64,000 nt of DNA from the NCBI GenBank assembly GCA_019636875.1, contig JAHBWR010000003.1, positions 1-64,000 of the forward strand, in the 5' to 3' direction. Numbering within the stretch: position 1 is the stretch's first letter; each line of letters starts with the position of its first letter. Under the pieces are notes generated by a model. It was not told the origin of the DNA and searched no databases. It saw only the letters and a program-made list of their open reading frames with translations. A program made the translations under genes and the position numbers. The DNA comes from Nitrospira sp. GTDB lineage: Bacteria > Nitrospirota > Nitrospiria > Nitrospirales > Nitrospiraceae. This document shows positions 1-64,000 of the stretch, piece by piece.

Positions 1-25
1 AGCACTCATTAGGGATTGAGTTGAG

Positions 26-589
26 ATGCAGGGTAATCCGGAAATGAGCACCGCTCGACCTGACTTCCCAACCACTATCGATCGAGCACGTCGGATCTTG
101 TGGGGTGCGGTCTGGTGGCTCGCCTACCGCCCGAGTCCGAGAGTGCTGCACGGGTGGAGAAGGTTTTTGCTGAGATTATTCGGGGCCAACATCGAAAACG
201 GCGCTCATCCCTATCCTTCGGCCAGAATTTGGGCACCATGGAACCTCACGATGCGAGAGGGAAGTTGTCTGGGCGACCATGTGCGGTGCTATTCGGTCGA
301 TCGCGTGATACTCGAACCTCACGCCACGGTGAGTCAGTACTCGTTTCTCTGCACTGCAAGCCATGATTATCGTATCGATGGGATGCCATTGATCACAGCT
401 CCGATTACGATCGGACGCCATGCGTGGGTCGCAGCGGATGCTTTTGTCGGGCCTGGGGTCAGCATTGGGGAGCGAGCCATCGTTGGAGCACGTGCGAGCG
501 TCTTTCGCAACGTGGATCTGTGGACAGTAGTCGGTGGAAACCCTGCTCGAATCATCAGGAAGTATCACATCGAACGTGAGGAATTATGA
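26..589 (+). CDS. WcaF-like sugar O-acetyltransferase (left-handed beta-helix)
   Basis: A 187-residue protein of the hexapeptide-repeat acyltransferase superfamily, closest by eye to colanic-acid-type acetyltransferases such as WcaF. The C-terminal half (about residues 75-175) shows the loosely repeated hexad pattern of a left-handed beta-helix, with the SHDYR segment carrying the usual catalytic histidine and the typical ending VVGGNPARIIRK. It would acetylate a sugar of the exopolysaccharide in the cytoplasm using acetyl-CoA. Start codons at 26 and 44 are both possible; neither has a strong ribosome-binding site. Its stop overlaps the start of the next gene (ATGA, 586-589), so the two are translationally coupled. 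The upstream neighbour lies outside the window. Confidence 0.8.
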   Translation: MQGNPEMSTARPDFPTTIDRARRILWGAVWWLAYRPSPRVLHGWRRFLLRLFGANIENGAHPYPSARIWAPWNLTMREGSCLGDHVRCYSVDRVILEPHATVSQYSFLCTASHDYRIDGMPLITAPITIGRHAWVAADAFVGPGVSIGERAIVGARASVFRNVDLWTVVGGNPARIIRKYHIEREEL

Positions 590-1224
590 CGGATACAGTG
601 GTCGATCTCTCAGGGTATGTGTATGAAGACGGGGAACTCAATCACTCCCACAACTACCTTGTCCCATCCGTCTTGAACATTTTGGCCTCGCTCTCCCTTG
701 CTCCGGATGATCGGCGTGTATTCGAACTGGGGTGCGGCAACGGAGCGGTTGCCGCTGTTCTAACCGAACGGGGATATCAGACGACCGGTGTCGATGTCTC
801 CACGCAGGGACTGGAACACGCTCGGCGCCGCCATCCCCATCTGCCACTCCGGACTGGATCAGCATATGACGACCTTGCCGTTGTCTATGGACGTTTTCCG
901 ATCGTCGTAAGTTTGGAGGTTGTCGAACATCTGTATGCGCCTCGAACGTTCGCCAAAACACTTTATGACCTTGTTGAGCGATCGGGTACCGCCATCGTGT
1001 CGACGCCATACCACGGGTATTGGAAGAACGTGGCGTTGGCACTCTCCGGACGTATGGATGCCCACTTCACTGCTCTGTGGGATCACGGACATATCAAGTT
1101 TTGGTCCATGAAGACGCTGAGGGCGCTCCTGCTCGAAGCAGGGTTTCAAGACATCTCGTTCTTAAGAGTCGGACGCATTCCAACATTGGCGAAGTCGTTG
1201 ATTGCCATCGCCAAGAAGCCATAG
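586..1224 (+). CDS. class I SAM-dependent methyltransferase
   Basis: A 212-residue Rossmann-fold methyltransferase. Motif I is ELGCGNG near residue 48, followed by the acidic ribose-binding strand ending GVDVS about 18 residues later; VVSLEVVEHL matches the post-II motif common in Methyltransf_11/UbiG-like enzymes. The substrate cannot be read from the sequence. Its position between an acetyltransferase and glycosyltransferases suggests modification of a polysaccharide sugar or its lipid carrier. It starts inside the stop of the previous gene (ATGA). After it comes a gap of about 200 bases with the first copy of a conserved upstream element, so it probably ends a transcription unit. Confidence 0.8.
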   Translation: MTDTVVDLSGYVYEDGELNHSHNYLVPSVLNILASLSLAPDDRRVFELGCGNGAVAAVLTERGYQTTGVDVSTQGLEHARRRHPHLPLRTGSAYDDLAVVYGRFPIVVSLEVVEHLYAPRTFAKTLYDLVERSGTAIVSTPYHGYWKNVALALSGRMDAHFTALWDHGHIKFWSMKTLRALLLEAGFQDISFLRVGRIPTLAKSLIAIAKKP

Positions 1225-1311
1225 AACCTATCGACGACCTCTTCTCTTCCACAGCGTTGTGGCCATATTGAATCGTTCTAAGCGGTGTCATGCGCTAAGG
1301 TCCCCCCTCGG

Positions 1312-1383
1312 TTCTTAACATTCTGATAACACAAACTTGATGTTGATGTGGCTCCTTCGTTTTTTTAGAGGAGTAGACTTCAC
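1312..1383 (+). promoter_or_regulatory. conserved upstream element, copy 1
   Basis: This 72-base stretch aligns without gaps to 4463-4534. The first 41 bases agree at 34 positions, the middle 16 diverge, and the last 15 (1369-1383) agree at 13. The 5' block carries a direct repeat, TTAACA at 1315 and ATAACA at 1326, with an 11-base period, which is the geometry of tandem winged-helix response-regulator sites. The 3' block contains TAGACT, which could act as a -10 box. The start codon of the glycosyltransferase at 1431 lies 47 bases downstream. Function is inferred from conservation and placement only. Confidence 0.6.
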
Positions 1384-1430
1384 ATTCTGAAAGGCACCTC
1401 GACAACTCTCACGGACTATGGAGTAACGGT

Positions 1431-2327
1431 ATGAGCCTGTCGATTCTCATCCTGACGCTGAACGAAGAACGCAATCTGGCCGAATGCCTCAAGTCGGTCG
1501 AAGAGTCCGATGACATCGTCGTCTTCGACTCATTCAGCAATGATCAAACGGTCAAGATCGCAGAGGAGATGGGCGCCCGAGTGGTACAGCGACGGTTCGA
1601 CAATTACGCGGCCCAAAGGAATGCCGGCTTGAACGAGGTGCCCTATAAGCATCCGTGGGTACTCATGGTCGATGCCGACGAACGAGTCACACCTGAGCTC
1701 TGGGCGGAAATGCGATCAGCGACAGAGACAGCCGATCAGACGGTCAGTCTGTTTCATATGAGGAGAAAAGACTATTGGTTTGGACGGTGGCTCCGCCGCA
1801 GTAGCGGATATCCGACGTGGTTCGGCAGGTTGGTCCGCGTGGGGCATGTGACCGTCCAGCGAGAGATCAACGAACAGTACGTGGCACACGGGGAAGCAGG
1901 ATTTTTGAATGAACATCTGCTGCATTACCCGTTCAACAAAGGGGTTACCTATTGGCTTGAACGCCATAACCGCTACTCCACGATGGAAGCGGCCGGTTTA
2001 GTAATGGAGCAACGGGAAAGGATTGCCATTCAGGAAATGTGGTCGGGCAATCCCATTGTTCGTCGAAAAGCTATGAAACAAGTCGCGTACAGACTTCCTG
2101 GTCGCCCGTTCTGGGTATTTATCTATCTCTATATGGTACGGGGAGGCTGTCTGGACGGTCGAGCAGGATTGCGGTATTGCATGCTCCGGACGATGTACGA
2201 ATACATGATCGATCTCAAGGTGAAGGAACGATTGGAGGAACCGGATGGCCAAAGAGCTGGCAAGAAAAATAGTCTTCGTCAATCGCTACTTCCATCCCGA
2301 TCATTCGGCGACGAGCCAGCTCCTTAG
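1431..2327 (+). CDS. family 2 glycosyltransferase (WaaE/KdtX-like)
   Basis: A 298-residue GT-A type glycosyltransferase. It opens with SILILTLNEERNL, has the DSFSNDQT segment typical of the WaaE/KdtX-like subgroup, and the metal-binding DADER motif near residue 83. It would transfer a sugar from a nucleotide-sugar donor at the inner face of the inner membrane during assembly of the exopolysaccharide repeat unit. The start at 1431 is preceded by GGAGTAA at a suitable distance. The 3' end overlaps the next glycosyltransferase by 83 bases in another frame. It is the first gene behind upstream element copy 1. Confidence 0.85.
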   Translation: MSLSILILTLNEERNLAECLKSVEESDDIVVFDSFSNDQTVKIAEEMGARVVQRRFDNYAAQRNAGLNEVPYKHPWVLMVDADERVTPELWAEMRSATETADQTVSLFHMRRKDYWFGRWLRRSSGYPTWFGRLVRVGHVTVQREINEQYVAHGEAGFLNEHLLHYPFNKGVTYWLERHNRYSTMEAAGLVMEQRERIAIQEMWSGNPIVRRKAMKQVAYRLPGRPFWVFIYLYMVRGGCLDGRAGLRYCMLRTMYEYMIDLKVKERLEEPDGQRAGKKNSLRQSLLPSRSFGDEPAP

Positions 2328-3543
2328 TGACCTGGCTTTCGACCTGGCCTCGCGCGGTCAGACGATTCATGTGATCACTGGGTGTCAGTTATACGGGAAT
2401 GCCCAAGCCTCGCTCCCAGCAAAAGAATCCATCCGAGGTGTGCAGGTGCATCGGGTGCGCACGTCTCGGTTCGGGCGAGCCAGCTTGTGGGGTCGAGTGA
2501 TCGATTACCTGACATTCTACTTGGCGGCGACCTGGCGCTTGCTGTGCCTGATCCGACCAGGGGACATTGTGGTCGCAAAGACCGATCCGCCGATGATGTC
2601 GGTCCCTGCGGCATGGGTAGTGAAGCTCAAGGGAGGTGTGTTAGTCAACTGGGTCCAGGATCTGTTTCCGGAAGTGGCAACGTCTCTCGATGTGTACGGC
2701 GTCCGATTTGCGGCACCCATGCTCAAGCGATTGCGCAACCAGTCGTTACGGCAGGGGCGATCGAACGTTGTCTTAGGCGAAATCATGGCGGAGCGGTTGC
2801 GGGGAGAAGGCGTCCCTTCCGATCAAATCACGATCATCCAAAATTGGGCTGATGGTGATGCTATTCAGCCGATCGACAAGCGCGATAACCCGCTCATCCG
2901 GGAGTGGGGCCTCGAAGGAAAATTCGTTCTGGGCTACTCGGGGAACATGGGTCACGTGCACGAGTTCAAGACGATGATCGACGCCGCGGAGAAGCTGAAT
3001 GATGTGAAGGAGATTGCCTTTGTGTTTGTCGGCGATGGGATTGCGAGGCAATGGCTCATCGCGGAGGCGGCTCGACGTAGGTTAACGAATACTCAGTTTT
3101 TCCCGTATCAGTCGGCGGATCGTCTGCGCTGGAGCCTGTCGCTCCCTGACGTGCATTTTGTGTCGTTACGACCGACGTTGGAAGGGTTGATCGTGCCGAG
3201 TAAATTTTACGGGATCGCCGCAGCTGGACGGCCTATCATTCACATCGGTGATCCAGACGGCGAGATCGCGCGCGTTCTTGAACGAGAACGATGTGGATGG
3301 AGTTTCTGTATCGGTGAAGTCGATGCCTTGACGAACTGCATACTCCGCCTGTCTCAGGAGGGGTGCGAGGTTACCGACGCAGGATCGTGTGCGCGTCGAG
3401 CCTTTGACAGGAAATATTCCCGTCTCCACGCCCTCGATAGTTGGCGTTTGTTGTTGGAATCGGCTGCACCGGAGGCTTCTCCCGTCAAGGCGGCGGTGCC
3501 GGAATCGCTGGAGCACCCTCTCGCTGTGGGACGAAAAGGATGA
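2245..3543 (+). CDS. family 4 glycosyltransferase (WbuB/WcaI-like)
   Basis: A 432-residue GT-B glycosyltransferase. The N-terminal half has the FVNRYFHPDHSATSQLL start seen in WbuB/WcaI-type enzymes; the C-terminal half has the GYSGNMGHVHEF strand and an E-x7-E-like site (SLRPTLEGLIVPSKFYGIAAAGRP) that binds the donor nucleotide sugar. The expected role is adding a sugar to the lipid-linked exopolysaccharide intermediate. The chosen start gives an 83-base overlap with the upstream gene. The start is uncertain, but residues KIVFVNRYFHPDH just after it are needed for the fold. Its stop overlaps the next start as ATGA. Confidence 0.85.
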   Translation: MAKELARKIVFVNRYFHPDHSATSQLLSDLAFDLASRGQTIHVITGCQLYGNAQASLPAKESIRGVQVHRVRTSRFGRASLWGRVIDYLTFYLAATWRLLCLIRPGDIVVAKTDPPMMSVPAAWVVKLKGGVLVNWVQDLFPEVATSLDVYGVRFAAPMLKRLRNQSLRQGRSNVVLGEIMAERLRGEGVPSDQITIIQNWADGDAIQPIDKRDNPLIREWGLEGKFVLGYSGNMGHVHEFKTMIDAAEKLNDVKEIAFVFVGDGIARQWLIAEAARRRLTNTQFFPYQSADRLRWSLSLPDVHFVSLRPTLEGLIVPSKFYGIAAAGRPIIHIGDPDGEIARVLERERCGWSFCIGEVDALTNCILRLSQEGCEVTDAGSCARRAFDRKYSRLHALDSWRLLLESAAPEASPVKAAVPESLEHPLAVGRKG

Positions 3544-4442
3544 TACGGCCACGAAGGTCCAGATGTCTTGTCTTGGGGCTGGCGATGGTCGGCGTCCTTG
3601 GTGTGTCCCTGCCCTCTGATTCTGTCACCACGAGCGCGGTTGCCGCTCAAAGGCCCTTCGTCGTATTCGATGCGACACTCTATAAGAATAAACCTTCTTT
3701 TAGCGGTTACCCCATACGCCCGATCAAGCTGCTCTATGAGTCGCGTTTGTTTCCGAAGGGCCAGCCGCACGACGCCTTGCCGCCTGAAGGAACCGTACGA
3801 TCTGTTGCAAAAGAGTTACGTGGGGCGCCGGAGGGGGTGGTGATTGACATTGAGCGTTGGCCGCTGAAGGGAGATCCGAAGATCGTCAAGGAGAATGTCG
3901 GCAAGATCTTGGCGATCCTCTCGTGGATCAAGGCCGAAGCACCCGACCTCCAGCTGGGGGCCTATGGAACGGTTCCATTGCCGGACTATTGGCGAGCGAT
4001 TCGAGGCCCTGGGAACAAAGACTTTCAGGCGTGGCAACAGGACAACGACCGATTGGATGAGATGGCGGCACGGCTAAATGCGTTGTACCCGACCCTGTAC
4101 ACTTACTATCCGGATCGTCAGGGCTGGGTTCAGTATGCCGTGGCTCAACTCACTGAGGCTAAGCGGAAGGCCAACGGAAAACCGGTCTATGCCTTTCTGT
4201 GGCCGCAATACCACGATTCCAATAAGAAGCTGCGGTTACAACCCGTCGAACCCGAGTATTGGGAGCTACAGTTGAATACCGTCTCTCAACATGCCGATGG
4301 AGTTGTGATCTGGGGTGGATGGGGGGAGAAGGGGCCGGAATCGTGGAACGAAGAAGCGCCCTGGTGGGAAATCACAAAACGGTTCTTAGGCCGAATGGCT
4401 TCCAATCAGCCAGGCCGCCCGCGCGACCTTACCGTCCAGTAA
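3540..4442 (+). CDS. secreted TIM-barrel, glycoside-hydrolase-like protein
   Basis: A 300-residue exported protein. The start at 3540 overlaps the previous stop (ATGA) and is followed directly by a basic-hydrophobic signal peptide ending near AVAA. The mature part looks like a small TIM barrel: an early strand FVVFDATLYKN, then VVIDIERWPL, whose D-x-E pair resembles the catalytic acid motif of GH56-like hyaluronidases, then LQLGAYGTVPLP and late strands PVYAFLWPQYHD and GVVIWGGWGEK. It may cut or trim the polysaccharide made by this locus. The family assignment is tentative: motif resemblance only. It ends the unit that starts at 1431. Confidence 0.55.
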   Translation: MIRPRRSRCLVLGLAMVGVLGVSLPSDSVTTSAVAAQRPFVVFDATLYKNKPSFSGYPIRPIKLLYESRLFPKGQPHDALPPEGTVRSVAKELRGAPEGVVIDIERWPLKGDPKIVKENVGKILAILSWIKAEAPDLQLGAYGTVPLPDYWRAIRGPGNKDFQAWQQDNDRLDEMAARLNALYPTLYTYYPDRQGWVQYAVAQLTEAKRKANGKPVYAFLWPQYHDSNKKLRLQPVEPEYWELQLNTVSQHADGVVIWGGWGEKGPESWNEEAPWWEITKRFLGRMASNQPGRPRDLTVQ

Positions 4443-4462
4443 CTCTTCGTCAACGTCATCCC

Positions 4463-4534
4463 TTTTTAACAATCAGTTAACACAATCTTGATTCTGATGT
4501 GGCCACCCGTGGATCGACCAGGAATAGACTGCAC
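4463..4534 (+). promoter_or_regulatory. conserved upstream element, copy 2
   Basis: Second copy of the element at 1312-1383, with identical spacing between the conserved blocks. The direct repeat is perfect here: TTAACA at 4466 and again at 4477, an 11-base period. The TAGACT box is at 4525-4530. If that box is a -10 element, transcription would begin near 4537 and give a leader of about 20 bases before the exosortase start at 4558. The stretch between the blocks is not conserved, as expected for spacer DNA. A sigma-54 reading fails because no GC lies at the right distance from TGTGGC. Confidence 0.6.
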
Positions 4535-4557
4535 CGAACCATTTGATGGAATACAAT

Positions 4558-6180
4558 ATGTCAACTCAACCTACAACCCTCGATGCATTGTCGCCTTCTT
4601 CTGGCCTGTCTTTTGATCCTTCCTCGTTGAACCGGAGGAGTCCATTCCTGTGGGTGTTTCTCGCCGTCATCGCGACCATTCTCGGCTACCTCTACGCGGA
4701 TAGCCTGCGGTTTCTCGGAGAAGCGTGGCTGGAGGATAACAACAGTCATGGTCCTTTTATTCCACTGATCTCGCTGTACATGGTGTGGATGCGATGGGGA
4801 CGGGTTCAATCGATCGAACCCTATGGCCTCTGGTGGGGGGTTCCGATCGTTGCCGTTGGGCTGTTCGTCTATGCCGTTGGACAGTTTGCTGCGATGTACG
4901 CGGTCGTGCATCTCTCGTTCTGGCTGGTGATCCTTGGAATGCTGACTTGCACCATCGGATTATCGGGTATTTGGCAGCTAGCCTTTCCCCTCTGCTATCT
5001 GCTCGCCGCCATCCCACCACCCACATTTCTGCAGTACGAACTCTCAAGCCGTCTCCAGCTCTGGTCCTCGGCCTTGGGTATCGGATTTCTCCAATCGATC
5101 GGTGTCATGGCCTTCCGAGACGGCAATGTGATCGATTTGGGGAAGATTCAACTGCAAGTGGTGGAGGCTTGCAGCGGGCTACGGTACCTGTTTCCCCTCA
5201 CCACGCTGACGATCCTGGGAGCCTACCTGTACCGTGAATCGTTCTGGAAGCGCATAGTGCTGGTTCTCTCGAGCATCCCGATTTCGATCCTGCTCAATGG
5301 CTTTCGAATCGGCGCGATCGGTGTGTTGGTCGAATATTACGGGTCCGGCGCAGCCGAAGGGTTTACCCACTTCTTCGAAGGGTGGATCATGTTTGTTGCG
5401 AGCCTGGGGCTGCTCTGCCTGGAGATGTGGCTTCTCGCACGAATAGGGAGCGGGGCTGAGGCGCGTCCATTCGTTGAACTGATCGGCCTGCCCGGTACGG
5501 GCCAGCCGGTCATACCGTTAGATAGAAGTCGCCGTACCCTGATCCCGCTCTCAAGCGGTCTGGCCCTTCTGATCTTGGCGGTACCTGTCGCTCCGTTGCT
5601 GGTGCAGGAGGAGTTTTCTCCCCCGTCGAGACAATCGCTCTCGGAATTTCCATTGCGACTCCAGGCATGGGAAGGAGTCGCTTCCCCGATGGAGCGACAA
5701 TATCTCGACGCGTTGCAGTTGGACGATTACGTCTTGGCCGATTACACCACGCCGGATCAACCTCCGGTGAATATCTATATGGCCTATTACCTATCTCCTA
5801 AGAAAGGTCGGTCTTCACACTCGCCCAAGCAATGTATCCCCGGCGGCGGCTGGGAAATTACCTCGTTCGAACCAATACAGATAGATCGGGTGTCCGGCGG
5901 AGAGCCGGGTCAGGAAATCAATCGAGTGGTGATCCAAAAAAGCGGGCATAAGCAGATTGTCTACTACTGGTTCAAACAGCGAGATCGTTGGATGACCAGT
6001 GAGTACATGGTGAAGTTTTTCCTCTTCTGGGATTCGTTGACAAGGCAACGGGCGGATGGCGCGCTCGTACGCTTAAGTTCAGCTGTTCATGCAGGAGAGA
6101 GCGAAGCGGTCGTTGACGAACGGTTGCAAACTCTGGCTGGTCTCGTCACCCCGTTATTGAGTCGGTATGTTCCTGACTGA
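4558..6180 (+). CDS. exosortase with fused EpsI domain
   Basis: A 540-residue inner-membrane protein in which an eight-helix exosortase domain (about residues 30-300) is fused to a C-terminal EpsI domain (about 320-540). The transpeptidase-like triad is visible: Cys205 in EACSGLRYL, Arg250 in GFRIG and His271 in HFFEGW. The EpsI part has the hallmark HSPKQCIPGGGW starting at His421. Exosortases cut C-terminal sorting signals (PEP-CTERM and relatives) of exported proteins; the fusion resembles the XrtD class, but the subtype is uncertain. ATG codons lie at 4543 and 4558; I prefer 4558 because of the likely promoter. No protein in this window shows an obvious PEP-CTERM tail. Confidence 0.88.
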   Translation: MSTQPTTLDALSPSSGLSFDPSSLNRRSPFLWVFLAVIATILGYLYADSLRFLGEAWLEDNNSHGPFIPLISLYMVWMRWGRVQSIEPYGLWWGVPIVAVGLFVYAVGQFAAMYAVVHLSFWLVILGMLTCTIGLSGIWQLAFPLCYLLAAIPPPTFLQYELSSRLQLWSSALGIGFLQSIGVMAFRDGNVIDLGKIQLQVVEACSGLRYLFPLTTLTILGAYLYRESFWKRIVLVLSSIPISILLNGFRIGAIGVLVEYYGSGAAEGFTHFFEGWIMFVASLGLLCLEMWLLARIGSGAEARPFVELIGLPGTGQPVIPLDRSRRTLIPLSSGLALLILAVPVAPLLVQEEFSPPSRQSLSEFPLRLQAWEGVASPMERQYLDALQLDDYVLADYTTPDQPPVNIYMAYYLSPKKGRSSHSPKQCIPGGGWEITSFEPIQIDRVSGGEPGQEINRVVIQKSGHKQIVYYWFKQRDRWMTSEYMVKFFLFWDSLTRQRADGALVRLSSAVHAGESEAVVDERLQTLAGLVTPLLSRYVPD

Positions 6181-6191
6181 GGGAAGGTGAA

Positions 6192-7820
6192 GTGGGTTCC
6201 GTCTTATTTTTCAGTTTTATGGGATCCTTGATCATTTGCATGGCATTGATCCCGACGCTGGCCGCATCGGCCGGACGCCTGGCGTTCATCGATGTACCGC
6301 GAGACCGGCATGCCCACCGTGAGCCGATTGCCAAAGTCGGCGGTATCGCGTTTGCAATCGCGACCTTCGTCGCAGTTCTCGTCTGGGCGCCGAAGGATCA
6401 GCTGATTCTCTCGAGCCTGCTCGGTGGGGCCGTCATTTTGATGTTCGGGATCTGGGATGACCGAGTCGGCCTTAGCTACCGAGTGAAGTTCGCCGGGCAG
6501 ATCCTAGCCGCGGTCATTGTCGTGGTCTTCGCCGGCATCCGCGTGTCATCACTTCCCTTCTTCGACGATCTGCTCATTCCTGCCTGGCTCTCGGTTCCTC
6601 TTACAGTGATGGTGATTGTCGGCGTCACGAATGCCGTTAATCTGTCGGATGGACTCGACGGCTTGGCTGGAGGTTTGGCGCTCATCAGCTTCGCCGGCAT
6701 CGCGTATTTAGCTTACCAAGTGAATGAAACCTTGCTGGTGTTACTCACGGTGTCCGTTCTTGGGGGCCTACTTGGGTTTCTCAGATTTAACACCCATCCG
6801 GCCAGGATTTTCATGGGTGATGCCGGCAGTCAATTCCTCGGCCATTATCTGGCAGTTGCCGCCATCCTTCTGACCGACCAGACAAGGACGGCCTATAGTC
6901 CGCTCCTGGCGCTCTTTCTTTGGGGAGTGCCGTTGTTGGATACGGTCGGCGTCATGATCCACCGTTATGTGCAAGGGCGATCGCCGTTCGTCGGTGATCG
7001 GAGTCATGTCCATTACAGATTGTTGGCGTGCGGACTGACGCATGGGCAGGCGGTAACGCTTATTTACGTGATCCATGCCGTTATGGTGGGCTGTGCCTAT
7101 CTCCTTCGTTGGCAACCGGACGGGCTGTTGGTTGCTCTGTATGTGATATTTGCAGGTGGGCTGTTCGGTCTCTTTGTTCGTATGCCGAAGGTCACGGTTT
7201 GGGCTGAGGGCGACTCGTCATCGATTGCTCAACCTCGAGTAGAACGCGCTTCCCATCCATGGTCGGTCGGTGAAGTGTCGCTCACAATCCTGTATCTGGC
7301 GATTCCGATGTACTTGATTGGGGCTACCTTTGTCCCGCGTGAGATTCCATCTGATGCCGGCTTTATTGCGGGAGTCTTGACGGTCGCTGTACTTGCCTCG
7401 TTTTTTCTCCCCTCCGCCGCGCCTTGGGCCGTACGCGCAGCCTTGTATATCGGCAGCACCTCGGTGATGTACTACAGCGACGTCTTCCCGCGCGAGGTGA
7501 TGGCCAAGGTTCTCACTCCGGTCAATGTGGGTGTCGCCATGTTGGCGGTGCTCGTAGTCCTTGCAGTCCGTTTGGTCGGCGAAGAGCGATTTCAAACGAC
7601 TCCATTGGATTACCTCATCATCCTGTTTGCGGGGGTCCTGCCGTTTCTGCCGGGGATGACGGTCGGGGATGTTCCGATGGGACTTCTGACGGCGAAGCTA
7701 ATCGTCCTGTTCTTTGCCTTTGAATTGTTGCTGAACATACGGGTGTCTGCCGTGACGCGTCTCGGCATCGTCGCGTTAGTGATGCTGGCCGGGGTCATGC
7801 TGCGCGCTTGGTGGTTATGA
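6192..7820 (+). CDS. MraY/WecA-family polyprenyl-phosphate sugar-phosphate transferase with long C-terminal extension
   Basis: A 542-residue polytopic membrane protein starting with GTG behind GGGAAGG. The first 330 residues match undecaprenyl-phosphate GlcNAc-1-phosphate transferases: IWDDRVG, NLSDGLDGLAGG, FMGDAGSQFLGH and the late HYRLLACGLTHGQAV loop. It would start polysaccharide assembly by moving a sugar phosphate from a UDP-sugar onto the lipid carrier. WecA is usually about 350 residues; here roughly 190 extra residues add about six hydrophobic segments of unknown role. It follows the exosortase by 11 bases and overlaps the open frame of the next gene. Confidence 0.85.
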   Translation: MGSVLFFSFMGSLIICMALIPTLAASAGRLAFIDVPRDRHAHREPIAKVGGIAFAIATFVAVLVWAPKDQLILSSLLGGAVILMFGIWDDRVGLSYRVKFAGQILAAVIVVVFAGIRVSSLPFFDDLLIPAWLSVPLTVMVIVGVTNAVNLSDGLDGLAGGLALISFAGIAYLAYQVNETLLVLLTVSVLGGLLGFLRFNTHPARIFMGDAGSQFLGHYLAVAAILLTDQTRTAYSPLLALFLWGVPLLDTVGVMIHRYVQGRSPFVGDRSHVHYRLLACGLTHGQAVTLIYVIHAVMVGCAYLLRWQPDGLLVALYVIFAGGLFGLFVRMPKVTVWAEGDSSSIAQPRVERASHPWSVGEVSLTILYLAIPMYLIGATFVPREIPSDAGFIAGVLTVAVLASFFLPSAAPWAVRAALYIGSTSVMYYSDVFPREVMAKVLTPVNVGVAMLAVLVVLAVRLVGEERFQTTPLDYLIILFAGVLPFLPGMTVGDVPMGLLTAKLIVLFFAFELLLNIRVSAVTRLGIVALVMLAGVMLRAWWL

Positions 7821-7837
7821 GAGGGAAACAGAGGAGA

Positions 7838-10231
7838 ATGGACATGAAGCCATATGTCGCGTGTGGACTTGTTCTTGTCATTGCGGTGGCGCTCAGCGCC
7901 TGTGGCGGGGCTGAAGAACGTAAGGCCAAATATCAGCTGAAGGCTCAAGAATACTTCCAGGAAGGGAATTTCCCCAAAGCCAGAATCGCCCTCAGGAATG
8001 TGCTCCAGATCGATCCGAAGGATGCCGACGCCTATTTTCTCTATGCCCAAGTCGAAGAAAAAGAGCAGAACTGGCGCAATGCGTTTGCTGCCTATCAGCA
8101 GGTCGTCGAACTCAATCCACATCATGATCGCGCCCAGATCAAATTGGCGAAGTACTATCTCGAGGTTCGGGCATTGGACCAAGCTAAAGAGATTACGGAT
8201 CGGTTACTGACGAAACAACCGGATCATGTTCCGGCGAAGGCTATCAAAATTTCGATCACGGCCCTCTCCGACCGTCCCAAAGAGGCGATCACGCAGGCCG
8301 AGAAACTCATTGCCGCCGCACCGACGGAGGTGGATGCGGCGTTGCTGATCACGGCGCTCTATACCTCCGTCCAGAGGACAGGAGAAGCGGTCCCGTTTCT
8401 GCGTCGAGCCTTGGAAATCCATCCGGATAACCTGGAATTGCTGGATGTGTTGGCGACCACGCTGATCAAACAGGGGCAGAAGGCAGAAGCTGAGGCGACG
8501 CTTGAGAAAATCGTCAAACTGGAGCCGACGGTGTTCAATCACCGGTTGCGTCAAGTCGCCTTCTATGACGGCGAACAGCAATATGAAAAGGCCGAAGCCA
8601 TTATACGAAGCGCGATTCGAGCGGAACCGGACAATGAAAAACGCTGGTTGTCATTGGCGGAATATCTGGGGAAGCGTCGCGGTGTGGAACAGGGAGAAGG
8701 GGTGTTGCAACAAGCCCGGAAGGAGTTGCCACACAACGGCAAGGTCTGGCTGGCGTTGGGCAGTCTGTACGAATCGACCAGGCGAGTTGAGAAGGCGCGA
8801 GAACTTTACCATGAGATGGACAAGGCATTCTCGGGAAAACCTGAAGCCTATGAGGCGCAGGTGAAGGTTGCGAGTTTGGATTGGGCTGAAGGCAAGGTTG
8901 AGGAAGCCGCACGGACGATCGAAACCGTGCTGAAAGAAAACTCGCGCTCGAGCGATGCCCTCTTATTAAGAGGGAAGATTGCGCTTCAGCGGGGTAATGG
9001 GAAGGACGCGATCCTCGATTTTCGCTCTGTCCTCAAAGATCAACCGGAAATGGCCGAAGGGCATGTTCTCCTCGCCAGAGCGCATCTCCTGGCCGGGGAA
9101 CCGGCACTGGCCCGTGAAAGTCTGGATAAAGCACTTGCGTTCAAGCCTGCCCTGACGGAGGCGCACACCTTGTTGGCGGGGCTTGATGCGGCAGCCGGTC
9201 AATTTAAGGATGCAAAGCAGAGACTGGATCCGCTACTCGCGCGAGAACCAGGCAATGTGGCGCTCCTTGGCATGCTCTTTCAGTTGCAACTGCAGGAAAA
9301 AGACTGGAAGAAGAGTCAGGATACGCTCCAGCGGTTGCGCCGAGCCGGAGCCGATGAGGGCGCCGCAAGCTTAGCGGAAGGGCATGTCGCCTTGGCGCAA
9401 CAACAGTGGGATATCGCTGAAGCGGCGTACGCCAAGGCCGCTCAGAAACGGCCACAGGCGGCGGAGCCGCTCATGGCGCTCGTGCAGCTGGATGTGCGAC
9501 GCGGTCGCATGGTGCAAGCCCAGCAACGTCTGGAAACTCTGCTGGCGAAGTCACCGGAGCATCCCTATGCCGCGGGTTTTCTCGGTGAGCTCCTCCTCAC
9601 AAAGGGCGAGCCGGCTGTGGCCATCTCTCAGTTAGAAACCGCAGTTCGTGTTAACCCGAAATGGACGACTCCCTATGTGCATCTGGCTCGACTTCATCAG
9701 GCCCAGAAGCGTACGGAAGACGGTGATGCCGTGCTTCGCAAGGGGTTGGAGGTCAGTCCGGAGAATGAACAGCTGCGCCTTTTGTTGGCCCTGAGTCAGT
9801 CCGCACAGGGACGCCATGATGAGGCCATCGGACACTACGAGATGGTGTTGAAGCGAGCTCCTGCGTCGCTCCTGGCGGCGAACAACCTTGCGGCTGCATT
9901 GGTCGATCACAAGGGAGATCCTCAGAGTCTTGAACGAGCCTTGGCGTTGAGTCGTCTATTTGAAGCAGAGAAAGCCAACCCGTATCTGCTCGATACACTA
10001 GGCTGGGCGCATCATAAGCTCGGCCATGGGGCCGATGCCGTCCGGGTCCTGCAGCAGGCGACGGCCATGGCGCCAGATCATCCAATCCTCAACTATCACC
10101 TGGGTGCGGCTTATGTGAAGGTTGGGAGAGGAACGGACGCGGTCACCCACCTCAAGAAAGCCCTGGCTTCCGGGACGCCGTTCGACGGCTTGGATGATGC
10201 CAAAACATTACTTGGAGAAGTAGCAGGATGA
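7838..10231 (+). CDS. PrsT-like TPR-repeat lipoprotein of the exosortase system
   Basis: A 797-residue lipoprotein. The start at 7838 is preceded by AGAGGAG; the signal peptide ends in the lipobox LSAC followed by GG. The rest is a nearly continuous array of tetratricopeptide repeats with typical (A/L)-x2-Y/L-x-A and xxP spacing. It matches by layout and length the TPR lipoproteins known from PEP-CTERM/EPS loci (PrsT). The likely role is a periplasmic scaffold linking synthesis with export of the polysaccharide, anchored in a membrane by the lipidated Cys. Its stop overlaps the next start (10228-10231). Confidence 0.82.
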   Translation: MDMKPYVACGLVLVIAVALSACGGAEERKAKYQLKAQEYFQEGNFPKARIALRNVLQIDPKDADAYFLYAQVEEKEQNWRNAFAAYQQVVELNPHHDRAQIKLAKYYLEVRALDQAKEITDRLLTKQPDHVPAKAIKISITALSDRPKEAITQAEKLIAAAPTEVDAALLITALYTSVQRTGEAVPFLRRALEIHPDNLELLDVLATTLIKQGQKAEAEATLEKIVKLEPTVFNHRLRQVAFYDGEQQYEKAEAIIRSAIRAEPDNEKRWLSLAEYLGKRRGVEQGEGVLQQARKELPHNGKVWLALGSLYESTRRVEKARELYHEMDKAFSGKPEAYEAQVKVASLDWAEGKVEEAARTIETVLKENSRSSDALLLRGKIALQRGNGKDAILDFRSVLKDQPEMAEGHVLLARAHLLAGEPALARESLDKALAFKPALTEAHTLLAGLDAAAGQFKDAKQRLDPLLAREPGNVALLGMLFQLQLQEKDWKKSQDTLQRLRRAGADEGAASLAEGHVALAQQQWDIAEAAYAKAAQKRPQAAEPLMALVQLDVRRGRMVQAQQRLETLLAKSPEHPYAAGFLGELLLTKGEPAVAISQLETAVRVNPKWTTPYVHLARLHQAQKRTEDGDAVLRKGLEVSPENEQLRLLLALSQSAQGRHDEAIGHYEMVLKRAPASLLAANNLAAALVDHKGDPQSLERALALSRLFEAEKANPYLLDTLGWAHHKLGHGADAVRVLQQATAMAPDHPILNYHLGAAYVKVGRGTDAVTHLKKALASGTPFDGLDDAKTLLGEVAG

Positions 10232-10848
10232 TCATGATGCGATCTATGGGCAAATATCAGGTCAGTCGTGTGGCCGTCATGATCGTGTGTGTTGGTCTCT
10301 CGATGGTCGACGGAAGCCGGTCGCTCCTGGCCGAGCCGGTGGGCGACGAACCAACAAACGTCGAACCGATTTATCTATTGGGTCCAGAAGATATGCTCAA
10401 GGTGGCTGTCTGGAAGGATGAACAGTTGACGCAGGAGCTCGTCGTCAGGCCGGACGGGATGATTTCGTTTCCTCTTATCGGAGAGGTTCAGGCATCTGGT
10501 CGGACGGTCGAAGATGTTCGCAGCGAGATTGCGCAGCGTCTGACTAAATTCCTCCCGAATCCCAACGTGACCGTGACGGTGCTCAAGGTCCTCAGCTATC
10601 GCATCTATGTGTTGGGACGGGTGAATAAGCCGGGTGAATATCAAGCTGGACACCATACCGATGTGTTGCAGGCATTGAGTATGGCCGGTGGGTTGACGGC
10701 CTATGCGTCAGAGAACAACATCAAGATCATTCGCCGAAACGGAACCGACGAACTCGTGTTTCCCTTCCGCTACGGTGATGCGAGGAAGGGCCGGGACTTA
10801 CATCAGAACATACTCCTCCAGCGTGGCGATGTGGTGATGGTGCCTTGA
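10228..10848 (+). CDS. Wza-like polysaccharide export protein
   Basis: A 206-residue exported protein with a polysaccharide-export (Poly_export) domain, GPEDMLKVAVWKDEQL to NPNVTVTVL, followed by one SLBB domain (YRIYVLGRVNKPGEY to VMVP). Proteins of this size are the periplasmic/outer-membrane gate of exopolysaccharide secretion. The predicted signal peptide has no clear lipobox, unlike Wza itself. ATG codons at 10228, 10234 and 10237 compete; the first overlaps the upstream stop. It lies between the TPR lipoprotein and the outer-membrane barrel, the usual order in exosortase-linked export loci. Confidence 0.86.
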   Translation: MIMMRSMGKYQVSRVAVMIVCVGLSMVDGSRSLLAEPVGDEPTNVEPIYLLGPEDMLKVAVWKDEQLTQELVVRPDGMISFPLIGEVQASGRTVEDVRSEIAQRLTKFLPNPNVTVTVLKVLSYRIYVLGRVNKPGEYQAGHHTDVLQALSMAGGLTAYASENNIKIIRRNGTDELVFPFRYGDARKGRDLHQNILLQRGDVVMVP

Positions 10849-10852
10849 CGGA

Positions 10853-12091
10853 ATGGAACAACCACAGGCTGATTGTCGCCCAATGTCCTGGTGGAAGCCA
10901 TGCAGCCCGTGCCTTTCGTGCTGGTTGATGGGTATGTTGATGTTGACCATGGGTAGTTGGAGAGGGGAGGTGTCAGCGGCAGAATGGTCGGCGGTCCCTT
11001 CATTGAGCGTCAAGGGTATCTACAACAGCAATCTGCTGTTGCGTGATGGCAACAACGAAGTGGTGGGGAATTGGGTGACTCCGGCTCTCAGATTCAAAGG
11101 CGCGACCGAATCATTATCTGTAGAAGGAGAAAGTCGAGCCGACTTTGTCCATTACTTTGGGGATCAAGACAGAACCTTCACGAATTACTACTTCCCGCTG
11201 CGGACGTCGTATCGTACAGATCGGCATACCTTTGGTTTTGAAGGCGGCTTTACCAACGACAACACGCTGCGTGGAGAGCTGGAGACGACCGGTCTCGTCT
11301 TGTCTTTTACCCAACGGAACATGTGGACCGCCAATCCAAGTTGGAAGGTCGGTATCACCGAACGGCTCTCCTGGACCAGTGTGTATAACTTTGTCGATGC
11401 GAGTTATCAAGATGGACAGCGTCTTGGGCTTTTCGACTATCGGGTCCACGGAGGAACAGCCGGGCCGACCTATAACCTGACTGAATTGGACCAGGTTCAG
11501 GTGACCGGTGAATACACGTTGGTCAGCGTTCCATCCGCCGGACTGGAATCGACCTATTATGGTGCACAGGGGACTTGGACTCATGACTTTGGAGATCGCT
11601 TGATCGGATCTGTCGGAGGGGGCGGACGATTGGTCAACTCGGACTTGGACATCCCCGGATTTGGATCCGTGGGCAGCCAGGAAATTGTCTGGGTGTACAA
11701 TGCCTCGCTGAGCAAGCAGTATGAGCAAACGACGGTTCGGGTCGATGGGAGTCGACGAATCAATCCCAGCGGGTTTGGGCGTTTGCTCCAGACGGATCGA
11801 GTGGGAGGGTCGCTCATTCATCACGTCAACGAGACGTTGACGGCATCGCTCTCCGGGGGACTCTATTTTGTCTCAGGAATCGCCACGAGTTCGTCGAGTC
11901 GTGCCTTTCCAAGCACGAGGTTCTTGTCAGTCAGCCCTAGCCTCTCCTGGAACTTCGCCGAGTCATGGACTGTTGACGCCACGTATACGTTTGCAGAACG
12001 ATCTGTCGAAGACCTCAACCAACGCAATGGGGCGCACTCGATGTTTCTGGTGCTCCGCTATGAAGGACTCAAATGGGCAATCTCCCGCTAG
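10853..12091 (+). CDS. outer-membrane beta-barrel protein of the exosortase/EPS locus
   Basis: A 412-residue exported protein with alternating hydrophobic-polar strands and many Tyr/Phe/Trp at strand ends, finishing in an aromatic-rich last strand: a beta-barrel pattern. It resembles the PEP-CTERM-system-associated barrel family (TIGR03016-like), by position and the early segment VKGIYNSNLLL. It probably forms or helps the outer-membrane pore for the polysaccharide. The N-terminus is long and cysteine-rich (several Cys in the first 25 residues), so the true start could be one of the later Met codons just before MLTMGSW. It overlaps the next gene by 19 bases. Confidence 0.7.
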   Translation: MEQPQADCRPMSWWKPCSPCLSCWLMGMLMLTMGSWRGEVSAAEWSAVPSLSVKGIYNSNLLLRDGNNEVVGNWVTPALRFKGATESLSVEGESRADFVHYFGDQDRTFTNYYFPLRTSYRTDRHTFGFEGGFTNDNTLRGELETTGLVLSFTQRNMWTANPSWKVGITERLSWTSVYNFVDASYQDGQRLGLFDYRVHGGTAGPTYNLTELDQVQVTGEYTLVSVPSAGLESTYYGAQGTWTHDFGDRLIGSVGGGGRLVNSDLDIPGFGSVGSQEIVWVYNASLSKQYEQTTVRVDGSRRINPSGFGRLLQTDRVGGSLIHHVNETLTASLSGGLYFVSGIATSSSSRAFPSTRFLSVSPSLSWNFAESWTVDATYTFAERSVEDLNQRNGAHSMFLVLRYEGLKWAISR

Positions 12092-13863
12092 GCAATGATC
12101 AGAGAGCGCAAGGGCGTGCGGCGACGAAACCACGCACGCCATCCATGTCGGATTATTTGGCGGTGCTGCGCCGCCGTCGACGATTGATTCTTATGGTTGG
12201 TGCGTCGATTCTAGCGGCAAGCGTCGCACTGGCGTTTCTCTGGCCGCCGGTGTATCGCTCGACTGCAACGATTTTGATCGAGGAGCAAGAAATTCCTCCC
12301 GATCTTGTGCGGTCAGCTATCGCGACTTATGTCGATCAGCGTATTGAGACGATCAAGCAACAGGTGCTCAGCCGATCCACACTCTGGCGCATGGTCGAAC
12401 AGTACAACCTATACCAGGGACTTCGCACTCGAAGCTCGACGGAGGAGGTGCTCGAGCGATTTACAGACGATATTGAGATCGAGGTCATGAATGTCAAAGT
12501 AATCGATAAGCGATCGCAGAATCCGACTCAGGCGACCATCGCCTTTACCCTGGCCTACGATGGTGAGGCGCCGGAGGTGGCCCAAAAGGTCACCAACGAA
12601 CTGACCAGCCTCTTTCTCAACGAAAATTTAAAGACCCGTGAACGGCATGCCCAAGAAACAACGCTATTTCTGAAACGGGAGTCGGAAAATTTATCCCGAC
12701 ACATACAAGAGTTGGAAGAGAAGCTCGCTAAAGTTAAGCAGCGAGCGGACGGAGCATTACCGGAGCTTGTCCAGCTCAATATGGCTTTGCTGAATCAGGC
12801 TCAACGGGAACTGATCGATGCCGACCGGGATATCAGGAGTCTGCGGGAACGTAAGACCTACCTCGAAGGCGAACTTGCGACATTAAAACCTCATACGCCG
12901 ATCATCAGCGCGAGTGGGGAACGATTGTTGGACGTTGATGAACGGCTGAAGGCATTGCGGGCTCAGTCGGCCAGTCTGGCAGCCTATGTGAAGCCGGACC
13001 ATCCGGATATGATCAAATTGAAACAGGAATTGTCGTCGTTAGAAAAGGAGGTCGGTGAGACGGACGAACGCGACGAATTATCCAAGCGCCTCATGGCGGA
13101 ACGCGCAACCTTAGCTGAACTCCGGGAACGTATGAACGATGCCCATCCTGATGTGATTCAGGCTCAGGAAGTTGTGGCCTCGCTTGAGAAGGAGCTGGAA
13201 GTTGCGAGCACTCGCGATGCCGTCCCAACGCCGATCAAACCGGAAAATCCTGCCTACATCAACATTCAGTCGCAACTGAGTTCCACGACTGCCTCATTGG
13301 AGGCTATGGAAGCTGCGCGCAGCGAGTTGAAACGCCGCCTAGCTGAATATGCCAAACGCCTTGAATCGACGCCCACCATCGAGCCTGAGTATCTAGACTT
13401 GATTCGGGATCGGGAAAACTCCGTGCGCAAACACCAAGAAATCACGTCTCGTATGATGGAAGCACAAGTGTCGGCGGAATTGGAGGTTCAGCGAAAGGGA
13501 GAGCGGTTCTCCTTGATTAATCCCCCGGAACTACCTGAAAAGCCTAGTCGTCCAAATCGTCCGGCGATCTTGTTGCTCGGAGCCTTGTTTGCGATCTTTG
13601 GTGGAGTCGGTAGCGGCGTTGCTGCAGACAATTTCGACGGCAGGGTCCATACAAGGGAGCAGCTCGCCCGCACGATGCGAAGCATTCCGATCGTCGTCGT
13701 TCCGTATTTGCCTTCAGGGAATGAAGTGGCAGCCATGGCCCGTCGGCGTGTGGCTGTCAGCCTCTCCGCTCTGGGTGCGGTCGCTGTTGTTGCGATCGTT
13801 CTGCATCTGACATGGAGGCCATTGGACGTCCTCTGGTACACAATCCTTAGAAAACTCGGCTGA
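12073..13863 (+). CDS. Wzz/GumC-like chain-length determinant
   Basis: A 596-residue polysaccharide co-polymerase. It has a first membrane helix at about residues 40-60 after SMSDYLAVLRRRRRLIL, a long periplasmic coiled-coil region rich in Lys/Glu/Leu (about 180-460), and the classic proline-rich ending PPELPEKPSRPNRP before a second membrane helix near residue 500. A third hydrophobic segment follows near the C-terminus. It controls polymer length together with the tyrosine kinase encoded next. There is no fused kinase domain. The start overlaps the previous gene by 19 bases. Confidence 0.85.
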   Translation: MGNLPLGNDQRAQGRAATKPRTPSMSDYLAVLRRRRRLILMVGASILAASVALAFLWPPVYRSTATILIEEQEIPPDLVRSAIATYVDQRIETIKQQVLSRSTLWRMVEQYNLYQGLRTRSSTEEVLERFTDDIEIEVMNVKVIDKRSQNPTQATIAFTLAYDGEAPEVAQKVTNELTSLFLNENLKTRERHAQETTLFLKRESENLSRHIQELEEKLAKVKQRADGALPELVQLNMALLNQAQRELIDADRDIRSLRERKTYLEGELATLKPHTPIISASGERLLDVDERLKALRAQSASLAAYVKPDHPDMIKLKQELSSLEKEVGETDERDELSKRLMAERATLAELRERMNDAHPDVIQAQEVVASLEKELEVASTRDAVPTPIKPENPAYINIQSQLSSTTASLEAMEAARSELKRRLAEYAKRLESTPTIEPEYLDLIRDRENSVRKHQEITSRMMEAQVSAELEVQRKGERFSLINPPELPEKPSRPNRPAILLLGALFAIFGGVGSGVAADNFDGRVHTREQLARTMRSIPIVVVPYLPSGNEVAAMARRRVAVSLSALGAVAVVAIVLHLTWRPLDVLWYTILRKLG

Positions 13864-13892
13864 CACCACCATAGGAAAGGGACAGGAATCTG

Positions 13893-14726
13893 ATGGACTA
13901 TCTCCAGCACGCGCAGGAACGGTTTCGACAACAAACCGAATCGGCAGGGGGCGATCCGCGCCGGTTAGATGGGGATTCAAGACGCTCCGACGCTCCAATC
14001 GTGTATCGCGCAACTAAGACTATTGCGCTTCCTGACCACGTGATGCGCGAGCAGCGATTGATCACCGGATTCGATGAAGGTCCGTTTGTCGATGCGTATC
14101 GGGTGTTGCGCGCGCAAGTTCTCCAGCAGTATCGTCAAAAGGGATGGAACGTCATCGGGGTGTCCAGTCCCACCGCCCAGGAGGGTAAGACACTGACGGC
14201 GGTCAACCTCTCGCTCTCCCTGGCTATGGATTTGGCTCACACGGTACTATTGGTTGATGCCGATCTGCATCGGCCGACGATCCATCGTTTCTTTGGGATA
14301 GGGCCTGTTCCAGGGCTGACTGAGTATCTGTTCGACAACGCCCCACTCGCGCAACTGCTCATTCATCCAGGGATCGGTCGCTGTGTGTTTCTGTCGGGGG
14401 GGCGATCGATTAGAAATTCGGCGGAAGCGCTTGCGTCGCCAAGAATGACCAGCCTGGTCCACGAACTGAAGCATCGCTATCCTGCGCGGCTGGTCGTGTT
14501 CGACCTCCCGCCACTCTTGTCTCGTGCCGACGCGGTGGGATTTGTTTCGAATCTTGATGCGATGGTGTTGGTCCTGGAGGAGGGGCGCACCGTCTCAGAG
14601 GAAGTCGAACAAGCGATGGATCTCGTGAAAGGCACCGTTCCGATTCTGGGAGGAGTGCTGAATAAAAGCGGTCGTGGCATGTTGACCCTACGGCAAGGGC
14701 GGAAGCTGGTGAACGCTGTTCGCTGA
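13893..14726 (+). CDS. CpsD/CapB-family tyrosine autokinase
   Basis: A 277-residue cytoplasmic P-loop kinase of the BY-kinase type. It has a deviant Walker A SPTAQEGKT (Lys99), Walker A' VLLVDADLHRP and Walker B LVVFDLPPLL. It pairs with the separate Wzz-like protein upstream, as in loci where the activating cytoplasmic partner is encoded apart. I see no C-terminal tyrosine cluster; the tail is short and basic (LRQGRKLVNAVR), so regulation may not use the usual Tyr-tail phosphorylation. The start at 13893 lies 29 bases after the previous stop, behind AAAGGGACAGG. Confidence 0.85.
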   Translation: MDYLQHAQERFRQQTESAGGDPRRLDGDSRRSDAPIVYRATKTIALPDHVMREQRLITGFDEGPFVDAYRVLRAQVLQQYRQKGWNVIGVSSPTAQEGKTLTAVNLSLSLAMDLAHTVLLVDADLHRPTIHRFFGIGPVPGLTEYLFDNAPLAQLLIHPGIGRCVFLSGGRSIRNSAEALASPRMTSLVHELKHRYPARLVVFDLPPLLSRADAVGFVSNLDAMVLVLEEGRTVSEEVEQAMDLVKGTVPILGGVLNKSGRGMLTLRQGRKLVNAVR

Positions 14727-14735
14727 GTCACAACG

Positions 14736-15767
14736 ATGTATGAAACGTACTATCAACTGAAGACCAAGCCGTTCACGTTGTTGCCAGATCCCGACTTTCT
14801 CTATTTGGGAGCCAAGCATAAAATGGCTTTGAGTCTGTTGGAGTATGGGCTGGCCAATAGCGCCTCCTTCATCATCCTGACAGGGAGCCCGGGCACAGGA
14901 AAAACCACACTGCTCAATCGATTGTTGGATCAGTCCGGCCATCCATGGGTCATCGGTGTCTTGTCGAATATGCATGGCGGGATGGGCGAATTGATGCCGT
15001 GGATTGCAGCCGCGTTCGACGTACCGACGAATGGAAGAAACAGGGTCGAGCTCTTTCAAGAGTTTGCACGATTTCTTGAGCAGGAATACAGCACCGGGCG
15101 ACGGGTACTCTTGGTTCTCGATGAGGCACAAAATGCCGGGAGCGACGTATTAGAAGAACTTCGACTGTTGTCGAACCTGAACGATGGACGGCGCCGATCA
15201 CTGCAGATTTTGCTCTCCGGCCAACCAGGATTACAGGACCTCCTGAAAGGGCCAGGAATGGTGCAGTTCGCGCAGCGGATCGGGGTGGAATATGTGCTGG
15301 AAAATCTCGCAGAAGACGAAACGGTGGCTTACATCGATCATCGTCTTCAGGTAGCAGGTCGCCATGTCCGTCTCTTTACTGAGCTCGCTGGTCGAGTCGT
15401 GTTTCGCGTCACCGGTGGAATACCGCGACTCATCAATCAATTATGCGACCATGCCCTGGTCTATGGGTATGCGGAACAGGTGGGTACTATCACCGGTCAT
15501 ATTGTTCGAGCAGCCGCGACGGCGCGAGCCAAACAGGGGGTCTTCCCATTCGCGGTATCCCCGGACGACATTAACTTGTCTGAACAGGAGCTCGCTGCTG
15601 AACGAAACGAGATCCATGCGTTAACAAAAAGATCGATTCACGCTGAAGTGCCGGCCTGTCAATCCATCGAGGTGAGCGATGCGGAGTCTACTGGAACTAT
15701 AAAAGGGCAGGATACACGATCTGTAACTTTCTGGCGTGGGCGCGAAGCGTTCATAAAAGGTAGTTAA
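14736..15767 (+). CDS. ExeA-like AAA ATPase of the exosortase system
   Basis: A 343-residue ATPase opening with YYQLKTKPFTLLPDPDFLYLG, typical of ExeA/GspA-type and exosortase-associated ATPases. Walker A is GSPGTGKTT (Lys56) and Walker B LLVLDEAQN (Asp129). The family links ATP hydrolysis to envelope assembly; in exosortase loci its exact role is unknown. The core ends near residue 270; a polar tail of about 70 residues follows, longer than usual. It starts 9 bases after the kinase stop and is the last clear gene of the polysaccharide locus. Confidence 0.82.
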   Translation: MYETYYQLKTKPFTLLPDPDFLYLGAKHKMALSLLEYGLANSASFIILTGSPGTGKTTLLNRLLDQSGHPWVIGVLSNMHGGMGELMPWIAAAFDVPTNGRNRVELFQEFARFLEQEYSTGRRVLLVLDEAQNAGSDVLEELRLLSNLNDGRRRSLQILLSGQPGLQDLLKGPGMVQFAQRIGVEYVLENLAEDETVAYIDHRLQVAGRHVRLFTELAGRVVFRVTGGIPRLINQLCDHALVYGYAEQVGTITGHIVRAAATARAKQGVFPFAVSPDDINLSEQELAAERNEIHALTKRSIHAEVPACQSIEVSDAESTGTIKGQDTRSVTFWRGREAFIKGS

Positions 15768-15811
15768 CGGTGAGAGAGGCCCATAGCAGGGGCTCCCAAT
15801 CAGAAACTCGC

Positions 15812-15838
15812 GGTCTCCAATAGAGAGATTAGGAGACC
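15812..15838. repeat. inverted repeat after the EPS locus
   Basis: GGTCTCC at 15812-15818 and GGAGACC at 15832-15838 form a 7-base stem with a 13-base loop, about 45 bases after the last gene of the polysaccharide locus. No run of T follows on either strand, so it is not a standard intrinsic terminator; it might be a weak one or a processing site. Confidence 0.3.
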
Positions 15839-15968
15839 ACAGGCCCTCAGGATGGGTTCTCGGTTGAGATGTTGTGTGGAAAGCAGCGTAGTAGAGGTAG
15901 ATGGCGGTCTAAGCGGCTTGTGCCGTTCGAGTTGGCAATGCGGTACGACCAGAGTAGAATTCTGTCCC

Positions 15969-16295
15969 ATGCCTCCGACGCCCACTTGTCCAGTGCTCAA
16001 ACTGCTTCCAGCCTATCTTGGAATGGTCTCCCTCGACGATGCGCTGCATCATCCGAGAATTGCTCGCATCCTCTGGCTTGAAATTCTCGTGAACGATTCC
16101 GTCGAGTGGACGGCCCTACAGAACTCGCTGGTGCAGGAGGCCTATGAGACGGCCTGTCGGTGGCATACTAGATATCGCACCCTCATCTCAGGGCTTGTGT
16201 CTCGTACCCCGTTTCCCGAAAACCATGGTCCAATCGACGAGCGGCTGCATCGCCAGCTTGCGGAGGCTCTCCAATTTGCCCACGCTCACGCTTGA
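15969..16295 (+). CDS. hypothetical protein, doubtful
   Basis: An open frame of 108 residues from the ATG at 15969; a longer version starts at 15852. It contains a plausible helical stretch (LLPAYLGMVSLDDALHHPRIARILWLEIL) but no motif I recognise, no signal peptide and no good ribosome-binding site. It overlaps the frame of the fragment at 16264. The surrounding 600 bases look like decayed DNA between the polysaccharide locus and the Slp gene. It could be a remnant or not coding at all. Confidence 0.3.
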   Translation: MPPTPTCPVLKLLPAYLGMVSLDDALHHPRIARILWLEILVNDSVEWTALQNSLVQEAYETACRWHTRYRTLISGLVSRTPFPENHGPIDERLHRQLAEALQFAHAHA

Positions 16296-16407
16296 CCACC
16301 TGCGCGCATTGCTCCGGGAATATGTTGATCAGACAGGGCAGGTAGTTGATCTAGTTCTGATCGGTGGGCTGGCCGTGATCACGATCCAAAGCCCTGTCTA
16401 CCAATAA
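16264..16407 (+). pseudogene. possible fragment of a nucleotidyltransferase-like gene
   Basis: In this frame the translation runs from LPTLTLDHLRALL to DLVLIGGLAVITIQ and stops soon after. A helix followed by (V/L)LIGGLA resembles the start of AbiEii/minor nucleotidyltransferases, which would continue for more than 150 residues with the catalytic G[GS]x9-13D[DE]xD site. Here a stop follows at once, and the end overlaps the convergent Slp gene by 10 bases. I read it as a truncated remnant; the motif is short and chance is possible. Confidence 0.25.
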
Positions 16408-16943
16408 TACGGCCACGGGCTCCAGTACGGAGACCAGTAAGGGCCCCAATAGGGTCCGGGGCCGATGGGACGGCGTATGCGAGGGGCTTCCTCATCGTTT
16501 TCGGTCCACACGCGCAAATTGGTGATGTGGATGAGCGGGTAGGTATACTCGGTTTCGTCCAACGGCAGGACGATGGTCCCGGCCATCTCTCCCGTCACAG
16601 TGAGGAACGTGCCGGGTGGGATGGTGGCCGGATCGAGAAAAGATTTCTGTAGAGCCACGAAGCGACCTTCAGACCGGCTGAGGTCCATGGTCGGTTGAAG
16701 AGAAGACATCAACGGAAGTTGTAAGATTTCAATTCTGGTCCCTTCCTTGAGCCGCCGTGCTCCCAAGACTTTCCCGCCGAATGTAACCGACTGCCCCATG
16801 TAGGATTCGGGGGTCGACTTCACCTGTGTATAAGTGATCTGAGGTGTGCCTGACGGCAGACCGCCGGTCTGATGCTCCGACGTTGCGCAGCCCAACAGGG
16901 CAATGAATCCGGAGAAAAGATAGATAGACCAGGATCGTCTCAT
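16398..16943 (-). CDS. Slp-family outer-membrane lipoprotein
   Basis: A 181-residue lipoprotein. The signal peptide begins MRRSWSIYLFSGF and ends in ALLGC, a good lipobox. The body matches Slp proteins: TYTQVKSTPESYMGQSVTFGGKVL, then a beta-rich domain with GRFVALQKSFLDPATIPPGTFLTVTGEM. The C-terminus is a run of Pro, Trp and Tyr (repeats of PYWSP type), which is not usual for Slp. In other bacteria Slp is a starvation- or stress-induced outer-membrane lipoprotein of unclear mechanism. ATG at 16943 is preferred over TTG at 16967, which gives a poor signal peptide. Confidence 0.75.
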   Translation of the reverse strand: MRRSWSIYLFSGFIALLGCATSEHQTGGLPSGTPQITYTQVKSTPESYMGQSVTFGGKVLGARRLKEGTRIEILQLPLMSSLQPTMDLSRSEGRFVALQKSFLDPATIPPGTFLTVTGEMAGTIVLPLDETEYTYPLIHITNLRVWTENDEEAPRIRRPIGPGPYWGPYWSPYWSPWPYYW

Positions 16944-16984
16944 TGCCTCATTATAACAAAGGCGCAAGGAGGCGCTCTATCCGT

Positions 16985-16990
16985 TATAAT
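16985..16990 (+). promoter_or_regulatory. candidate -10 box of the DsbA-like gene
   Basis: A perfect TATAAT lies 43 bases before the ATG at 17034 in the divergent gap with the Slp gene. The bases 17 upstream (16962-16967) do not resemble a -35 box, so the site is only a candidate. The predicted leader of about 37 bases includes AAAGGAG. Confidence 0.4.
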
Positions 16991-17033
16991 GGGCCTGGGC
17001 TTTAGGCATTGATCTGTGAAAGGAGCATGGAAG

Positions 17034-17693
17034 ATGGGTGGTCGAACGACGGCAATGATGTGGAAAAGAATGCTATTGCTTGTGGGAGCGATCGGGCTGT
17101 TGGCTGTGCCGTTCAACGCACAGGCGGCCAAACCGGAGCTCAAGGGTAAGTTTGAAATACTCAAAGACGAAGCTTCGACACATCAGTCGGGCAAGGTGAA
17201 AATAATCGAGTTCGCCGACTTCTATTGTCCCCACTGCCATCATTTCGAAGAGACGGGGGTCACGCTACTCCGGAAGGAATTCGGTGACAAGGTGGAGATC
17301 ACGATGGTCGGGTTTCCTGTTATTCCAGGGAAGCTTCCGACGGCCTTTGATATGTATGAGCAGGCCAAATTGATGGGCAAGGGAGATCAGATGAAAACCG
17401 TGCTCTTTCGCACGATTCATAAGGAGAAGCTCGACGGAGTGCTGGATCGTTCGATTCGGTCGCTCTTGATCAACGAGGTCGGCTTGGATGTGAAGGCCTT
17501 TGAGGCAGGGCTGGAAAGCGGCAAGCCAGCCAAGTTGTTTGAAGAGGGGCGTCGATGGGGAGAGCGGATTAAAGTGTCGTCGACGCCTTCACTCTTGCTG
17601 GATGGGAATATCAAAGTCGATGGTGTGAACATGACACCTGACAACGTTGTCACGATTGTTCGGAGCATCCTTGAGGCGGATGCCAAGAAGTAA
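17034..17693 (+). CDS. DsbA-like periplasmic thiol oxidoreductase
   Basis: A 219-residue exported thioredoxin-fold protein. The signal peptide ends at NAQA; then IIEFADFYCPHCHHFEE gives the C65-P-H-C68 active site used by DsbA-type oxidases. A helical insert follows, and SSTPSLLLDGN provides the cis-proline loop. It would form disulfides in exported proteins, perhaps those of the nearby metal-handling genes. The start at 17034 has AAGGAG nine bases upstream; a GTG at 17016 in frame would lie inside that site and is rejected. It is about 80 bases before the copper ATPase. Confidence 0.85.
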   Translation: MGGRTTAMMWKRMLLLVGAIGLLAVPFNAQAAKPELKGKFEILKDEASTHQSGKVKIIEFADFYCPHCHHFEETGVTLLRKEFGDKVEITMVGFPVIPGKLPTAFDMYEQAKLMGKGDQMKTVLFRTIHKEKLDGVLDRSIRSLLINEVGLDVKAFEAGLESGKPAKLFEEGRRWGERIKVSSTPSLLLDGNIKVDGVNMTPDNVVTIVRSILEADAKK

Positions 17694-17774
17694 CCAGCTT
17701 CAGGGTGAAGTGCTGAATTCTGAGGAGGACAGGACCTTGTCATTCGGCACTCCGGACATATCTTGTGAGGTACG

Positions 17775-20396
17775 ATGGCTATCGATCCTATCTGCGGCAT
17801 GACCGTTGATCCCGCCAAGGCGGCTGGCCAGCACGAACATAAGGGGACGACCTACTATTTCTGTGCGGTGTCCTGTCTGGAACGATTTCGTGCCGACCCG
17901 GAACGGGCGCTCAGCAAGAAGCCGCTGAATCTCATCACGATGCCTGCGCCGCGGAAGCCGTTGCCGATGATGCAACCGGCTCGTCAGGGCGAGATCGATC
18001 CGGTCTGTGGGATGACGGTTCAGCCAGATTCGGCAGCGGGGTCATTCGAGTATCGCGACAAGACATACTATTTCTGCGCGACCAGATGCCTCGACAAGTT
18101 CCGAGCCGACCCCGAGTATTATTTGACCCCACCGGAGCAGCGCGTTCCGAAACCCACTCCAACTGGTGACAACGTCAAGTATGTCTGTCCGATGGACCCC
18201 GAGGTGTCAGAGACCAAGCCTGGGGCCTGTCCCATCTGCGGGATGGCGCTTGAGCCTGAAGACGTAACCGCTCTGCCGACTCGCACCGAATATATCTGCT
18301 CTATGCATCCCGAGGTCGTTCAGGCCGAACCTGGAAGCTGTCCCCTGTGCGGCATGGCCTTGGAGTCGCGCACAGTGACGGTAGAAGAAATCAACCCGGA
18401 ACTGGTGGATATGACGCGCCGTTTCTGGTTGAGCGTGGTCCTCGGGGCACCGATTTTTGCTTTGATGATCTCCGAGATGTTGCCGGGGCAGCCGTTACAG
18501 CACCTGGTGTCCGGGCGAGCGCTGGTCTGGCTCCAATTTTTGCTGGCCACACCGGTGGTGCTGTGGATCGGTCGACCGCTGTTCGAACGTGCGTGGGCGT
18601 CGATCACGAGCGGTCACCTCAACATGTTTACGCTGATCGGACTGGGGACCGGTGCCGCCTATCTGTATAGCGTTGCCGCCACGCTGTTTCCCGATATCTT
18701 TCCTGACTCCTTCCGCACGCATGGAGGGGAGCTCGCCGTCTATTTTGAACCAGCGGTCGCCATTATTGCCCTTGTGTTGTTGGGGCAGGTCTTGGAGCTA
18801 CGAGCAAGAAGTCGGACCAGCAGTGCCCTGAAGGCACTCTTGGGGCTGGCACCGAAAACGGCCCGTGTGATCCGGAAAGATGGTCGTGAAGAAGACATTC
18901 CCTTGGAACAGGTCCAGGTCGGTGACCGGTTGCGCGTGAGGCCAGGAGAGAAAGTTCCGGTGGATGGTGCAGTGGTCGAAGGCTCGAGTACCGTCGATGA
19001 ATCGATGGTGACCGGTGAGCCGATTCCGGTGGAGAAACAAGCGGGGAAGAAGGTCGTAGGGGCCACCGTCAATGGAACCGGTAGCTTTGTGATGCGCGCG
19101 GAGCGAGTCGGTCGAGAAACTGTGCTGGCGCAAATCGTCCGGATGGTCAGTGAGGCCCAACGGACCCGTGCACCGATTCAACGGCTCGCCGATCTGGTCG
19201 CCGGCTACTTCGTACCGATCGTGATCGCACTCTCGATCATCACCTTTGTCGTCTGGGCATTCCTTGGCCCGGAACCGAGCATGGCCTATGCCTTACTGAA
19301 CGCTGTTGCAGTCTTAATCATCGCGTGCCCCTGCGCCTTGGGTCTGGCGACACCCATGTCGATCATGGTCGGTACCGGGCGGGGAGCAACGGCGGGCGTG
19401 CTGATCCGTAACGCCGAAGCCTTGGAGACCCTGGCCAAGGTGGACGTGCTTGTTGTGGATAAGACCGGGACGCTCACGGAAGGCAAACCACGTCTGATGG
19501 CAGTCGTGACCCTTTCTCCTGTCACGGAGCACGATTTGCTTCGGTTGGTCTCGGGCCTGGAGCAAAACAGCGAACATCCCTTGGCCGCCGCAATTGTGTC
19601 TGGTGCCAAGGGTCGAAATATCGTTCCGGCGAAGGCACAGGAGTTTCGCTCACTCACGGGGAAGGGAGTGACAGGCACGGTCGAAGGCCGCACGGTGGCT
19701 GTGGGGACCGCGACGTTTCTTGACGAATTGAACATCGAAACCGCAGCGTTGTCGGCCCAGGCTGAGCCTCTGCGTCATGCAGGTCAAACCGTCATGTTTG
19801 TTGCTCTCGGCGGCAAGCCTGCGGGGTTGCTGGGTGTGGCTGATCCCATTAAGTCCACTACGTTGGAGGCCATCGAACTCTTGCACGAGGAAGGTCTGCG
19901 GATCGTGATGCTGACCGGCGACAATCGAACGACCGCGGAAGCGGTGGGGCGACAGCTGCATCTGGATGATATTCGCGCAGACGTGTTGCCCGAGCAAAAG
20001 GCGGCGGTAGTCAAACAGCTCCAATCCGAAGGGCATGTCGTGGCGATGGCGGGAGACGGAATTAACGACGCCCCGGCTTTGGCTCAGGCCCACGTGGGGA
20101 TCGCCATGGGAACCGGAACCGATGTCGCGATGGAAAGCGCCGGGGTGACGTTGGTGAAGGGAGATCTTCGAGCTATCGTACGGGCCCGGCGTTTAAGCCG
20201 CGGCACCATGAAGAACATCCGACAGAATCTTTTCTTTGCCTTCGTCTACAACACGCTGGGTGTTCCCATTGCTGCCGGTATCCTCTATCCCTTCGTCGGG
20301 GTGCTCTTGAGTCCCATGATCGCGAGCGCGGCCATGACATTCAGCTCTGTCTCGGTGATCGCCAACGCCTTGCGGTTGCGGCATATGGACTTGTGA
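17775..20396 (+). CDS. P1B-type heavy-metal ATPase with tandem YHS and tandem metal-binding N-terminal domains
   Basis: An 873-residue metal-exporting P-type ATPase. The cytoplasmic N-terminus is unusual: two YHS domains (about 1-46 and 72-118, each with DP-x-CGM and YYFCA), then two short heavy-metal-binding domains with CPM/CSM-x-PEV and CGMALE (about 134-160 and 173-198). The core has the phosphatase loop VTGEP, the ion-pathway motif CPC (518-520), phosphorylated Asp562 in DKTGTLT, SEHPLA for nucleotide binding and [13 protein letters not shown] with SEHP points to Cu+/Ag+ export. It is followed by a His-rich protein and a CusBA-like pump, so it belongs to a copper/silver detoxification island. 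Confidence 0.9.
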
Positions 20397-20461
20397 CTTC
20401 CTCAATTGCTGGTATCTTAATACTGTGCAGGTCTTAGGTTAGGATGTACGCACGGTGTAAC

Positions 20462-20899
20462 ATGATACCTTGGTTACGCATAGTGATCCTGGTCTGGGCG
20501 TCTCTCTGGATGCTGGCCGCGCCCTTATTCCATGTCCATCCAGAGGCCGATCACCGGCATGGAGAAGTCGGACATGTGCATGGCGGGACCGTCCATACCG
20601 TATGGTCTCCGGACCTCGACTGTGAGTATGACAACCATGAGCAGGCAACAAGCGGGCATCCGCAACTCGCACACTCAGGTGACGGCCATACGGAGTTTGG
20701 GTTGTCATTGCTGACGGACTCAACCGATCGTAAGTCGCTCAAACCGTATCCGACACTGGTCCTCTGGCTCTCACCGAATGACGTTGTAACGAACGTGGAG
20801 CAGAGTGCCTGGAGGCAGCCGAGCATCACCACTGGGTCATCATCCGCACCATTTATTCACACCATCGTATCTCGCGGTCCGCCCGATCTTCTCGCATAG
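20462..20899 (+). CDS. His-rich exported protein of the metal-resistance island
   Basis: A 145-residue protein with an N-terminal hydrophobic signal or anchor (IPWLRIVILVWASLWMLAAPL) followed by a segment of about 60 residues dense in His, Asp and Glu (FHVHPEADHRHGEVGHVHGG). It has no Cys-based motif. Such His-rich exported proteins next to RND metal pumps probably bind metal in the periplasm. The start at 20462 puts the hydrophobic segment at the N-terminus; an in-frame ATG at 20444 is also possible. No family is recognised. Confidence 0.65.
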   Translation: MIPWLRIVILVWASLWMLAAPLFHVHPEADHRHGEVGHVHGGTVHTVWSPDLDCEYDNHEQATSGHPQLAHSGDGHTEFGLSLLTDSTDRKSLKPYPTLVLWLSPNDVVTNVEQSAWRQPSITTGSSSAPFIHTIVSRGPPDLLA

Positions 20900-20977
20900 A
20901 CGATCCGTACGTTCACGCTATCGAGTTTAGTTACAGGTACGCCTTGGACGATCACCCATGGCGGTAGGAGCATGGCC

Positions 20978-22198
20978 ATGATGGCATCCTGGAAGACTCC
21001 TTTCACACGGTTCGCTGTTGGATCAGCCATAGCGGTATCGGTTGCCGCCGTGTCTGTCTCGTGCCAACCGACACAGGACGAGTCACAGAAACAGACTCCG
21101 CAAGGGACATCACTGCCGACTCAAACCGGCCTGATCGAACTGCCGGAGGGGAGTCCAATGCTCGCACAGATTCATACGGAACAGGTGGAGCACCGTCCCA
21201 TGCGGGTGTCGCTGAAGGCGCAAGGGGGAAAGATCTTACCTAACGAGAATCGGCTGGCCCATCTGGGCCCACGAGTGCCGGGGCGAATTGTCGCGGTCTA
21301 TGCCAATCTTGGAGATCGGGTGAAGACCGGAGATCGGCTTCTTTTGCTCGATAGTCCGGCATTTGGCGAAGCGCAGTTGGAATATCGAAAGAGGCGGACC
21401 GCGATGAGGGTGGCGAAAAGAGCCTTTGAACGAGCCAAGGCGCTTTCAGCCGAAGGTGCGATCGGGATCAGCGAATATCAGCGGCGTGAAGCAGAGCATG
21501 AGAATGCCAGGGCTGAGCTTTACGAGGCTGAAGAGAAGCTCCATTTACTCGGCATGGAGGAGCGTGAAATTGAGCGGCTGTCCGCAAAACAGTTGCCCCA
21601 TGCAGAGGTGGCGCAGGTGTTCCTGCGGGCACCCTTCTCCGGTGAAATCATCGAACGGAATGCGACGGTCGGTGAGGTGGTGGACTCGAGTAAGACGCTC
21701 TTCACGGTGGCGGATCTCTCCACGGTGTGGGTCCGGGCGGACTTTCCGGAACAGCAAATCGGGAAACTGAAAGCCGGGCTTGCCGTGGAGGTTCGAATCT
21801 CCGCGTATCCGGAGACAGTGTTCCAGGGCGCCATTACCTATATCGGGGCCGTCATCGATTCAGCGACCAGAACCGTCACAGCACGTTCGGCCATTCCCAA
21901 CCAAGACCGACGCTTACGGCCGGAAATGTTTGTTGACGTCACGGTTCGTACGGAGGAGCAATCGGTCTTGGCTGTCCCGCGTGCCGCCCTCCAGCAGGTC
22001 GGGAGTCGCACGATGGTCTTCGTCAGACGAGGACCGCGCCGGTTTGAATTTCTCGACGTGACCATCGGGGAAACCTCGAACGAGTACGTGGAAATCAAGT
22101 CGGGATTGATGGAAAAGGACGAAGTAGTGACGGAAGGAAGTTACGCACTGAAGTCTGAAGCGCTTCGTGGGCAGATGTCCATGGGAGGGCCGCTATGA
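20978..22198 (+). CDS. CusB/CzcB-like periplasmic adaptor (membrane fusion protein)
   Basis: A 406-residue adaptor of a heavy-metal RND pump, probably a lipoprotein: the signal segment ends in SVSC followed by Q. It shows the barrel-sandwich half motifs (GRIVAVYANLGDRVKTGDRLLLLDSP and FLRAPFSGEIIERNATVGEVV) flanking a helical hairpin (about 120-190), then beta-barrel and membrane-proximal domains. It lacks the C-terminal metal-chaperone extension of some CusB proteins. AGGAG at 20967-20971 fits the ATG at 20978 better than the one at 20972. Its stop overlaps the start of the pump gene (ATGA, 22195-22198). Confidence 0.88.
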   Translation: MMASWKTPFTRFAVGSAIAVSVAAVSVSCQPTQDESQKQTPQGTSLPTQTGLIELPEGSPMLAQIHTEQVEHRPMRVSLKAQGGKILPNENRLAHLGPRVPGRIVAVYANLGDRVKTGDRLLLLDSPAFGEAQLEYRKRRTAMRVAKRAFERAKALSAEGAIGISEYQRREAEHENARAELYEAEEKLHLLGMEEREIERLSAKQLPHAEVAQVFLRAPFSGEIIERNATVGEVVDSSKTLFTVADLSTVWVRADFPEQQIGKLKAGLAVEVRISAYPETVFQGAITYIGAVIDSATRTVTARSAIPNQDRRLRPEMFVDVTVRTEEQSVLAVPRAALQQVGSRTMVFVRRGPRRFEFLDVTIGETSNEYVEIKSGLMEKDEVVTEGSYALKSEALRGQMSMGGPL

Positions 22199-25100
22199 TC
22201 GAACGGCTGATCCGCACGTCCTTGGAACAGCGGGTCATCGTGCTGCTTGTGGCGATCGGCCTGAGCGTCGGCGGTATCGTCGCCTTCTACTCCCTACCGA
22301 TCGATGCCTTTCCTGATGTCACGCCTGTCCAGGTTCAGGTCATTACCCGCGCGCCCTCCCTGGCACCACCGGAAATCGAGCGCCTGGTGACGTTTCCACT
22401 CGAGATCGAGTTCACAAACCTTCCCGGGAAAACGGAACTCCGGTCGGTTTCCCGGTTTGGGCTCTCGGTGATTACCGTTGTGTTTGAAGATGCCGTTGAC
22501 GTCTATTTTGCCCGGCAGCTGATTTTGGAACGATTGGTTCGCATCCGCTCGCAATTGCCGCCAGGCGCTGACCCCACACTCGGACCTGTGAGCACCGGCC
22601 TCAGCGAAGTGTTCATGTATCTCGTGGAAGGACCATCACAGGGTCTCCAAGAATTACGCACTCTCCACGATTGGGTCATTCGTCCGATGTTACGGGCTGT
22701 CCCGGGTCTTGCGGATGTCGATACCCTTGGAGGATTGTCGAAGCAGTACCACATCCTTGTGGATCCGGATCGCTTGACCAGTCTGGGCCTCACCTTACGT
22801 CATGTTCAAACAGCGGTCACACAGAATAACCAAAATGCAGGCGGCAGCTATATCGAGCGAGGGGGCGATAAGTTGGTCATCCATGGCCAGGGCCTCGCCC
22901 ATTCGGCAGAAGACTTGGAACGTATCGTCGTGACGGCCCGTCAGGGAACGCCGATCTATCTGCGAGATGTCGCGCAGGTTCGTGTGGGAAACGCCGTTCG
23001 ATTGGGAGGTGTCACCCAAGATGGAACCGGCGAGGTCCTCGAAGGCATCGCCGTCATGCTCCGCGGGGGAAACAGTCGGCAGGTTGTTTCCGCAGTGAAA
23101 GACAAACTGACACTGATTGCCAGCCTGTTGCCGGAGGGTGTCACGATCACACCGTTTTATGATCGTATTGAACTCGTGACGCGGGCACTCGAAACCGTGG
23201 AGCGAGCACTGCTGGAAGGGGCTGCCGTTGTCGTGCTTGTCCTGTACCTCTTCCTCAGAAACCTGCGCGGCGCGCTTGTCGTGGCCCTCACATTGCCGTT
23301 GGCCACGCTGAGCACGTTTGTCATCATGCAACAGGTCGGCCTCTCGGCCAATCTGATGTCGTTGGGTGGGCTGGCCATTTCACTGGGAATGATCGTCGAT
23401 GCGGCAATCGTGCAGGTGGAGAACGTCGAGCGCCACATAAGCGAACGGTTCGAAGGGCATGCTTCGTCCACCACCGTATCGGAACGGCTTCCGTTGGTTC
23501 TTCGTGCCGTGTTGGAGGTACGGCGGCCGAGCCTGTTCGGAGAACTGATTATTGCGCTCACATTTGTTCCGCTCCTGACGCTCCAGGGCATTGAAGGGAA
23601 GATGTTTATTCCCCTGGCCCTGACCGTGGTGATCGCCTTACTCAGTTCGCTTGTGCTTTCCATGACCATCGTCCCGGTACTGGCGGTGTTTCTCATCGAG
23701 CCACGTTCAGCGACAGGAGAAGGCACAGCCCTATCTCGAGGGCGCAGACTATATCGGGGACTCTTGGAACTGGCCATTCGCCGGACTCCGGTCGTCGTCT
23801 TCGTGGCCGTGGCTATTCTGGTTGTCGGGATTGGCTTGGTCCCCTTCATCGGCCGCGAGTTTGTGCCGATCATGGATGAAGGTTCGATCGTGGTGAATTT
23901 AGTCCGACTGCCGAGCATCGGCCTCACTGAATCACTCAAGATTTCTGGACAGGTTGAGCGAATGTTGTTGGAACTCCCGGACGTGCGTTCAGTGGTGACC
24001 CGCACCGGTGCAAACGAGTTGGGGACGGATCCCATGGGAATGGAACTCAGCGACATGTATGTGTTGCTCAAGCCCGAATCCGAGTGGAACGCCCATAGCA
24101 AACGAGAGATTGAAGAGCAGGTCCGGTACCGGCTTGGGCAGATTCCCGGGATTGCCTTCGGATTGTCTCAGCCGATCTCAATGCGGGTCGATGAGCTGGT
24201 GTCGGGAGTCCGATCGCAGGTGGCGGTCAAGCTGTTCGGTGATGATCTTGATGTATTACGGATGAAGGGAGACGAAATTGCGCGAGTACTGCGCCAAGTG
24301 CCCGGCATGTTCGATATTCGCACCGAACAGATTTCCGGACTCTACTATCTGAAACTTGATGTCGACCGATTCAAGGTGGCTCGTTATGGAATCAATGTGG
24401 CCGACATCACGGAGGTCATCCAGGCCGTTGGTGCCGGGATTGAAGCAGGAGAGGTCTTTGAAGGGCAACGGCGATTTCCGATCGTCATGCGATTTCCAGA
24501 CGATCGGAGGGATGATATCCAGTCCATTGCCACCCTGTGGGTGACGGCGCCGGATGGCTCACGCATTCCGTTGAAGGATCTTGCAGAGGTGCAGATCGTG
24601 GAAGGGCCGGCACAAATCAGCCGGGAACAAGCTCGCCGCCGCATTGTCGTCGAAGCGAACGTGATCGGACGCGATCTTGTTGGTGCCGTCGAAGGAGCGC
24701 GGACAGCGGTGGAACAACGGGTACAGCTTCCCCCGGGCTATTACATCACGTGGGGAGGACAGTTTGAGAATCAACAACGAGCCATGTCGCGTCTGGCTAT
24801 TGTGGTGCCGATGGTCATCGGACTCATTTTCTTGCTTCTGTTTGTGACCTTCGGGAATGTTCGGCAGGCAACACTCATTCTGCTGGCCATTCCCTTTGCG
24901 ATGGTCGGCGGCCTCGCGGCATTGTTGATCGGTGGGCTCTATCTCTCCGTACCGGCATCCGTGGGGTTTATTGCCTTGTTTGGTGTCGCCGTACTGAACG
25001 GGGTCATAAAAATCTCCTACATCAACCAGTTGCGTCGTCAGGGCATGCCGCTTGATGAGGCCGTGCTGACTGGGATGGTCATGCGATTGCGCCCTATATT

Positions 25101-25296
25101 GATGACTGCCCTCGTAGCTGCACTGGGACTCACCCCCTTACTGCTTGCGGCCGGCCCGGGTTCTGAGATTCAGCGGCCGCTGGCGACCGTTGTCATCGGC
25201 GGATTACTCTCGTCCACGGTGCTGACGTTGATTGTCCTGCCTGTCCTGTATCGATGGATCGAGCGTCGGGTGGAAAAGCGACTCAGCGTGACTTAG
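22195..25296 (+). CDS. CusA/CzcA-like heavy-metal RND efflux pump
   Basis: A 1033-residue inner-membrane pump with the RND plan of twelve helices and two large periplasmic loops. The helix-4 signature GMIVDAAIVQVEN near residue 400 carries the proton-relay Asp and matches heavy-metal-type RND proteins; GTDPMGMELSDMYVLLKP is also typical of CzcA/CusA. The motif form VDAAIV is nearer Cu/Ag pumps than Zn/Cd pumps, but the metal is not certain. Together with the adaptor it would drive periplasmic or cytosolic metal out of the cell. No outer-membrane channel gene of the CusC type is present in the window, so a shared one must be used. Confidence 0.9.
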   Translation: MIERLIRTSLEQRVIVLLVAIGLSVGGIVAFYSLPIDAFPDVTPVQVQVITRAPSLAPPEIERLVTFPLEIEFTNLPGKTELRSVSRFGLSVITVVFEDAVDVYFARQLILERLVRIRSQLPPGADPTLGPVSTGLSEVFMYLVEGPSQGLQELRTLHDWVIRPMLRAVPGLADVDTLGGLSKQYHILVDPDRLTSLGLTLRHVQTAVTQNNQNAGGSYIERGGDKLVIHGQGLAHSAEDLERIVVTARQGTPIYLRDVAQVRVGNAVRLGGVTQDGTGEVLEGIAVMLRGGNSRQVVSAVKDKLTLIASLLPEGVTITPFYDRIELVTRALETVERALLEGAAVVVLVLYLFLRNLRGALVVALTLPLATLSTFVIMQQVGLSANLMSLGGLAISLGMIVDAAIVQVENVERHISERFEGHASSTTVSERLPLVLRAVLEVRRPSLFGELIIALTFVPLLTLQGIEGKMFIPLALTVVIALLSSLVLSMTIVPVLAVFLIEPRSATGEGTALSRGRRLYRGLLELAIRRTPVVVFVAVAILVVGIGLVPFIGREFVPIMDEGSIVVNLVRLPSIGLTESLKISGQVERMLLELPDVRSVVTRTGANELGTDPMGMELSDMYVLLKPESEWNAHSKREIEEQVRYRLGQIPGIAFGLSQPISMRVDELVSGVRSQVAVKLFGDDLDVLRMKGDEIARVLRQVPGMFDIRTEQISGLYYLKLDVDRFKVARYGINVADITEVIQAVGAGIEAGEVFEGQRRFPIVMRFPDDRRDDIQSIATLWVTAPDGSRIPLKDLAEVQIVEGPAQISREQARRRIVVEANVIGRDLVGAVEGARTAVEQRVQLPPGYYITWGGQFENQQRAMSRLAIVVPMVIGLIFLLLFVTFGNVRQATLILLAIPFAMVGGLAALLIGGLYLSVPASVGFIALFGVAVLNGVIKISYINQLRRQGMPLDEAVLTGMVMRLRPILMTALVAALGLTPLLLAAGPGSEIQRPLATVVIGGLLSSTVLTLIVLPVLYRWIERRVEKRLSVT

Positions 25297-25330
25297 GCTG
25301 ATATGAAGCGACTATCGTTACCAGTTGACG

Positions 25331-25741
25331 ATGAAGAAGAACACCATCTCCCATACAAGCTCATTCGGGCTCTTGGTACTGGTTGGCTTGTGTGAAGTGG
25401 GTGGTGGGTATTTGGTTTGGCTTGCGCTCAGTGAGAATTGGCACTGGGTGTATGCGGCATTGGGCGCATTGCTACTGATGCTCTATGGAATCATTCCGAC
25501 CCTGCAGCCAGCTCACTTCGGTTGTGTCTATGCGGTATACGTCGGCATGTTTATCGCGCTGTCATTACTCAGGGGTTGGGGCATCGATGGAGTCCGTCCC
25601 GTTCAGTATGACACGATAGGAGCCATCCTTTGTTCAGGTGGAATGCTTGTCATGATGTACGCTCCAAGGACATGTAAAGAAATCATGGTTTGTCGTGAAT
25701 GGATAGACCTAAAACTGGTGGCCGGACGGTGGCAAAGGTGA
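25331..25741 (+). CDS. YnfA/UPF0060-family membrane protein
   Basis: A 136-residue protein with four membrane helices that matches the YnfA family: EVGGGYLVWLALSE, YGIIPTLQPAHFG, YAVYVGMFIALSLLRGW and IDGVRPVQYDTIGA. The family belongs to the small drug/metabolite transporter group and is about 108 residues long; here about 20 extra residues lie at the C-terminus (CKEIMVCREW onward). Substrate unknown. The ATG at 25331 is preferred over TTG at 25325. It lies 34 bases after the RND pump gene and may share its transcript. Confidence 0.8.
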   Translation: MKKNTISHTSSFGLLVLVGLCEVGGGYLVWLALSENWHWVYAALGALLLMLYGIIPTLQPAHFGCVYAVYVGMFIALSLLRGWGIDGVRPVQYDTIGAILCSGGMLVMMYAPRTCKEIMVCREWIDLKLVAGRWQR

Positions 25742-25769
25742 GAACGGCGAGAACGTGTACGAATCGGCT

Positions 25770-26435
25770 TCAGCGTTCAATCTGAAGTTTCAGGTCATCG
25801 AAATAAGTTACTGCATCGGACTTAGTCCAAAGTCCAATTTGGCCCGTTGAGAAGGCCCGATCACATACGTCAAATACCTGCTTGTCATCGAAGAAGACTT
25901 GGGCCTGACATCCTCTCGCGATGACACGGAGTGTATGCCACTGTCGGATGTCAATGATCTGGTTGAAGTTCTTGAGCATCTGCCGGACACCCTTCACGAC
26001 CCGATAGATTCTGATATTTTGTTCCAGCGGATTCGCTCTCGCCAGGTAGTAGTTGCGATCATCGGTAGCCCTCCAGATCAAGCCGCCCCCCATATCGGCT
26101 TTCCCGTCAATCGGCAACAGTGAAACTTGAAGCGCGAGGTCGGATGCCGTTGTTCCATTGCTCAACACGGTCTTGTATGCGTGTTCTGCACCCTTTGCCA
26201 TGAGTTGTCCAAGTACGTGAGGAGGGCTTTTCGCCTGGTCAGTTTCAAGCACTCTCCAATCCCCGGCAGGTCTACCATCGAATAGGGTTCCCAGTACGAA
26301 ATGAGAGGGAAGTGTATTCAGTGGATCCGTATCAAAGGTCCACACATGGGTTGAGGGCTCAAGGCCGAATCCGGCCCCCGGTCCCGCGATAAGCAGGACG
26401 GTTGCGAGTAAAAGATGCTGGAGAGACGTCCTCAT
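25770..26435 (-). CDS. exported LamG/DUF1080-like beta-sandwich protein
   Basis: A 221-residue exported protein; the signal peptide ends near GAGFG. The body looks like a concanavalin-type jelly roll: FDTDPLNTLPSHF, GGGLIWRATDDRNYYLARANPLEQNIRIYRVVKG, WHTLRVIARGCQAQVFFDDKQVFDV and GQIGLWTKSDAVTYFDDLKL, which is the layout of DUF1080/LamG domains. These bind or cleave glycans or act as adhesion modules; no catalytic residues can be assigned. The stop of the gene upstream on the same strand (26439) is only three bases from its start, so the two form an operon. Confidence 0.65.
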   Translation of the reverse strand: MRTSLQHLLLATVLLIAGPGAGFGLEPSTHVWTFDTDPLNTLPSHFVLGTLFDGRPAGDWRVLETDQAKSPPHVLGQLMAKGAEHAYKTVLSNGTTASDLALQVSLLPIDGKADMGGGLIWRATDDRNYYLARANPLEQNIRIYRVVKGVRQMLKNFNQIIDIRQWHTLRVIARGCQAQVFFDDKQVFDVCDRAFSTGQIGLWTKSDAVTYFDDLKLQIER

Positions 26436-26438
26436 GGT

Positions 26439-27179
26439 CTATCGCCAGGTGACTTCCTCCCAAACGAGATGGACAAAGGTTTCAAAGGGAGGAAAGTTGT
26501 CGGAATTCTGTTCTTTGGAACGAACCCACAGATCGATTTCCATACTGGCTGGGTCGGTTTCACCGCCTGGCATCATGCGTTTAACTGGGTAACGGACCTC
26601 ATGGGTCTTGGGATCGCGAGAGCGCTCCATCACCATGAAGTGCGCATCATAATCTTTGTAGAGAACGTGGCCGTCCTTATACATCGTTGAGGTACCCCAC
26701 CCGCCTAAGTACAGCCAGGTTTTGGGATAGAGTGAATCACCGTTGTTGGAGTCCCCATGCTCATAAATTCTTGTGGCAATGCCTCCATCCTGGAAGGGAG
26801 CCCTTTCGGTAAATCGATCAAATACGATTCGATACTGATGAGCGCCTTCGAGAAATTCGGCTGTCACGTTCCCGGAGTTGGTACGTTCATTGACTTCGAT
26901 ATCTATGGTCCCTTTCACGGCAGTCAGCCGTTTCCCAGCGTAGTCCATGTGGTCCCAAGGCGACCTATCGCTCATATTCCCAACGAGGAAGGCCCGATCA
27001 CCCTTGAGGCGAAACTCACCGCTGTAGTGAGGGTGCTCAGTAGCCTTAAAAATTCTCGTGCCTTCATCGCCTTTAGGGGTACCGAAGGTACCTTCTTCCG
27101 TAAACCCAAGTGATGCAAAGATTCCTGAGCCGATTGTCAGTAGAATGAATGCGAGATTATGCACGAAACGTGTCATCAT
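26439..27179 (-). CDS. exported protein of unknown function
   Basis: A 246-residue protein with a signal peptide (MTRFVHNLAFILLTIGSGIF). The mature part is beta-rich and hydrophilic, without cysteines, and contains no motif I recognise; segments such as YSGEFRLKGDRAFLVGNMSDRSPWDHMDY and RIYEHGDSNNGDSLYPKTWLYLGGWG suggest a beta-sandwich. ATG codons at 27179 and 27176 sit behind GAGGGTAC. It is the first gene of a two-gene unit with the jelly-roll protein at 25770. A joint periplasmic or surface role is a guess. Confidence 0.6.
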   Translation of the reverse strand: MMTRFVHNLAFILLTIGSGIFASLGFTEEGTFGTPKGDEGTRIFKATEHPHYSGEFRLKGDRAFLVGNMSDRSPWDHMDYAGKRLTAVKGTIDIEVNERTNSGNVTAEFLEGAHQYRIVFDRFTERAPFQDGGIATRIYEHGDSNNGDSLYPKTWLYLGGWGTSTMYKDGHVLYKDYDAHFMVMERSRDPKTHEVRYPVKRMMPGGETDPASMEIDLWVRSKEQNSDNFPPFETFVHLVWEEVTWR

Positions 27180-27522
27180 GTACCCTCTTTGGCTACAACG
27201 TAGTTCATCTCGGATGGCAGAAGGGCGAGCTGACTGTGTGTCATCGTAACACACTCGTCCTTCCACCGACCAACTCGCTGCTGGCTCCGTTGAGACAGAC
27301 GGTGTTGGCGCTAAGGTCTGAGGACTATTTACTATGCGGAAAGTCCATGGGCACTATCCCTTCAGTCGAGCTGTAGACTGACTCAACGCGAAAGCCGCAG
27401 TCTGGAGGGAGCACGTGCGGTATATCAAATTATTCATGCGCGCACTTAGCCCGCGTGGTACTGTGACGCACGGTGTTTCGATGATTTCCGAAGGAATCGG
27501 TAGAGCTAAGGGAGTCTCATCA
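27180..27522. other. divergent intergenic region
   Basis: 343 bases between the exported protein (minus) and the HtrA gene (plus). An in-frame GTG at 27415 would extend HtrA by 36 residues, but that stretch lacks a signal-peptide character and a ribosome-binding site. The region should hold promoters for both directions; I found no convincing -35/-10 pair. Confidence 0.4.
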
Positions 27523-28932
27523 GTGAACAGCGGAAAGTTCAGAATGTGGGCCATTAATTTAGGAATAGCCGCGTGTCTTATTGGCCCGGTGTCAGCACCG
27601 GCCGCCACCAAGCCGGTTCCCAAGACGAGCAGCCAGGATTTGCAGCACCAAGTAAAGAGCACGGCCAATAAGGTCATTCCGGCGGTCGTGAGCATCGCAT
27701 CGACCGTGATGGTGCGTGATCAGGCCTTTGGTGACGAGGCGTTGCCGTTCGGTCTGTTTAAAGAGCCTCCCACGCGTCGCCAATATGGGCAGGGGTCCGG
27801 CGTGATCGTCGCACCGGACGGCTACATCATTACCAATAACCATGTTGTTGCCGACGCGGTCGATGTGGAGGTGGTCCTGGCGGACCGGCGCCAGTACAAG
27901 GGAAGAGTGGTCGCCACGGATCCCAAGACCGATGTTGCCGTGGTGAAGATTCAGGCGACGAAGCTTCCGACCGTGGCCTGGGGTGATTCGAGTCAACTGG
28001 ATGTCGGCGACTTTGTCCTTGCCATCGGCAACCCGCTGGGGTTGAGCCGCACCGTCACGTTCGGCATTGTGAGCGCAGTCGGTCGCGCGGATGTCGGTGT
28101 CGCGGATTTTGAAGACTTTATTCAGACGGATGCGCCGATCAATCCCGGGAATTCAGGCGGAGCGCTCGTCAATATTCATGGCGAGCTGGTTGGGATCAAT
28201 ACGGCGATTGCGAGTCCGACCGGAGGCAGCGTGGGGGTCGGATTTGCGATCCCCAGCAATATGGCTCGTGCCGCGATGCAGAGCTTGATCAAGACGGGCC
28301 GTGTCGTCCGAGGATTTCTCGGCGCCTACACGCAAGATGTCAGCCCTCCCTTGGGAAAGATTTTTCACTTACCGGATGTGAAGGGTGCGATCGTGACGGA
28401 CGTGCAATCGAAGGGCTCAGCCGAACGAGCCGGTCTCAAACGAGGCGATGTCGTGGTGCGATTCGACGGAGGCGATGTGATGGATAGCGGCCATCTCCGA
28501 AACCTGGTAGCGCAGTCGTCGATCGGCAGCAAACATCGTGTGGATCTCATTAGAGAAGGGAAGGTGTATCAGGCTGAACTGGTCATTCAGGAGGCTCCGC
28601 GCGAAAGGACGAAGAAGATTCAGGCTGCCTCGACCGCCTCTACCGTCCATCCCCTCGCTGGTGTGGTCTTCGACGATGTGACACCTCCGTTGGCACGTCA
28701 GATGGATTTGCCGGTGAATAGCGGCGTGGTCGTAACGGATATCGAAGAAGGGAGCCTGGCCGAAGCGTCCGGCTTGCAACCTGGTGATGTCGTGCTGGAA
28801 CTCAACCGACAATACGTGCCAAATTTTTCAACCCTTCAGCGCCTCGCCGATCCCCTGAAACCGACTGATCTTGCCCTCCTCCTCGTCAACCGCCAGAGCA
28901 ACGTGATGTACATCCCGATTCAGGGGGAGTAA
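27523..28932 (+). CDS. HtrA/DegP-type periplasmic serine protease with two PDZ domains
   Basis: A 469-residue periplasmic protease. The catalytic triad is His107 (TNNHVV), Asp137 (KTDVAVV) and Ser211 (GNSGG), at spacings almost identical to E. coli DegP. Two PDZ domains follow (about residues 265-360 and 375-465). It degrades or refolds damaged envelope proteins. The GTG at 27523 is chosen because AAGGGAG lies eight bases before it and a signal peptide (FRMWAINLGIAACLIGPVSAPAA) follows directly. The last 16 codons are repeated as a fragment at 31049, beyond the neighbouring antiporter gene. Its stop lies 8 bases from the stop of that convergent gene. Confidence 0.9.
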   Translation: MNSGKFRMWAINLGIAACLIGPVSAPAATKPVPKTSSQDLQHQVKSTANKVIPAVVSIASTVMVRDQAFGDEALPFGLFKEPPTRRQYGQGSGVIVAPDGYIITNNHVVADAVDVEVVLADRRQYKGRVVATDPKTDVAVVKIQATKLPTVAWGDSSQLDVGDFVLAIGNPLGLSRTVTFGIVSAVGRADVGVADFEDFIQTDAPINPGNSGGALVNIHGELVGINTAIASPTGGSVGVGFAIPSNMARAAMQSLIKTGRVVRGFLGAYTQDVSPPLGKIFHLPDVKGAIVTDVQSKGSAERAGLKRGDVVVRFDGGDVMDSGHLRNLVAQSSIGSKHRVDLIREGKVYQAELVIQEAPRERTKKIQAASTASTVHPLAGVVFDDVTPPLARQMDLPVNSGVVVTDIEEGSLAEASGLQPGDVVLELNRQYVPNFSTLQRLADPLKPTDLALLLVNRQSNVMYIPIQGE

Positions 28933-28940
28933 TGAGACCG

Positions 28941-30833
28941 TTAGCTGGCAGGAGCCGACGTGGGCTCTTCGGGCGATTTGGGGATCCAACCCTGTTGGCG
29001 TAACTGGTCCCATGCCTTCTCGTTTTCATGCGTGTGTACCGCGACCGAGGCTTGGTCGCCTTTCTTGGGAATGTATCCCATTCGCATGGGGAACGCCCGT
29101 TTCCCATTTCGAATCGTCAGCAAGATACAGAGTTCCCCGAATGGTCCTGCGCCTTGCTTCGGGTCAACCGGCTCACCATCAGCCGGCACGCCCTGGTTCA
29201 GCGGTTCTGTAAAGATCACCTCTTGCATCTCCACCGCACCTTGCCGAAAGCGGACGTTCCATCGTTCGATATCGTGGGGGCCTTCGAAGAGCACTTCGGC
29301 GTCGGCCTGGCGAACATGCGCCGGGGCAGCCTGGCCATCTAGGCTTTCCACGGCCACATACGCCTTCGGCACTTTGAAGAACGTGCGTGCAAGGGTGACG
29401 AATCGACTGTTGAGGTGGTCGTTATCTGTCAGCCCGACCACTGTCTCGACACTGTCAAATCGGGCGCGCATCATGACGCGTTCCTCTAGGGCGTCTCCGA
29501 AGATGACCGGGAGCCCTGCGTCTTCGGCAAGGCGACAATACCGTGGCTCAGAATCGATGAACACGACAGGCGTCCCGCCCTTCTTGAGTTCTGCCGCCAT
29601 GGCCAAGCTCAGCTCACGGACTCCAAGAATCGCCACGGTTTCCCGCTTGGGAAGTCGAAGTTGAAGGAGTTGAGCCATGGGACGCGCGAAGAGACTCGCA
29701 TGCAGCACGGTAATCCCGATGGTCATAAAAACCATCGCCCGAAGGGCATCGCCGCCATCGAGTTCTTTCTGCCGCATCGCTTCGGCGGTCAGAGATGCAA
29801 TCGCAGCGGCGACGATGCCCCGAGGCGCGACCCAGGCAAGAAAGAGGCGCTCCTTCACAGGGAGTTCGGTCCCGATCGTCGACAAGAACACGCTCGCGGG
29901 ACGCACCAGGAAGATCAACGCGGCGACGGCCCACCAGGCTGCCGGCCCCAATTGTACGATGTCGTTCCATCGAAGGTCGGCCACCAACAAGATGAACAAC
30001 AGCCCGACCAACATAATGGTCATTTGATCTTTGAAATCTCGCAGGTCACGATCGACCTGAGTCCCGAGGTTGCCTACTAGAATACCGGCGACGGTGACGG
30101 CAAGGATGCCGCTCTGGGGGATGACCTGATCGCATAGTTGAAACAGCCCGTATGTCATAGCGAGGGTAAAGATATTTGTGTAGCCATGGGGTACGAGCCC
30201 GGGCCAGCGGAGGAGCTTGCCAAGAACAAAGCCTCCGATTGTACCTGCGGCGATGCCGAATCCCAGTCGCAAGGCCAGTAAATTGAGTTCGCTCGTCAGC
30301 GTCTCCGTCGCTGGCGACAGCACAAAGTTCAAGACGAGAATGGCCAGCACCGCACCGATCGGATCGATCAACACGCCCTCGGCCTCGATAATGGTTCGCA
30401 TGTGAGGCCGTAGGCGCATGTTCCGAACCAGTGGGGCGACGACGGTCGGCCCGGTGACGACAACCAGACTTCCGAACAGGAGCGAATGCCCCAGCGACCA
30501 GTCGAGAATAAAATGGGCCACGAGGGTGGCACCGGCTAATGTCAGCACGGCGCCCCAGGTCACGAGCTGCCGAATGGGCGCTTCCTGTCGACGCAGGCGT
30601 GACCACTGCAGATTCAATCCTCCTTCGAATAGGATGATCGCAATCGCAAAATCGACCAGATCGAAAAGTCCACGGCCCATGGATTGAGGATGGACCCAAT
30701 TGAGCAACTCAGGGCCCAACGCGGCGCCGAGCGGGAGGAGGAGCACGGTACTTGGAATATTCAGATGGCGGGCAAGCGACTGCGCGAGGACGCCGGCTAT
30801 GAGTGCGATCGAGAGGGTTAGTCCGGCGTGCAC
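28941..30833 (-). CDS. CPA-type Na+(K+)/H+ antiporter with C-terminal TrkA-N-like domain
   Basis: A 630-residue protein. The first 390 residues form about twelve membrane helices of the cation:proton antiporter fold, with FEGGLNLQWSRLRR, VVTGPTVVAPLVR and the ion-site region GVLIDPIGAVLAILVLNF. A cytoplasmic Rossmann domain follows (VAILGVRELSLAMAAELKKGGTPVVFIDSE), of the TrkA-N kind, which binds nucleotides in related transporters, then a polar tail. It would exchange Na+ or K+ for protons. The nucleotide-binding glycine motif is partly degenerate (GVREL rather than GxGxxG). It lies between the HtrA gene and the fragment of that gene. Confidence 0.85.
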   Translation of the reverse strand: MHAGLTLSIALIAGVLAQSLARHLNIPSTVLLLPLGAALGPELLNWVHPQSMGRGLFDLVDFAIAIILFEGGLNLQWSRLRRQEAPIRQLVTWGAVLTLAGATLVAHFILDWSLGHSLLFGSLVVVTGPTVVAPLVRNMRLRPHMRTIIEAEGVLIDPIGAVLAILVLNFVLSPATETLTSELNLLALRLGFGIAAGTIGGFVLGKLLRWPGLVPHGYTNIFTLAMTYGLFQLCDQVIPQSGILAVTVAGILVGNLGTQVDRDLRDFKDQMTIMLVGLLFILLVADLRWNDIVQLGPAAWWAVAALIFLVRPASVFLSTIGTELPVKERLFLAWVAPRGIVAAAIASLTAEAMRQKELDGGDALRAMVFMTIGITVLHASLFARPMAQLLQLRLPKRETVAILGVRELSLAMAAELKKGGTPVVFIDSEPRYCRLAEDAGLPVIFGDALEERVMMRARFDSVETVVGLTDNDHLNSRFVTLARTFFKVPKAYVAVESLDGQAAPAHVRQADAEVLFEGPHDIERWNVRFRQGAVEMQEVIFTEPLNQGVPADGEPVDPKQGAGPFGELCILLTIRNGKRAFPMRMGYIPKKGDQASVAVHTHENEKAWDQLRQQGWIPKSPEEPTSAPAS

Positions 30834-31332
30834 GGGGCGGAGACCTGATTCAAGATGATTGAGTGAAAGGCAGAACCCATCGTTGCTTACAAACTGACAA
30901 CTGCAATGCGAGGTCTCAGACGGCTCACGTTGGGTGTCACGATATTTCGACCCTATAGTGTGAGATAAGAGCTCGCGTGCCCCTCAAGATACAGAACTCG
31001 CACCTCTGGTACAAACCTTTTCGTGATCGGAACGGGGCTCAGTGTCGGCTGCTCGTCAATCGCCAGGGCAGCGTGATGTGCATACCGATTCAGGGAAATA
31101 GCGAAAGAGCAGGTCATCTAATAGGAGGGCAGAGTCTGCGAGATTTGAAGCCCCTACAGGGTCGGAGACTATAGGCCCTGATACTACCTCATCGTTCCAA
31201 TCTCAATCACTTACAGAGGAGTCAGAGGCAGACCAAGACCCGATGAAACCACGTCGGACACGATAGTTCTGCCACAGTTCGGCCACAAGTGACGACGTGA
31301 TACAGTCACATACAAAGCCTTCGGAGAGAATG
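30834..31332. other. intergenic region with HtrA tail fragment
   Basis: About 500 bases between the antiporter start and the HNH-like gene. The only recognisable content is a copy of the end of the HtrA gene at 31049-31095. The rest shows no gene-like frame. The sequence toward 31300 becomes AT-richer, in line with the next gene being imported. Confidence 0.5.
31049..31095 (+). pseudogene. fragment of an HtrA gene 3' end
   Basis: These 47 bases match 28879-28925 of the HtrA gene at 41 positions. The translation reads LLVNRQGSVMCIPIQG against LLVNRQSNVMYIPIQG in HtrA. Upstream of this point the similarity fades, and the fragment has lost the stop codon of the intact gene. It looks like what remains of a second HtrA copy. 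Confidence 0.6.
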
Positions 31333-32268
31333 ATGTCGGAAAGCCTGTGCCGACTTTGTAACGCCCAAGCGACTCTACAGCATAGTCACATTCTTCCTGC
31401 GTTCGTGTTTCGATGGATGCGCGAGAGTTCGGGTGGAGGCTACCTTCGTCTAGGCATGACTCCCAATCGGAGAGTTCAGGATGGTTTGAAGCAGCATTGG
31501 TTATGCATGGACTGTGAGGAATTATTCAGCCGAGCAGAAACCGATTTTGCCAAAAAAGTCTTCTATCCATACACAAATGGTAGTTCAAGTCGCATCATTT
31601 ATGGCGAGTGGCTTTTGCGCTTCTGCGTTTCAGTATCTTGGAGGGTGTTGCAATTTTACAAAGAGAAAATTTCACTAAATAACTTCGGAGCTGACGAGAT
31701 TTCACGAATTACTGAAGCCGAGGCTGCTTGGAAGGCGTTCTTGCTAGCTCAACGACGGCACCCTGGATCATTTCGACAGCACCTACTACCACTTGATGCT
31801 ATCCAATCAATTACCTTTCGCCAGGATCTATCTCCAAATCTCAATCGTTATCTCATGCGCACAACGGATATGGACCTTTGTGAGGGCAAAACTGCCAGCT
31901 TCGTGTACTCAAAGCTCGGTCGGTTCGTCATTTTGGGATTTATCCGTCAAGATCGTCCGAACCAGTGGCAAGGGTCGAGGGTCCAACTCAGGACTGGCCT
32001 AATCGAGCCACGCAAGTACACGATTAACGGAGGCTTTTGGGATTACCTAAATGTGCGAGCGCGGTTCGTTGCAGACCTGCAATCTAGCATATCCCCTCGC
32101 CAGATACAGAAAAGCGATGAGGCACGCCGTGCGAATCTAGAGAGCTACGTTGGCAGTGATGAATTCTTGGCCTTGTTAAACGATTTGAGCATGTTCGGAG
32201 AGGCAGCATTCGCACAAGATGACTTGCCTGAAGAGGGTGGGTCAAAGGAATCGAAGACATCGTCATGA
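31333..32268 (+). CDS. HNH-endonuclease-like zinc protein, probably imported
   Basis: A 311-residue protein beginning with SLCRLCNAQATLQHSHILPAF and, about 60 residues on, WLCMDCEELFS. The pair of C-x2-C knuckles plus SHILP is the pattern of HNH-type zinc endonuclease domains. The rest (about 230 residues) is helical and unknown. Base use differs from the neighbours: 31561-31680 has only 46 G or C in 120 by hand count. With the gene fragment beside it, this suggests horizontal transfer; proteins of this type occur in defence or mobile contexts, but nothing here proves such a role. GGAGAGA precedes ATG codons at 31330 and 31333. Confidence 0.5.
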   Translation: MSESLCRLCNAQATLQHSHILPAFVFRWMRESSGGGYLRLGMTPNRRVQDGLKQHWLCMDCEELFSRAETDFAKKVFYPYTNGSSSRIIYGEWLLRFCVSVSWRVLQFYKEKISLNNFGADEISRITEAEAAWKAFLLAQRRHPGSFRQHLLPLDAIQSITFRQDLSPNLNRYLMRTTDMDLCEGKTASFVYSKLGRFVILGFIRQDRPNQWQGSRVQLRTGLIEPRKYTINGGFWDYLNVRARFVADLQSSISPRQIQKSDEARRANLESYVGSDEFLALLNDLSMFGEAAFAQDDLPEEGGSKESKTSS

Positions 32269-32358
32269 ATTCTGCGGATTGCATATTCGCAGCCTCTACT
32301 CTCCTTATAGCGGCATTCATCGCTCAGCCGTACGCTGGCCTTAGGCGCCAGCATTCTG

Positions 32359-33480
32359 CTACAGAGGAAACAGCTGCAGACTAAACGCCCGTTCGGTGAA
32401 CCAGACGAGTGCGATGGCGATCACCGCCAGTGACCCTCCTGTTAGAACCAATCGCGGATAGGACCAGGACCGTCGGATCAGGTAGGCCAGTGGTAAGAAG
32501 GCGGCGACAATGGCGAGTTGGCCAAGTTCCACGCCGACGTTGAAACTCACCAGGCTCAGTAGCAATGAATTGTGTGGAAGCCCTAGATCTGTGAGCACTG
32601 CAGCAAACCCGAACCCGTGGATCAGGCCGAATCCAAACGCCACTAGCCAACGTCGACTAATCATCATTGGGTACAAATTGCCAAGTCCAGCAAGCACGAC
32701 GGAAGCGGCGATGGTCGATTCCACTAAGCGAGATGGCAAGTGGACAACGTCCAGCGCGGCCAAGCTCAATGTCAGCGAATGGGCGACGGTAAAGGCTGTG
32801 ACGATACTGACGACATTCCAGCACACTGATGGAAATTCCCTGGTTGCTTGCCAGTGACCGTCCATTCGAACCAAAACTGCGGGTAGCAACAAGGCCAGCA
32901 AGAATAAAACATGGTCGAAACCCAACCAGATATGCCAGATGCCCTCGTGGAGAAATTGACGGCTCCCATCCCAGAGTGACCGATCGCCGATTGAGAATTC
33001 CTGAACACGGGTTTCTTGACCAAAAATGGCGGTGCTGGTCTGTCCGCCTCTGGTCAGGCGCAAGAGCCCTTTGTGTTGGGCGTCGATATCGAAGAGCAGG
33101 CTATAGTCCACATGCAGCGCTTGGATTACCTCCGCGCACTCTGAACGGAAGCGCAGGACGGAGTATGCTCCATCCGTGTGATGATCGATGAGCTGTTCCA
33201 ACATCTGGGTCGTACAGGTTTGTCTGTCAGTTGATAGCGTCAGATGAGACAGGGCATAGGCCCCGATCTCGTCATGCTTGGTGCGAACTTCTCCCCACGT
33301 GATCTGTCCGTTTCCGTCGCCATCCAATCCAATCGCAATGTCCAGATCGCGTAGAGCGATATCCCATTGCCCCTCAACATGATCGTTCTGAATCGAGAGT
33401 GACAGATAACTGTCGCTGGGCTTATGAGCCCAGGCAGGAAGACTGAACAACAGGCAGATGAATATGATCAGAATACGCAT
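32359..33480 (-). CDS. HupE/UreJ_2-type membrane protein with periplasmic EF-hand
   Basis: A 373-residue protein. The signal peptide ends at PAWA, followed by HKPSDSYLSLSI and a periplasmic domain of about 165 residues with a canonical EF-hand loop, D53-G-D-G-N-G-Q-I-T-W-G-E64. The C-terminal half has about six helices of the HupE/UreJ_2 family: GIWHIWLGFDHVLFLLALLLP, FTVAHSLTLSLAAL and GFGLIHGFGFA, with the conserved His/Asp pairs used by HupE-type nickel permeases. It probably carries nickel across the inner membrane. Its ATG shares a base with the stop of the TPR gene upstream, so it is the end of a minus-strand operon with TonB. Confidence 0.8.
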   Translation of the reverse strand: MRILIIFICLLFSLPAWAHKPSDSYLSLSIQNDHVEGQWDIALRDLDIAIGLDGDGNGQITWGEVRTKHDEIGAYALSHLTLSTDRQTCTTQMLEQLIDHHTDGAYSVLRFRSECAEVIQALHVDYSLLFDIDAQHKGLLRLTRGGQTSTAIFGQETRVQEFSIGDRSLWDGSRQFLHEGIWHIWLGFDHVLFLLALLLPAVLVRMDGHWQATREFPSVCWNVVSIVTAFTVAHSLTLSLAALDVVHLPSRLVESTIAASVVLAGLGNLYPMMISRRWLVAFGFGLIHGFGFAAVLTDLGLPHNSLLLSLVSFNVGVELGQLAIVAAFLPLAYLIRRSWSYPRLVLTGGSLAVIAIALVWFTERAFSLQLFPL

Positions 33481-34667
33481 CAGAATGCTGCCTCCTGAAT
33501 TTGCCGGGCAAGTTGTCGTAATCGAAAGTCTTCGACATGGTTTGTCTTCAGCCAATCAATTGCCGGTTGAGCAGCTGAACGGTCTTCAGCGGCAAGGGCG
33601 CTTTCGAGGAGGATCCTGGCGTCTGCCGGTTCGCGTTGTACGGCCCAATTGACCTGGGCGAGTGGGAGCGCATGGTCGGCGTCATGCAACAATGCCAACG
33701 TGAATCGTGCTTCTTCTCGCACATGGACGGCGGTTCCCCGCTCGCGAGCGGCGGCAAAGCGGGCTCGTAGTTCCGCCGTGTGGTTTTGGAACGCGGGCAG
33801 CTCCAGTGCCTGTTCGGCGATCGCCAGACGCAGGAGCAAGCCATCGGCCTTCGTCTCAGATTGGAGCAGGGAGACGACATCTTGATAACGGCGTTGATCC
33901 AGCAGGAAATCCGCATAGGCGCCGAGTAAATATTGATCTTTGATGCCGACCTTGAAGGCTTCGGCAAAGGCCTGCTCTGCTTCTTTGATCGCTCCTGTGC
34001 GAGCTGCTGTTTCAGCCAGGATGGTGGCGATCCAAATTCGCTCACGACCGGCAAGGGATGTATCAGAAAGCACCTGCCGGAGCAGCGCTCGGCTTTTCGC
34101 TGATTGGCCCGTGACGCCGGCAATATCGGTCAGACACCCAAGCAACACGTATGAGGCAGTCAATCGCGCAAGCCTCTGACAAGCTCGCCTGGCATCCTCG
34201 TAGCGTGCTTGGACCTGGAGGATTGATGCTTTGGTGAGCCAGGCCTGGGCATTGGTTGGTTCTATGGCCAGTACCTCGTCAAGGTCGGCTAGGGCCTGAT
34301 CGAATTCGTGGGCGGTCTGCCTGATTGTCGCGCGCAGGAGGAGTGCGGCTGGTGGCGGACTCGGCTCACTCCACCACGGAATGAGGACGGCCTGTGCTTG
34401 GCCAAGAAACCGGGGATCGCCCTCCGAGCGACCTTGCTCAATGTAGCGAGTCGCCAGCTTCACAGCGGATTCAAGATTGCGCGGATCTCGTCGAAGGTCG
34501 GTTCGCATAATTTTGAGTTCGCGCGCGGCTGGATCAGAGGCTTTGAAGGTGAGTCGCTCAAGGACTTGGGCATCATCCGTCGGGAGATAGGGTTGAGCGG
34601 ATCCGAGGCCAATCTGGCTCACCATGAGCCATCCGATCACGTGAATGACACCGATGAAACGAATCAT
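33480..34667 (-). CDS. TPR-repeat exported protein
   Basis: A 395-residue protein with a signal peptide (MIRFIGVIHVIGWLMVSQIGLGSAQP) and a solenoid of tetratricopeptide-like helices throughout, for example LADLDEVLAIEPTNAQAWLTKASILQVQ. It should be periplasmic. It lies between tonB and hupE with no gaps (its stop overlaps the hupE start and its start is three bases from the tonB stop), so it is very likely part of the same metal-uptake unit, perhaps as a scaffold. No enzyme motif is present. Confidence 0.7.
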   Translation of the reverse strand: MIRFIGVIHVIGWLMVSQIGLGSAQPYLPTDDAQVLERLTFKASDPAARELKIMRTDLRRDPRNLESAVKLATRYIEQGRSEGDPRFLGQAQAVLIPWWSEPSPPPAALLLRATIRQTAHEFDQALADLDEVLAIEPTNAQAWLTKASILQVQARYEDARRACQRLARLTASYVLLGCLTDIAGVTGQSAKSRALLRQVLSDTSLAGRERIWIATILAETAARTGAIKEAEQAFAEAFKVGIKDQYLLGAYADFLLDQRRYQDVVSLLQSETKADGLLLRLAIAEQALELPAFQNHTAELRARFAAARERGTAVHVREEARFTLALLHDADHALPLAQVNWAVQREPADARILLESALAAEDRSAAQPAIDWLKTNHVEDFRLRQLARQIQEAAF

Positions 34668-34670
34668 GGA

Positions 34671-35576
34671 TTACTCTCGTGTATAGGTGATGGGAATGCG
34701 CATCACAATTTGCTGACGATCCACCGTGCGATCGAACTGCATGGGAAAAGCCCGCTGAACGAGGGCCATGGCTTCCTGATCGATACGAGCGAAGCCCGAA
34801 CTCGTTACTACTGCTGAGTCCAACAAGGTGCCGTCTCTTGAAACCACAGCCTTGACCATGACCTTGAGCGGCTCGAATTGACTGAACGACGGTCGAGAAG
34901 AACGTTTTAGTTCCTCCAGGCGGCGGAAAATGGCCTGCTGAAGCCAACTATAGTCGGGACGTGTCGGAGAAGCGGTTTTGGTCTCCGATAGTGAGGTCTT
35001 CAACGGTGAAGACTCCGCTGCATCAGTAGGTGACTTCTCTTCTTGAACGGCGGTAGCAGTAACGGTCTCCTGTAATGACGGTTCTTGAGTTGCTGTGTCG
35101 ATCGGGGGTTCCGCTTGTTGTAGTGGAGGAACATCGGCCTGGGTTAGGTTGGGGGTCGGCTCTTCCAATGTGGATGTTGCCGTTGACTCTGTCTCGAGAG
35201 TATCTGTTGGAGGCAAGCTTGGCTCAGGTTTCGGTGCGACCGTTGCCTCAGCCTGTGGTTCAACCGAAGCGACTCGTTCGCCGAATGACCTAATGTGATG
35301 AGTAGACTGATGGGCAGGAGGTGCGGCGGTTGTCCGAACGGATTGTTTCGCTATGCTTGATTCAGGGGTTTCGATAGTTTGGGCTGACTTCTCAGCCGAT
35401 GGTATCGATTGCACGAGAGAAACGTCCCAATGAAACGGTTCTGTGGGAACAGTCACCGTCGACCGATGGAAGAGTGGGAGAAGGCTGAGCAATAGGAGGC
35501 TGTGAAGAGCAATCGAACCAACCCACCCGTGCAGGAGCGGTGCTCGTGACTCTTGCATCATCGGAACTTGATTCAC
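34671..35576 (-). CDS. tonB: TonB-family energy-transducing protein
   Basis: A 301-residue TonB. An N-terminal membrane anchor (SIALHSLLLLSLLPLF) is followed by about 150 residues rich in Pro, Glu, Thr and Ser that span the periplasm, and a C-terminal TonB domain (RRLEELKRSSRPSF, VMVKAVVSRDGTLLDSAVVTSSGFARIDQEAM, MRIPITYTRE). The spacer lacks the usual Pro-Lys/Pro-Glu repeats but has the same make-up. It would energise the TonB-dependent receptor at 40240. GTG at 35576 is chosen: AAGGAAGAG lies just before it, whereas the longer frame from 35621 begins inside a hairpin. Confidence 0.85.
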   Translation of the reverse strand: MNQVPMMQESRAPLLHGWVGSIALHSLLLLSLLPLFHRSTVTVPTEPFHWDVSLVQSIPSAEKSAQTIETPESSIAKQSVRTTAAPPAHQSTHHIRSFGERVASVEPQAEATVAPKPEPSLPPTDTLETESTATSTLEEPTPNLTQADVPPLQQAEPPIDTATQEPSLQETVTATAVQEEKSPTDAAESSPLKTSLSETKTASPTRPDYSWLQQAIFRRLEELKRSSRPSFSQFEPLKVMVKAVVSRDGTLLDSAVVTSSGFARIDQEAMALVQRAFPMQFDRTVDRQQIVMRIPITYTRE

Positions 35577-35595
35577 GATCTCTTCCTTTGATGGC

Positions 35596-35625
35596 GCGGG
35601 TGCCGTCTGTGCAGACGGCACCCGC
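35596..35625 (-). terminator. 14-bp perfect hairpin between DUF4331 and tonB genes
   Basis: GCGGGTGCCGTCTG at 35596-35609 pairs fully with 35612-35625, with TG between the arms. It starts 11 bases after the stop of the DUF4331 gene, read on the minus strand, and ends 19 bases before the tonB start. No T-run follows on either strand, so it may be an attenuator or an mRNA-stabilising stem rather than a full intrinsic terminator. Confidence 0.5.
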
Positions 35626-35635
35626 TTGGCGATGG

Positions 35636-37126
35636 CTAGAATGCCTCTTTTGGATCGATATGCCGACGGTCCCGTCCATCATGCGGGGTCGGAAGGAATG
35701 GAAATTCCATCGCGATCCCGTTGACCGTCTTCTTGCTCCCGACTGCGCCGACATTGAAATTCACGCCGTCTCCGAGATTCGGGACTGCTGGATTGGTCAG
35801 AATTCCAGCCACGACACGTAAGGCCACATCGGTGACATCGTCGTTCGGTCTCCGGCCGTTCGGCCAACCGGCTCTGTCCGGTGTCGTGTTGCCGCTGGCG
35901 TCATGGGCCAGAGGTCCGAGGCGCTTCTGGCCTGCGGCCTGCGTCGGTGGGACATCCAGGTCGACGCGTAAGAGATCGGCCAGCGCTTCATTCGTTTTCC
36001 CAGAGCCGCAGACCGATGGTCCTGGTGTGTACCGTAGCAGGGCGTTCACCAGGTCTTCTCGGTTTGCCGTCGGGAAACCGGTGCCGAAGACCGTATTGAG
36101 CGCCGTGGCGAGAGCCGAGTTGCAATAAAATGGGACGAAATCATTTTCGTCCTCCGCTTCCGTCGCGTTCCACCTGTCCTTTGTATTCGTGGGAATGATC
36201 AACTCGTTGACGAGGGGATTGCCCATGCGTGCCACTTGGACAAAGCGGGTGCTGTTGTCGCGGTCGCCGTTCTTCCTGATGACGCTGACCTTGGGACGGC
36301 TTGTGCTGGCGTAGGCGCCAAGAACTTTGTTGCCGTTCGGTCCGAGCAACTCACTGATTGGAATCTCCAGCGCGATGGTGTTGACGTTGAAGCCACTGAA
36401 CGTATCAGCAGTGCCTGCACCCGGTGCTCCAACTATAGTCGCGTCGTTGGCATCATCGGCATCGGACAGGATCGGCGAGATGTGGAGGTTCAAGGTGTCG
36501 AACGTTCCTCCCAAGTCGATGTAGAAGGTCTCATCTCGCTGGCCGGCAAAGACTCTTCCACCGTTCTTGAGGGGATAGATACCCTTCTCAGCGAGGTCCT
36601 CGTATTTCGGCATTGTCCGTGGGCCGACGTTCGATGGCACGGCATGCATGACGCCGGTTCCAAGATCCCTCGGCCTCTGGCCGTAGCGGGTCTCCGTCAC
36701 CGTATAGCTTTGTCGCAACAGCAGTCCTTCAGATCCACTCCCGCTCAGTGCCGTGATCGGGGGTAATGCTACATAGGACAAGGGAAACACGTTGCCTGGT
36801 TGACGGATCTCGGTTTTGAACCTGACCTGGTAGACGATATTCCCCGCAACGTTGTTCTTATTGTTGTCGACGTGGATTTCGTACAGCACATCGTCCGCGA
36901 AGTTGAAGTAGTTCGGTCCCGATCCTGGCTCTTGGCTCGGAATGACATTCATGATGAGGATGGCTTTGTCGGGATCTTCCCAACTCCGGAAAAAGTAAAA
37001 GTCCGTAATATCTGCCGTTGGATCGTTTGCGATCAACGGAGCTTCGCGATGACTGGCTGCCAAAGCAGGCGTAGCTGTCAGCACCGCTAGTAGCGTCAAC
37101 ATCAGTAATCGAATTCGAACGAACAT
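35636..37126 (-). CDS. DUF4331-family exported protein
   Basis: A 496-residue exported protein. After the signal peptide (ending ATPALA) comes ASHREAPLIANDPTADITDFYFF, the hallmark opening of DUF4331. Other family segments include GNIVYQVRFKTEI, GQRDETFYIDLGGTFDTL and, near the end, GDGVNFN. The function of the family is unknown; members are extracytoplasmic and often lie near ECF sigma factor genes, as here. The start has AGGAGG a few bases upstream. A short CCGCC/GGCGG hairpin (37149-37162) separates it from the lipoprotein gene before it. Between its stop and tonB is a strong hairpin. Confidence 0.85.
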   Translation of the reverse strand: MFVRIRLLMLTLLAVLTATPALAASHREAPLIANDPTADITDFYFFRSWEDPDKAILIMNVIPSQEPGSGPNYFNFADDVLYEIHVDNNKNNVAGNIVYQVRFKTEIRQPGNVFPLSYVALPPITALSGSGSEGLLLRQSYTVTETRYGQRPRDLGTGVMHAVPSNVGPRTMPKYEDLAEKGIYPLKNGGRVFAGQRDETFYIDLGGTFDTLNLHISPILSDADDANDATIVGAPGAGTADTFSGFNVNTIALEIPISELLGPNGNKVLGAYASTSRPKVSVIRKNGDRDNSTRFVQVARMGNPLVNELIIPTNTKDRWNATEAEDENDFVPFYCNSALATALNTVFGTGFPTANREDLVNALLRYTPGPSVCGSGKTNEALADLLRVDLDVPPTQAAGQKRLGPLAHDASGNTTPDRAGWPNGRRPNDDVTDVALRVVAGILTNPAVPNLGDGVNFNVGAVGSKKTVNGIAMEFPFLPTPHDGRDRRHIDPKEAF

Positions 37127-37168
37127 GGAGTCCTCCTTGGGAGCAGATCCGCCTTCCGGCGGGTTGAG

Positions 37169-37390
37169 TTATAGGTCCGGCAGTGGAGCCGGAATTGGTT
37201 CGGATTCGGCCTGGCTGACCAGCGCCGCTTCCTCTGAGGTCAACGCGTCTGACTGCGGAATGCGTTGCTCCTCCACGGCGGCAGTCGGTCCGCTTGGCGT
37301 GATGATGGGCACGTTGTCGTCTCCACTGCAGCCGGATAAGAGTCCGACTGCGCAGGCGACTCCCAGGGTGCAACACATGAATCGTTTCAT
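37169..37390 (-). CDS. small lipoprotein
   Basis: A 73-residue protein: signal peptide MKRFMCCTLGVACAVGLLSGC with lipobox LLSGC, then about 50 polar residues rich in Pro, Glu and Ser (DDNVPIITPSGPTAAVEEQ). No known domain. The start at 37390 has GAGGAGAACAG upstream. It is first in the minus-strand unit leading through DUF4331 to tonB and hupE. Its role may be structural. Confidence 0.6.
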   Translation of the reverse strand: MKRFMCCTLGVACAVGLLSGCSGDDNVPIITPSGPTAAVEEQRIPQSDALTSEEAALVSQAESEPIPAPLPDL

Positions 37391-37635
37391 GGCTCTGTTC
37401 TCCTCTCGGTCATGAACTGCTGCTGTTGTGTCTGTCTCCGTGACCTCAGTACCTGCCGGCGGTCTGATCATCACTACGGGACAATTGTGTGATTGGATTT
37501 GTTCTGGAGCGAGGAGCCTTCTTGCTGGCCAATTGTTGCGGTGCTATAGTCTGATTTCCATTGAGCGATCAAAAAACCCGCAATCAGCAATCCATTTGCC
37601 CCCATCGGCTCGTATAGCTTTATGGGGGAGAGTGT

Positions 37636-38238
37636 ATGCCGGTCATGACCGCGGACCCGACCAAGTTGGTTCAAGAACAGGAGTGGGCTCATCTGATCGC
37701 GCTCACCGCAGAGGGCGACCAGACCGCGCTTGCCACGCTGTACGATCGAACGAGCTCCCAGGTATTTGGGCTGATCCTCAAAATTCTGAATAATCGTGAA
37801 GCAGCCGAAGAAGTGACGTTGGATGTCTATACGCAGGTGTGGCGTCAGGCCCATGCCTATGATCGAACCAGGGGGGCGCCGGGTGCCTGGTTAATGATGT
37901 TGGCTCGAACGAGAGCGATTGATCGTTTTCGGTCTGGGGAAGCTGAGCGCGGTCGCATTGCGTCACTGGACGCGGCCACATTATTTGCCAGCGACGAGGA
38001 GACACCGGAGCAGGAGGTGGAGGGGCAAGAGCGTCGGAGGTACGTCCAGCAAGCATTGGCGGTGCTAACGGCCGAGCAACGCCAGGCTGTCGCGTTGGCC
38101 TATTTCTATGGATTGAGTCAGAGCGAGATCGCCGAGAAACTCCAATTGCCTTTGGGTACGGTGAAAACAAGAATCCGGTTGGGCATGATCAAATTACGAG
38201 AAGCCTTGGCTCCCTATGAGAGTGGGTTGGTCTCATGA
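37636..38238 (+). CDS. ECF-type sigma-70 factor
   Basis: A 200-residue extracytoplasmic-function sigma factor. Region 2 spans about residues 25-95 (ALYDRTSSQVFGLILKIL, EEVTLDVYTQVWRQA, WLMMLARTRAIDRFRS) and region 4 about 130-190 with the helix-turn-helix LSQSEIAEKLQLPLGTVKTRIRLG. It directs RNA polymerase to stress- or signal-specific promoters. The next gene overlaps by four bases and encodes a ChrR-like anti-sigma, its likely partner. The divergent minus-strand operon with DUF4331, TonB and HupE is a likely target. The start at 37636 has GGGGGAG upstream. Confidence 0.88.
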   Translation: MPVMTADPTKLVQEQEWAHLIALTAEGDQTALATLYDRTSSQVFGLILKILNNREAAEEVTLDVYTQVWRQAHAYDRTRGAPGAWLMMLARTRAIDRFRSGEAERGRIASLDAATLFASDEETPEQEVEGQERRRYVQQALAVLTAEQRQAVALAYFYGLSQSEIAEKLQLPLGTVKTRIRLGMIKLREALAPYESGLVS

Positions 38239-39119
38239 CTGAAACACAATTACCGGGAGAATTGGAAGAACAGGCGATACTCTATGCCCTTGGGATCTTG
38301 GATCAGGAGGATCGGCAAGTCTTTCTGGTGAGACTGCAAGGAGAATCCGACCTCCTGAGGAAAACAGTGAGAGCCTATCAAATGACGACCGGAGCGTTGG
38401 CTGAGTCTGTGGCTCCAGTGAAGCCTCCTACGATCCTTCGGGAGCGGCTTGTCGAGGGGGTGGCGTTGGAGGCGGCCCGTGAAACCGAACAGTTTGAGTC
38501 GACTGCGAATACGTTGGCGCTGAGCTCCGTCCCGATACAACCTCCCGATTCATTACGGGAGCGGCTCTTATCCAGAATCCAAGATCATTCAGATGTCCAG
38601 TTGGCACAGGGTGAGTCGGCTAGGCTTCGAGTCGACACATCTGTTCAGAACATCAGTGCGCCGGTGCGTGAAACGACGACGCTCTCTCACATTGAGGGTG
38701 CCCATCTAAATTGGTTTCGATCTCAATGGACGGCCGTTTCTCGCTTTCTCCGGACCGTTCTTATTCGGGCTGTCGTCCCTCGGCCGTCTTCTGATGGGCT
38801 GACCTTCGTGAAGGCGTCGGAGGGAACCTGGCGAGGAATCGCTCCAGGTGTGATGGCCAAGCTCCTCTCGTTTGATCCGGTTTCCCGCAGAACGACTACG
38901 GTCCTCCGCTTTGCACCTGGTACCAGGTATGCCCCGCATCGTCACACTGCGGTGGAAGAACTGTATGTGCTCGAGGGGGGATGCTCCATCGCCGGTCGAG
39001 CGATGTCGGTTGGGGACTATCACCGAGCCGAATCCGGGACCATACACCACGATACGTCGACGGACGACGGATGTATGCTGCTCGTGATCTCCTCTCCTCA
39101 GAACGAGATGTTACCGTAG
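38235..39119 (+). CDS. ChrR-like anti-sigma factor with C-terminal cupin
   Basis: A 294-residue partner of the sigma factor just upstream. The N-terminal part resembles anti-sigma domains without a zinc motif (EEQAILYALGILDQEDRQVF). A short motif appears twice, PPTILRERL and then PPDSLRERL about 45 residues later, which may reflect a local duplication. The C-terminal 100 residues form a ChrR-type cupin with H235-R-H237-TAVEE242 and a distal His pair (GTIHHD), a site for zinc or another metal. A change at the cupin would release the sigma factor. It overlaps the sigma gene as ATGA. Confidence 0.82.
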   Translation: MTETQLPGELEEQAILYALGILDQEDRQVFLVRLQGESDLLRKTVRAYQMTTGALAESVAPVKPPTILRERLVEGVALEAARETEQFESTANTLALSSVPIQPPDSLRERLLSRIQDHSDVQLAQGESARLRVDTSVQNISAPVRETTTLSHIEGAHLNWFRSQWTAVSRFLRTVLIRAVVPRPSSDGLTFVKASEGTWRGIAPGVMAKLLSFDPVSRRTTTVLRFAPGTRYAPHRHTAVEELYVLEGGCSIAGRAMSVGDYHRAESGTIHHDTSTDDGCMLLVISSPQNEMLP

Positions 39120-39222
39120 TTCGCACAATGCGACAATGATTCTTCGTTCGTGAATCCAATCTCAGAAAATATTCGTAAGACCTGGTGAATCGAAGAAGGG
39201 CGGTTGATCTTTCGCCTTTGCA

Positions 39223-39248
39223 GTGCTATGAAATAGAAAATCGTGCTA
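39223..39248 (+). promoter_or_regulatory. GTGCTA direct repeat before nikR, possible operator
   Basis: GTGCTA occurs at 39223-39228 and again at 39243-39248, so the repeats start 20 bases apart, about two helical turns, and the second copy ends 20 bases before the nikR start. Known NikR sites are inverted rather than direct repeats, so autoregulation by NikR is only a possibility. Confidence 0.25.
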
Positions 39249-39268
39249 CTAAAAAGAAGGAGAGGGCC

Positions 39269-39685
39269 GTGAAAAAACTGGTGCGCTTCGGTGTTTCGCT
39301 CGACCATCATCTGTTGGACGCCTTCGATAAACATATTGAGCGGCGTAAGTACACCAATCGGTCGGAAGCCCTGCGCGACCTGATCCGCGACAATCTCGTC
39401 GGGCAAGAATGGGATGAGAATAAAGACACGGTCGGTACGATCACCTTTGTCTATGATCATCATGTGCGGGACCTAACGAGTAAGTTGACGGATATTCAGC
39501 ATGATTATCACGGCCAAATCCTCTCCGGTATGCATGTGCACCTCGATCATGATCATTGTCTTGAAGTGCTGGTCGTCAAAGGAAAAGGATCGGCTATTCG
39601 TAAAGTGGCTGATGCTCTTGTGAGCGTGAAAGGTGTCAAACACGGAAAATTGACGATGACCACCACTGGCAAAGGATTGGTCTAA
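39269..39685 (+). CDS. nikR: NikR nickel-responsive regulator
   Basis: A 138-residue ribbon-helix-helix regulator. The N-terminal 45 residues ([34 protein letters not shown]) bind DNA; the C-terminal ACT-like domain carries the square-planar nickel ligands at His78, His89, His91 and Cys97, with the same spacing as His76/87/89/Cys95 of E. coli NikR. Nickel-bound NikR normally represses nickel uptake genes. The GTG at 39269 has AAGGAGAGG at the right distance; longer in-frame starts upstream give a tail the family lacks. It is followed after three bases by DUF3842 and then by a TonB-dependent receptor. Confidence 0.92.
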
Positions 39686-39688
39686 GTC

Positions 39689-40114
39689 ATGCGCGTATGT
39701 GTGATTGATGGGCGCGGTGGAGGGCTTGGGTCTCGACTGGTATCGGGGTTGAGGGAAACCCTGAATCTCGATTGCCTGATCCTAGCCCTCGGAACCAACC
39801 GCTCTGCGGCCGAGGCGATGCGAGATGCCGGAGCCGAGCAGGTTGCGTGTGGAGAAAAGGCGATCTCCGAGCTTGTGCCGACGGCTGATGTCATCGTGGC
39901 TTCGTTAAACGTAGTGTTGCCTGGTGCCATGCTGGGAGAAGTCACCCAGGAGATTGCCAGGACGATTCTTGAGGCGAAGGCCAAGAAGGTGCTGCTGCCG
40001 CTGAATCGAGTTCGGGTAGAAATCGTGGGGACTGAAGGCCGCACGATGGAGATGTTGATCGACGAGTGCCTGTCACGTGTCCGTGCTGCTGCACAAACAA
40101 CCTGTCGAGCCTAA
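39689..40114 (+). CDS. DUF3842-family protein
   Basis: A 141-residue cytoplasmic protein that matches DUF3842 along its length: VCVIDGRGGGLGSRLV, LALGTNRSAAEAMRDAGAEQVACGEKAI, LPGAMLGEVTQEIARTILEAKAKKVLLPLNR. The glycine-rich start suggests nucleotide binding; the family function is unknown. Three bases separate it from nikR, and the nickel-type receptor follows, which points to a part in nickel handling. Confidence 0.8.
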   Translation: MRVCVIDGRGGGLGSRLVSGLRETLNLDCLILALGTNRSAAEAMRDAGAEQVACGEKAISELVPTADVIVASLNVVLPGAMLGEVTQEIARTILEAKAKKVLLPLNRVRVEIVGTEGRTMEMLIDECLSRVRAAAQTTCRA

Positions 40115-40239
40115 ACGCATTCTTCTTCCGTTCAGAGTTGCGAGACCACGAGGGTCTACGCCGGTCGGTGAGTCGACTGTCGCGTGATCGTCGTGGGCGT
40201 CTCTTCCGTCCACGGAATTCATCATGAAGGATTGTGGAT

Positions 40240-42285
40240 ATGACACGCATAATGACATTCATGCTTGCTCTTTCTGTCGCTCTCGGCGGTTGGGGACAGG
40301 CTCACGCCCATGATCCGGACGAGCCCGAGTTGGAAATTCCGGAAATCGCCGTCGTCGGTGAAAAGCCGGTGGCCGCCTCTTCACAACAGTTCATTCCTGA
40401 CAAGGAAATTGTGCTACAGCCTCAGGGTAGACCGGCCCAGATTCTGCGATTGATTCCGGGCATGCTTGCCGTCGAACATTCGGGAGGCGCGGGGAAGGCC
40501 GACCAATATTTTCTTCGTGGGTTCGATGGCGACCATGGGACGGATGTCGCGTTCTTCCTCGACGGGATGCCGATCAATCTGCGCAGTCATGCGCATGGAC
40601 AAGGCTATGCCGATTTGAACTTCATCATTCCGGAAACGATCGAAGGCGTCGAAGTGAACAAGGGCACTTATCTACCGGAGTACGGAGACTTCGCGACTGC
40701 TGGAGCGATCAATTTTCGGACACGCCAGGCGGTGAGGGAAGGGATCATTCAAGCGGCCGGTGGAGAGTTCAGCACACAGCGGTACATGTTTATGTTTTCT
40801 CCGACCAAGGAGCGGGTGCGGAGCTTGTTTGCTGCGGAAGGCTACTACACCAATGGACCATATCTGAACGACAATCAGTACATTCGTAGCAATGTGTTAG
40901 GGAAAATCACGACCTATCTGACCGGGCGTGACGAACTCAGTGTCAAGGGCACCTTTCTCTATTCCAAATGGGACGGCTCCGGCGAGATTCCATTGCGCGC
41001 GGTGACGGACGGGTCGCTGAACCGTTTTGGCGCGATCGATCCGTATGAGGGGGGGGGCACCCTGCGGACAACCGGTCAATTGGACTACCACTACGACACA
41101 ACATCAGGTGGTCAGTTCTATATGAAGGCGTACGGCCAATATTACCGGCTGGATCTGTTCACGAATTTCACGTTCTTTCTCACGGACCCGGTCAACGGCG
41201 ACGGTTTTGCGCAATATGATCGACGCGCGATCTATGGTGGTGAGCTCGGATTCAAACAACGAGGAGACATTCTCGGCGTGCCCGGCATCGGGACCGTGGG
41301 ATTTCAGACAAGGATAGACGACGCACATGCGAAACTCGGCACGCAGTTACGAAAACAACTCACCGGCACGACGATCGACAGCGATGCCTTCTCGGCTTCC
41401 TACGCGCCGTTTGTGAAAGCCGAGGTGCAGCCGCTGCCGTGGTTGAGGTTTAACGGTGGCGTACGAGGCGAGATGTTCACCTTCGACGTGAATACCCGCT
41501 GCGCCACATGCCCGGAGCAATCGGCCGGACAGACACACTCCGGCATCGTCCTCCCGAAAATGAACATGATTCTGGGTCCATGGGCGGGGACGGAATTCTT
41601 CATCAACTACGGCGAAGGTTTCCACAGCAACGATGCGCGGTCCGCAGTCAGACCAGGGTCGGCTCCGCTCTCTCGCTCCATCAACTATGAAATCGGGGTA
41701 CGATCCAGGCCGTGGGGACCGGATCAGCTCGAGTTACTCGCCACTCTCTGGCGCATGGACATTAAGTCAGAACTTGTGTTCGTCGGTGATGAAGGTACCA
41801 CGGAGATTCGCGGTGCAACCAGGCGTCAAGGTGTGGAGGTCGCCGTGCGCGGTCAGGTATGGGGACCCCTCTACGTCAACGGGAGCTTCACCTGGACACA
41901 TGCCGAGTTTCGCAACGGCGACGCCATTCCTTTGGCACCGGAGTACATCGCTTACGGGGCCGCTATTCTGAAATGGCCGGAAGGTTTGACTTCGCAGCTC
42001 CAGGCCACCTACATGGGAGTTCGCCCTCTCATCGAAGATCGCAGCCTTAAGGCGCCGTCGTGGATCACCTTTGATCTGTCCGAACGGTATCTCATTCCGA
42101 TGCGGCTTCCTCACGGCCGGATGGAGGTTTTTCTGTACGTTCAAAATCTGTTCAATACAGATTGGGAACAGGCAATATTTGCGTTCGAGTCCAGGCTGAG
42201 GAATGAACCGGCGGCAGTCAACGACATTCATTTTGTGCCCGGTAATCCGAGGACCGTGATGGGTGGGCTGGCCTGGTACTTTTAG
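40240..42285 (+). CDS. TonB-dependent outer-membrane receptor, probably for nickel
   Basis: A 681-residue receptor. After the signal peptide (cleavage near AHA/HD) comes a likely TonB box (EIAVVGEKP), a plug domain of about 130 residues (LRLIPGMLAVEHSG, YFLRGFDGDHGTDVAFFLDGMPINL, EVNKGTYLPEYGDFATAGAINF) and a 22-strand-type barrel ending FVPGNPRTVMGGLAWYF with a terminal Phe. The plug has His-containing loops (RSHAHGQGYAD) suited to metal. With NikR upstream and HupE plus TonB on the other side of the sigma gene, nickel or a nickel chelate is the likely cargo. ATG at 40240 has AAGGA eight bases upstream. Confidence 0.88.
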   Translation: MTRIMTFMLALSVALGGWGQAHAHDPDEPELEIPEIAVVGEKPVAASSQQFIPDKEIVLQPQGRPAQILRLIPGMLAVEHSGGAGKADQYFLRGFDGDHGTDVAFFLDGMPINLRSHAHGQGYADLNFIIPETIEGVEVNKGTYLPEYGDFATAGAINFRTRQAVREGIIQAAGGEFSTQRYMFMFSPTKERVRSLFAAEGYYTNGPYLNDNQYIRSNVLGKITTYLTGRDELSVKGTFLYSKWDGSGEIPLRAVTDGSLNRFGAIDPYEGGGTLRTTGQLDYHYDTTSGGQFYMKAYGQYYRLDLFTNFTFFLTDPVNGDGFAQYDRRAIYGGELGFKQRGDILGVPGIGTVGFQTRIDDAHAKLGTQLRKQLTGTTIDSDAFSASYAPFVKAEVQPLPWLRFNGGVRGEMFTFDVNTRCATCPEQSAGQTHSGIVLPKMNMILGPWAGTEFFINYGEGFHSNDARSAVRPGSAPLSRSINYEIGVRSRPWGPDQLELLATLWRMDIKSELVFVGDEGTTEIRGATRRQGVEVAVRGQVWGPLYVNGSFTWTHAEFRNGDAIPLAPEYIAYGAAILKWPEGLTSQLQATYMGVRPLIEDRSLKAPSWITFDLSERYLIPMRLPHGRMEVFLYVQNLFNTDWEQAIFAFESRLRNEPAAVNDIHFVPGNPRTVMGGLAWYF

Positions 42286-42292
42286 GCAGTCG

Positions 42293-42847
42293 ATGGAAAC
42301 GCGAAAGCAAAAGCGAAGGATCCTCCCGCAATCCTATTTTAATCGTCCCACACTTGTCGTAGCTCGTTCTCTAGTCGGCAAGTATTTGATACGCGAGAAT
42401 GGGAAGGGGATAATTGCCGGGAAAATCATCGAAGTGGAAGCCTATATCGGTGCTGAGGACAAAGCCTGTCACGCCTCGAAAGGGAGGACGGCGAGAACCG
42501 AGGTGTTGTTCGGCCCACCAGGGATGGCTTACGTCTACCTGATCTACGGCATGTACGACATGTTGAACGTGGTGACGGAGAGGGAGGAATTTCCCGCTGC
42601 CGTGCTGGTTCGAGCGATTGAAGTCGACGGCCGGTTGATCGATGGGCCAGGGAAGCTTTGTCGAGCACTGGAGATTGACCGATCCTTACATCGACTCGAT
42701 CTGACACAAGGCCGATCTCTCTGGTTTGAAGACCGAGGTTCTAGAGTTTCCAGCAAGCACGTCGGGACATTCCCTCGGATCGGCGTCGACTATGCGGGGG
42801 CTTGGGCAAAAAAACCTTGGCGGTTTCGATTGATACAGAAGGCCTAA
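42293..42847 (+). CDS. AAG/MPG-type 3-methyladenine DNA glycosylase
   Basis: A 184-residue base-excision repair enzyme of the AAG family, which removes alkylated purines. The family blocks are clear: ARSLVGKYLIR, IIEVEAYIGAEDKACHASKGRTARTEVLFGPPGMAYVYLIYGMYDMLNVV, AVLVRAIE and GPGKLCRALEI. The Glu in VEAYIG activates the attacking water. The ATG at 42293 lies 7 bases after the receptor stop, so it probably shares the nickel transcript, an odd partner for a repair gene. Confidence 0.88.
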   Translation: METRKQKRRILPQSYFNRPTLVVARSLVGKYLIRENGKGIIAGKIIEVEAYIGAEDKACHASKGRTARTEVLFGPPGMAYVYLIYGMYDMLNVVTEREEFPAAVLVRAIEVDGRLIDGPGKLCRALEIDRSLHRLDLTQGRSLWFEDRGSRVSSKHVGTFPRIGVDYAGAWAKKPWRFRLIQKA

Positions 42848-42892
42848 GCTGGTCCGTGGTCTGGCTGGTGGCCGGATGCTAAAAGCACAACC

Positions 42893-42923
42893 GGGGAAGC
42901 CTTGTGCTCTACAAAGCTTCCCC
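42893..42923. terminator. hairpin between convergent genes
   Basis: GGGGAAGC at 42893-42900 pairs with GCTTCCCC at 42916-42923, and TTGT/ACAA extends the stem inside, leaving a 5-base loop. It lies between the ends of the DNA glycosylase gene (plus) and a small exported protein gene (minus), so it may end both transcripts. No long T-run follows on either side. Confidence 0.5.
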
Positions 42924-42940
42924 AGTGGAGCAATAAGCAA

Positions 42941-43309
42941 TCAGTCGATCTTGCGATCGCCGGAGATTTTGGTCGCTGAGGTCACTGGAGGAGCAATCTT
43001 GATGTCCGGTCCCTGTACGTTCGGAAGCCGACCGGCCCCCTGCTCCTTGGTGATCCGCGCATTGTCGGTCTTCACGAGGTCTTGCTTGCTGTGGTGATCA
43101 TCAAAGCCTGCCGCTTTGAGCAGAGAGTTTTCCCCACCAGCATTCGACTGGCCCGGATCGTTTGCCGTCGGCTGGCCGGTAACCGGACTGCCCGTGTTCT
43201 GCATCGGGTAGCCCTCATGTTTGGGGAGGAGCGCCGGGTTTGCCGACGCAACGGAGCACGCAAGCAGGATTGAGGAGGCTGTCGCAACTGCACCGGTAAG
43301 AAGTTTCAT
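42941..43309 (-). CDS. small exported protein of unknown function
   Basis: A 122-residue protein with a signal peptide (MKLLTGAVATASSILLACSVASA). The mature part of about 100 residues is polar and probably mostly unfolded, rich in Gly, Asn, Pro and Lys (GYPMQNTGSPVTGQPTANDPG). No domain recognised. A Cys inside the signal (LLAC) followed by SVASA could be read as a lipobox, but cleavage after ASA is more likely. GGGAGAACAGGT lies right before the ATG. Confidence 0.6.
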   Translation of the reverse strand: MKLLTGAVATASSILLACSVASANPALLPKHEGYPMQNTGSPVTGQPTANDPGQSNAGGENSLLKAAGFDDHHSKQDLVKTDNARITKEQGAGRLPNVQGPDIKIAPPVTSATKISGDRKID

Positions 43310-43422
43310 ACCTGTTCTCCCTTTAAAAAAGAAGGATAGTTGACCGTATCAATTCCAGGTTGTCCGTGCCAAGGCCCCCGCACGCGGGCAAATCATAACG
43401 ATGGCTGACATTTCTGTCAAAC

Positions 43423-43453
43423 CAAGGCGGCTGTGCTCCTCACAGCCGCCTTG
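43423..43453 (-). terminator. intrinsic terminator of the histidine kinase gene
   Basis: A 13-bp perfect stem, CAAGGCGGCTGTG at 43423-43435 with its complement at 43441-43453, and a 5-base loop. Read on the minus strand it lies 65 bases after the stop of the kinase gene and is followed by GGTTTG, a short T-run. The flanking CTGTCAA/TTGACAG (43414-43420 and 43451-43457) could form an alternative pairing. Confidence 0.7.
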
Positions 43454-43517
43454 ACAGAGAAGCTGCCTGATGAGCGATACCATGAAGAACGATTGAGGTT
43501 CGAAGAAATTCGCTTGG

Positions 43518-45350
43518 TCAGGTTGGGCGTCGAGGGTGACGTCGGCTTCGCCCACGATGACGAAATGCCGGTCCTCGGCTGACGCCGGGAAGACGAATCG
43601 TGACGCTCGTGCCTTCACCGACCGCGCTGCTGATCGCGATCGTTCCGCCGTGTTCCTCGACGATTTTCTTGACGCTGGGCAGGCCCAGTCCAATCCCTGA
43701 GCGCTTCGTGGTGAAAAATGGCTCGAAGACTTTGTCGACCAGTTCGGCTGGGATCGGCACGCCGTCATTCTTGATCAAAATCTGTACTTCAAGTCCCCGA
43801 CCGGCGCGATGTTGTGTGACCTGGATATGAAGATGGCCACCGGGAGACATCGCCTCAGAGGCGTTCCGGAAAATGCTGAGGAACGTCTGTTGGAGCTTGG
43901 CTTCATCGCCTCTCACCGGGGCAAGGATAGTGGCATAGTCTTTGGTGACTTGAATGCGGGTCGCCTCAAGATCGGTTCCCACAACGACCAGCGCACTTTC
44001 GAGTACTTCAGGAATCCGGCAGAGATGTCGGTGGAGTTCGAGCGGCTTGGCGAAATCGAGGATCTCATTGAGAATCGCCTCAATCCGGATGAGGTCACGC
44101 ATGGCGTTCTCAACGCGCGTCTGGGGATCAAAGTCGAGAATCCCTTCGCCGGTCACTTCTTCTAGTTGCGATCGAATCGAGGCGAGCGGCTCACGAATTT
44201 CCGTCGCTAAGAAGGCGCTGAACTCGCTGATTGCGGCCTGGCGCTCCTGCTTGCGAATAACTGGTTCGGAAGGACCAGTGGAGGAGGGTTGAAGACCAGA
44301 AGGTCCGGCATCGGTGGCCATGGGAGGGCTCGCGGTCTGAGGTGCCGGTGCCTGTAACAGTTCCGCAAGTTTGAGAATAACAGGTTCTAGGGTGCGAGCA
44401 TCGGTGGTCTGATAACGGTCTGCATCCTTCGCTCCCAGCGTAATCGTCCCTCCGACTTGACCCTTGACGAAGAAGGGAATGACGAGTGAGGACTGAAAGC
44501 GGTCTTTGAAGAGGTGTTTATGGTCAACAAAACGACCTTGCGTGCTAGCCAGATCGTGATCCACGCGTGGCTTGCGATGGCGCACCGCCCAGCCTGCGGC
44601 TGAACTATCCAGCGTAAGCCGCTGCCCGGGCTTTAGTTCCTTCTTCGCGTCTTTCTGGTCCCCTTTCAGGTCACCGACGAGGCCCAATACTTCGACATTT
44701 CCAGCGAGCGGATCGTAGAAGCAGGCCCAGGCTCGATCATAGGCCACTAATTGGTAAGCCTCGGCCAAGACCGCTTCGACCTTACCCTGGAGTTCTGGTG
44801 AGGAATGTTTTGTGACCGGTGGATAGAGTTCCGCACCGGCGGGCTGTTGAGCGCTTGGTTCCTGAGAGACGTACGAGCGGCTCAACACCACATTCGTATT
44901 AAAAAGCCCTTCGCGGTCTAAGGCCTTGGTCATGCCATCGCACATTTGCTCGAGCTGGGCCTTCTCTTTCTTTGAGAAGGCCGCACCTTCCTTTCGTCCA
45001 ATGACCAGGCAACCGTACACACGATTGAGGTGACGAAGCGGAACAGTGAGCAGTGACTTTGCTCCCGGAGTAATCAACCGTAAGCGAATTGTGCGTCCAC
45101 CTTCTTGATCTTGCCCGGGTGTTGCTAAAACAGCAGCTCGATGGTTTGACAGGGTGCGAAGTACCGCTTGAACGTCCCTTGGGGTGAAGCCGCGGGACGC
45201 ATGCTCGATAAGGGGGCCGTTCTCTTGATGGAAGATTGCCGCCAGGACTGAATCGGACCCGATGTCGTTCAGCACGGCATTCAACGTCCGTTGAAGCAGC
45301 GTCTCAGGCGATGGTTTAGTTTGAGCAGCCGAGGTGGTCATAGGTTCCAA
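43518..45350 (-). CDS. GAF-domain sensor histidine kinase lacking the phospho-acceptor His
   Basis: A 610-residue cytoplasmic protein without membrane helices. Two GAF-like domains occupy about residues 15-155 and 185-325, then a linker, a DHp-like region (about 370-450) and an HATPase_c domain (about 455-590) with intact N-box (FRNASEAM), G1 box (NDGVPIP), F-box (FEPFFTTK) and G2 (GIGLGLPSVKK). In the H-box the usual SHE-(I/L)-R-x-PL reads ATEIREPL: Thr383 stands where the His should be. It should bind ATP but cannot autophosphorylate in the normal way. No response regulator gene lies next to it. In-frame ATGs at 45350 and 45341 are possible. Confidence 0.8.
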   Translation of the reverse strand: MEPMTTSAAQTKPSPETLLQRTLNAVLNDIGSDSVLAAIFHQENGPLIEHASRGFTPRDVQAVLRTLSNHRAAVLATPGQDQEGGRTIRLRLITPGAKSLLTVPLRHLNRVYGCLVIGRKEGAAFSKKEKAQLEQMCDGMTKALDREGLFNTNVVLSRSYVSQEPSAQQPAGAELYPPVTKHSSPELQGKVEAVLAEAYQLVAYDRAWACFYDPLAGNVEVLGLVGDLKGDQKDAKKELKPGQRLTLDSSAAGWAVRHRKPRVDHDLASTQGRFVDHKHLFKDRFQSSLVIPFFVKGQVGGTITLGAKDADRYQTTDARTLEPVILKLAELLQAPAPQTASPPMATDAGPSGLQPSSTGPSEPVIRKQERQAAISEFSAFLATEIREPLASIRSQLEEVTGEGILDFDPQTRVENAMRDLIRIEAILNEILDFAKPLELHRHLCRIPEVLESALVVVGTDLEATRIQVTKDYATILAPVRGDEAKLQQTFLSIFRNASEAMSPGGHLHIQVTQHRAGRGLEVQILIKNDGVPIPAELVDKVFEPFFTTKRSGIGLGLPSVKKIVEEHGGTIAISSAVGEGTSVTIRLPGVSRGPAFRHRGRSRRHPRRPT

Positions 45351-45408
45351 TACAGATGTGCATTGTAGCCGGATCGCTCATGAATAGCTACTCCGGTGAC
45401 CAGCTGCA

Positions 45409-45915
45409 TCAATCCCTCGGCATTTTGTCCGGATCCAGCTCGACCAGCCGTAGTCTGCCGTTCCCGATGTGGTCGGTCTTGTAGATTCGGTTGCCGATTT
45501 GGATGGTTCCAATCAAGAGATTTCCAGTGATCACAAAGGTGAAGTCGCCTTCGACGGGAGGTTTGAAGCTCCCGCGGACGATACTCGTATCATTGATGTG
45601 GGAAACCGGGGAGGACACCTCAAGCTCAGGGTTGGCCTTGTCGAACAGTTCCACGCTGATTCTAGGAAGGGGTCTGGAAGCCGCGTCTTTGAGACGTTGA
45701 AGGAGCGGAAGGTTAAGCTCAACCTCTCGATCGCGAATCATCCACGGTTTTCGCGGCACCGGCCGTTGATTAGAAGGAGGCGTGACGACGGTTTGCCACA
45801 AGCTCTTTGGTGCTAAAGGCTCCTCAGCCTTGGTAATCCGGCTCAGCTCGCCCGCGAACACCATGCCACTCAGCACCACAATAATGAGCGGAAGATATCG
45901 AAATTGGTGAAGCAC
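45409..45915 (-). CDS. exported protein resembling the propeptide of the adjacent metalloprotease
   Basis: A 168-residue protein with a signal peptide (YLPLIIVVLSGMVFAG). From residue 55 it lines up with the propeptide of the protease encoded just upstream: ELNLPLLQRLKDAAS against TLNPAALDALHASRK, ISVELFDKANPELEV against VTLDLFDIGARTLEI, GTIQIGNRIYKTDHIGNGRLRLVELD against GTIVSGDRLYKIEPTEDNRHRLVEID. It stops where the catalytic domain would begin. It may act in trans as inhibitor or folding aid of the protease. It follows the protease gene by about 110 bases on the same strand. Confidence 0.65.
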   Translation of the reverse strand: MLHQFRYLPLIIVVLSGMVFAGELSRITKAEEPLAPKSLWQTVVTPPSNQRPVPRKPWMIRDREVELNLPLLQRLKDAASRPLPRISVELFDKANPELEVSSPVSHINDTSIVRGSFKPPVEGDFTFVITGNLLIGTIQIGNRIYKTDHIGNGRLRLVELDPDKMPRD

Positions 45916-46028
45916 AACGGCTCTCCATGAAGCGCTGCATGTTCAGTTACTGTACCATATCGAATGCGGCGATTCCGCGCGAGTGTGACCGGGAGAACCT
46001 GGTTACAGCTCTCCCGGCATGCTGCGGC

Positions 46029-47606
46029 TCAGGGGAACGGTGTACGAACCGCTCCACGCGATTTTCTATGGGAATCTGTACGAGCCTCATCGAGAGCATC
46101 GTTGTCTACATCGTCATCCGATTCGTCAACATCATCGAGAGTATCTCCTCGTGAATTCGAGCGAGAGTTTCTCAACGGATCAGTGGAGGTGGCGGGGGAG
46201 GTTGTGGTACCCGTGCGCCATGCCGCAACGACATTACGGACCTCATTCATAGAGCGGGCATTGTCCGCTGAGTTTGTGGGATTGATTCGATGATCGATCC
46301 CGGCAGGCCGGCCGTTGATCGAAATCTTTGGGTTCGAGAAATACTTGACGCGAGGGCAGGACACCGTGGGGCAGGGGTACGCCATGATGGTCCGAAATTT
46401 GGCGACCGTGTCCCGATACCCATAGGAGTACGCAAAGACCCCGGTACCGCCGCTTGCGCGGTCGTGCGCGTTCCCCATGTTATGACCCAATTCATGGGTG
46501 AGCGTGTTGTTCGCCACACAGTCACGGTCTGTCACGCTGAAGGCGTAATTGGCGAAGCTGGCCCTTGGTCCATTCGCCATGACATAGGCAATGCCGCAAT
46601 ATGCGCCGCCGTTATCTACGATCAATGCGACCAGATCGGCCTTATATTGATTGCGTAGTTGATGCACAGAATCCATGAATCCATCACTTGTTCTCTGTAA
46701 ACGCGAGAGATCCGTGCTGATGTTGCCCGTTTCCGAATATGCGACTTCGGCAGCCCGGACCAGCCGGAGTCGCATGGCGATCCCGCTATTGCCATAGGAT
46801 TGATTGGCCAGATCAACGCCGAGCGCGATCAACGCGTTCATGGCGGCCTGACCGCCCTGCTTCGCGCGCGCCGTAGATGTGTAGACGACGAGCAGATCAA
46901 CGATGGTGTTCGTGGTAGTCGCTGCAGCCGTGGGTACGCTGTCAGTCGCAGTGGCGACACCGGCATCGGGCTGCCGGAGCTCAGGTTCCGGAGCCGGTGG
47001 CTCTGCCGGAGTTCCATCGTCGGGCACCACGAGTGGATGATGGTCCGGACGCATGGCATCATCGTCAATTTCAACGAGGCGATGACGGTTATCTTCAGTC
47101 GGTTCGATTTTGTAGAGTCGGTCGCCTGAGACGATCGTCCCAGTCATTTTCTTGCCGCGCACAGCTAAGGTCACATCGCTGTTCTGGTCACCTCGCAGTC
47201 GTCCACGCCACACCTTAGCCTTGTTCTGATGAATCTGCGGCTCGTCGATCTCGAGCGTGCGAGCCCCGATATCGAAGAGGTCCAGTGTGACGGTGGCCTT
47301 ATTTTCTTTGCGAGAGGCGTGCAGGGCATCAAGCGCTGCCGGGTTGAGGGTCATGGTTCGATGCTTTCGTACCCATCGCTTCGCCATCTGAGGTGACGGA
47401 AAGGCTTGGGCAATAGCAGGCGGAATCTCGCTTGGGGCTTCAATAAGGAGCGGGGTTTCGGACTGCAGCGACGCACAGATCCCAACATCGGACATGCCCA
47501 ATATCATCGCGCCTAGAATAAGGACTAAGGGGAATGATCGGGATGATGAGCAAGAACGTACGTGGCCACTTCTTCGCGACTGTCTACCCGGCAGCGTCGG
47601 CTCCAT
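46029..47606 (-). CDS. secreted reprolysin-like (M12B-type) zinc metalloprotease
   Basis: A 525-residue exported protease. After a signal segment (FPLVLILGAMILGMSDVGICA) comes a propeptide of about 150 residues, a Pro-rich linker, and a catalytic domain with the zinc motif HELGHNMGNAHD (about 371-382) and the Met-turn segment TIMAYP. The conserved ARAKQGG and YVMANGPRASFANYAF segments match bacterial reprolysin-like proteases. The last 50 residues are a polar, Asp-rich tail (DDVDESDDDVDND), perhaps calcium-binding or disordered. It likely digests extracellular protein. ATG at 47606 has GGAGG upstream; a start at 47657 is less likely. Confidence 0.82.
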   Translation of the reverse strand: MEPTLPGRQSRRSGHVRSCSSSRSFPLVLILGAMILGMSDVGICASLQSETPLLIEAPSEIPPAIAQAFPSPQMAKRWVRKHRTMTLNPAALDALHASRKENKATVTLDLFDIGARTLEIDEPQIHQNKAKVWRGRLRGDQNSDVTLAVRGKKMTGTIVSGDRLYKIEPTEDNRHRLVEIDDDAMRPDHHPLVVPDDGTPAEPPAPEPELRQPDAGVATATDSVPTAAATTTNTIVDLLVVYTSTARAKQGGQAAMNALIALGVDLANQSYGNSGIAMRLRLVRAAEVAYSETGNISTDLSRLQRTSDGFMDSVHQLRNQYKADLVALIVDNGGAYCGIAYVMANGPRASFANYAFSVTDRDCVANNTLTHELGHNMGNAHDRASGGTGVFAYSYGYRDTVAKFRTIMAYPCPTVSCPRVKYFSNPKISINGRPAGIDHRINPTNSADNARSMNEVRNVVAAWRTGTTTSPATSTDPLRNSRSNSRGDTLDDVDESDDDVDNDALDEARTDSHRKSRGAVRTPFP

Positions 47607-47918
47607 GTAATCCTCCGTATGATGGTGAACGCGCTGACTCGTAGGAGCAAAGGCCATACCATCGCGTGGCAGGAGATTGTCTTAGTAGACAAAAGTCGGC
47701 GCTTCCCACAGTGTAAAGCGTGTTCAATGTTGCCACATGTAGGCGGCGCATCCGAGTAAGGAGAACACCACCGCAGGAAAGTGTAGAAAGTGAAGGAATG
47801 AGCCTACGTAGAAAAGCGTGCGGTAATCGGTTAGGGGTGCCGGCGAATGCGTGCTGTCTTCATCGTCTTCCCTTTTCGAAGAGTGTGGCGGAACCAGGAA
47901 ACAGAGTACTGATAGTCA
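47607..47918. other. intergenic region upstream of the metalloprotease
   Basis: About 310 bases between two minus-strand genes. It should hold the protease promoter. A hydrophobic minus-strand frame is open here but has no start codon. I see no other feature. Confidence 0.4.
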
Positions 47919-48323
47919 TCAATCAGGATTGATGATCTTGGGAGGGCGGCGCTGTTCCTCCTGGACTTCTAGATGGACGTGGCGGTCGACGGTCCAACTG
48001 TTGAGGACGGTCGTCACCAGACTGATAACCAAGGCACCTCCGACAGCCGACCAGAATCCAGAGACCGTGAACCCTTTGACCAGAAACGCCGTGAACTCCA
48101 ATAACAGTGCATTCAAAACCAGGAGAAAGAGTCCAAGGGTAAAGACGATCAATGGCAGGGTGAGAAGAAAGAGCACTGGACGAAGGATCACGTTCAAGAA
48201 GGTCAGGACCAAGACTGCCGCCACACCGGCCGTGAGGCTGTCCGCTTCCAACCCTGGAACCATCGCGATTGCCAGGAATACCGCAATGCCGGTGATGAGT
48301 ACGCGTATGAGTGCATGACGCAT
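47919..48323 (-). CDS. phage-holin-superfamily IV / YvlD-like membrane protein
   Basis: A 134-residue protein with four membrane helices: LIRVLITGIAVFLAIAMVPGL, GVAAVLVLTFLNVILRPVL, LLTLPLIVFTLGLFLLVLNA and AVGGALVISLVTTVLN. The NxxLRPVLxxLTLPLxxxTLGLFxLVxNA block is the signature of the YvlD/Phage_holin_4_2 family. These are small inner-membrane proteins of unknown function and are not phage-derived as a rule. A charged tail (VHLEVQEEQRRPPK) follows. ATG at 48323 is preferred; an upstream in-frame start at 48377 adds 18 polar residues. Confidence 0.78.
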   Translation of the reverse strand: MRHALIRVLITGIAVFLAIAMVPGLEADSLTAGVAAVLVLTFLNVILRPVLFLLTLPLIVFTLGLFLLVLNALLLEFTAFLVKGFTVSGFWSAVGGALVISLVTTVLNSWTVDRHVHLEVQEEQRRPPKIINPD

Positions 48324-48380
48324 TCCACCATGGAATGGTGATTCGTGAGCTGCGCGAGAAAAACGAATGCCAGGCATCGG

Positions 48381-48752
48381 CTACCGAGGGATAGAAGGGT
48401 TTCTCATCGGTGAATAGTGGACGATTGTTGCCGTCACCTTCTGCTTCTCTTTTGTCGCTTCAATAATGACTCGATCACCAACCTCTGGCGGGACGGCCGA
48501 CTTGGCGTTGAGCTTATTCTTGAATTGGACTTGCGTATTCAGCAACACCGAGACGATCTGTCCTTTAGCCGTTTTGACTTCTACATGAGTGGAGTCGATA
48601 GCCGTCACGGTACCGAGTACGTGCACGACGTCCGCTGCGCGGGTCGGCTCAGCGATAAAGGAGCCCATGAGCACCAGCAATCCAATACTGGATCTTGTCA
48701 GCCGATCGACGCTCAGAAACATCACCAATCCGGTAAAGTGGAGTGCCCTCAT
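48381..48752 (-). CDS. exported DUF5666-like small protein
   Basis: A 123-residue protein. It has a hydrophobic N-terminus ending near TRAAD, then a small beta-barrel-like domain (VLGTVTAIDSTHVEVKTAKGQIVSVLLNTQVQF, EVGDRVIIEATKEKQKVTATIVHY), the look of DUF5666/OB-like periplasmic domains. No known enzyme site. ATG at 48752 is chosen; the frame is open further upstream. It lies 57 bases before the YvlD-like gene on the same strand. Confidence 0.55.
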   Translation of the reverse strand: MRALHFTGLVMFLSVDRLTRSSIGLLVLMGSFIAEPTRAADVVHVLGTVTAIDSTHVEVKTAKGQIVSVLLNTQVQFKNKLNAKSAVPPEVGDRVIIEATKEKQKVTATIVHYSPMRNPSIPR

Positions 48753-48843
48753 CGTTGCGGCAATTCGAAGTGGAGCGCATTCCTGTGAGCAAGACAGCCC
48801 CCACACTCCACTATACAAATTCTTCCTGGCGAATACCACTCCC

Positions 48844-49653
48844 TCAGGTGGACGGGTAGCACCGTGGAGGACCGATGAGGCGAATGATGAGGAAGACGAT
48901 CAAGGGGAGGTGCATCAGCAGGCCACATACTGCCATGAACCATTCATCGATCCAGAAGGTCATCGCGAGGTTAAAGGCCAATACTCCGTAGTAGAGTCCG
49001 ATGCCGAGCAGAAGCCGTGGTGTGATCGGTTGTGCAAGTGAGAGGGGGGCAAGTCGACGATCAATCAAGAAATACAGGGCAAGGGCAATCAGCCCGACCA
49101 CGGCCCAGCCGACATAGTTGGCCATCGGGACCCCGAAATGCCAGCCTGGGTCGGGATAATAGTAGATCTTGCCCAAGAACCACCGGTCGCCGCGTAACGC
49201 TACTGGATCGATCACCATATCGATGAAGGCAAAGAGAAATGCAGTCAGCCCATAGACTGACCAGCTGGTTCGAGGATTCAGGTCGAACCGTAGAGGCGTT
49301 AGAAAAGTCTTGATGCTCTGCGGAGATGCGTCAGCTGGTAGGAGCAGTCCGAGGGCCACAGTGTAGGCGGCGAAGAGCAGAAAGCTGAACGAGAGTGAAT
49401 CCATAAACGGCACGTCAAAAACATAGAGTTCTTGGCCGACGGTCGAACCATTATAAAAGTACCAGCCGAAAGGGATGCCGGTTCTCGTGGAGGAGAACTC
49501 GCAGATGAATGCCGTGATCCAGGTGATGATCCAGAACCGCCATGTTCTGGGCCAGCCGATCAGCTTGATGGCGGAGAAAAGGAACGCGGCAAGAAAAACA
49601 AAGACATACGGTCGGAGGGCGATCGTCTTGAAAAAAAGAGTGACAGCTTCCAT
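48844..49653 (-). CDS. carotenoid biosynthesis protein (CruF/DUF422-like)
   Basis: A 269-residue membrane protein with about seven helices. Segments such as TAFICEFSSTRTGIPFGWYFYNG, FDVPFMDSLSFSFLLFAAYTVAL, FAFIDMVIDPVALRGDRWFLGKIYYYPDPGWHFGVPMANYVGWAVVG are typical of the DUF422/CruF family, which hydrates the psi-end of carotenoids (CruF is a 2'-hydroxylase/hydratase). It would act on a carotenoid in the membrane. The neighbour genes upstream on the same strand encode HpnA and a prenyl diphosphate synthase, so this is an isoprenoid cluster. GTC-rich spacing of 23 bases to hpnA suggests co-transcription. Confidence 0.82.
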   Translation of the reverse strand: MEAVTLFFKTIALRPYVFVFLAAFLFSAIKLIGWPRTWRFWIITWITAFICEFSSTRTGIPFGWYFYNGSTVGQELYVFDVPFMDSLSFSFLLFAAYTVALGLLLPADASPQSIKTFLTPLRFDLNPRTSWSVYGLTAFLFAFIDMVIDPVALRGDRWFLGKIYYYPDPGWHFGVPMANYVGWAVVGLIALALYFLIDRRLAPLSLAQPITPRLLLGIGLYYGVLAFNLAMTFWIDEWFMAVCGLLMHLPLIVFLIIRLIGPPRCYPST

Positions 49654-49676
49654 GAACAGGGTCTAGGCAGTCACCG

Positions 49677-50660
49677 TTACGCGTACCCGTGAGACTTGAA
49701 CCACCGTACCGCCTTCTCGAGTGCGATCTCTGGTGGATTCTGCGGAAGGCCGAGTTCTCGAACAGCCTTGCTGCAATCGTAGTGCATCTTGTACTTGGCC
49801 ATCTTTACCCCTTCGAGTGGAATGCGCGGGGGTAGCCCGGTCAGGTTGGCGAACCAGTGATTGAGATAGGCGAGCGGGAGGACGGCGCCTCTCGGTAATT
49901 TTAGAGCCGGGGCTTTCACGCCGGTCAACTTGCTCAAGATCTCAAATACCTCACGAAGCAAGAGATTTGTGGAGCCAAGAATATAGCGCTCACCCTGGCG
50001 GCCTTTCTCCATTGCGAGCAGATGGCCGGTGGCCACGTCATCCACATCGATGATGTTCATGCCGGTTTCAATGTACGCCGGCATTCGGCCTTTCATGAAA
50101 TCCAGGATAATTTGACCCGTCGGAGTCGGTTTCACGTCACGCTCGCCGACCGGCGCGCTCGGGTTGACGATGACGACGGGCAACCCCTCCTTGGCGAGCT
50201 TATGCACTTCCTGTTCGGCGAGATACTTCGAGCGTTTATAGTGGCCGGCCATTTGTTCTAGGGACACCGGTGTCTCCTCGGTTCCGAGCCCTCCGCCAGG
50301 AGGCAAACCGATTGCGCCGATGGTACTGCAATAGACCGTGCGTTCGATTCCGACCTCACGCGCGGCCTCCAATAGATTTCTGGTGCCGACCACATTGATG
50401 TCGTAAAAGATCGATGGGTCTCGAGCCCACAACGCATAGTGTGCGGCCACATGGTAGAGGTGACGGCAACCTGTGAGCGCCTCGCGCAGCGAGGTTTTAT
50501 CGCGGAGATCGCCGAGCACCTGTTCGACCTGTACCGACCGGAGATTACTCGGATCGCTTCCTTGACGGGCGATCACACGGACGTTCACCCCGCTGTTGAG
50601 CAGTGCGCGTACCACCGCGGCGCCGACAAATCCCGTTGCTCCGGTGACGAGGACTTTCAT
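49677..50660 (-). CDS. hpnA: hopanoid-associated NAD-dependent sugar epimerase (HpnA)
   Basis: A 327-residue extended short-chain dehydrogenase. It has the NAD motif GATGFVG near the N-terminus, the YCSTIGAIG strand and the active-site Y-x3-K in HYKRSKYLAE. Whole-length features (LYHVAAHYALWARDPSIFYDINVVGTRNLL, INPSAPVGERDVKPTPTGQIILDFMKGRMPAYIETGMN-like) match HpnA, the epimerase tied to hopanoid side-chain sugars. The substrate has not been settled for the family. It sits between the prenyl diphosphate synthase and the CruF-like gene. Confidence 0.85.
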   Translation of the reverse strand: MKVLVTGATGFVGAAVVRALLNSGVNVRVIARQGSDPSNLRSVQVEQVLGDLRDKTSLREALTGCRHLYHVAAHYALWARDPSIFYDINVVGTRNLLEAAREVGIERTVYCSTIGAIGLPPGGGLGTEETPVSLEQMAGHYKRSKYLAEQEVHKLAKEGLPVVIVNPSAPVGERDVKPTPTGQIILDFMKGRMPAYIETGMNIIDVDDVATGHLLAMEKGRQGERYILGSTNLLLREVFEILSKLTGVKAPALKLPRGAVLPLAYLNHWFANLTGLPPRIPLEGVKMAKYKMHYDCSKAVRELGLPQNPPEIALEKAVRWFKSHGYA

Positions 50661-50744
50661 GACGCAAACGTGAAACGTGTGCAGTATGGATGGTTGGTCG
50701 ATTGCATGGATTGACGTTTCACGAGATGCGCTTCACGAACGACG

Positions 50745-51635
50745 TCAATTCTTTCGGCTGGTGATATACCGTGCGATGGCGCGCAAGGGATCAGCAGAGG
50801 GGCCAAAGGACGCGAGACGGTTGATCGCACGGGTCACACAGTCATCAGCCAATTGTTTGGCTCCGTCGACGCCGTAGAACGTCGGGTAGGTCTTCTTCCC
50901 ACGCTCAGCGTCAGTGTTGGGGTTCTTGCCAAGCTCTTCCCGTGTTCCCGTCACGTTCAGCACGTCATCGGCAATCTGAAACGCCAACCCGATGTCTTCG
51001 GCATAGCCGGTCATGTCGTCAAGTTGACGATCGCTGGCTCCGGCGGCAATCGCGCCCATGCGCACGGCGGCGCGAATGAGCATGCCGGTCTTATGCTTAT
51101 GAATGTTCTGAAGAGTCGGGAGGTCAATGTCCTGGTTTTCGGCTTGGATGTCGAAGACCTGGCCGCCCACCATTCCGATGTTGCCGGAGCCAACGGCCAA
51201 TTCTTGAATGATACGGACTTGCCGGACAGGATCGCAGCCCTTCATCAGATCCGGCCTGCTGATGAGATCGAAGGCCATCGTCAAGAGGGCATCCCCCGCG
51301 AGAATCGCCATGGCTTCGCCATAGACTTTATGGTTTGTGGGTTTTCCACGGCGAAAGTCATCGTTGTCCATCGACGGCAGATCGTCGTGAATGAGAGAGT
51401 AGGTATGGATGAGTTCCAGCGAGCAGGCGACCGCCATGAGGCCGGGAGGCGTCTGACCAAGAGCTTCCGCCGCTGCAATAGTCAGAATCGGACGAACCCG
51501 CTTCCCACCAGCCATGAGGCTATAGCGCAGGCTCTCATGCAGCGTCGTCGGCGGTAGAGCGCCTGGCGGGGTTGCGAGGTCAAGAAAGCGATCAACCTCG
51601 ATGCGTTTCCGTTCAAGATATTCGGCAATGTCCAT
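50745..51635 (-). CDS. short-chain polyprenyl diphosphate synthase (IspA-like)
   Basis: A 296-residue farnesyl/geranylgeranyl diphosphate synthase. The first Asp-rich motif is DDLPSMDNDD (84-93) and the second is in LAFQIADDVLNV; GGKRVRP and KTYPTFYG are also conserved. It condenses isopentenyl diphosphate onto allylic diphosphates, giving C15 or C20 chains for hopanoids, carotenoids and lipid carriers. Spacing in the first motif (two extra residues between Asp pairs) is that of bacterial type II enzymes. ATG at 51635 is chosen; 17 more residues are open upstream but do not fit the family. Confidence 0.88.
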   Translation of the reverse strand: MDIAEYLERKRIEVDRFLDLATPPGALPPTTLHESLRYSLMAGGKRVRPILTIAAAEALGQTPPGLMAVACSLELIHTYSLIHDDLPSMDNDDFRRGKPTNHKVYGEAMAILAGDALLTMAFDLISRPDLMKGCDPVRQVRIIQELAVGSGNIGMVGGQVFDIQAENQDIDLPTLQNIHKHKTGMLIRAAVRMGAIAAGASDRQLDDMTGYAEDIGLAFQIADDVLNVTGTREELGKNPNTDAERGKKTYPTFYGVDGAKQLADDCVTRAINRLASFGPSADPLRAIARYITSRKN

Positions 51636-51867
51636 ATAGATAGTCTTTTCTACTGAGGCCCTGGCGATCCGCGCGGAGAGTAGCAAAGGATCGGAGACGA
51701 GTCAAACCGGAGGCGTGAGCGAGTCCTTGTGTCTCCAGTTCTATTGCTTTGCCATACTCACGTATAACTAGTGCGAAACTCTTGATCGTGAGCTCCACAG
51801 CGTAGAGTCGAGTAGCGTCTCCCTCTCCTTGTTTTTCAGCTGGTTGTCCCGCTATACTCCCCCCGCT

Positions 51868-52158
51868 ATGAGTATCAGAAAAGCCGGTGGTGAATGGGAA
51901 CCGATGCTGCTCGGGATTGAACCCCGTCTCTGTCGAGTGTGCCGAGAAGATCTCTATCGGGACAAGACAATGTTGCGGGGTGGTTGGTCCCGATGTACCG
52001 TCTGTGACGAGTTCGTGCACTATAGTTGTCTTGCGAGTGGAAAGGTCTCCTTCTTAAAAGCACGGCCGCGGGTCTGCAAGGCCTGTCGCTCAGTCCAAGA
52101 AGGTGTCGTTTCGTCTCCCTCGGCGAATAGTGAGCCACCCGTGACTGCCGTGTCCTGA
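51868..52158 (+). CDS. small protein with PHD-finger-like zinc site
   Basis: A 96-residue protein whose ligands follow C-x2-C-x17-C-x2-C-x4-H-x2-C-x15-C-x2-C (Cys22, 25, 43, 46, His51, Cys54, 70, 73). This C4HC3 order and every spacing fall in the range of eukaryotic PHD fingers, including FVHYSCL around the His; the Trp usually found before the last Cys pair is absent. It would bind two zinc ions. In eukaryotes PHD fingers read histone tails; in a bacterium the partner is unknown. A cross-brace RING-like or FYVE-like fold is an alternative. It is transcribed away from the isoprenoid genes. Confidence 0.6.
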   Translation: MSIRKAGGEWEPMLLGIEPRLCRVCREDLYRDKTMLRGGWSRCTVCDEFVHYSCLASGKVSFLKARPRVCKACRSVQEGVVSSPSANSEPPVTAVS

Positions 52159-52287
52159 CTCCTCGCTCGACGTTCAGGTCTCTGTGCCTGGATCTAGCGA
52201 AGCTGATTTCTTCCACGAGACCAATCGGTGATCAACGAGCTGTTGCTGAGGATAGCGTTGATTGCGAGACCCTTCTTTAGGTTGATC

Positions 52288-52659
52288 ATGGCGCAGGTCA
52301 TTCGCAGCGGAGCCTTTCTTCAGCAGTGCTGGTCGGTACATCCACTGTGTGTGACCATCAAGCGAATGACCGATGAGCAGAGCGTGGTGCTTTCCTGCAG
52401 CTCATGCAAGTCGGTCCATTACCTCATAACGACAACTATCGTGTCGAGCGGACCTTCAGAGACAGGAGCATCCGGAGGACACAAGGTGCGAGACGAGCCG
52501 CCAGGGGAAGAATGCCTCAAGGCCTGCGTCTCATCGCATCCGGCTGCGCTTTCACTGCGGGAGATGGATGTCTTTCAGGATCTGGTGCGGCTTCGCTGCG
52601 CCGACTGCCGACGGCTGTACGACTTGGCGGTTGAGACGTTCGAAACCAGACAGAAATAG
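52288..52659 (+). CDS. hypothetical protein with two CxxC knuckles
   Basis: A 123-residue protein with LSCSSCKSVHYL near residue 38 and LRCADCRRLYDLAVE near residue 105, a possible zinc ribbon split by a disordered segment rich in Ser, Gly and Glu. It has no signal peptide. The start is uncertain: ATG at 52288 gives a compact protein, while the frame is open to 52228. No family is recognised. It follows the PHD-like gene by 130 bases. Confidence 0.5.
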   Translation: MAQVIRSGAFLQQCWSVHPLCVTIKRMTDEQSVVLSCSSCKSVHYLITTTIVSSGPSETGASGGHKVRDEPPGEECLKACVSSHPAALSLREMDVFQDLVRLRCADCRRLYDLAVETFETRQK

Positions 52660-52718
52660 CCAGGAGCTGAGGGAAGAAGGTATCACCCCTTCGCATCTCT
52701 CTGACGATATCCCATCCA

Positions 52719-53327
52719 ATGCTGTTCACCGATGATGAAACTGCACTGTTGGCCGATGCACAGCTCTTTCGGAAAAAGGCTGTGATCTCGACAAAAATAC
52801 GAGCCCAGCTTGAAGCAGCGCATCATGCCTTGAAGCAGGACCTCACAGGCCTCTCGCTCGCTGCCCCTCCGGGCTTCGATTTAACGCTCCATCAACTGGT
52901 CAAAGGCGAGCACCTGGGGGACTGTCCCTATCAATATCTGGATTATCCCAAACACTTCGTCGGCGGCGACAAATTTACATTTCGCACGCTTGTCTGGTGG
53001 GGGCATCATGTCACCTGCGCCCTGCTGTTGGATGGAGTTGGCATTTCACAATACAAGCGACAGTTTCTTGGTAGATTCCACCAAGTCGCGGGACATGCCC
53101 TGGAATTGTCGTTGGCACCGTCGTTGTGGGAGTGGAATCGTGGTGAGGGCTATACGTTGCCGATTACCCATGACCGCAAGGCTCAGATCGCGGCGGTTCT
53201 GGCGGAACGATCTTTTATGAAAGTGGTGCGTTGTGTGCCATTTAACGATCCGGGGATTCAAGCCGGTCAGTTGGCCCAGGTGGCTTGTGGTACCTTCCGG
53301 TCAATGCTTCCGATCGTGACCCCGTAA
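52719..53327 (+). CDS. conserved-looking hypothetical protein
   Basis: A 202-residue soluble protein without signal peptide or membrane helix. It has DLTGLSLAAPPGFDLTLHQLVKGEHLGDCPYQYLDYPKHF, then FRTLVWWGHHVTCALLLDG and a later helical part. Coding character is good along the whole frame and the composition is normal for the region. I do not recognise the family. The ATG at 52719 lacks a strong ribosome-binding site. Confidence 0.6.
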   Translation: MLFTDDETALLADAQLFRKKAVISTKIRAQLEAAHHALKQDLTGLSLAAPPGFDLTLHQLVKGEHLGDCPYQYLDYPKHFVGGDKFTFRTLVWWGHHVTCALLLDGVGISQYKRQFLGRFHQVAGHALELSLAPSLWEWNRGEGYTLPITHDRKAQIAAVLAERSFMKVVRCVPFNDPGIQAGQLAQVACGTFRSMLPIVTP

Positions 53328-53409
53328 GTGTTCCATGGCGATTGTCTCCGAACCGTAACTTGGGTAGACTAAGCACCCTTGATCGTTGACCTTTGACAGG
53401 GAGGAGCCC

Positions 53410-54057
53410 GTGAAGCCATCGCCTTTGGGGATTCTAGGTTGCGCTATCGTGGTGGTGACCATGGTGGCCGGTTGTCGAGGAACTGGAACGGTCCGCGCAC
53501 TGGACTTACGTGAAAAGCCACCGATGGTGCAGGTGACCGACATCCAGCCGGTCAAGATCGTCGTTGAACCGTTTGACGATCGACGGGCGGATAAGAGCCG
53601 CATAGGTCTGCGCACGCACCTCTGGGGAGGTACCACGTATTTCAATGTGCCTGGTGATCGGCTGGCCAGCGTGATTACCCAGCGGATTGCCGATCGGCTG
53701 CGAACTCGTGGGTGGCAGGATCGAGTCTGGGATGTGCGTGTCGCTTCCCCGGGGTCTGTACCGGACGCGGATATCGTCATCAGTGGTCAGGTGGTGGATT
53801 TTTCCGCAAGTGCGAAGAGCCGAGTCCTTTCCACTGTGATCGACACGAAGAGTCGATTTAAGGTGGTAGCGAAGAACCAGGTTGACCAAAGCACCACGAT
53901 TCGTAACATTGAGGGAGGCCGCAGCCGGACCGTCTTTTGGTTTAGCGAGGACGATGTGCAGGAACAGCTGTCCGTGACGCTCAAAGATGGGATTGAGAGG
54001 CTGATCAATGATACCACAATCGAAGACAAGGCTCTGCGCTCAGTTCCGGAGCAGTGA
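53410..54057 (+). CDS. YajG-like lipoprotein
   Basis: A 215-residue lipoprotein. The signal peptide ends in MVAGC, a good lipobox. The mature domain has IVVEPFDDRRADKSRIG, an opening common in YajG-type and LPS-assembly-like periplasmic lipoproteins, then VITQRIADRLRTRGW and ADIVISGQVVDFS, an alpha-beta fold. The role is unknown; members of this group are outer-membrane lipoproteins. The GTG at 53410 is chosen because GGGAGGAG lies just upstream and it places the signal peptide at the N-terminus. Confidence 0.65.
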   Translation: MKPSPLGILGCAIVVVTMVAGCRGTGTVRALDLREKPPMVQVTDIQPVKIVVEPFDDRRADKSRIGLRTHLWGGTTYFNVPGDRLASVITQRIADRLRTRGWQDRVWDVRVASPGSVPDADIVISGQVVDFSASAKSRVLSTVIDTKSRFKVVAKNQVDQSTTIRNIEGGRSRTVFWFSEDDVQEQLSVTLKDGIERLINDTTIEDKALRSVPEQ

Positions 54058-54091
54058 ATTGGTGGGGTAGCCGCTGTAAAGGAAATGATTC

Positions 54092-55153
54092 GTGCGAGAG
54101 CGGCGGTGGGAAACGACGACGCCACTGAGCTTTGATCAGGCTCTTGCGGTAGGTGATCGCCTTGCGGCGCTCGGGCTGAAACCGGCTGTCCCTGCCCAAG
54201 ACGTGATCTGCTACGTTGAAGAATGGACAGTCGGCGCTCCGGACGAGTTCGATCAGCTTGATCCATGGGCGACAGAAGATGTCACGCTCGTCCATATCCG
54301 TGAACGATGGCGGGGTGATTTCTTTCTCCTCTCGGGTGCCTACCATACGGTCTATCAACACCACCAGGATGTCGGAACCTACTGCTCCATCAGTCACCCA
54401 TGGCGGATTCGAGAAGTGCTGCGGTTTCATGAACAACGTGCCATGTTCTGGATCGGGTTTCGGCATGCTCACGCCTTCATCCGGATTCGGCTTCAGACCC
54501 ATGCGGTGATCACGCCTGGGGAAATGCGCGGCGACGATGAACGGACGCACTGGCTGGATGAGCGTCGAGCGGCATTTCTTGAAGCCATTACCGTTTTGGA
54601 TCTGCCCATTGAAACTCATGTGGAGAAGAAGGCGGTAGTCTTACGATCGTCCGATGCGTCCGTGCCCTTCTTTTGCTCGTGGCCAGACGCGTTTGGTCCC
54701 TGCCAGTTCGAATATAACACCACGGATGCGTTCGAGTTTCTCGTGCCGGCCAGCAAGTTGGCGGAGACGTTCACCCCAGAGCCGGCAGGAGTGCGGGCCT
54801 ATCTCACAGGGTTTTCCGAAGCAGCACTGGCAGAATTCCAGGCGATTGAACCAGCTGCACGATTCGCCTATCGATGTTCGGTCCATTGTCCACTTGACGA
54901 TCTCCCTGAGATCCTGACCGCGATCCAGCCCGATGGTATCCTCTATGCCACGCTCTGCGAATTTCAGACCCATACCCTATTGCCTGAGCGCGATGATGCG
55001 TCGGCGATCATCGGGATTGTTGGTGCCAACGGGCAGTTCAAGATCGAAGCGCGCCTGAATCAAGCTCCGCTTCCAGAAGATGCCATGGCGCTGTGGCTGG
55101 AACGACTTATCGGTCACCCGGTCGTGTATGCGCCGCTCCCTGCGTTTGTGTGA
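54092..55153 (+). CDS. hypothetical protein, 353 residues
   Basis: A soluble protein of 353 residues starting with GTG behind AAAGGA. It has no signal peptide or membrane segment. It contains an aromatic- and His-rich centre (GAYHTVYQHHQDVGTYCSISHPW, FWIGFRHAHAFIRIRL) and a second domain (FEYNTTDAFEFLVPASKLAETF). No motif known to me. It is 34 bases after the lipoprotein gene and ends just before the DUF2914 gene (6 bases), so it is in an operon with both. Confidence 0.6.
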   Translation: MRERRWETTTPLSFDQALAVGDRLAALGLKPAVPAQDVICYVEEWTVGAPDEFDQLDPWATEDVTLVHIRERWRGDFFLLSGAYHTVYQHHQDVGTYCSISHPWRIREVLRFHEQRAMFWIGFRHAHAFIRIRLQTHAVITPGEMRGDDERTHWLDERRAAFLEAITVLDLPIETHVEKKAVVLRSSDASVPFFCSWPDAFGPCQFEYNTTDAFEFLVPASKLAETFTPEPAGVRAYLTGFSEAALAEFQAIEPAARFAYRCSVHCPLDDLPEILTAIQPDGILYATLCEFQTHTLLPERDDASAIIGIVGANGQFKIEARLNQAPLPEDAMALWLERLIGHPVVYAPLPAFV

Positions 55154-55158
55154 CGGGA

Positions 55159-56373
55159 ATGCCGGGTGAGCCCCCTCAGGATCCAGTTCCCAAAGTAGCG
55201 CAAGCTCCCGCACGATTCAGTGTTTTCATTGAACAATCGAACGGGATTTCGCAGAGTGGAGGGGTGAGCCCCTTCACGAAGCTTCAGTCCGTACTCTCGA
55301 AGCCGTTTATGCCGGCGGTGTTCTTTCTCTGCGGGGTGAGCTACGACACCGTGACGCTGTCGCGAATCGATCGCCTTCTGGATAATCTGGTTCTGCTCCT
55401 ATACCTCATACTCTTGGGTGGCCTGATCGTCTTGACGGGGCGGATGGGGAATGACTCTCCGCCTGAGCGCGAAGCTCTCCTTTCAGGCTCCAAGTTTACG
55501 CGATGGGTCTGGGAAAGTCGTCCCTACTATCCGATGGCCAGTCAATTCCTCCTCGGCGGCCTCTTCAGCGCATACGCAATTTTCTATTCCCAAAGCGCGA
55601 CATTCACCACGACGGCGATCTTCTTTGCCCTGCTCATCGCGCTCCTTGTGGCCAACGAGTTCTTGCGCGATCGATTGTCTAATCTTCGAATATTGGTCAG
55701 TCTCTACGCGGTCGTGAGCTTCGCGTTTTTTACCTTCTTTGTCCCGGTCATCACCGGGTTCATGAATGCGATAATCTTCTTGCTCGGCGCTCTTTTGAGT
55801 CTGGGCGTGACGCTGTATCTTGTTCAACTGGTCTATCGCAATAATACGGATCAGTCAGCAGGACCACCAACCAAGGAGATGGCTCCCGCTATCGTGCTCA
55901 TCGCGATGCTGGTCGGATTCTACTTCATGAATTGGATTCCGCCGGTGCCGCTGTCGCTCAAGCATGGCGGGATCTATCATGAGATCAAGCGGACGGGCGA
56001 TCGGTTCGAGTTGGTCTTTGAGAAACAGTGGTATCAATTTTGGAAACGTGCCGAAACAACTTTCCCGACGGATGAACCGGTCTATTGCTTTACGGCAGTC
56101 TTCGCTCCGGTTGATCTCAACACGACGATCTATCACCACTGGCACTATCGGTCCAATGACACGAAGCCGTTCATGCATGCCGACCGGATTCCCATCCGGA
56201 TTTCAGGAGGGCGCGAGGGTGGATATCGAGCCTACAGCCTCAAACAGCGCCTTGATCTGGGCGACTGGCGTGTTGATATTGAGACCGAAGATGGGCGTGT
56301 TATTGGACGGGTCGAGGTGACCGTCGTGAGCCAAACGGAAGCGCAGCCGAGGTTGGCGACGGTGACCTATTAG
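55159..56373 (+). CDS. DUF2914-domain membrane protein
   Basis: A 404-residue protein. After a polar N-terminus, about seven hydrophobic segments (residues 50-270) form the membrane part, then a periplasmic DUF2914 domain of about 100 residues: VYCFTAVFAPVDLNTTIYHHWHYRSND, YRAYSLKQRLDLGDWRVDIETEDGRVIGRVEVTVV. The domain is a small beta-sandwich of unknown function. ATG at 55159 is chosen because it lies right after the upstream stop; longer starts overlap the previous gene. Confidence 0.8.
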   Translation: MPGEPPQDPVPKVAQAPARFSVFIEQSNGISQSGGVSPFTKLQSVLSKPFMPAVFFLCGVSYDTVTLSRIDRLLDNLVLLLYLILLGGLIVLTGRMGNDSPPEREALLSGSKFTRWVWESRPYYPMASQFLLGGLFSAYAIFYSQSATFTTTAIFFALLIALLVANEFLRDRLSNLRILVSLYAVVSFAFFTFFVPVITGFMNAIIFLLGALLSLGVTLYLVQLVYRNNTDQSAGPPTKEMAPAIVLIAMLVGFYFMNWIPPVPLSLKHGGIYHEIKRTGDRFELVFEKQWYQFWKRAETTFPTDEPVYCFTAVFAPVDLNTTIYHHWHYRSNDTKPFMHADRIPIRISGGREGGYRAYSLKQRLDLGDWRVDIETEDGRVIGRVEVTVVSQTEAQPRLATVTY

Positions 56374-56471
56374 GCCGTTTGGGCACCGATCTCGGAACCG
56401 TCATAGAGAGGGGGTCGGAGGGAAGGCATCCGGTTGCGAGCCCTTATGGAAGGATGTAAAGTGACATTTCC

Positions 56472-56834
56472 ATGAGTGAACGGATCCTCTCTCCCTGCCC
56501 TGATAGCCCCAACTGTGTGTCGACGCAGGCGACTGACGAAGGCCACGCGATCGCGCCGTTTCGCTACAAGAAGCCTAGGGCTGAGGCGAAGGAGGCGTTG
56601 AAGGCCGTCATTAATTCACTCTCTCGGACCAAACTTATTCAGGAAGACGAGTCCTACCTTCATTATGAGTTCACATCCCTGCTGCTCCGATTCGTTGACG
56701 ATGTTGAATTTCTCTTCGACGACGACACGAAGACCCTCCACTTCCGCTCCGCTTCCCGCACGGGCTACAGCGACCTTGGTGTCAATCGGCGGCGAATGGA
56801 AGACCTGCGGGCTCTCGTGGGCAGGAAACTCTAG
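56472..56834 (+). CDS. DUF1499-family protein
   Basis: A 120-residue protein beginning LSPCPDSPNCVSTQA, the hallmark of DUF1499, then FRYKKPRAEAKEALKAVI, DESYLHYEFTSLLLRFVDDVEF and SASRTGYSDLGVNRRRMEDLRALV. The family is widespread and of unknown function, sometimes linked to envelope lipids. No signal peptide is present. It lies about 100 bases after the DUF2914 gene and 68 before a PilZ gene. Confidence 0.85.
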   Translation: MSERILSPCPDSPNCVSTQATDEGHAIAPFRYKKPRAEAKEALKAVINSLSRTKLIQEDESYLHYEFTSLLLRFVDDVEFLFDDDTKTLHFRSASRTGYSDLGVNRRRMEDLRALVGRKL

Positions 56835-56902
56835 CGATTTCTCCAAATATCTTTGGCACAGTCTCTCCTCCTGTTATGATTCCTGCCACAGGAGGCTCGA
56901 TC

Positions 56903-57226
56903 ATGGGGTTTAAACGGAAACACTCGCGTGTCGATATGAGCCATCCCGGTCGACTACAACGTGGGGAGCTTTCGGCAGCCTGTAAGGTCATCGATGTGAG
57001 CGAGTCCGGAGTTCGGCTCGAGAGCCGCCTATTCGTCAAGAAAGGCGAGGTGTTGCAGCTCCTCATTGAGCTTGCTGGTGGGAAAACCTTAACCTGTGAG
57101 TTAGAGGTCGTCTATGTGCGCGCTCCGAAATTGGGGGCGCGGATCATGTCGATCAGTGCTGAGGACCGCGAACGATTGATCCGTATTCTTGACGATCACG
57201 TCCAGAACAGCTTTTCTCGGGGATAA
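56903..57226 (+). CDS. PilZ-domain protein
   Basis: A 107-residue single-domain PilZ protein. It has the N-terminal basic pair (R-x3-R type, in GFKRKHSRVDM) and the D-x-S-x2-G motif (DVSESGVRLES) that bind cyclic di-GMP, followed by a six-stranded barrel and a C-terminal helix (EDRERLIRILDDHV). It would relay c-di-GMP levels to an unknown partner, often polysaccharide synthesis or motility. ATG at 56903 has AGGAGG upstream; a longer frame from 56876 is rejected. Confidence 0.85.
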   Translation: MGFKRKHSRVDMSHPGRLQRGELSAACKVIDVSESGVRLESRLFVKKGEVLQLLIELAGGKTLTCELEVVYVRAPKLGARIMSISAEDRERLIRILDDHVQNSFSRG

Positions 57227-57499
57227 TCCTTCCTAGTGATCTTTCATGGTTGAGGATCCTTCCGTTGGACTCCTGCGTGGCATGGAGAATGGCTAGGGTT
57301 GTCTGGTTTTATCAAAGGCTTGATATCCCATGGAGCCATGGCCTCTCGGAGACGTTGTGTCCTCCACGCGAATCCCTAAAGGCTGAACGGGAATGCGTCG
57401 GAGAGAAGCCGTGTCGAGTGCGTGGACGTGGAAGGTTTCCTCCTAGCGGGCAGTAATCGCCAAGGCAAGAACCATACGAGCATTTTATAAATCAATAGC

Positions 57500-57664
57500 T
57501 TAGACTCTTGGCGCGAGCCGACTGGTGTGCTGAAAAATGCATTTCGGGCACGTGTAGTGGATGAATCGATTGCCTCCGACCAGCCGCTTCTTCATCAGCA
57601 CCTTGCACCAGGTACAGAGGCGATCGGGGAGTTCGGTTCGGGGCGTTTGTGGGAGAGTCGTCAT
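57500..57664 (-). CDS. very small zinc-finger-like protein
   Basis: A 54-residue protein with ligands C-x2-C-x15-H-x2-C-x2-C-x3-H (LCTWC, FIHYTCPKC, FQH). The FIHYTC segment recalls the FVHYSC of the PHD-like protein at 51868, so the two may be related half-fingers. It is isolated, with intergenic DNA on both sides. The frame is open to a TTG at 57688, but ATG at 57664 with AGGAAG upstream is better. Confidence 0.45.
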   Translation of the reverse strand: MTTLPQTPRTELPDRLCTWCKVLMKKRLVGGNRFIHYTCPKCIFQHTSRLAPRV

Positions 57665-57770
57665 ATGAGCCCATTCTTCCTGAGCCAAGTCACCTTGTCA
57701 ACTGATTGCGGATAACCCCCGATCTGGGGTTGAAATATTCCTTGTCATTACGTACCCAGCCGAAAAAACA

Positions 57771-57779
57771 TGGTATAGT
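57771..57779 (+). promoter_or_regulatory. extended -10 promoter for the SpeD-like gene
   Basis: TGGTATAGT has the TG of an extended -10 element three bases before TATAGT (57774-57779). No good -35 box is found at 16-18 bases upstream, as expected for extended -10 promoters. Transcription would begin near 57786, about 50 bases before the start codon at 57836. Confidence 0.45.
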
Positions 57780-57835
57780 TCACGCAACGGTCAGTCGACG
57801 TGCCTAACCCACTCACAGAAAGGTAGCGACCTCTT

Positions 57836-58276
57836 ATGAGCACCTCGCCGAGTTCTGAGTCCACAATCTTACCATCCAACGCCCCTGCGGCTGCAGCCCG
57901 ACCCGTTCAGGACATGGTGGGTAGCGGCAAGGCATGGGGACTCTGTACTGCAGTCGATCTCCACGACTGTAACCCCGATCTCATCCGTGATGCAGACTAT
58001 ATCAAGCGCTACGTCGTTGAGTTGTGCGAACTCATCGGGATGAAGCGTTTCGGCGAGTGTCAGGTCGTGAATTTTGGCGAAGGTCGTGTTGCCGGCTACT
58101 CGATGGTGCAGTTGATTTCCACCTCATTGATCAGCGGGCATTTTGCCAACGACACGAATTACGCCTACCTCGACATTTTTAGCTGCAAAGGCTATGATCC
58201 GGCGGTCGTCGAGTCCTTTTCGAAGGAGTTCTTCGGCGCCCGGCGTAGTGTCGCAACAGCCACGCTCCGGTACTAA
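57836..58276 (+). CDS. SpeD-like pyruvoyl decarboxylase with altered cleavage site
   Basis: A 146-residue protein of the prokaryotic S-adenosylmethionine decarboxylase fold. Ser97, His102 and Cys117 sit at exactly the spacing of the catalytic Ser63, His68 and Cys83 of T. maritima SpeD (in STSLISGHF and YLDIFSCKG). The residue before the Ser, normally the Glu of the ESHIS processing site, is Thr96, and the next His is Leu. Self-cleavage to a pyruvoyl group may still happen, but the substrate could differ from AdoMet. It has a 30-residue low-complexity N-terminus. A strong terminator follows its stop, so it is a single-gene unit. Confidence 0.75.
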   Translation: MSTSPSSESTILPSNAPAAAARPVQDMVGSGKAWGLCTAVDLHDCNPDLIRDADYIKRYVVELCELIGMKRFGECQVVNFGEGRVAGYSMVQLISTSLISGHFANDTNYAYLDIFSCKGYDPAVVESFSKEFFGARRSVATATLRY

Positions 58277-58301
58277 CCCATTTCAACTGTAGAGAAATCG
58301 T

Positions 58302-58334
58302 CTCGGGGGCGGAATTGAGCCGCCCCCGAGGTTT
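58302..58334 (+). terminator. intrinsic terminator after the SpeD-like gene
   Basis: An 11-bp perfect GC-rich stem, CTCGGGGGCGG at 58302-58312 with its complement at 58320-58330, loop of 7 bases, followed by GTTTTG. It starts 26 bases after the stop codon. This is the clearest intrinsic terminator in the window. Confidence 0.85.
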
Positions 58335-58364
58335 TGTGTCACCCCGAAGGGAGTGTGGTAATTC

Positions 58365-58703
58365 ATGAAGGCGAAAACTATCCGAGAGGTGCTCGACGCC
58401 CTCCCTGGAAAATTGGATAAAGATGCAGCCGAAGATGTTGATGCCGTGTATCAGTTTAATCTCCAAGGGACTCAAGGCGGGCAATATCAACTGCTGGTTC
58501 AGAACGGCACCTGCGTGGTGAAGGATGGAGTCCACGACGATCCGCACGTGACACTGTCAATGGCGGGAGAAGATTGTATTCGGATCCTGAATGGACAGCT
58601 GAGCAGTATGACTATGGCCATGTCCGGGCGCCTACAGATCTCGGGAGACATTGGGTTGGCCATGCAGCTGAAGTCCTTGTTCCCTAACATTGTGGAACCT
58701 TAA
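58365..58703 (+). CDS. SCP2 sterol-carrier-like protein
   Basis: A 112-residue protein of the SCP2 fold: VYQFNLQGTQGGQYQLLVQNGTCVV, DDPHVTLSMAGEDCIRILNGQLSSMTMAMSGRLQISGDIGLAMQLKSLF. This is the standard layout of bacterial SCP2 domains, which bind hydrophobic ligands such as lipids. No fused enzyme is present. GAAGGGAG precedes the start. It stands alone between the terminator of the SpeD-like gene and the convergent RND gene. Confidence 0.82.
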   Translation: MKAKTIREVLDALPGKLDKDAAEDVDAVYQFNLQGTQGGQYQLLVQNGTCVVKDGVHDDPHVTLSMAGEDCIRILNGQLSSMTMAMSGRLQISGDIGLAMQLKSLFPNIVEP

Positions 58704-58730
58704 CCGCGCTACTTGTGATCAGGAGTTGTC

Positions 58731-61700
58731 TCAGGTAACGCAGGATTCCTGCTCGTTAGGCGCTACCTCGAATCTCCGCGGAAACCGCTCTTCCAAGATT
58801 ACGTACATCGTTGGGACGAGAAACAGCGTGAGGAGAGTGGAGGCACTCAACCCTCCAACGACTGCGCGTGCCAAGGGTGCGTTGGTTTCAGCTCCGGTTC
58901 CGAGTCCGATCGCCATGGGAAGAAGTCCAAAGACGGTGGCGAGCGAGGTCATGAGGATTGGTCGCAGCCTGGTTTGCGCACCCGTCATGACGGCGCGGTG
59001 AAGTGGTTCGCCTCTCCGACGAAGCACGTTGGTGTAGTCAACCAGCAGCACCCCGTTTGAGACGACGATCCCAAACATCATGATAATACCCATCATGGAT
59101 GAAGTAGACAGTGTCGTATCCGTCAAGAAAAGAATCAAGATAACTCCAGGAAATCCCATCGGGACTGCAAACATAATGATAAATGGGTCGATGAGTGACT
59201 TAAACTGAGCCGCCATCACCATGTAGACCAACATGAGCGCGAGCACGATGGCAAACTGCAAGCCTTCAAAGGTTTCCCGTTGCTGTTGGATCTGCCCGGC
59301 CAATTTGATGCTGAATCCTGCAGGGAGCTGGAGTTTGGCGAATGCCGACTCAAGATCCTTCGCGATATCGCCCAAGGCACGATTGATAGGATTGGCCGTG
59401 ATATGGATCACGCGTTCAAAGTGCTTGCGATCTACTTTCACCGGTCCCGCATTCAACTTGAGCGATGCCACATTCTTGAGGAGGACTGGCTCCCCGGTTT
59501 TGGTGGTGAGGAGAATATTCTCCAGATCAGTGAGATTCTTTCGATGCTCCTCAGCTAGCCACGCGCTGATGAAGTATTCGTTTCCGCTTTGAGGATCGGT
59601 GTAAATAATTGGGTCGGTTTGTCCGTTCCCGTTTAATGAAAAGAGAACGGCATTTGCCACATCGGTTTCCGTGATGCCGAGTAAGGCAGCTTTCTCTCGA
59701 TCCACGGTCACGTTGACTTCCGGATAATTTTCCTCCCGGCTCGGTTCAATGTCAGCTAGTCCGGGAGTTTGCTCCATGATCTCTTTGACTTGGGTAATAA
59801 CCTCTCTCGCCTTTTCGAAGTCATGTCCGTAAATTTCCACGTCGACGGCCTTTTGTGAGCCGAAGCTTGTGACACGCTTCACCAGCCCTCCGGGATCGAA
59901 ATACATCGAGACTCCAGGGAATAGTTTGGTAACCTTGGGGCGTACATCATTCATGATCTCGACCTGAGTCCGCGTCCGCTTAGCCGGTTCGACGAGGTAC
60001 ACTTGAATCGACGAAGTGTGAGGACCGGTGTTGGGGTTGAACAGAGAGGAACGGCCTTGGGACAGCACGCCGGTACTCGAGACGATGGTCACCAGTTCAG
60101 TCGTCGGAATATTGGCACGCAGGACTCGTTCGACTTCGGAAACCTGCTGTTCGGTCTTTTCGACTCGTTGGCCGACTGGCGCTCGCAGCACGATCCGAAA
60201 CTGACTCTCATCGGAAACCGGCAGGAACTCGGTTCCGATCAAAGGAACGAGCATGAGCGAGCCAAAGAAAATCAAGAGCACGGTACAGATGAGAATCTTG
60301 CGATGTGCCAGGACCCACTGCAGGGACTGTTCATAATTTCGATCCAGCGATTCATAGCGGCTCCGACTCCACTCCATCATAACCCGCAGCCAGCTCGGCA
60401 ACGCACGTTGTGCTTCTTGTTCTGGCCTCAGGAATTTGTAACAGAGTGCCGGGGTTACCGTGCGGGAAACGAAAAATGACGTGAAGAGTGCGATGGCGAT
60501 CGTGACGGTCAGCGGAATCAATAACAGGCGCGCGATGCCGACGATGAAGAACATCGGAAGGAAGACGACCACCGTCGTGACGGTCGAGGCAAATATCGGC
60601 ATGGCTACTTCGCGGGCAGCATCGAGAATGCCGCCCCATCTGTTGGAATTTGTGTTGATATGGCGTTGAATGTTTTCCAGTTCAACGATTGAATCATCCA
60701 CAAGTCGGCCGATGCCCAGCGCAAGCCCCCCGAGAGTGAATACATTGAGCGTCTGATCGGTGAAGTACAGCACCACAAACGTCACCAGCATGGACAGTGG
60801 GATGGCCACGGAAATGATCAGGGTGCTGGTCAAGTTCCGTAGAAAGATGAGAATCACCGCCGCGGCCAGCAATGAGCCATGGAAGGCCTGTTCGACCAGA
60901 TTGCGGATGGATTGACGAATGTAGAGAGACTGGTCGAACGATATGCCAAGGTTCACCCCATCGGGGATGCCGAACATCTGCGGCAGAGCGGCGCGGAGAG
61001 CGTCGACGACGGCGACTGTGTTAGCGAGTGGTTGTTTATTGACACGAAGAAACACGGATCTGGCTCCGTCGGTATGGACGATATTGGTTTGAATGTCCGA
61101 GGAGTCCGTCACTGTTCCCACGTCTCGCACACGGACCGCGTTGCCCTGCTGATTCACCTTCACGATGACGTCCTGTATCGGCTCCACAGTACGGAACTGG
61201 TTGTTCGTAAACACGTTGTAGTCAAGGTTGCCGGCTTTGATATCGCCGGAAGGTAAGATCAAGTTGGATGCTTTGACCGATTTGACGACGTCAAGGATCG
61301 AAAGCCCACGGGCGCTGAGGAGCGCCGGATCGAGGTTGATGTTGATTTGGCGGATTTTTCCCCCTTCCACGGTCGCGGCGGCTACGTCAGCGATTTGTTC
61401 GATCTGCGGAGCGATCGTGTTGTACGCAAGATCATAGAGTGCGCGCTCATCCAGCTCGTCGCTCGAAACCGAGACCATCGAAACCGGAATGTTGGAGACA
61501 TCGAATTTGACGATGAACGGTTGCAGAATGCCTGGAGGGAGGCTGTTCAGAATCTGTGTGATACGCTGCATGACCTCCATTTGCCCGACATCGAGGTTGG
61601 CCCCCCAGTTGAACCAGATCTGCACTGCTCCGAGTCCTTGCTTACTGAACGACTCGACATGTTCCACATTCGAGGCAGAACTGACGGCCTTCTCGATCGG

Positions 61701-61895
61701 GTACACGACACTCTGCTCAATGTCGAGCGGAGGAGCCCCCTTATAAATGACACCCACGAATGCCACTGGAACCTGGATTTGTGGGAAGAGGTCAACCGGC
61801 AGTCTTTGAAGCGACGTGATGCCCAATACCACGAATGCTAACGACAGCATCAAAATGCCGATGCGATTGCGTAATGCGAGTAGAGTCAGCCACAT
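58731..61895 (-). CDS. AcrB/HAE1-type RND efflux pump
   Basis: A 1054-residue inner-membrane transporter with twelve helices and two large periplasmic loops. The helix-4 signature GIGRLVDDSIVELENIQRH shows the Asp-Asp pair of proton-driven drug RND pumps, unlike the single-Asp heavy-metal type at 22195. The periplasmic N-terminal loop opens FPQIQVPVAFVGVIYKGAPPLDIEQ. It would export drugs, lipids or other amphiphiles with the adaptor encoded upstream. No outer-membrane channel gene is adjacent. It ends 27 bases from the convergent SCP2 gene. Confidence 0.9.
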   Translation of the reverse strand: MWLTLLALRNRIGILMLSLAFVVLGITSLQRLPVDLFPQIQVPVAFVGVIYKGAPPLDIEQSVVYPIEKAVSSASNVEHVESFSKQGLGAVQIWFNWGANLDVGQMEVMQRITQILNSLPPGILQPFIVKFDVSNIPVSMVSVSSDELDERALYDLAYNTIAPQIEQIADVAAATVEGGKIRQININLDPALLSARGLSILDVVKSVKASNLILPSGDIKAGNLDYNVFTNNQFRTVEPIQDVIVKVNQQGNAVRVRDVGTVTDSSDIQTNIVHTDGARSVFLRVNKQPLANTVAVVDALRAALPQMFGIPDGVNLGISFDQSLYIRQSIRNLVEQAFHGSLLAAAVILIFLRNLTSTLIISVAIPLSMLVTFVVLYFTDQTLNVFTLGGLALGIGRLVDDSIVELENIQRHINTNSNRWGGILDAAREVAMPIFASTVTTVVVFLPMFFIVGIARLLLIPLTVTIAIALFTSFFVSRTVTPALCYKFLRPEQEAQRALPSWLRVMMEWSRSRYESLDRNYEQSLQWVLAHRKILICTVLLIFFGSLMLVPLIGTEFLPVSDESQFRIVLRAPVGQRVEKTEQQVSEVERVLRANIPTTELVTIVSSTGVLSQGRSSLFNPNTGPHTSSIQVYLVEPAKRTRTQVEIMNDVRPKVTKLFPGVSMYFDPGGLVKRVTSFGSQKAVDVEIYGHDFEKAREVITQVKEIMEQTPGLADIEPSREENYPEVNVTVDREKAALLGITETDVANAVLFSLNGNGQTDPIIYTDPQSGNEYFISAWLAEEHRKNLTDLENILLTTKTGEPVLLKNVASLKLNAGPVKVDRKHFERVIHITANPINRALGDIAKDLESAFAKLQLPAGFSIKLAGQIQQQRETFEGLQFAIVLALMLVYMVMAAQFKSLIDPFIIMFAVPMGFPGVILILFLTDTTLSTSSMMGIIMMFGIVVSNGVLLVDYTNVLRRRGEPLHRAVMTGAQTRLRPILMTSLATVFGLLPMAIGLGTGAETNAPLARAVVGGLSASTLLTLFLVPTMYVILEERFPRRFEVAPNEQESCVT

Positions 61896-61977
61896 GTCTC
61901 AGACATTATAGAAAGGCAGTTGGATGCGGAGCTTGAATCCCTGCAAGGACTGCGTCCGGGTGGGAGAGGTGCAGGCC

Positions 61978-63180
61978 TCATTCTTTACTCTCTGGATCGG
62001 AATGTAGAGCTGGTGAAAGAAGTCGGGTTTGGACGGGCGTCCCATCGTGCACTAAGTCTTTACCGGAGACAATGACTTCTTCATTTCCTGCCAGGCCTTT
62101 GGTGATCTCAATCTGGTTTCCTTGCCGGACACCGATTTCGATGTCCACCCTTCTCGCTTGTCCTCCTTCGACAACGAACACATACTGTGAATTTTCCAGA
62201 CGACTGACCGCGTCGATAGGGATTTGCAGAGCCTGATGATGTGTGCCGACCATCACTTCGACGCGAGCGAACATTCCTCCTTTTAATCGGCGATCTGTAT
62301 TGGGTAAATCGACTTCAACGGTCATGGTGCGTGTTGCACGATTCAAGGCTTGGACGATCCGGGTCACAGTTCCATGAAATATCTGATCGGGGTATGCTTC
62401 AGCTCGCAGTTCAGCTGTTTGCCCAATTCTCACGAGCGGAATATCTCGCTCAACCACTTCGATCAGAACACGAACCGTATCGATGTCATGCACACTCATG
62501 ATACCTCGTGACATCGTCGACGTACTGGCCGTCGCACTGCTGACATAGGATCCCGTATCGAGATTGCGTTCCGCGATATAGCCGGCAAAGGGAGCTCGGA
62601 TATAGCTATAGGCCAGATGGGCTTCTGCCTGAGCCAGGGCAACGTTCATTTGGTTCACTTGTGCGTGCAACGATTCCTGTGCCGCTCTCGCAGCGTCAAA
62701 ATTGACCTCTGCATTATCGAGGTCTTGGCGCGAAACGAACTGATCTCTGATGAGAGTCTGCATCCGATCAAAAGTGAGCTGGGCATTGCGCACAACTGCA
62801 TCCTGTTGGACAACTCTTGCTTTTGCCGCTGCAAGATTCGCTTTGGCTTGGTTAACCGCATGCTGATAGTCCGTGTGATCGATCTCAAGGAGCAGCTGAT
62901 TCGCCTTTACAAAATCCCCTTTGTCAACGTGCAATTTGACAATGTGGCCGTCGACACGTGAGAAAATATTCACCACCTGATTGGGTGAGATATCGGCGGT
63001 GTAGGCCAAGCGAACATCGAGATCTTGTCTGATTGGAGACACAATGCCAACGGTGACGAATCGTGGTTTGTGTGTATCGGTCTTGGCCCCTGTGCTCAGA
63101 CGTACAACTAGAAGGGCGATCAGTGCCACCACAAGGGCGATTCCTAGGACTACAAAAGGATGGCGAACGAGATGGGGCAT
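61978..63180 (-). CDS. RND periplasmic adaptor (membrane fusion protein)
   Basis: A 400-residue adaptor anchored by an N-terminal helix (HPFVVLGIALVVALIALLVV). It has the lipoyl-like half motifs (VNIFSRVDGHIVKLHVDKGDFV and SYIRAPFAGYIAERNLDTGSYV) around a coiled-coil hairpin of about 90 residues, and the beta-barrel domain after it. It couples the RND pump to an outer-membrane channel. It lies 82 bases before the pump gene on the same strand. The promoter should be in the long gap upstream. Confidence 0.88.
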   Translation of the reverse strand: MPHLVRHPFVVLGIALVVALIALLVVRLSTGAKTDTHKPRFVTVGIVSPIRQDLDVRLAYTADISPNQVVNIFSRVDGHIVKLHVDKGDFVKANQLLLEIDHTDYQHAVNQAKANLAAAKARVVQQDAVVRNAQLTFDRMQTLIRDQFVSRQDLDNAEVNFDAARAAQESLHAQVNQMNVALAQAEAHLAYSYIRAPFAGYIAERNLDTGSYVSSATASTSTMSRGIMSVHDIDTVRVLIEVVERDIPLVRIGQTAELRAEAYPDQIFHGTVTRIVQALNRATRTMTVEVDLPNTDRRLKGGMFARVEVMVGTHHQALQIPIDAVSRLENSQYVFVVEGGQARRVDIEIGVRQGNQIEITKGLAGNEEVIVSGKDLVHDGTPVQTRLLSPALHSDPESKE

Positions 63181-63634
63181 GTGAGTGAGTAGTAATTATG
63201 AATAACGCAATCGCCGAGCGAATGCGTCAGGGAATAGAGAGACATGCTCGGCGACCGGGTCCGTTTTCCTGTGATCCATGGGTAAGTCGACGTTATCGTG
63301 TGGCAACTGAAAGCGCAGGGGATACTGGCTCTGGCTGTTTTTTCAGCTTGTCCCGTGGTTGTTCTCGGATGCCTACTTAGAGCAAGTAGTGATGGAGAAG
63401 CGTTGATCACGCTGGCCCGGGGTTGGTGGGCTGATGTTGTTATCTCTTGTTGGTCATGAGGGGTCGTCTGCCTAATTCTGTTCATGAGGGGCACGTAGTC
63501 GTTTCTCACTCTCTACCATCCGGTCGCTGGAAAGGCAAGGTAGGATCACTGCGTGGAACGACCGGTCGTGCAGTTTGTTAAACGGAACGAAGGCCTCTGA
63601 AATGATCGCACGACCAGCCGAGGCAACAATCCTG
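63181..63634. other. intergenic region upstream of the RND pair
   Basis: About 450 bases between the PilZ gene and the adaptor gene, both on the minus strand. A CATAAT on the minus strand (63195-63200), 15 bases before the adaptor start, is too close for a normal leader and lacks a -35 partner. No gene-like frame is convincing. No other signal seen. Confidence 0.4.
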
Positions 63635-64000
63635 CTATGCCTGGCCAACAGACTGGGTATGGAGAAATGCCCGCATCCGATCCCCTTCGGACAGGTTCAG
63701 CTCTTTCAGAGCTACGCCGAACAACGCTCCAGTGGTCCATGCTACCGTCGCCTCCAGGATGAATAATGGATCCTCCTCATCCGGCACATACAAGAACAAT
63801 GTGAGGTCCATTCCAACCTGTACCGGACAATTTCCACGAATACCGACTCCGCCCGCGGATAAATCGACAACGGAACCGTCACCGATCAAGACGTCTTCCC
63901 CGTTGAAACCCGAGTACATGAGCCCGAAGGAGACGGCGGTCCTCTGTATTGTCCGGCGTTCTATTGAAGGGTGGGAGTTTTGACCTGCTGAGTGTCTGAG
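63635..64000 (-). CDS. PilZ-domain protein, cut by the window edge
   Basis: A PilZ domain whose frame stays open to the window edge. The segment before the first internal Met (63919) reads IERRTIQRTAVSFGLMYSG, which has the R-x3-R c-di-GMP motif and so belongs to the protein; the true start lies beyond position 64000. The second motif is DLSAGGVGIRG. The barrel ends with ALKELNLSEGDRMRAFLHTQSV. It senses cyclic di-GMP; partner unknown. Confidence 0.8.
   Translation of the reverse strand, partial: LRHSAGQNSHPSIERRTIQRTAVSFGLMYSGFNGEDVLIGDGSVVDLSAGGVGIRGNCPVQVGMDLTLFLYVPDEEDPLFILEATVAWTTGALFGVALKELNLSEGDRMRAFLHTQSVGQA

Follow-up and report, generated by a model that had tools for sequence, protein, structure and literature searches.

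The exosortase locus of this Nitrospira genome carries two similar stretches of upstream DNA, one ahead of glycosyltransferase genes and the other ahead of the exosortase gene, and the question is what kind of control they exert and which protein would bind them. The window was a stretch of 64,000 nucleotides from contig C123 of genome G000 (3.55 Mb, 84% complete). The explanation that we consider probable, judging by sequence comparison, is that the elements are Pho-box-type operators for an activator of the PhoB family at the promoters of exopolysaccharide (EPS) and XrtD-exosortase genes, through which several promoters of the cluster would be activated together.

Two upstream elements and the genes behind them

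Positions 1312–1352 and 4463–4503 were aligned without gaps and were identical at 34 of 41 positions, followed by a middle part with 2 identities in 16 and a last block with 13 in 15 (49/72 in total). The best 41-mer match in 2000 trials with dinucleotide-shuffled intergenic regions was only 25 (mean 20.9), and the 34/41 match is thus far beyond chance. The coordinates and match counts of the initial annotation were exact; its description of near-identical 72-bp elements held for the two conserved blocks but not for the spacer. Both copies had a diverged 21-nt gap after the 41-nt block and then TAGACT, the hexamer that had been annotated. Half-sites (TTAACA...TTAACA...TTGA) recurred every 11 bp within the element, and the 11-base direct repeat proved real across 46 non-redundant copies, in which self-match over the first 27 bases peaked at period 11 (0.515, versus 0.11–0.35 at other periods). 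The element therefore has the tandem direct repeats of 11-nt units that mark a Pho box.

The operator array of promoter 1 (1312–1352, forward strand) contains half-sites at 1315 (TTAACA), 1326 (ATAACA), 1337 (TTGATG) and 1348 (GTGGC), and was assigned from the alignment and from its retention in relatives, upstream of the orthologue of the glycosyltransferase gene. Its putative −10 hexamer TAGACT (1374–1379, forward strand) lies 21 nt past the block and has no −35. The array of promoter 2 (4463–4503, forward strand), with half-sites at 4466 (TTAACA), 4477 (TTAACA), 4488 (TTGATT) and 4499 (GTGGC), was assigned from the alignment and from a zero-mismatch fit to a two-half-site pattern, and its putative −10 hexamer is TAGACT at 4525–4530 (forward strand). 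A sigma-70 −35 hexamer at 16–18 nt was rejected, with at most 3/6 matches in 64 of 65 copies. An inverted repeat, TTAAC-N5-GTTAA, was also rejected: the glycosyltransferase copies break it (GATAA, CCTAA) but keep the direct repeat.

Promoter 1 is followed by unit 1 (1431–4442, forward strand), three genes for a family 2 glycosyltransferase (1431–2327), a WcaI-like glycosyltransferase (2245–3543) and a weak GH56-like protein of uncertain start (3441–4442), all on the forward strand. Unit 2 opens with a VPLPA-CTERM exosortase (4558–6180, forward strand), which scored 513.6 bits against TIGR04152, above the cut-off of 400 for XrtD membership. The remaining EPS/exosortase genes (6192–15767, forward strand), assumed to form one transcript, encode a WecA/MraY-like transferase, a PrsT-like TPR protein, an export protein, a chain-length determinant and more EPS functions. 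Gene content thus bears out the assignment of one copy to the glycosyltransferases and the other to the exosortase operon. Genome G000 has three XrtD-type exosortase genes, on C123, C180 and C186; the element occurs only at the C123 gene of the window, and no copy was found near those on C180 and C186.

Distribution of the element

With a profile built on sequence alone, copies were found in 31 of 79 Nitrospira genomes, with 1–4 per EPS/XrtD-exosortase cluster and mostly 2–4 close together. A profile of the 46 non-redundant copies found the element also in three sister genera of the same family and no credible copy elsewhere among 296 genomes of the phylum; three partial matches outside the family (E 0.003–0.005) were treated as chance. 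Comparison of the matching gaps in relatives, proposed with the initial annotation, thus showed the element to be conserved, and the exosortase loci of named Nitrospira MAGs carried one or both copies at corresponding places. For the exosortase copy in nine species, identity was 89% in the 41-nt block, 92% at TASACT and 53% in the spacer, and the flanks had diverged (27% upstream, 34% downstream). A TASACT-like hexamer was present in all 46 non-redundant copies, after a gap of 21 nt in 29 and 22 nt in 17, and its uniformity arises partly by selection since it was picked as the best match within gaps of 18–25 nt. These 11-bp half-sites, the fixed geometry and the conservation support, at the level of sequence, the earlier proposal of a regulator binding in tandem at one type of promoter.

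The genes downstream of the copies were almost always the first of an EPS or exosortase unit. The full element model was confined to EPS/exosortase clusters, while the half-site was common to phosphate-transport promoters too. At E ≤ 10, G000 had three copies in all, the two in the window and a third outside it (C25:9106–9172), so that the genome-wide search suggested earlier did recover a further, EPS-type copy; co-regulation is supported, but the count of two units is too low because G000 has three such promoters. The third copy is close to the end of its contig and is divergently oriented to a gene for a GDSL lipoprotein, which is followed by one for a PhoB-like response regulator. The GDSL-type lipoprotein (904 aa, C25:6309–9023, locus L053) separates the third element from the PhoB-like gene, and the pair was also seen in G003 and G007. 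In G003, the same arrangement runs on to a MurJ-like flippase, a Wzy-like ligase and glycosyltransferases, and then to counterparts of both window copies.

It had been expected that the motif would find the rest of the regulon, including the sorted substrates. Further copies were found before other exopolysaccharide genes, but the substrates were not: the 49 VPLPA/PEP-CTERM-like genes of the loci collected all lacked the element upstream (best score −12, versus at least 46 for true copies), and a sorted-substrate regulon was rejected. A degenerate copy, CGTAACAATCATTTAACACGCTCTTGAT, followed by TAGAGT, was seen upstream of one substrate-like gene (L057:18490, G060), the sole such case seen; this gene is outside the 49, having been missed by the search expression.

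Half-sites in common with pst promoters

Promoters of the pst operon (porin-pstS-...) from 30 genomes were aligned independently of the EPS element. In 27 of the 30, four half-sites (TTAACA, GTAACA, GTAGCA and TTAACG) lay 11 bp apart ahead of a −10 of TATACC. Published Pho boxes consist of two 11-nt direct repeat units (PMC4415409), in cyanobacteria of CTTAACCT repeats with 3-bp linkers (PMC1906773), and the Nitrospira pst boxes agree with both descriptions. The pst half-sites start 48, 37, 26 and 15 nt before the −10 and all four are strong, whereas EPS copies with a 21-nt gap have strong half-sites at 59 and 48 and weak ones at 37 and 26, ahead of TASACT. The half-site, the 11-bp period and the register to the −10 are therefore common to the two kinds of promoter, with the EPS array displaced one 11-bp unit upstream; a 22-nt gap puts a copy one base out of register. 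Compared with the Pho boxes of PhoB/SphR-type regulators in E. coli and cyanobacteria, the EPS element likewise has head-to-tail 11-bp units, a TTAAC-type half-site and a −10 without a −35, but its proximal half-sites are weak, its targets are EPS/exosortase genes, and about 21 nt, rather than about 10, separate the end of its array from the −10. As the block ends 21–22 nt before the −10, the element was named Pho-box-type rather than a classical Pho box.

A half-site matrix derived from the pst promoters alone, applied as three tandem sites to about 1.7 million positions, gave 70 hits scoring 15 or more, and a first-order Markov control gave none. When the spacing was set to 9, 10, 11, 12 or 13 bp, the tandem hits numbered 0, 0, 70, 0 and 2, respectively. 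Most belonged to EPS elements or preceded pst or PhoB-like genes, and the EPS elements were picked out in register; the loci scanned had been chosen for EPS and pst genes, and the scan thus gives no genome-wide background. In G000, the pattern TTAACR-N4-GKTAACA with at most one mismatch occurred at 7 places, comprising 2 in the pst operon (C74:2198 and C74:3640), the 3 EPS copies and 2 others, and the only zero-mismatch sites were C74:2198, the pst promoter, and the exosortase promoter. A reversed-pattern control gave 9 places versus 7, and so it is the position of the matches, and not their number, that is evidence.

Several further arrays were noted. The site at C74:3640 (L275) is a second tandem half-site array of G000, in the gap before pstS and downstream of the porin gene. 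In two genomes (G000:C150:12081, L281; and L202:10389), tandem TTAAC-type half-sites were seen close to a gene for an exonuclease III-like protein, a possible further member of the regulon.

Candidate regulator and competing explanations

The PhoB-like protein encoded next to the third copy has the receiver and Trans_reg_C domains of PhoB (TIGR02154). Among NCBIfam models it was nearest to PhoB, at 244.9 bits, below the equivalog cut-off of 296.2, as was the pst-linked paralogue in G062 (242.1 bits); among proteins of solved structure, RegX3 is closest to it in sequence. PhoB-like paralogues (at least 64% identity) were found in nearly all Nitrospira and were more numerous in genomes with the element (1.97 versus 1.30). 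In G062 one lies directly behind pstC-pstA-pstB-phoU, and the second paralogue of G000 is followed by a gene for a PnpS/PhoR-type kinase (417.6 bits against a cut-off of 400). A PhoB-like gene lay within 60 kb of the element in 16 of 30 genomes, compared with 1.9 expected, the related genomes not being independent. Several genomes have pst and PhoB-like genes on the contig of the EPS cluster, within tens of kilobases of it. The recognition-helix stretch TRTVDVHxRR was identical in the pst-linked and EPS-linked copies.

Other features of these loci were recorded. In most of L266–L273 (G093, G033, G063, G060, G030, G026, G065 and G080), pst gene sets were on the EPS-cluster contig. Some pst copies were accompanied by a gene for a second, divergent response regulator (33–39% identity); where examined in L266–L273, such a gene (33–34% identity to the first regulator) has TTAACA-type tandem sites in common with the pst genes. 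An array of tandem half-sites, TTTAACGCATTGGTAATGCCCCTGTAACA, lies some 75 nt ahead of the PhoB-like gene match in G060 (L201:11222), which suggests that this gene is autoregulated. The ArsR-type gene at L053:4878–5234, close to the third copy, was set aside as the regulator because ArsR-family proteins bind inverted repeats.

Several points were counted against the PhoB reading: compared with pst, the array is shifted upstream by one 11-bp unit, both of its proximal half-sites are weak, 14 of 30 genomes have no PhoB-like gene within 60 kb of the element, and the PhoB-like scores fall below the equivalog cut-off. The operators could instead be those of another OmpR-family regulator with no tie to phosphate, at sites that resemble Pho boxes, with the PhoB-like gene linked only through the common EPS/pst neighborhood. 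The genomes lacking a linked gene and the altered operator position fit this view, as does the divergent response regulator linked to some pst copies, and 10–11 bp direct repeats are common at OmpR-family sites. Against it, the half-site letters and register equal those of pst, a matrix derived from pst finds the elements, and the recognition helix is common to the pst-linked paralogue, so that we regard a different regulator as unlikely.

A pair of similar stretches only 3 kb from each other could come from duplication, and both a duplicated or mobile piece of DNA and a structured RNA leader were considered, but an origin of either kind, with no promoter operator, is very improbable: the block and −10 are conserved while the spacer and flanks diverge, G000 has no copy elsewhere at E ≤ 10 except the third, EPS-type one, the consensus fold has no base pairs, and the element has no Rfam match. 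The one control system proposed for exosortase/PEP-CTERM is the proteobacterial sigma-54/PrsK-PrsR system, whose stimulus was called obscure and whose element, the exosortase-associated motif in print, precedes substrate genes (PMC1569441). It resembles the Nitrospira element as a common upstream element tied to an exosortase system, and differs in sigma factor, in regulator family and in its targets, the Nitrospira element preceding EPS/exosortase units and none of the 49 substrate-like genes. The locus has genes for both an exosortase and a PrsT-like protein, and PrsR-family models matched in 79 of 79 Nitrospira genomes; only in 21 was the match above cut-off, G000 was not one of them, and the −24 GG/−12 GC signature (GG-N10-GC) was present in just 3 of 65 copies. 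Sigma-54 promoters with PrsR enhancer sites are thus already contradicted by the sequence and scarcely credible here.

For the preferred reading, Pho-box-type operators, the candidate binder is a response regulator of the PhoB family (OmpR/PhoB winged-helix type), be it the phosphate regulator or the paralogue encoded at the edge of the cluster. It would bind head-to-tail on the array of tandem 11-bp half-sites (TTAACA, TTAACA, and weaker TTGA and TGGC) ahead of the TASACT −10, and would act as an activator rather than a repressor by recruiting sigma-70 polymerase to promoters that have a −10 only. Several units of the cluster would be co-ordinated at once through their common operators, and the likely signal is phosphate limitation. 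More tentatively, a duplicated PhoB may have moved beside the exosortase/EPS cluster and, by way of operators one half-site upstream, surface matrix and protein sorting may have become a dedicated branch of the phosphate-starvation response.

A phosphate regulator acting on exopolysaccharide genes has a parallel in rhizobia, where PhoB was reported to do so on different genes and in a different phylum (PMC3131613, PMC4415409). In a literature word search, control of PEP-CTERM by PhoB or phosphate was not found in the portions of PMC3333781 and PMC5532660 considered. The work supplies a Pho-box profile for the genus Nitrospira. No exosortase is known to be involved in the rhizobial control. Nitrospira flocs and biofilms matter in wastewater treatment. 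Because the switches resemble the sites of a phosphate-response regulator, the making of slime and the anchoring of proteins may be tied to phosphate supply, and an XrtD system in Nitrospira now has a concrete candidate regulator and a candidate signal, phosphate, both open to testing.
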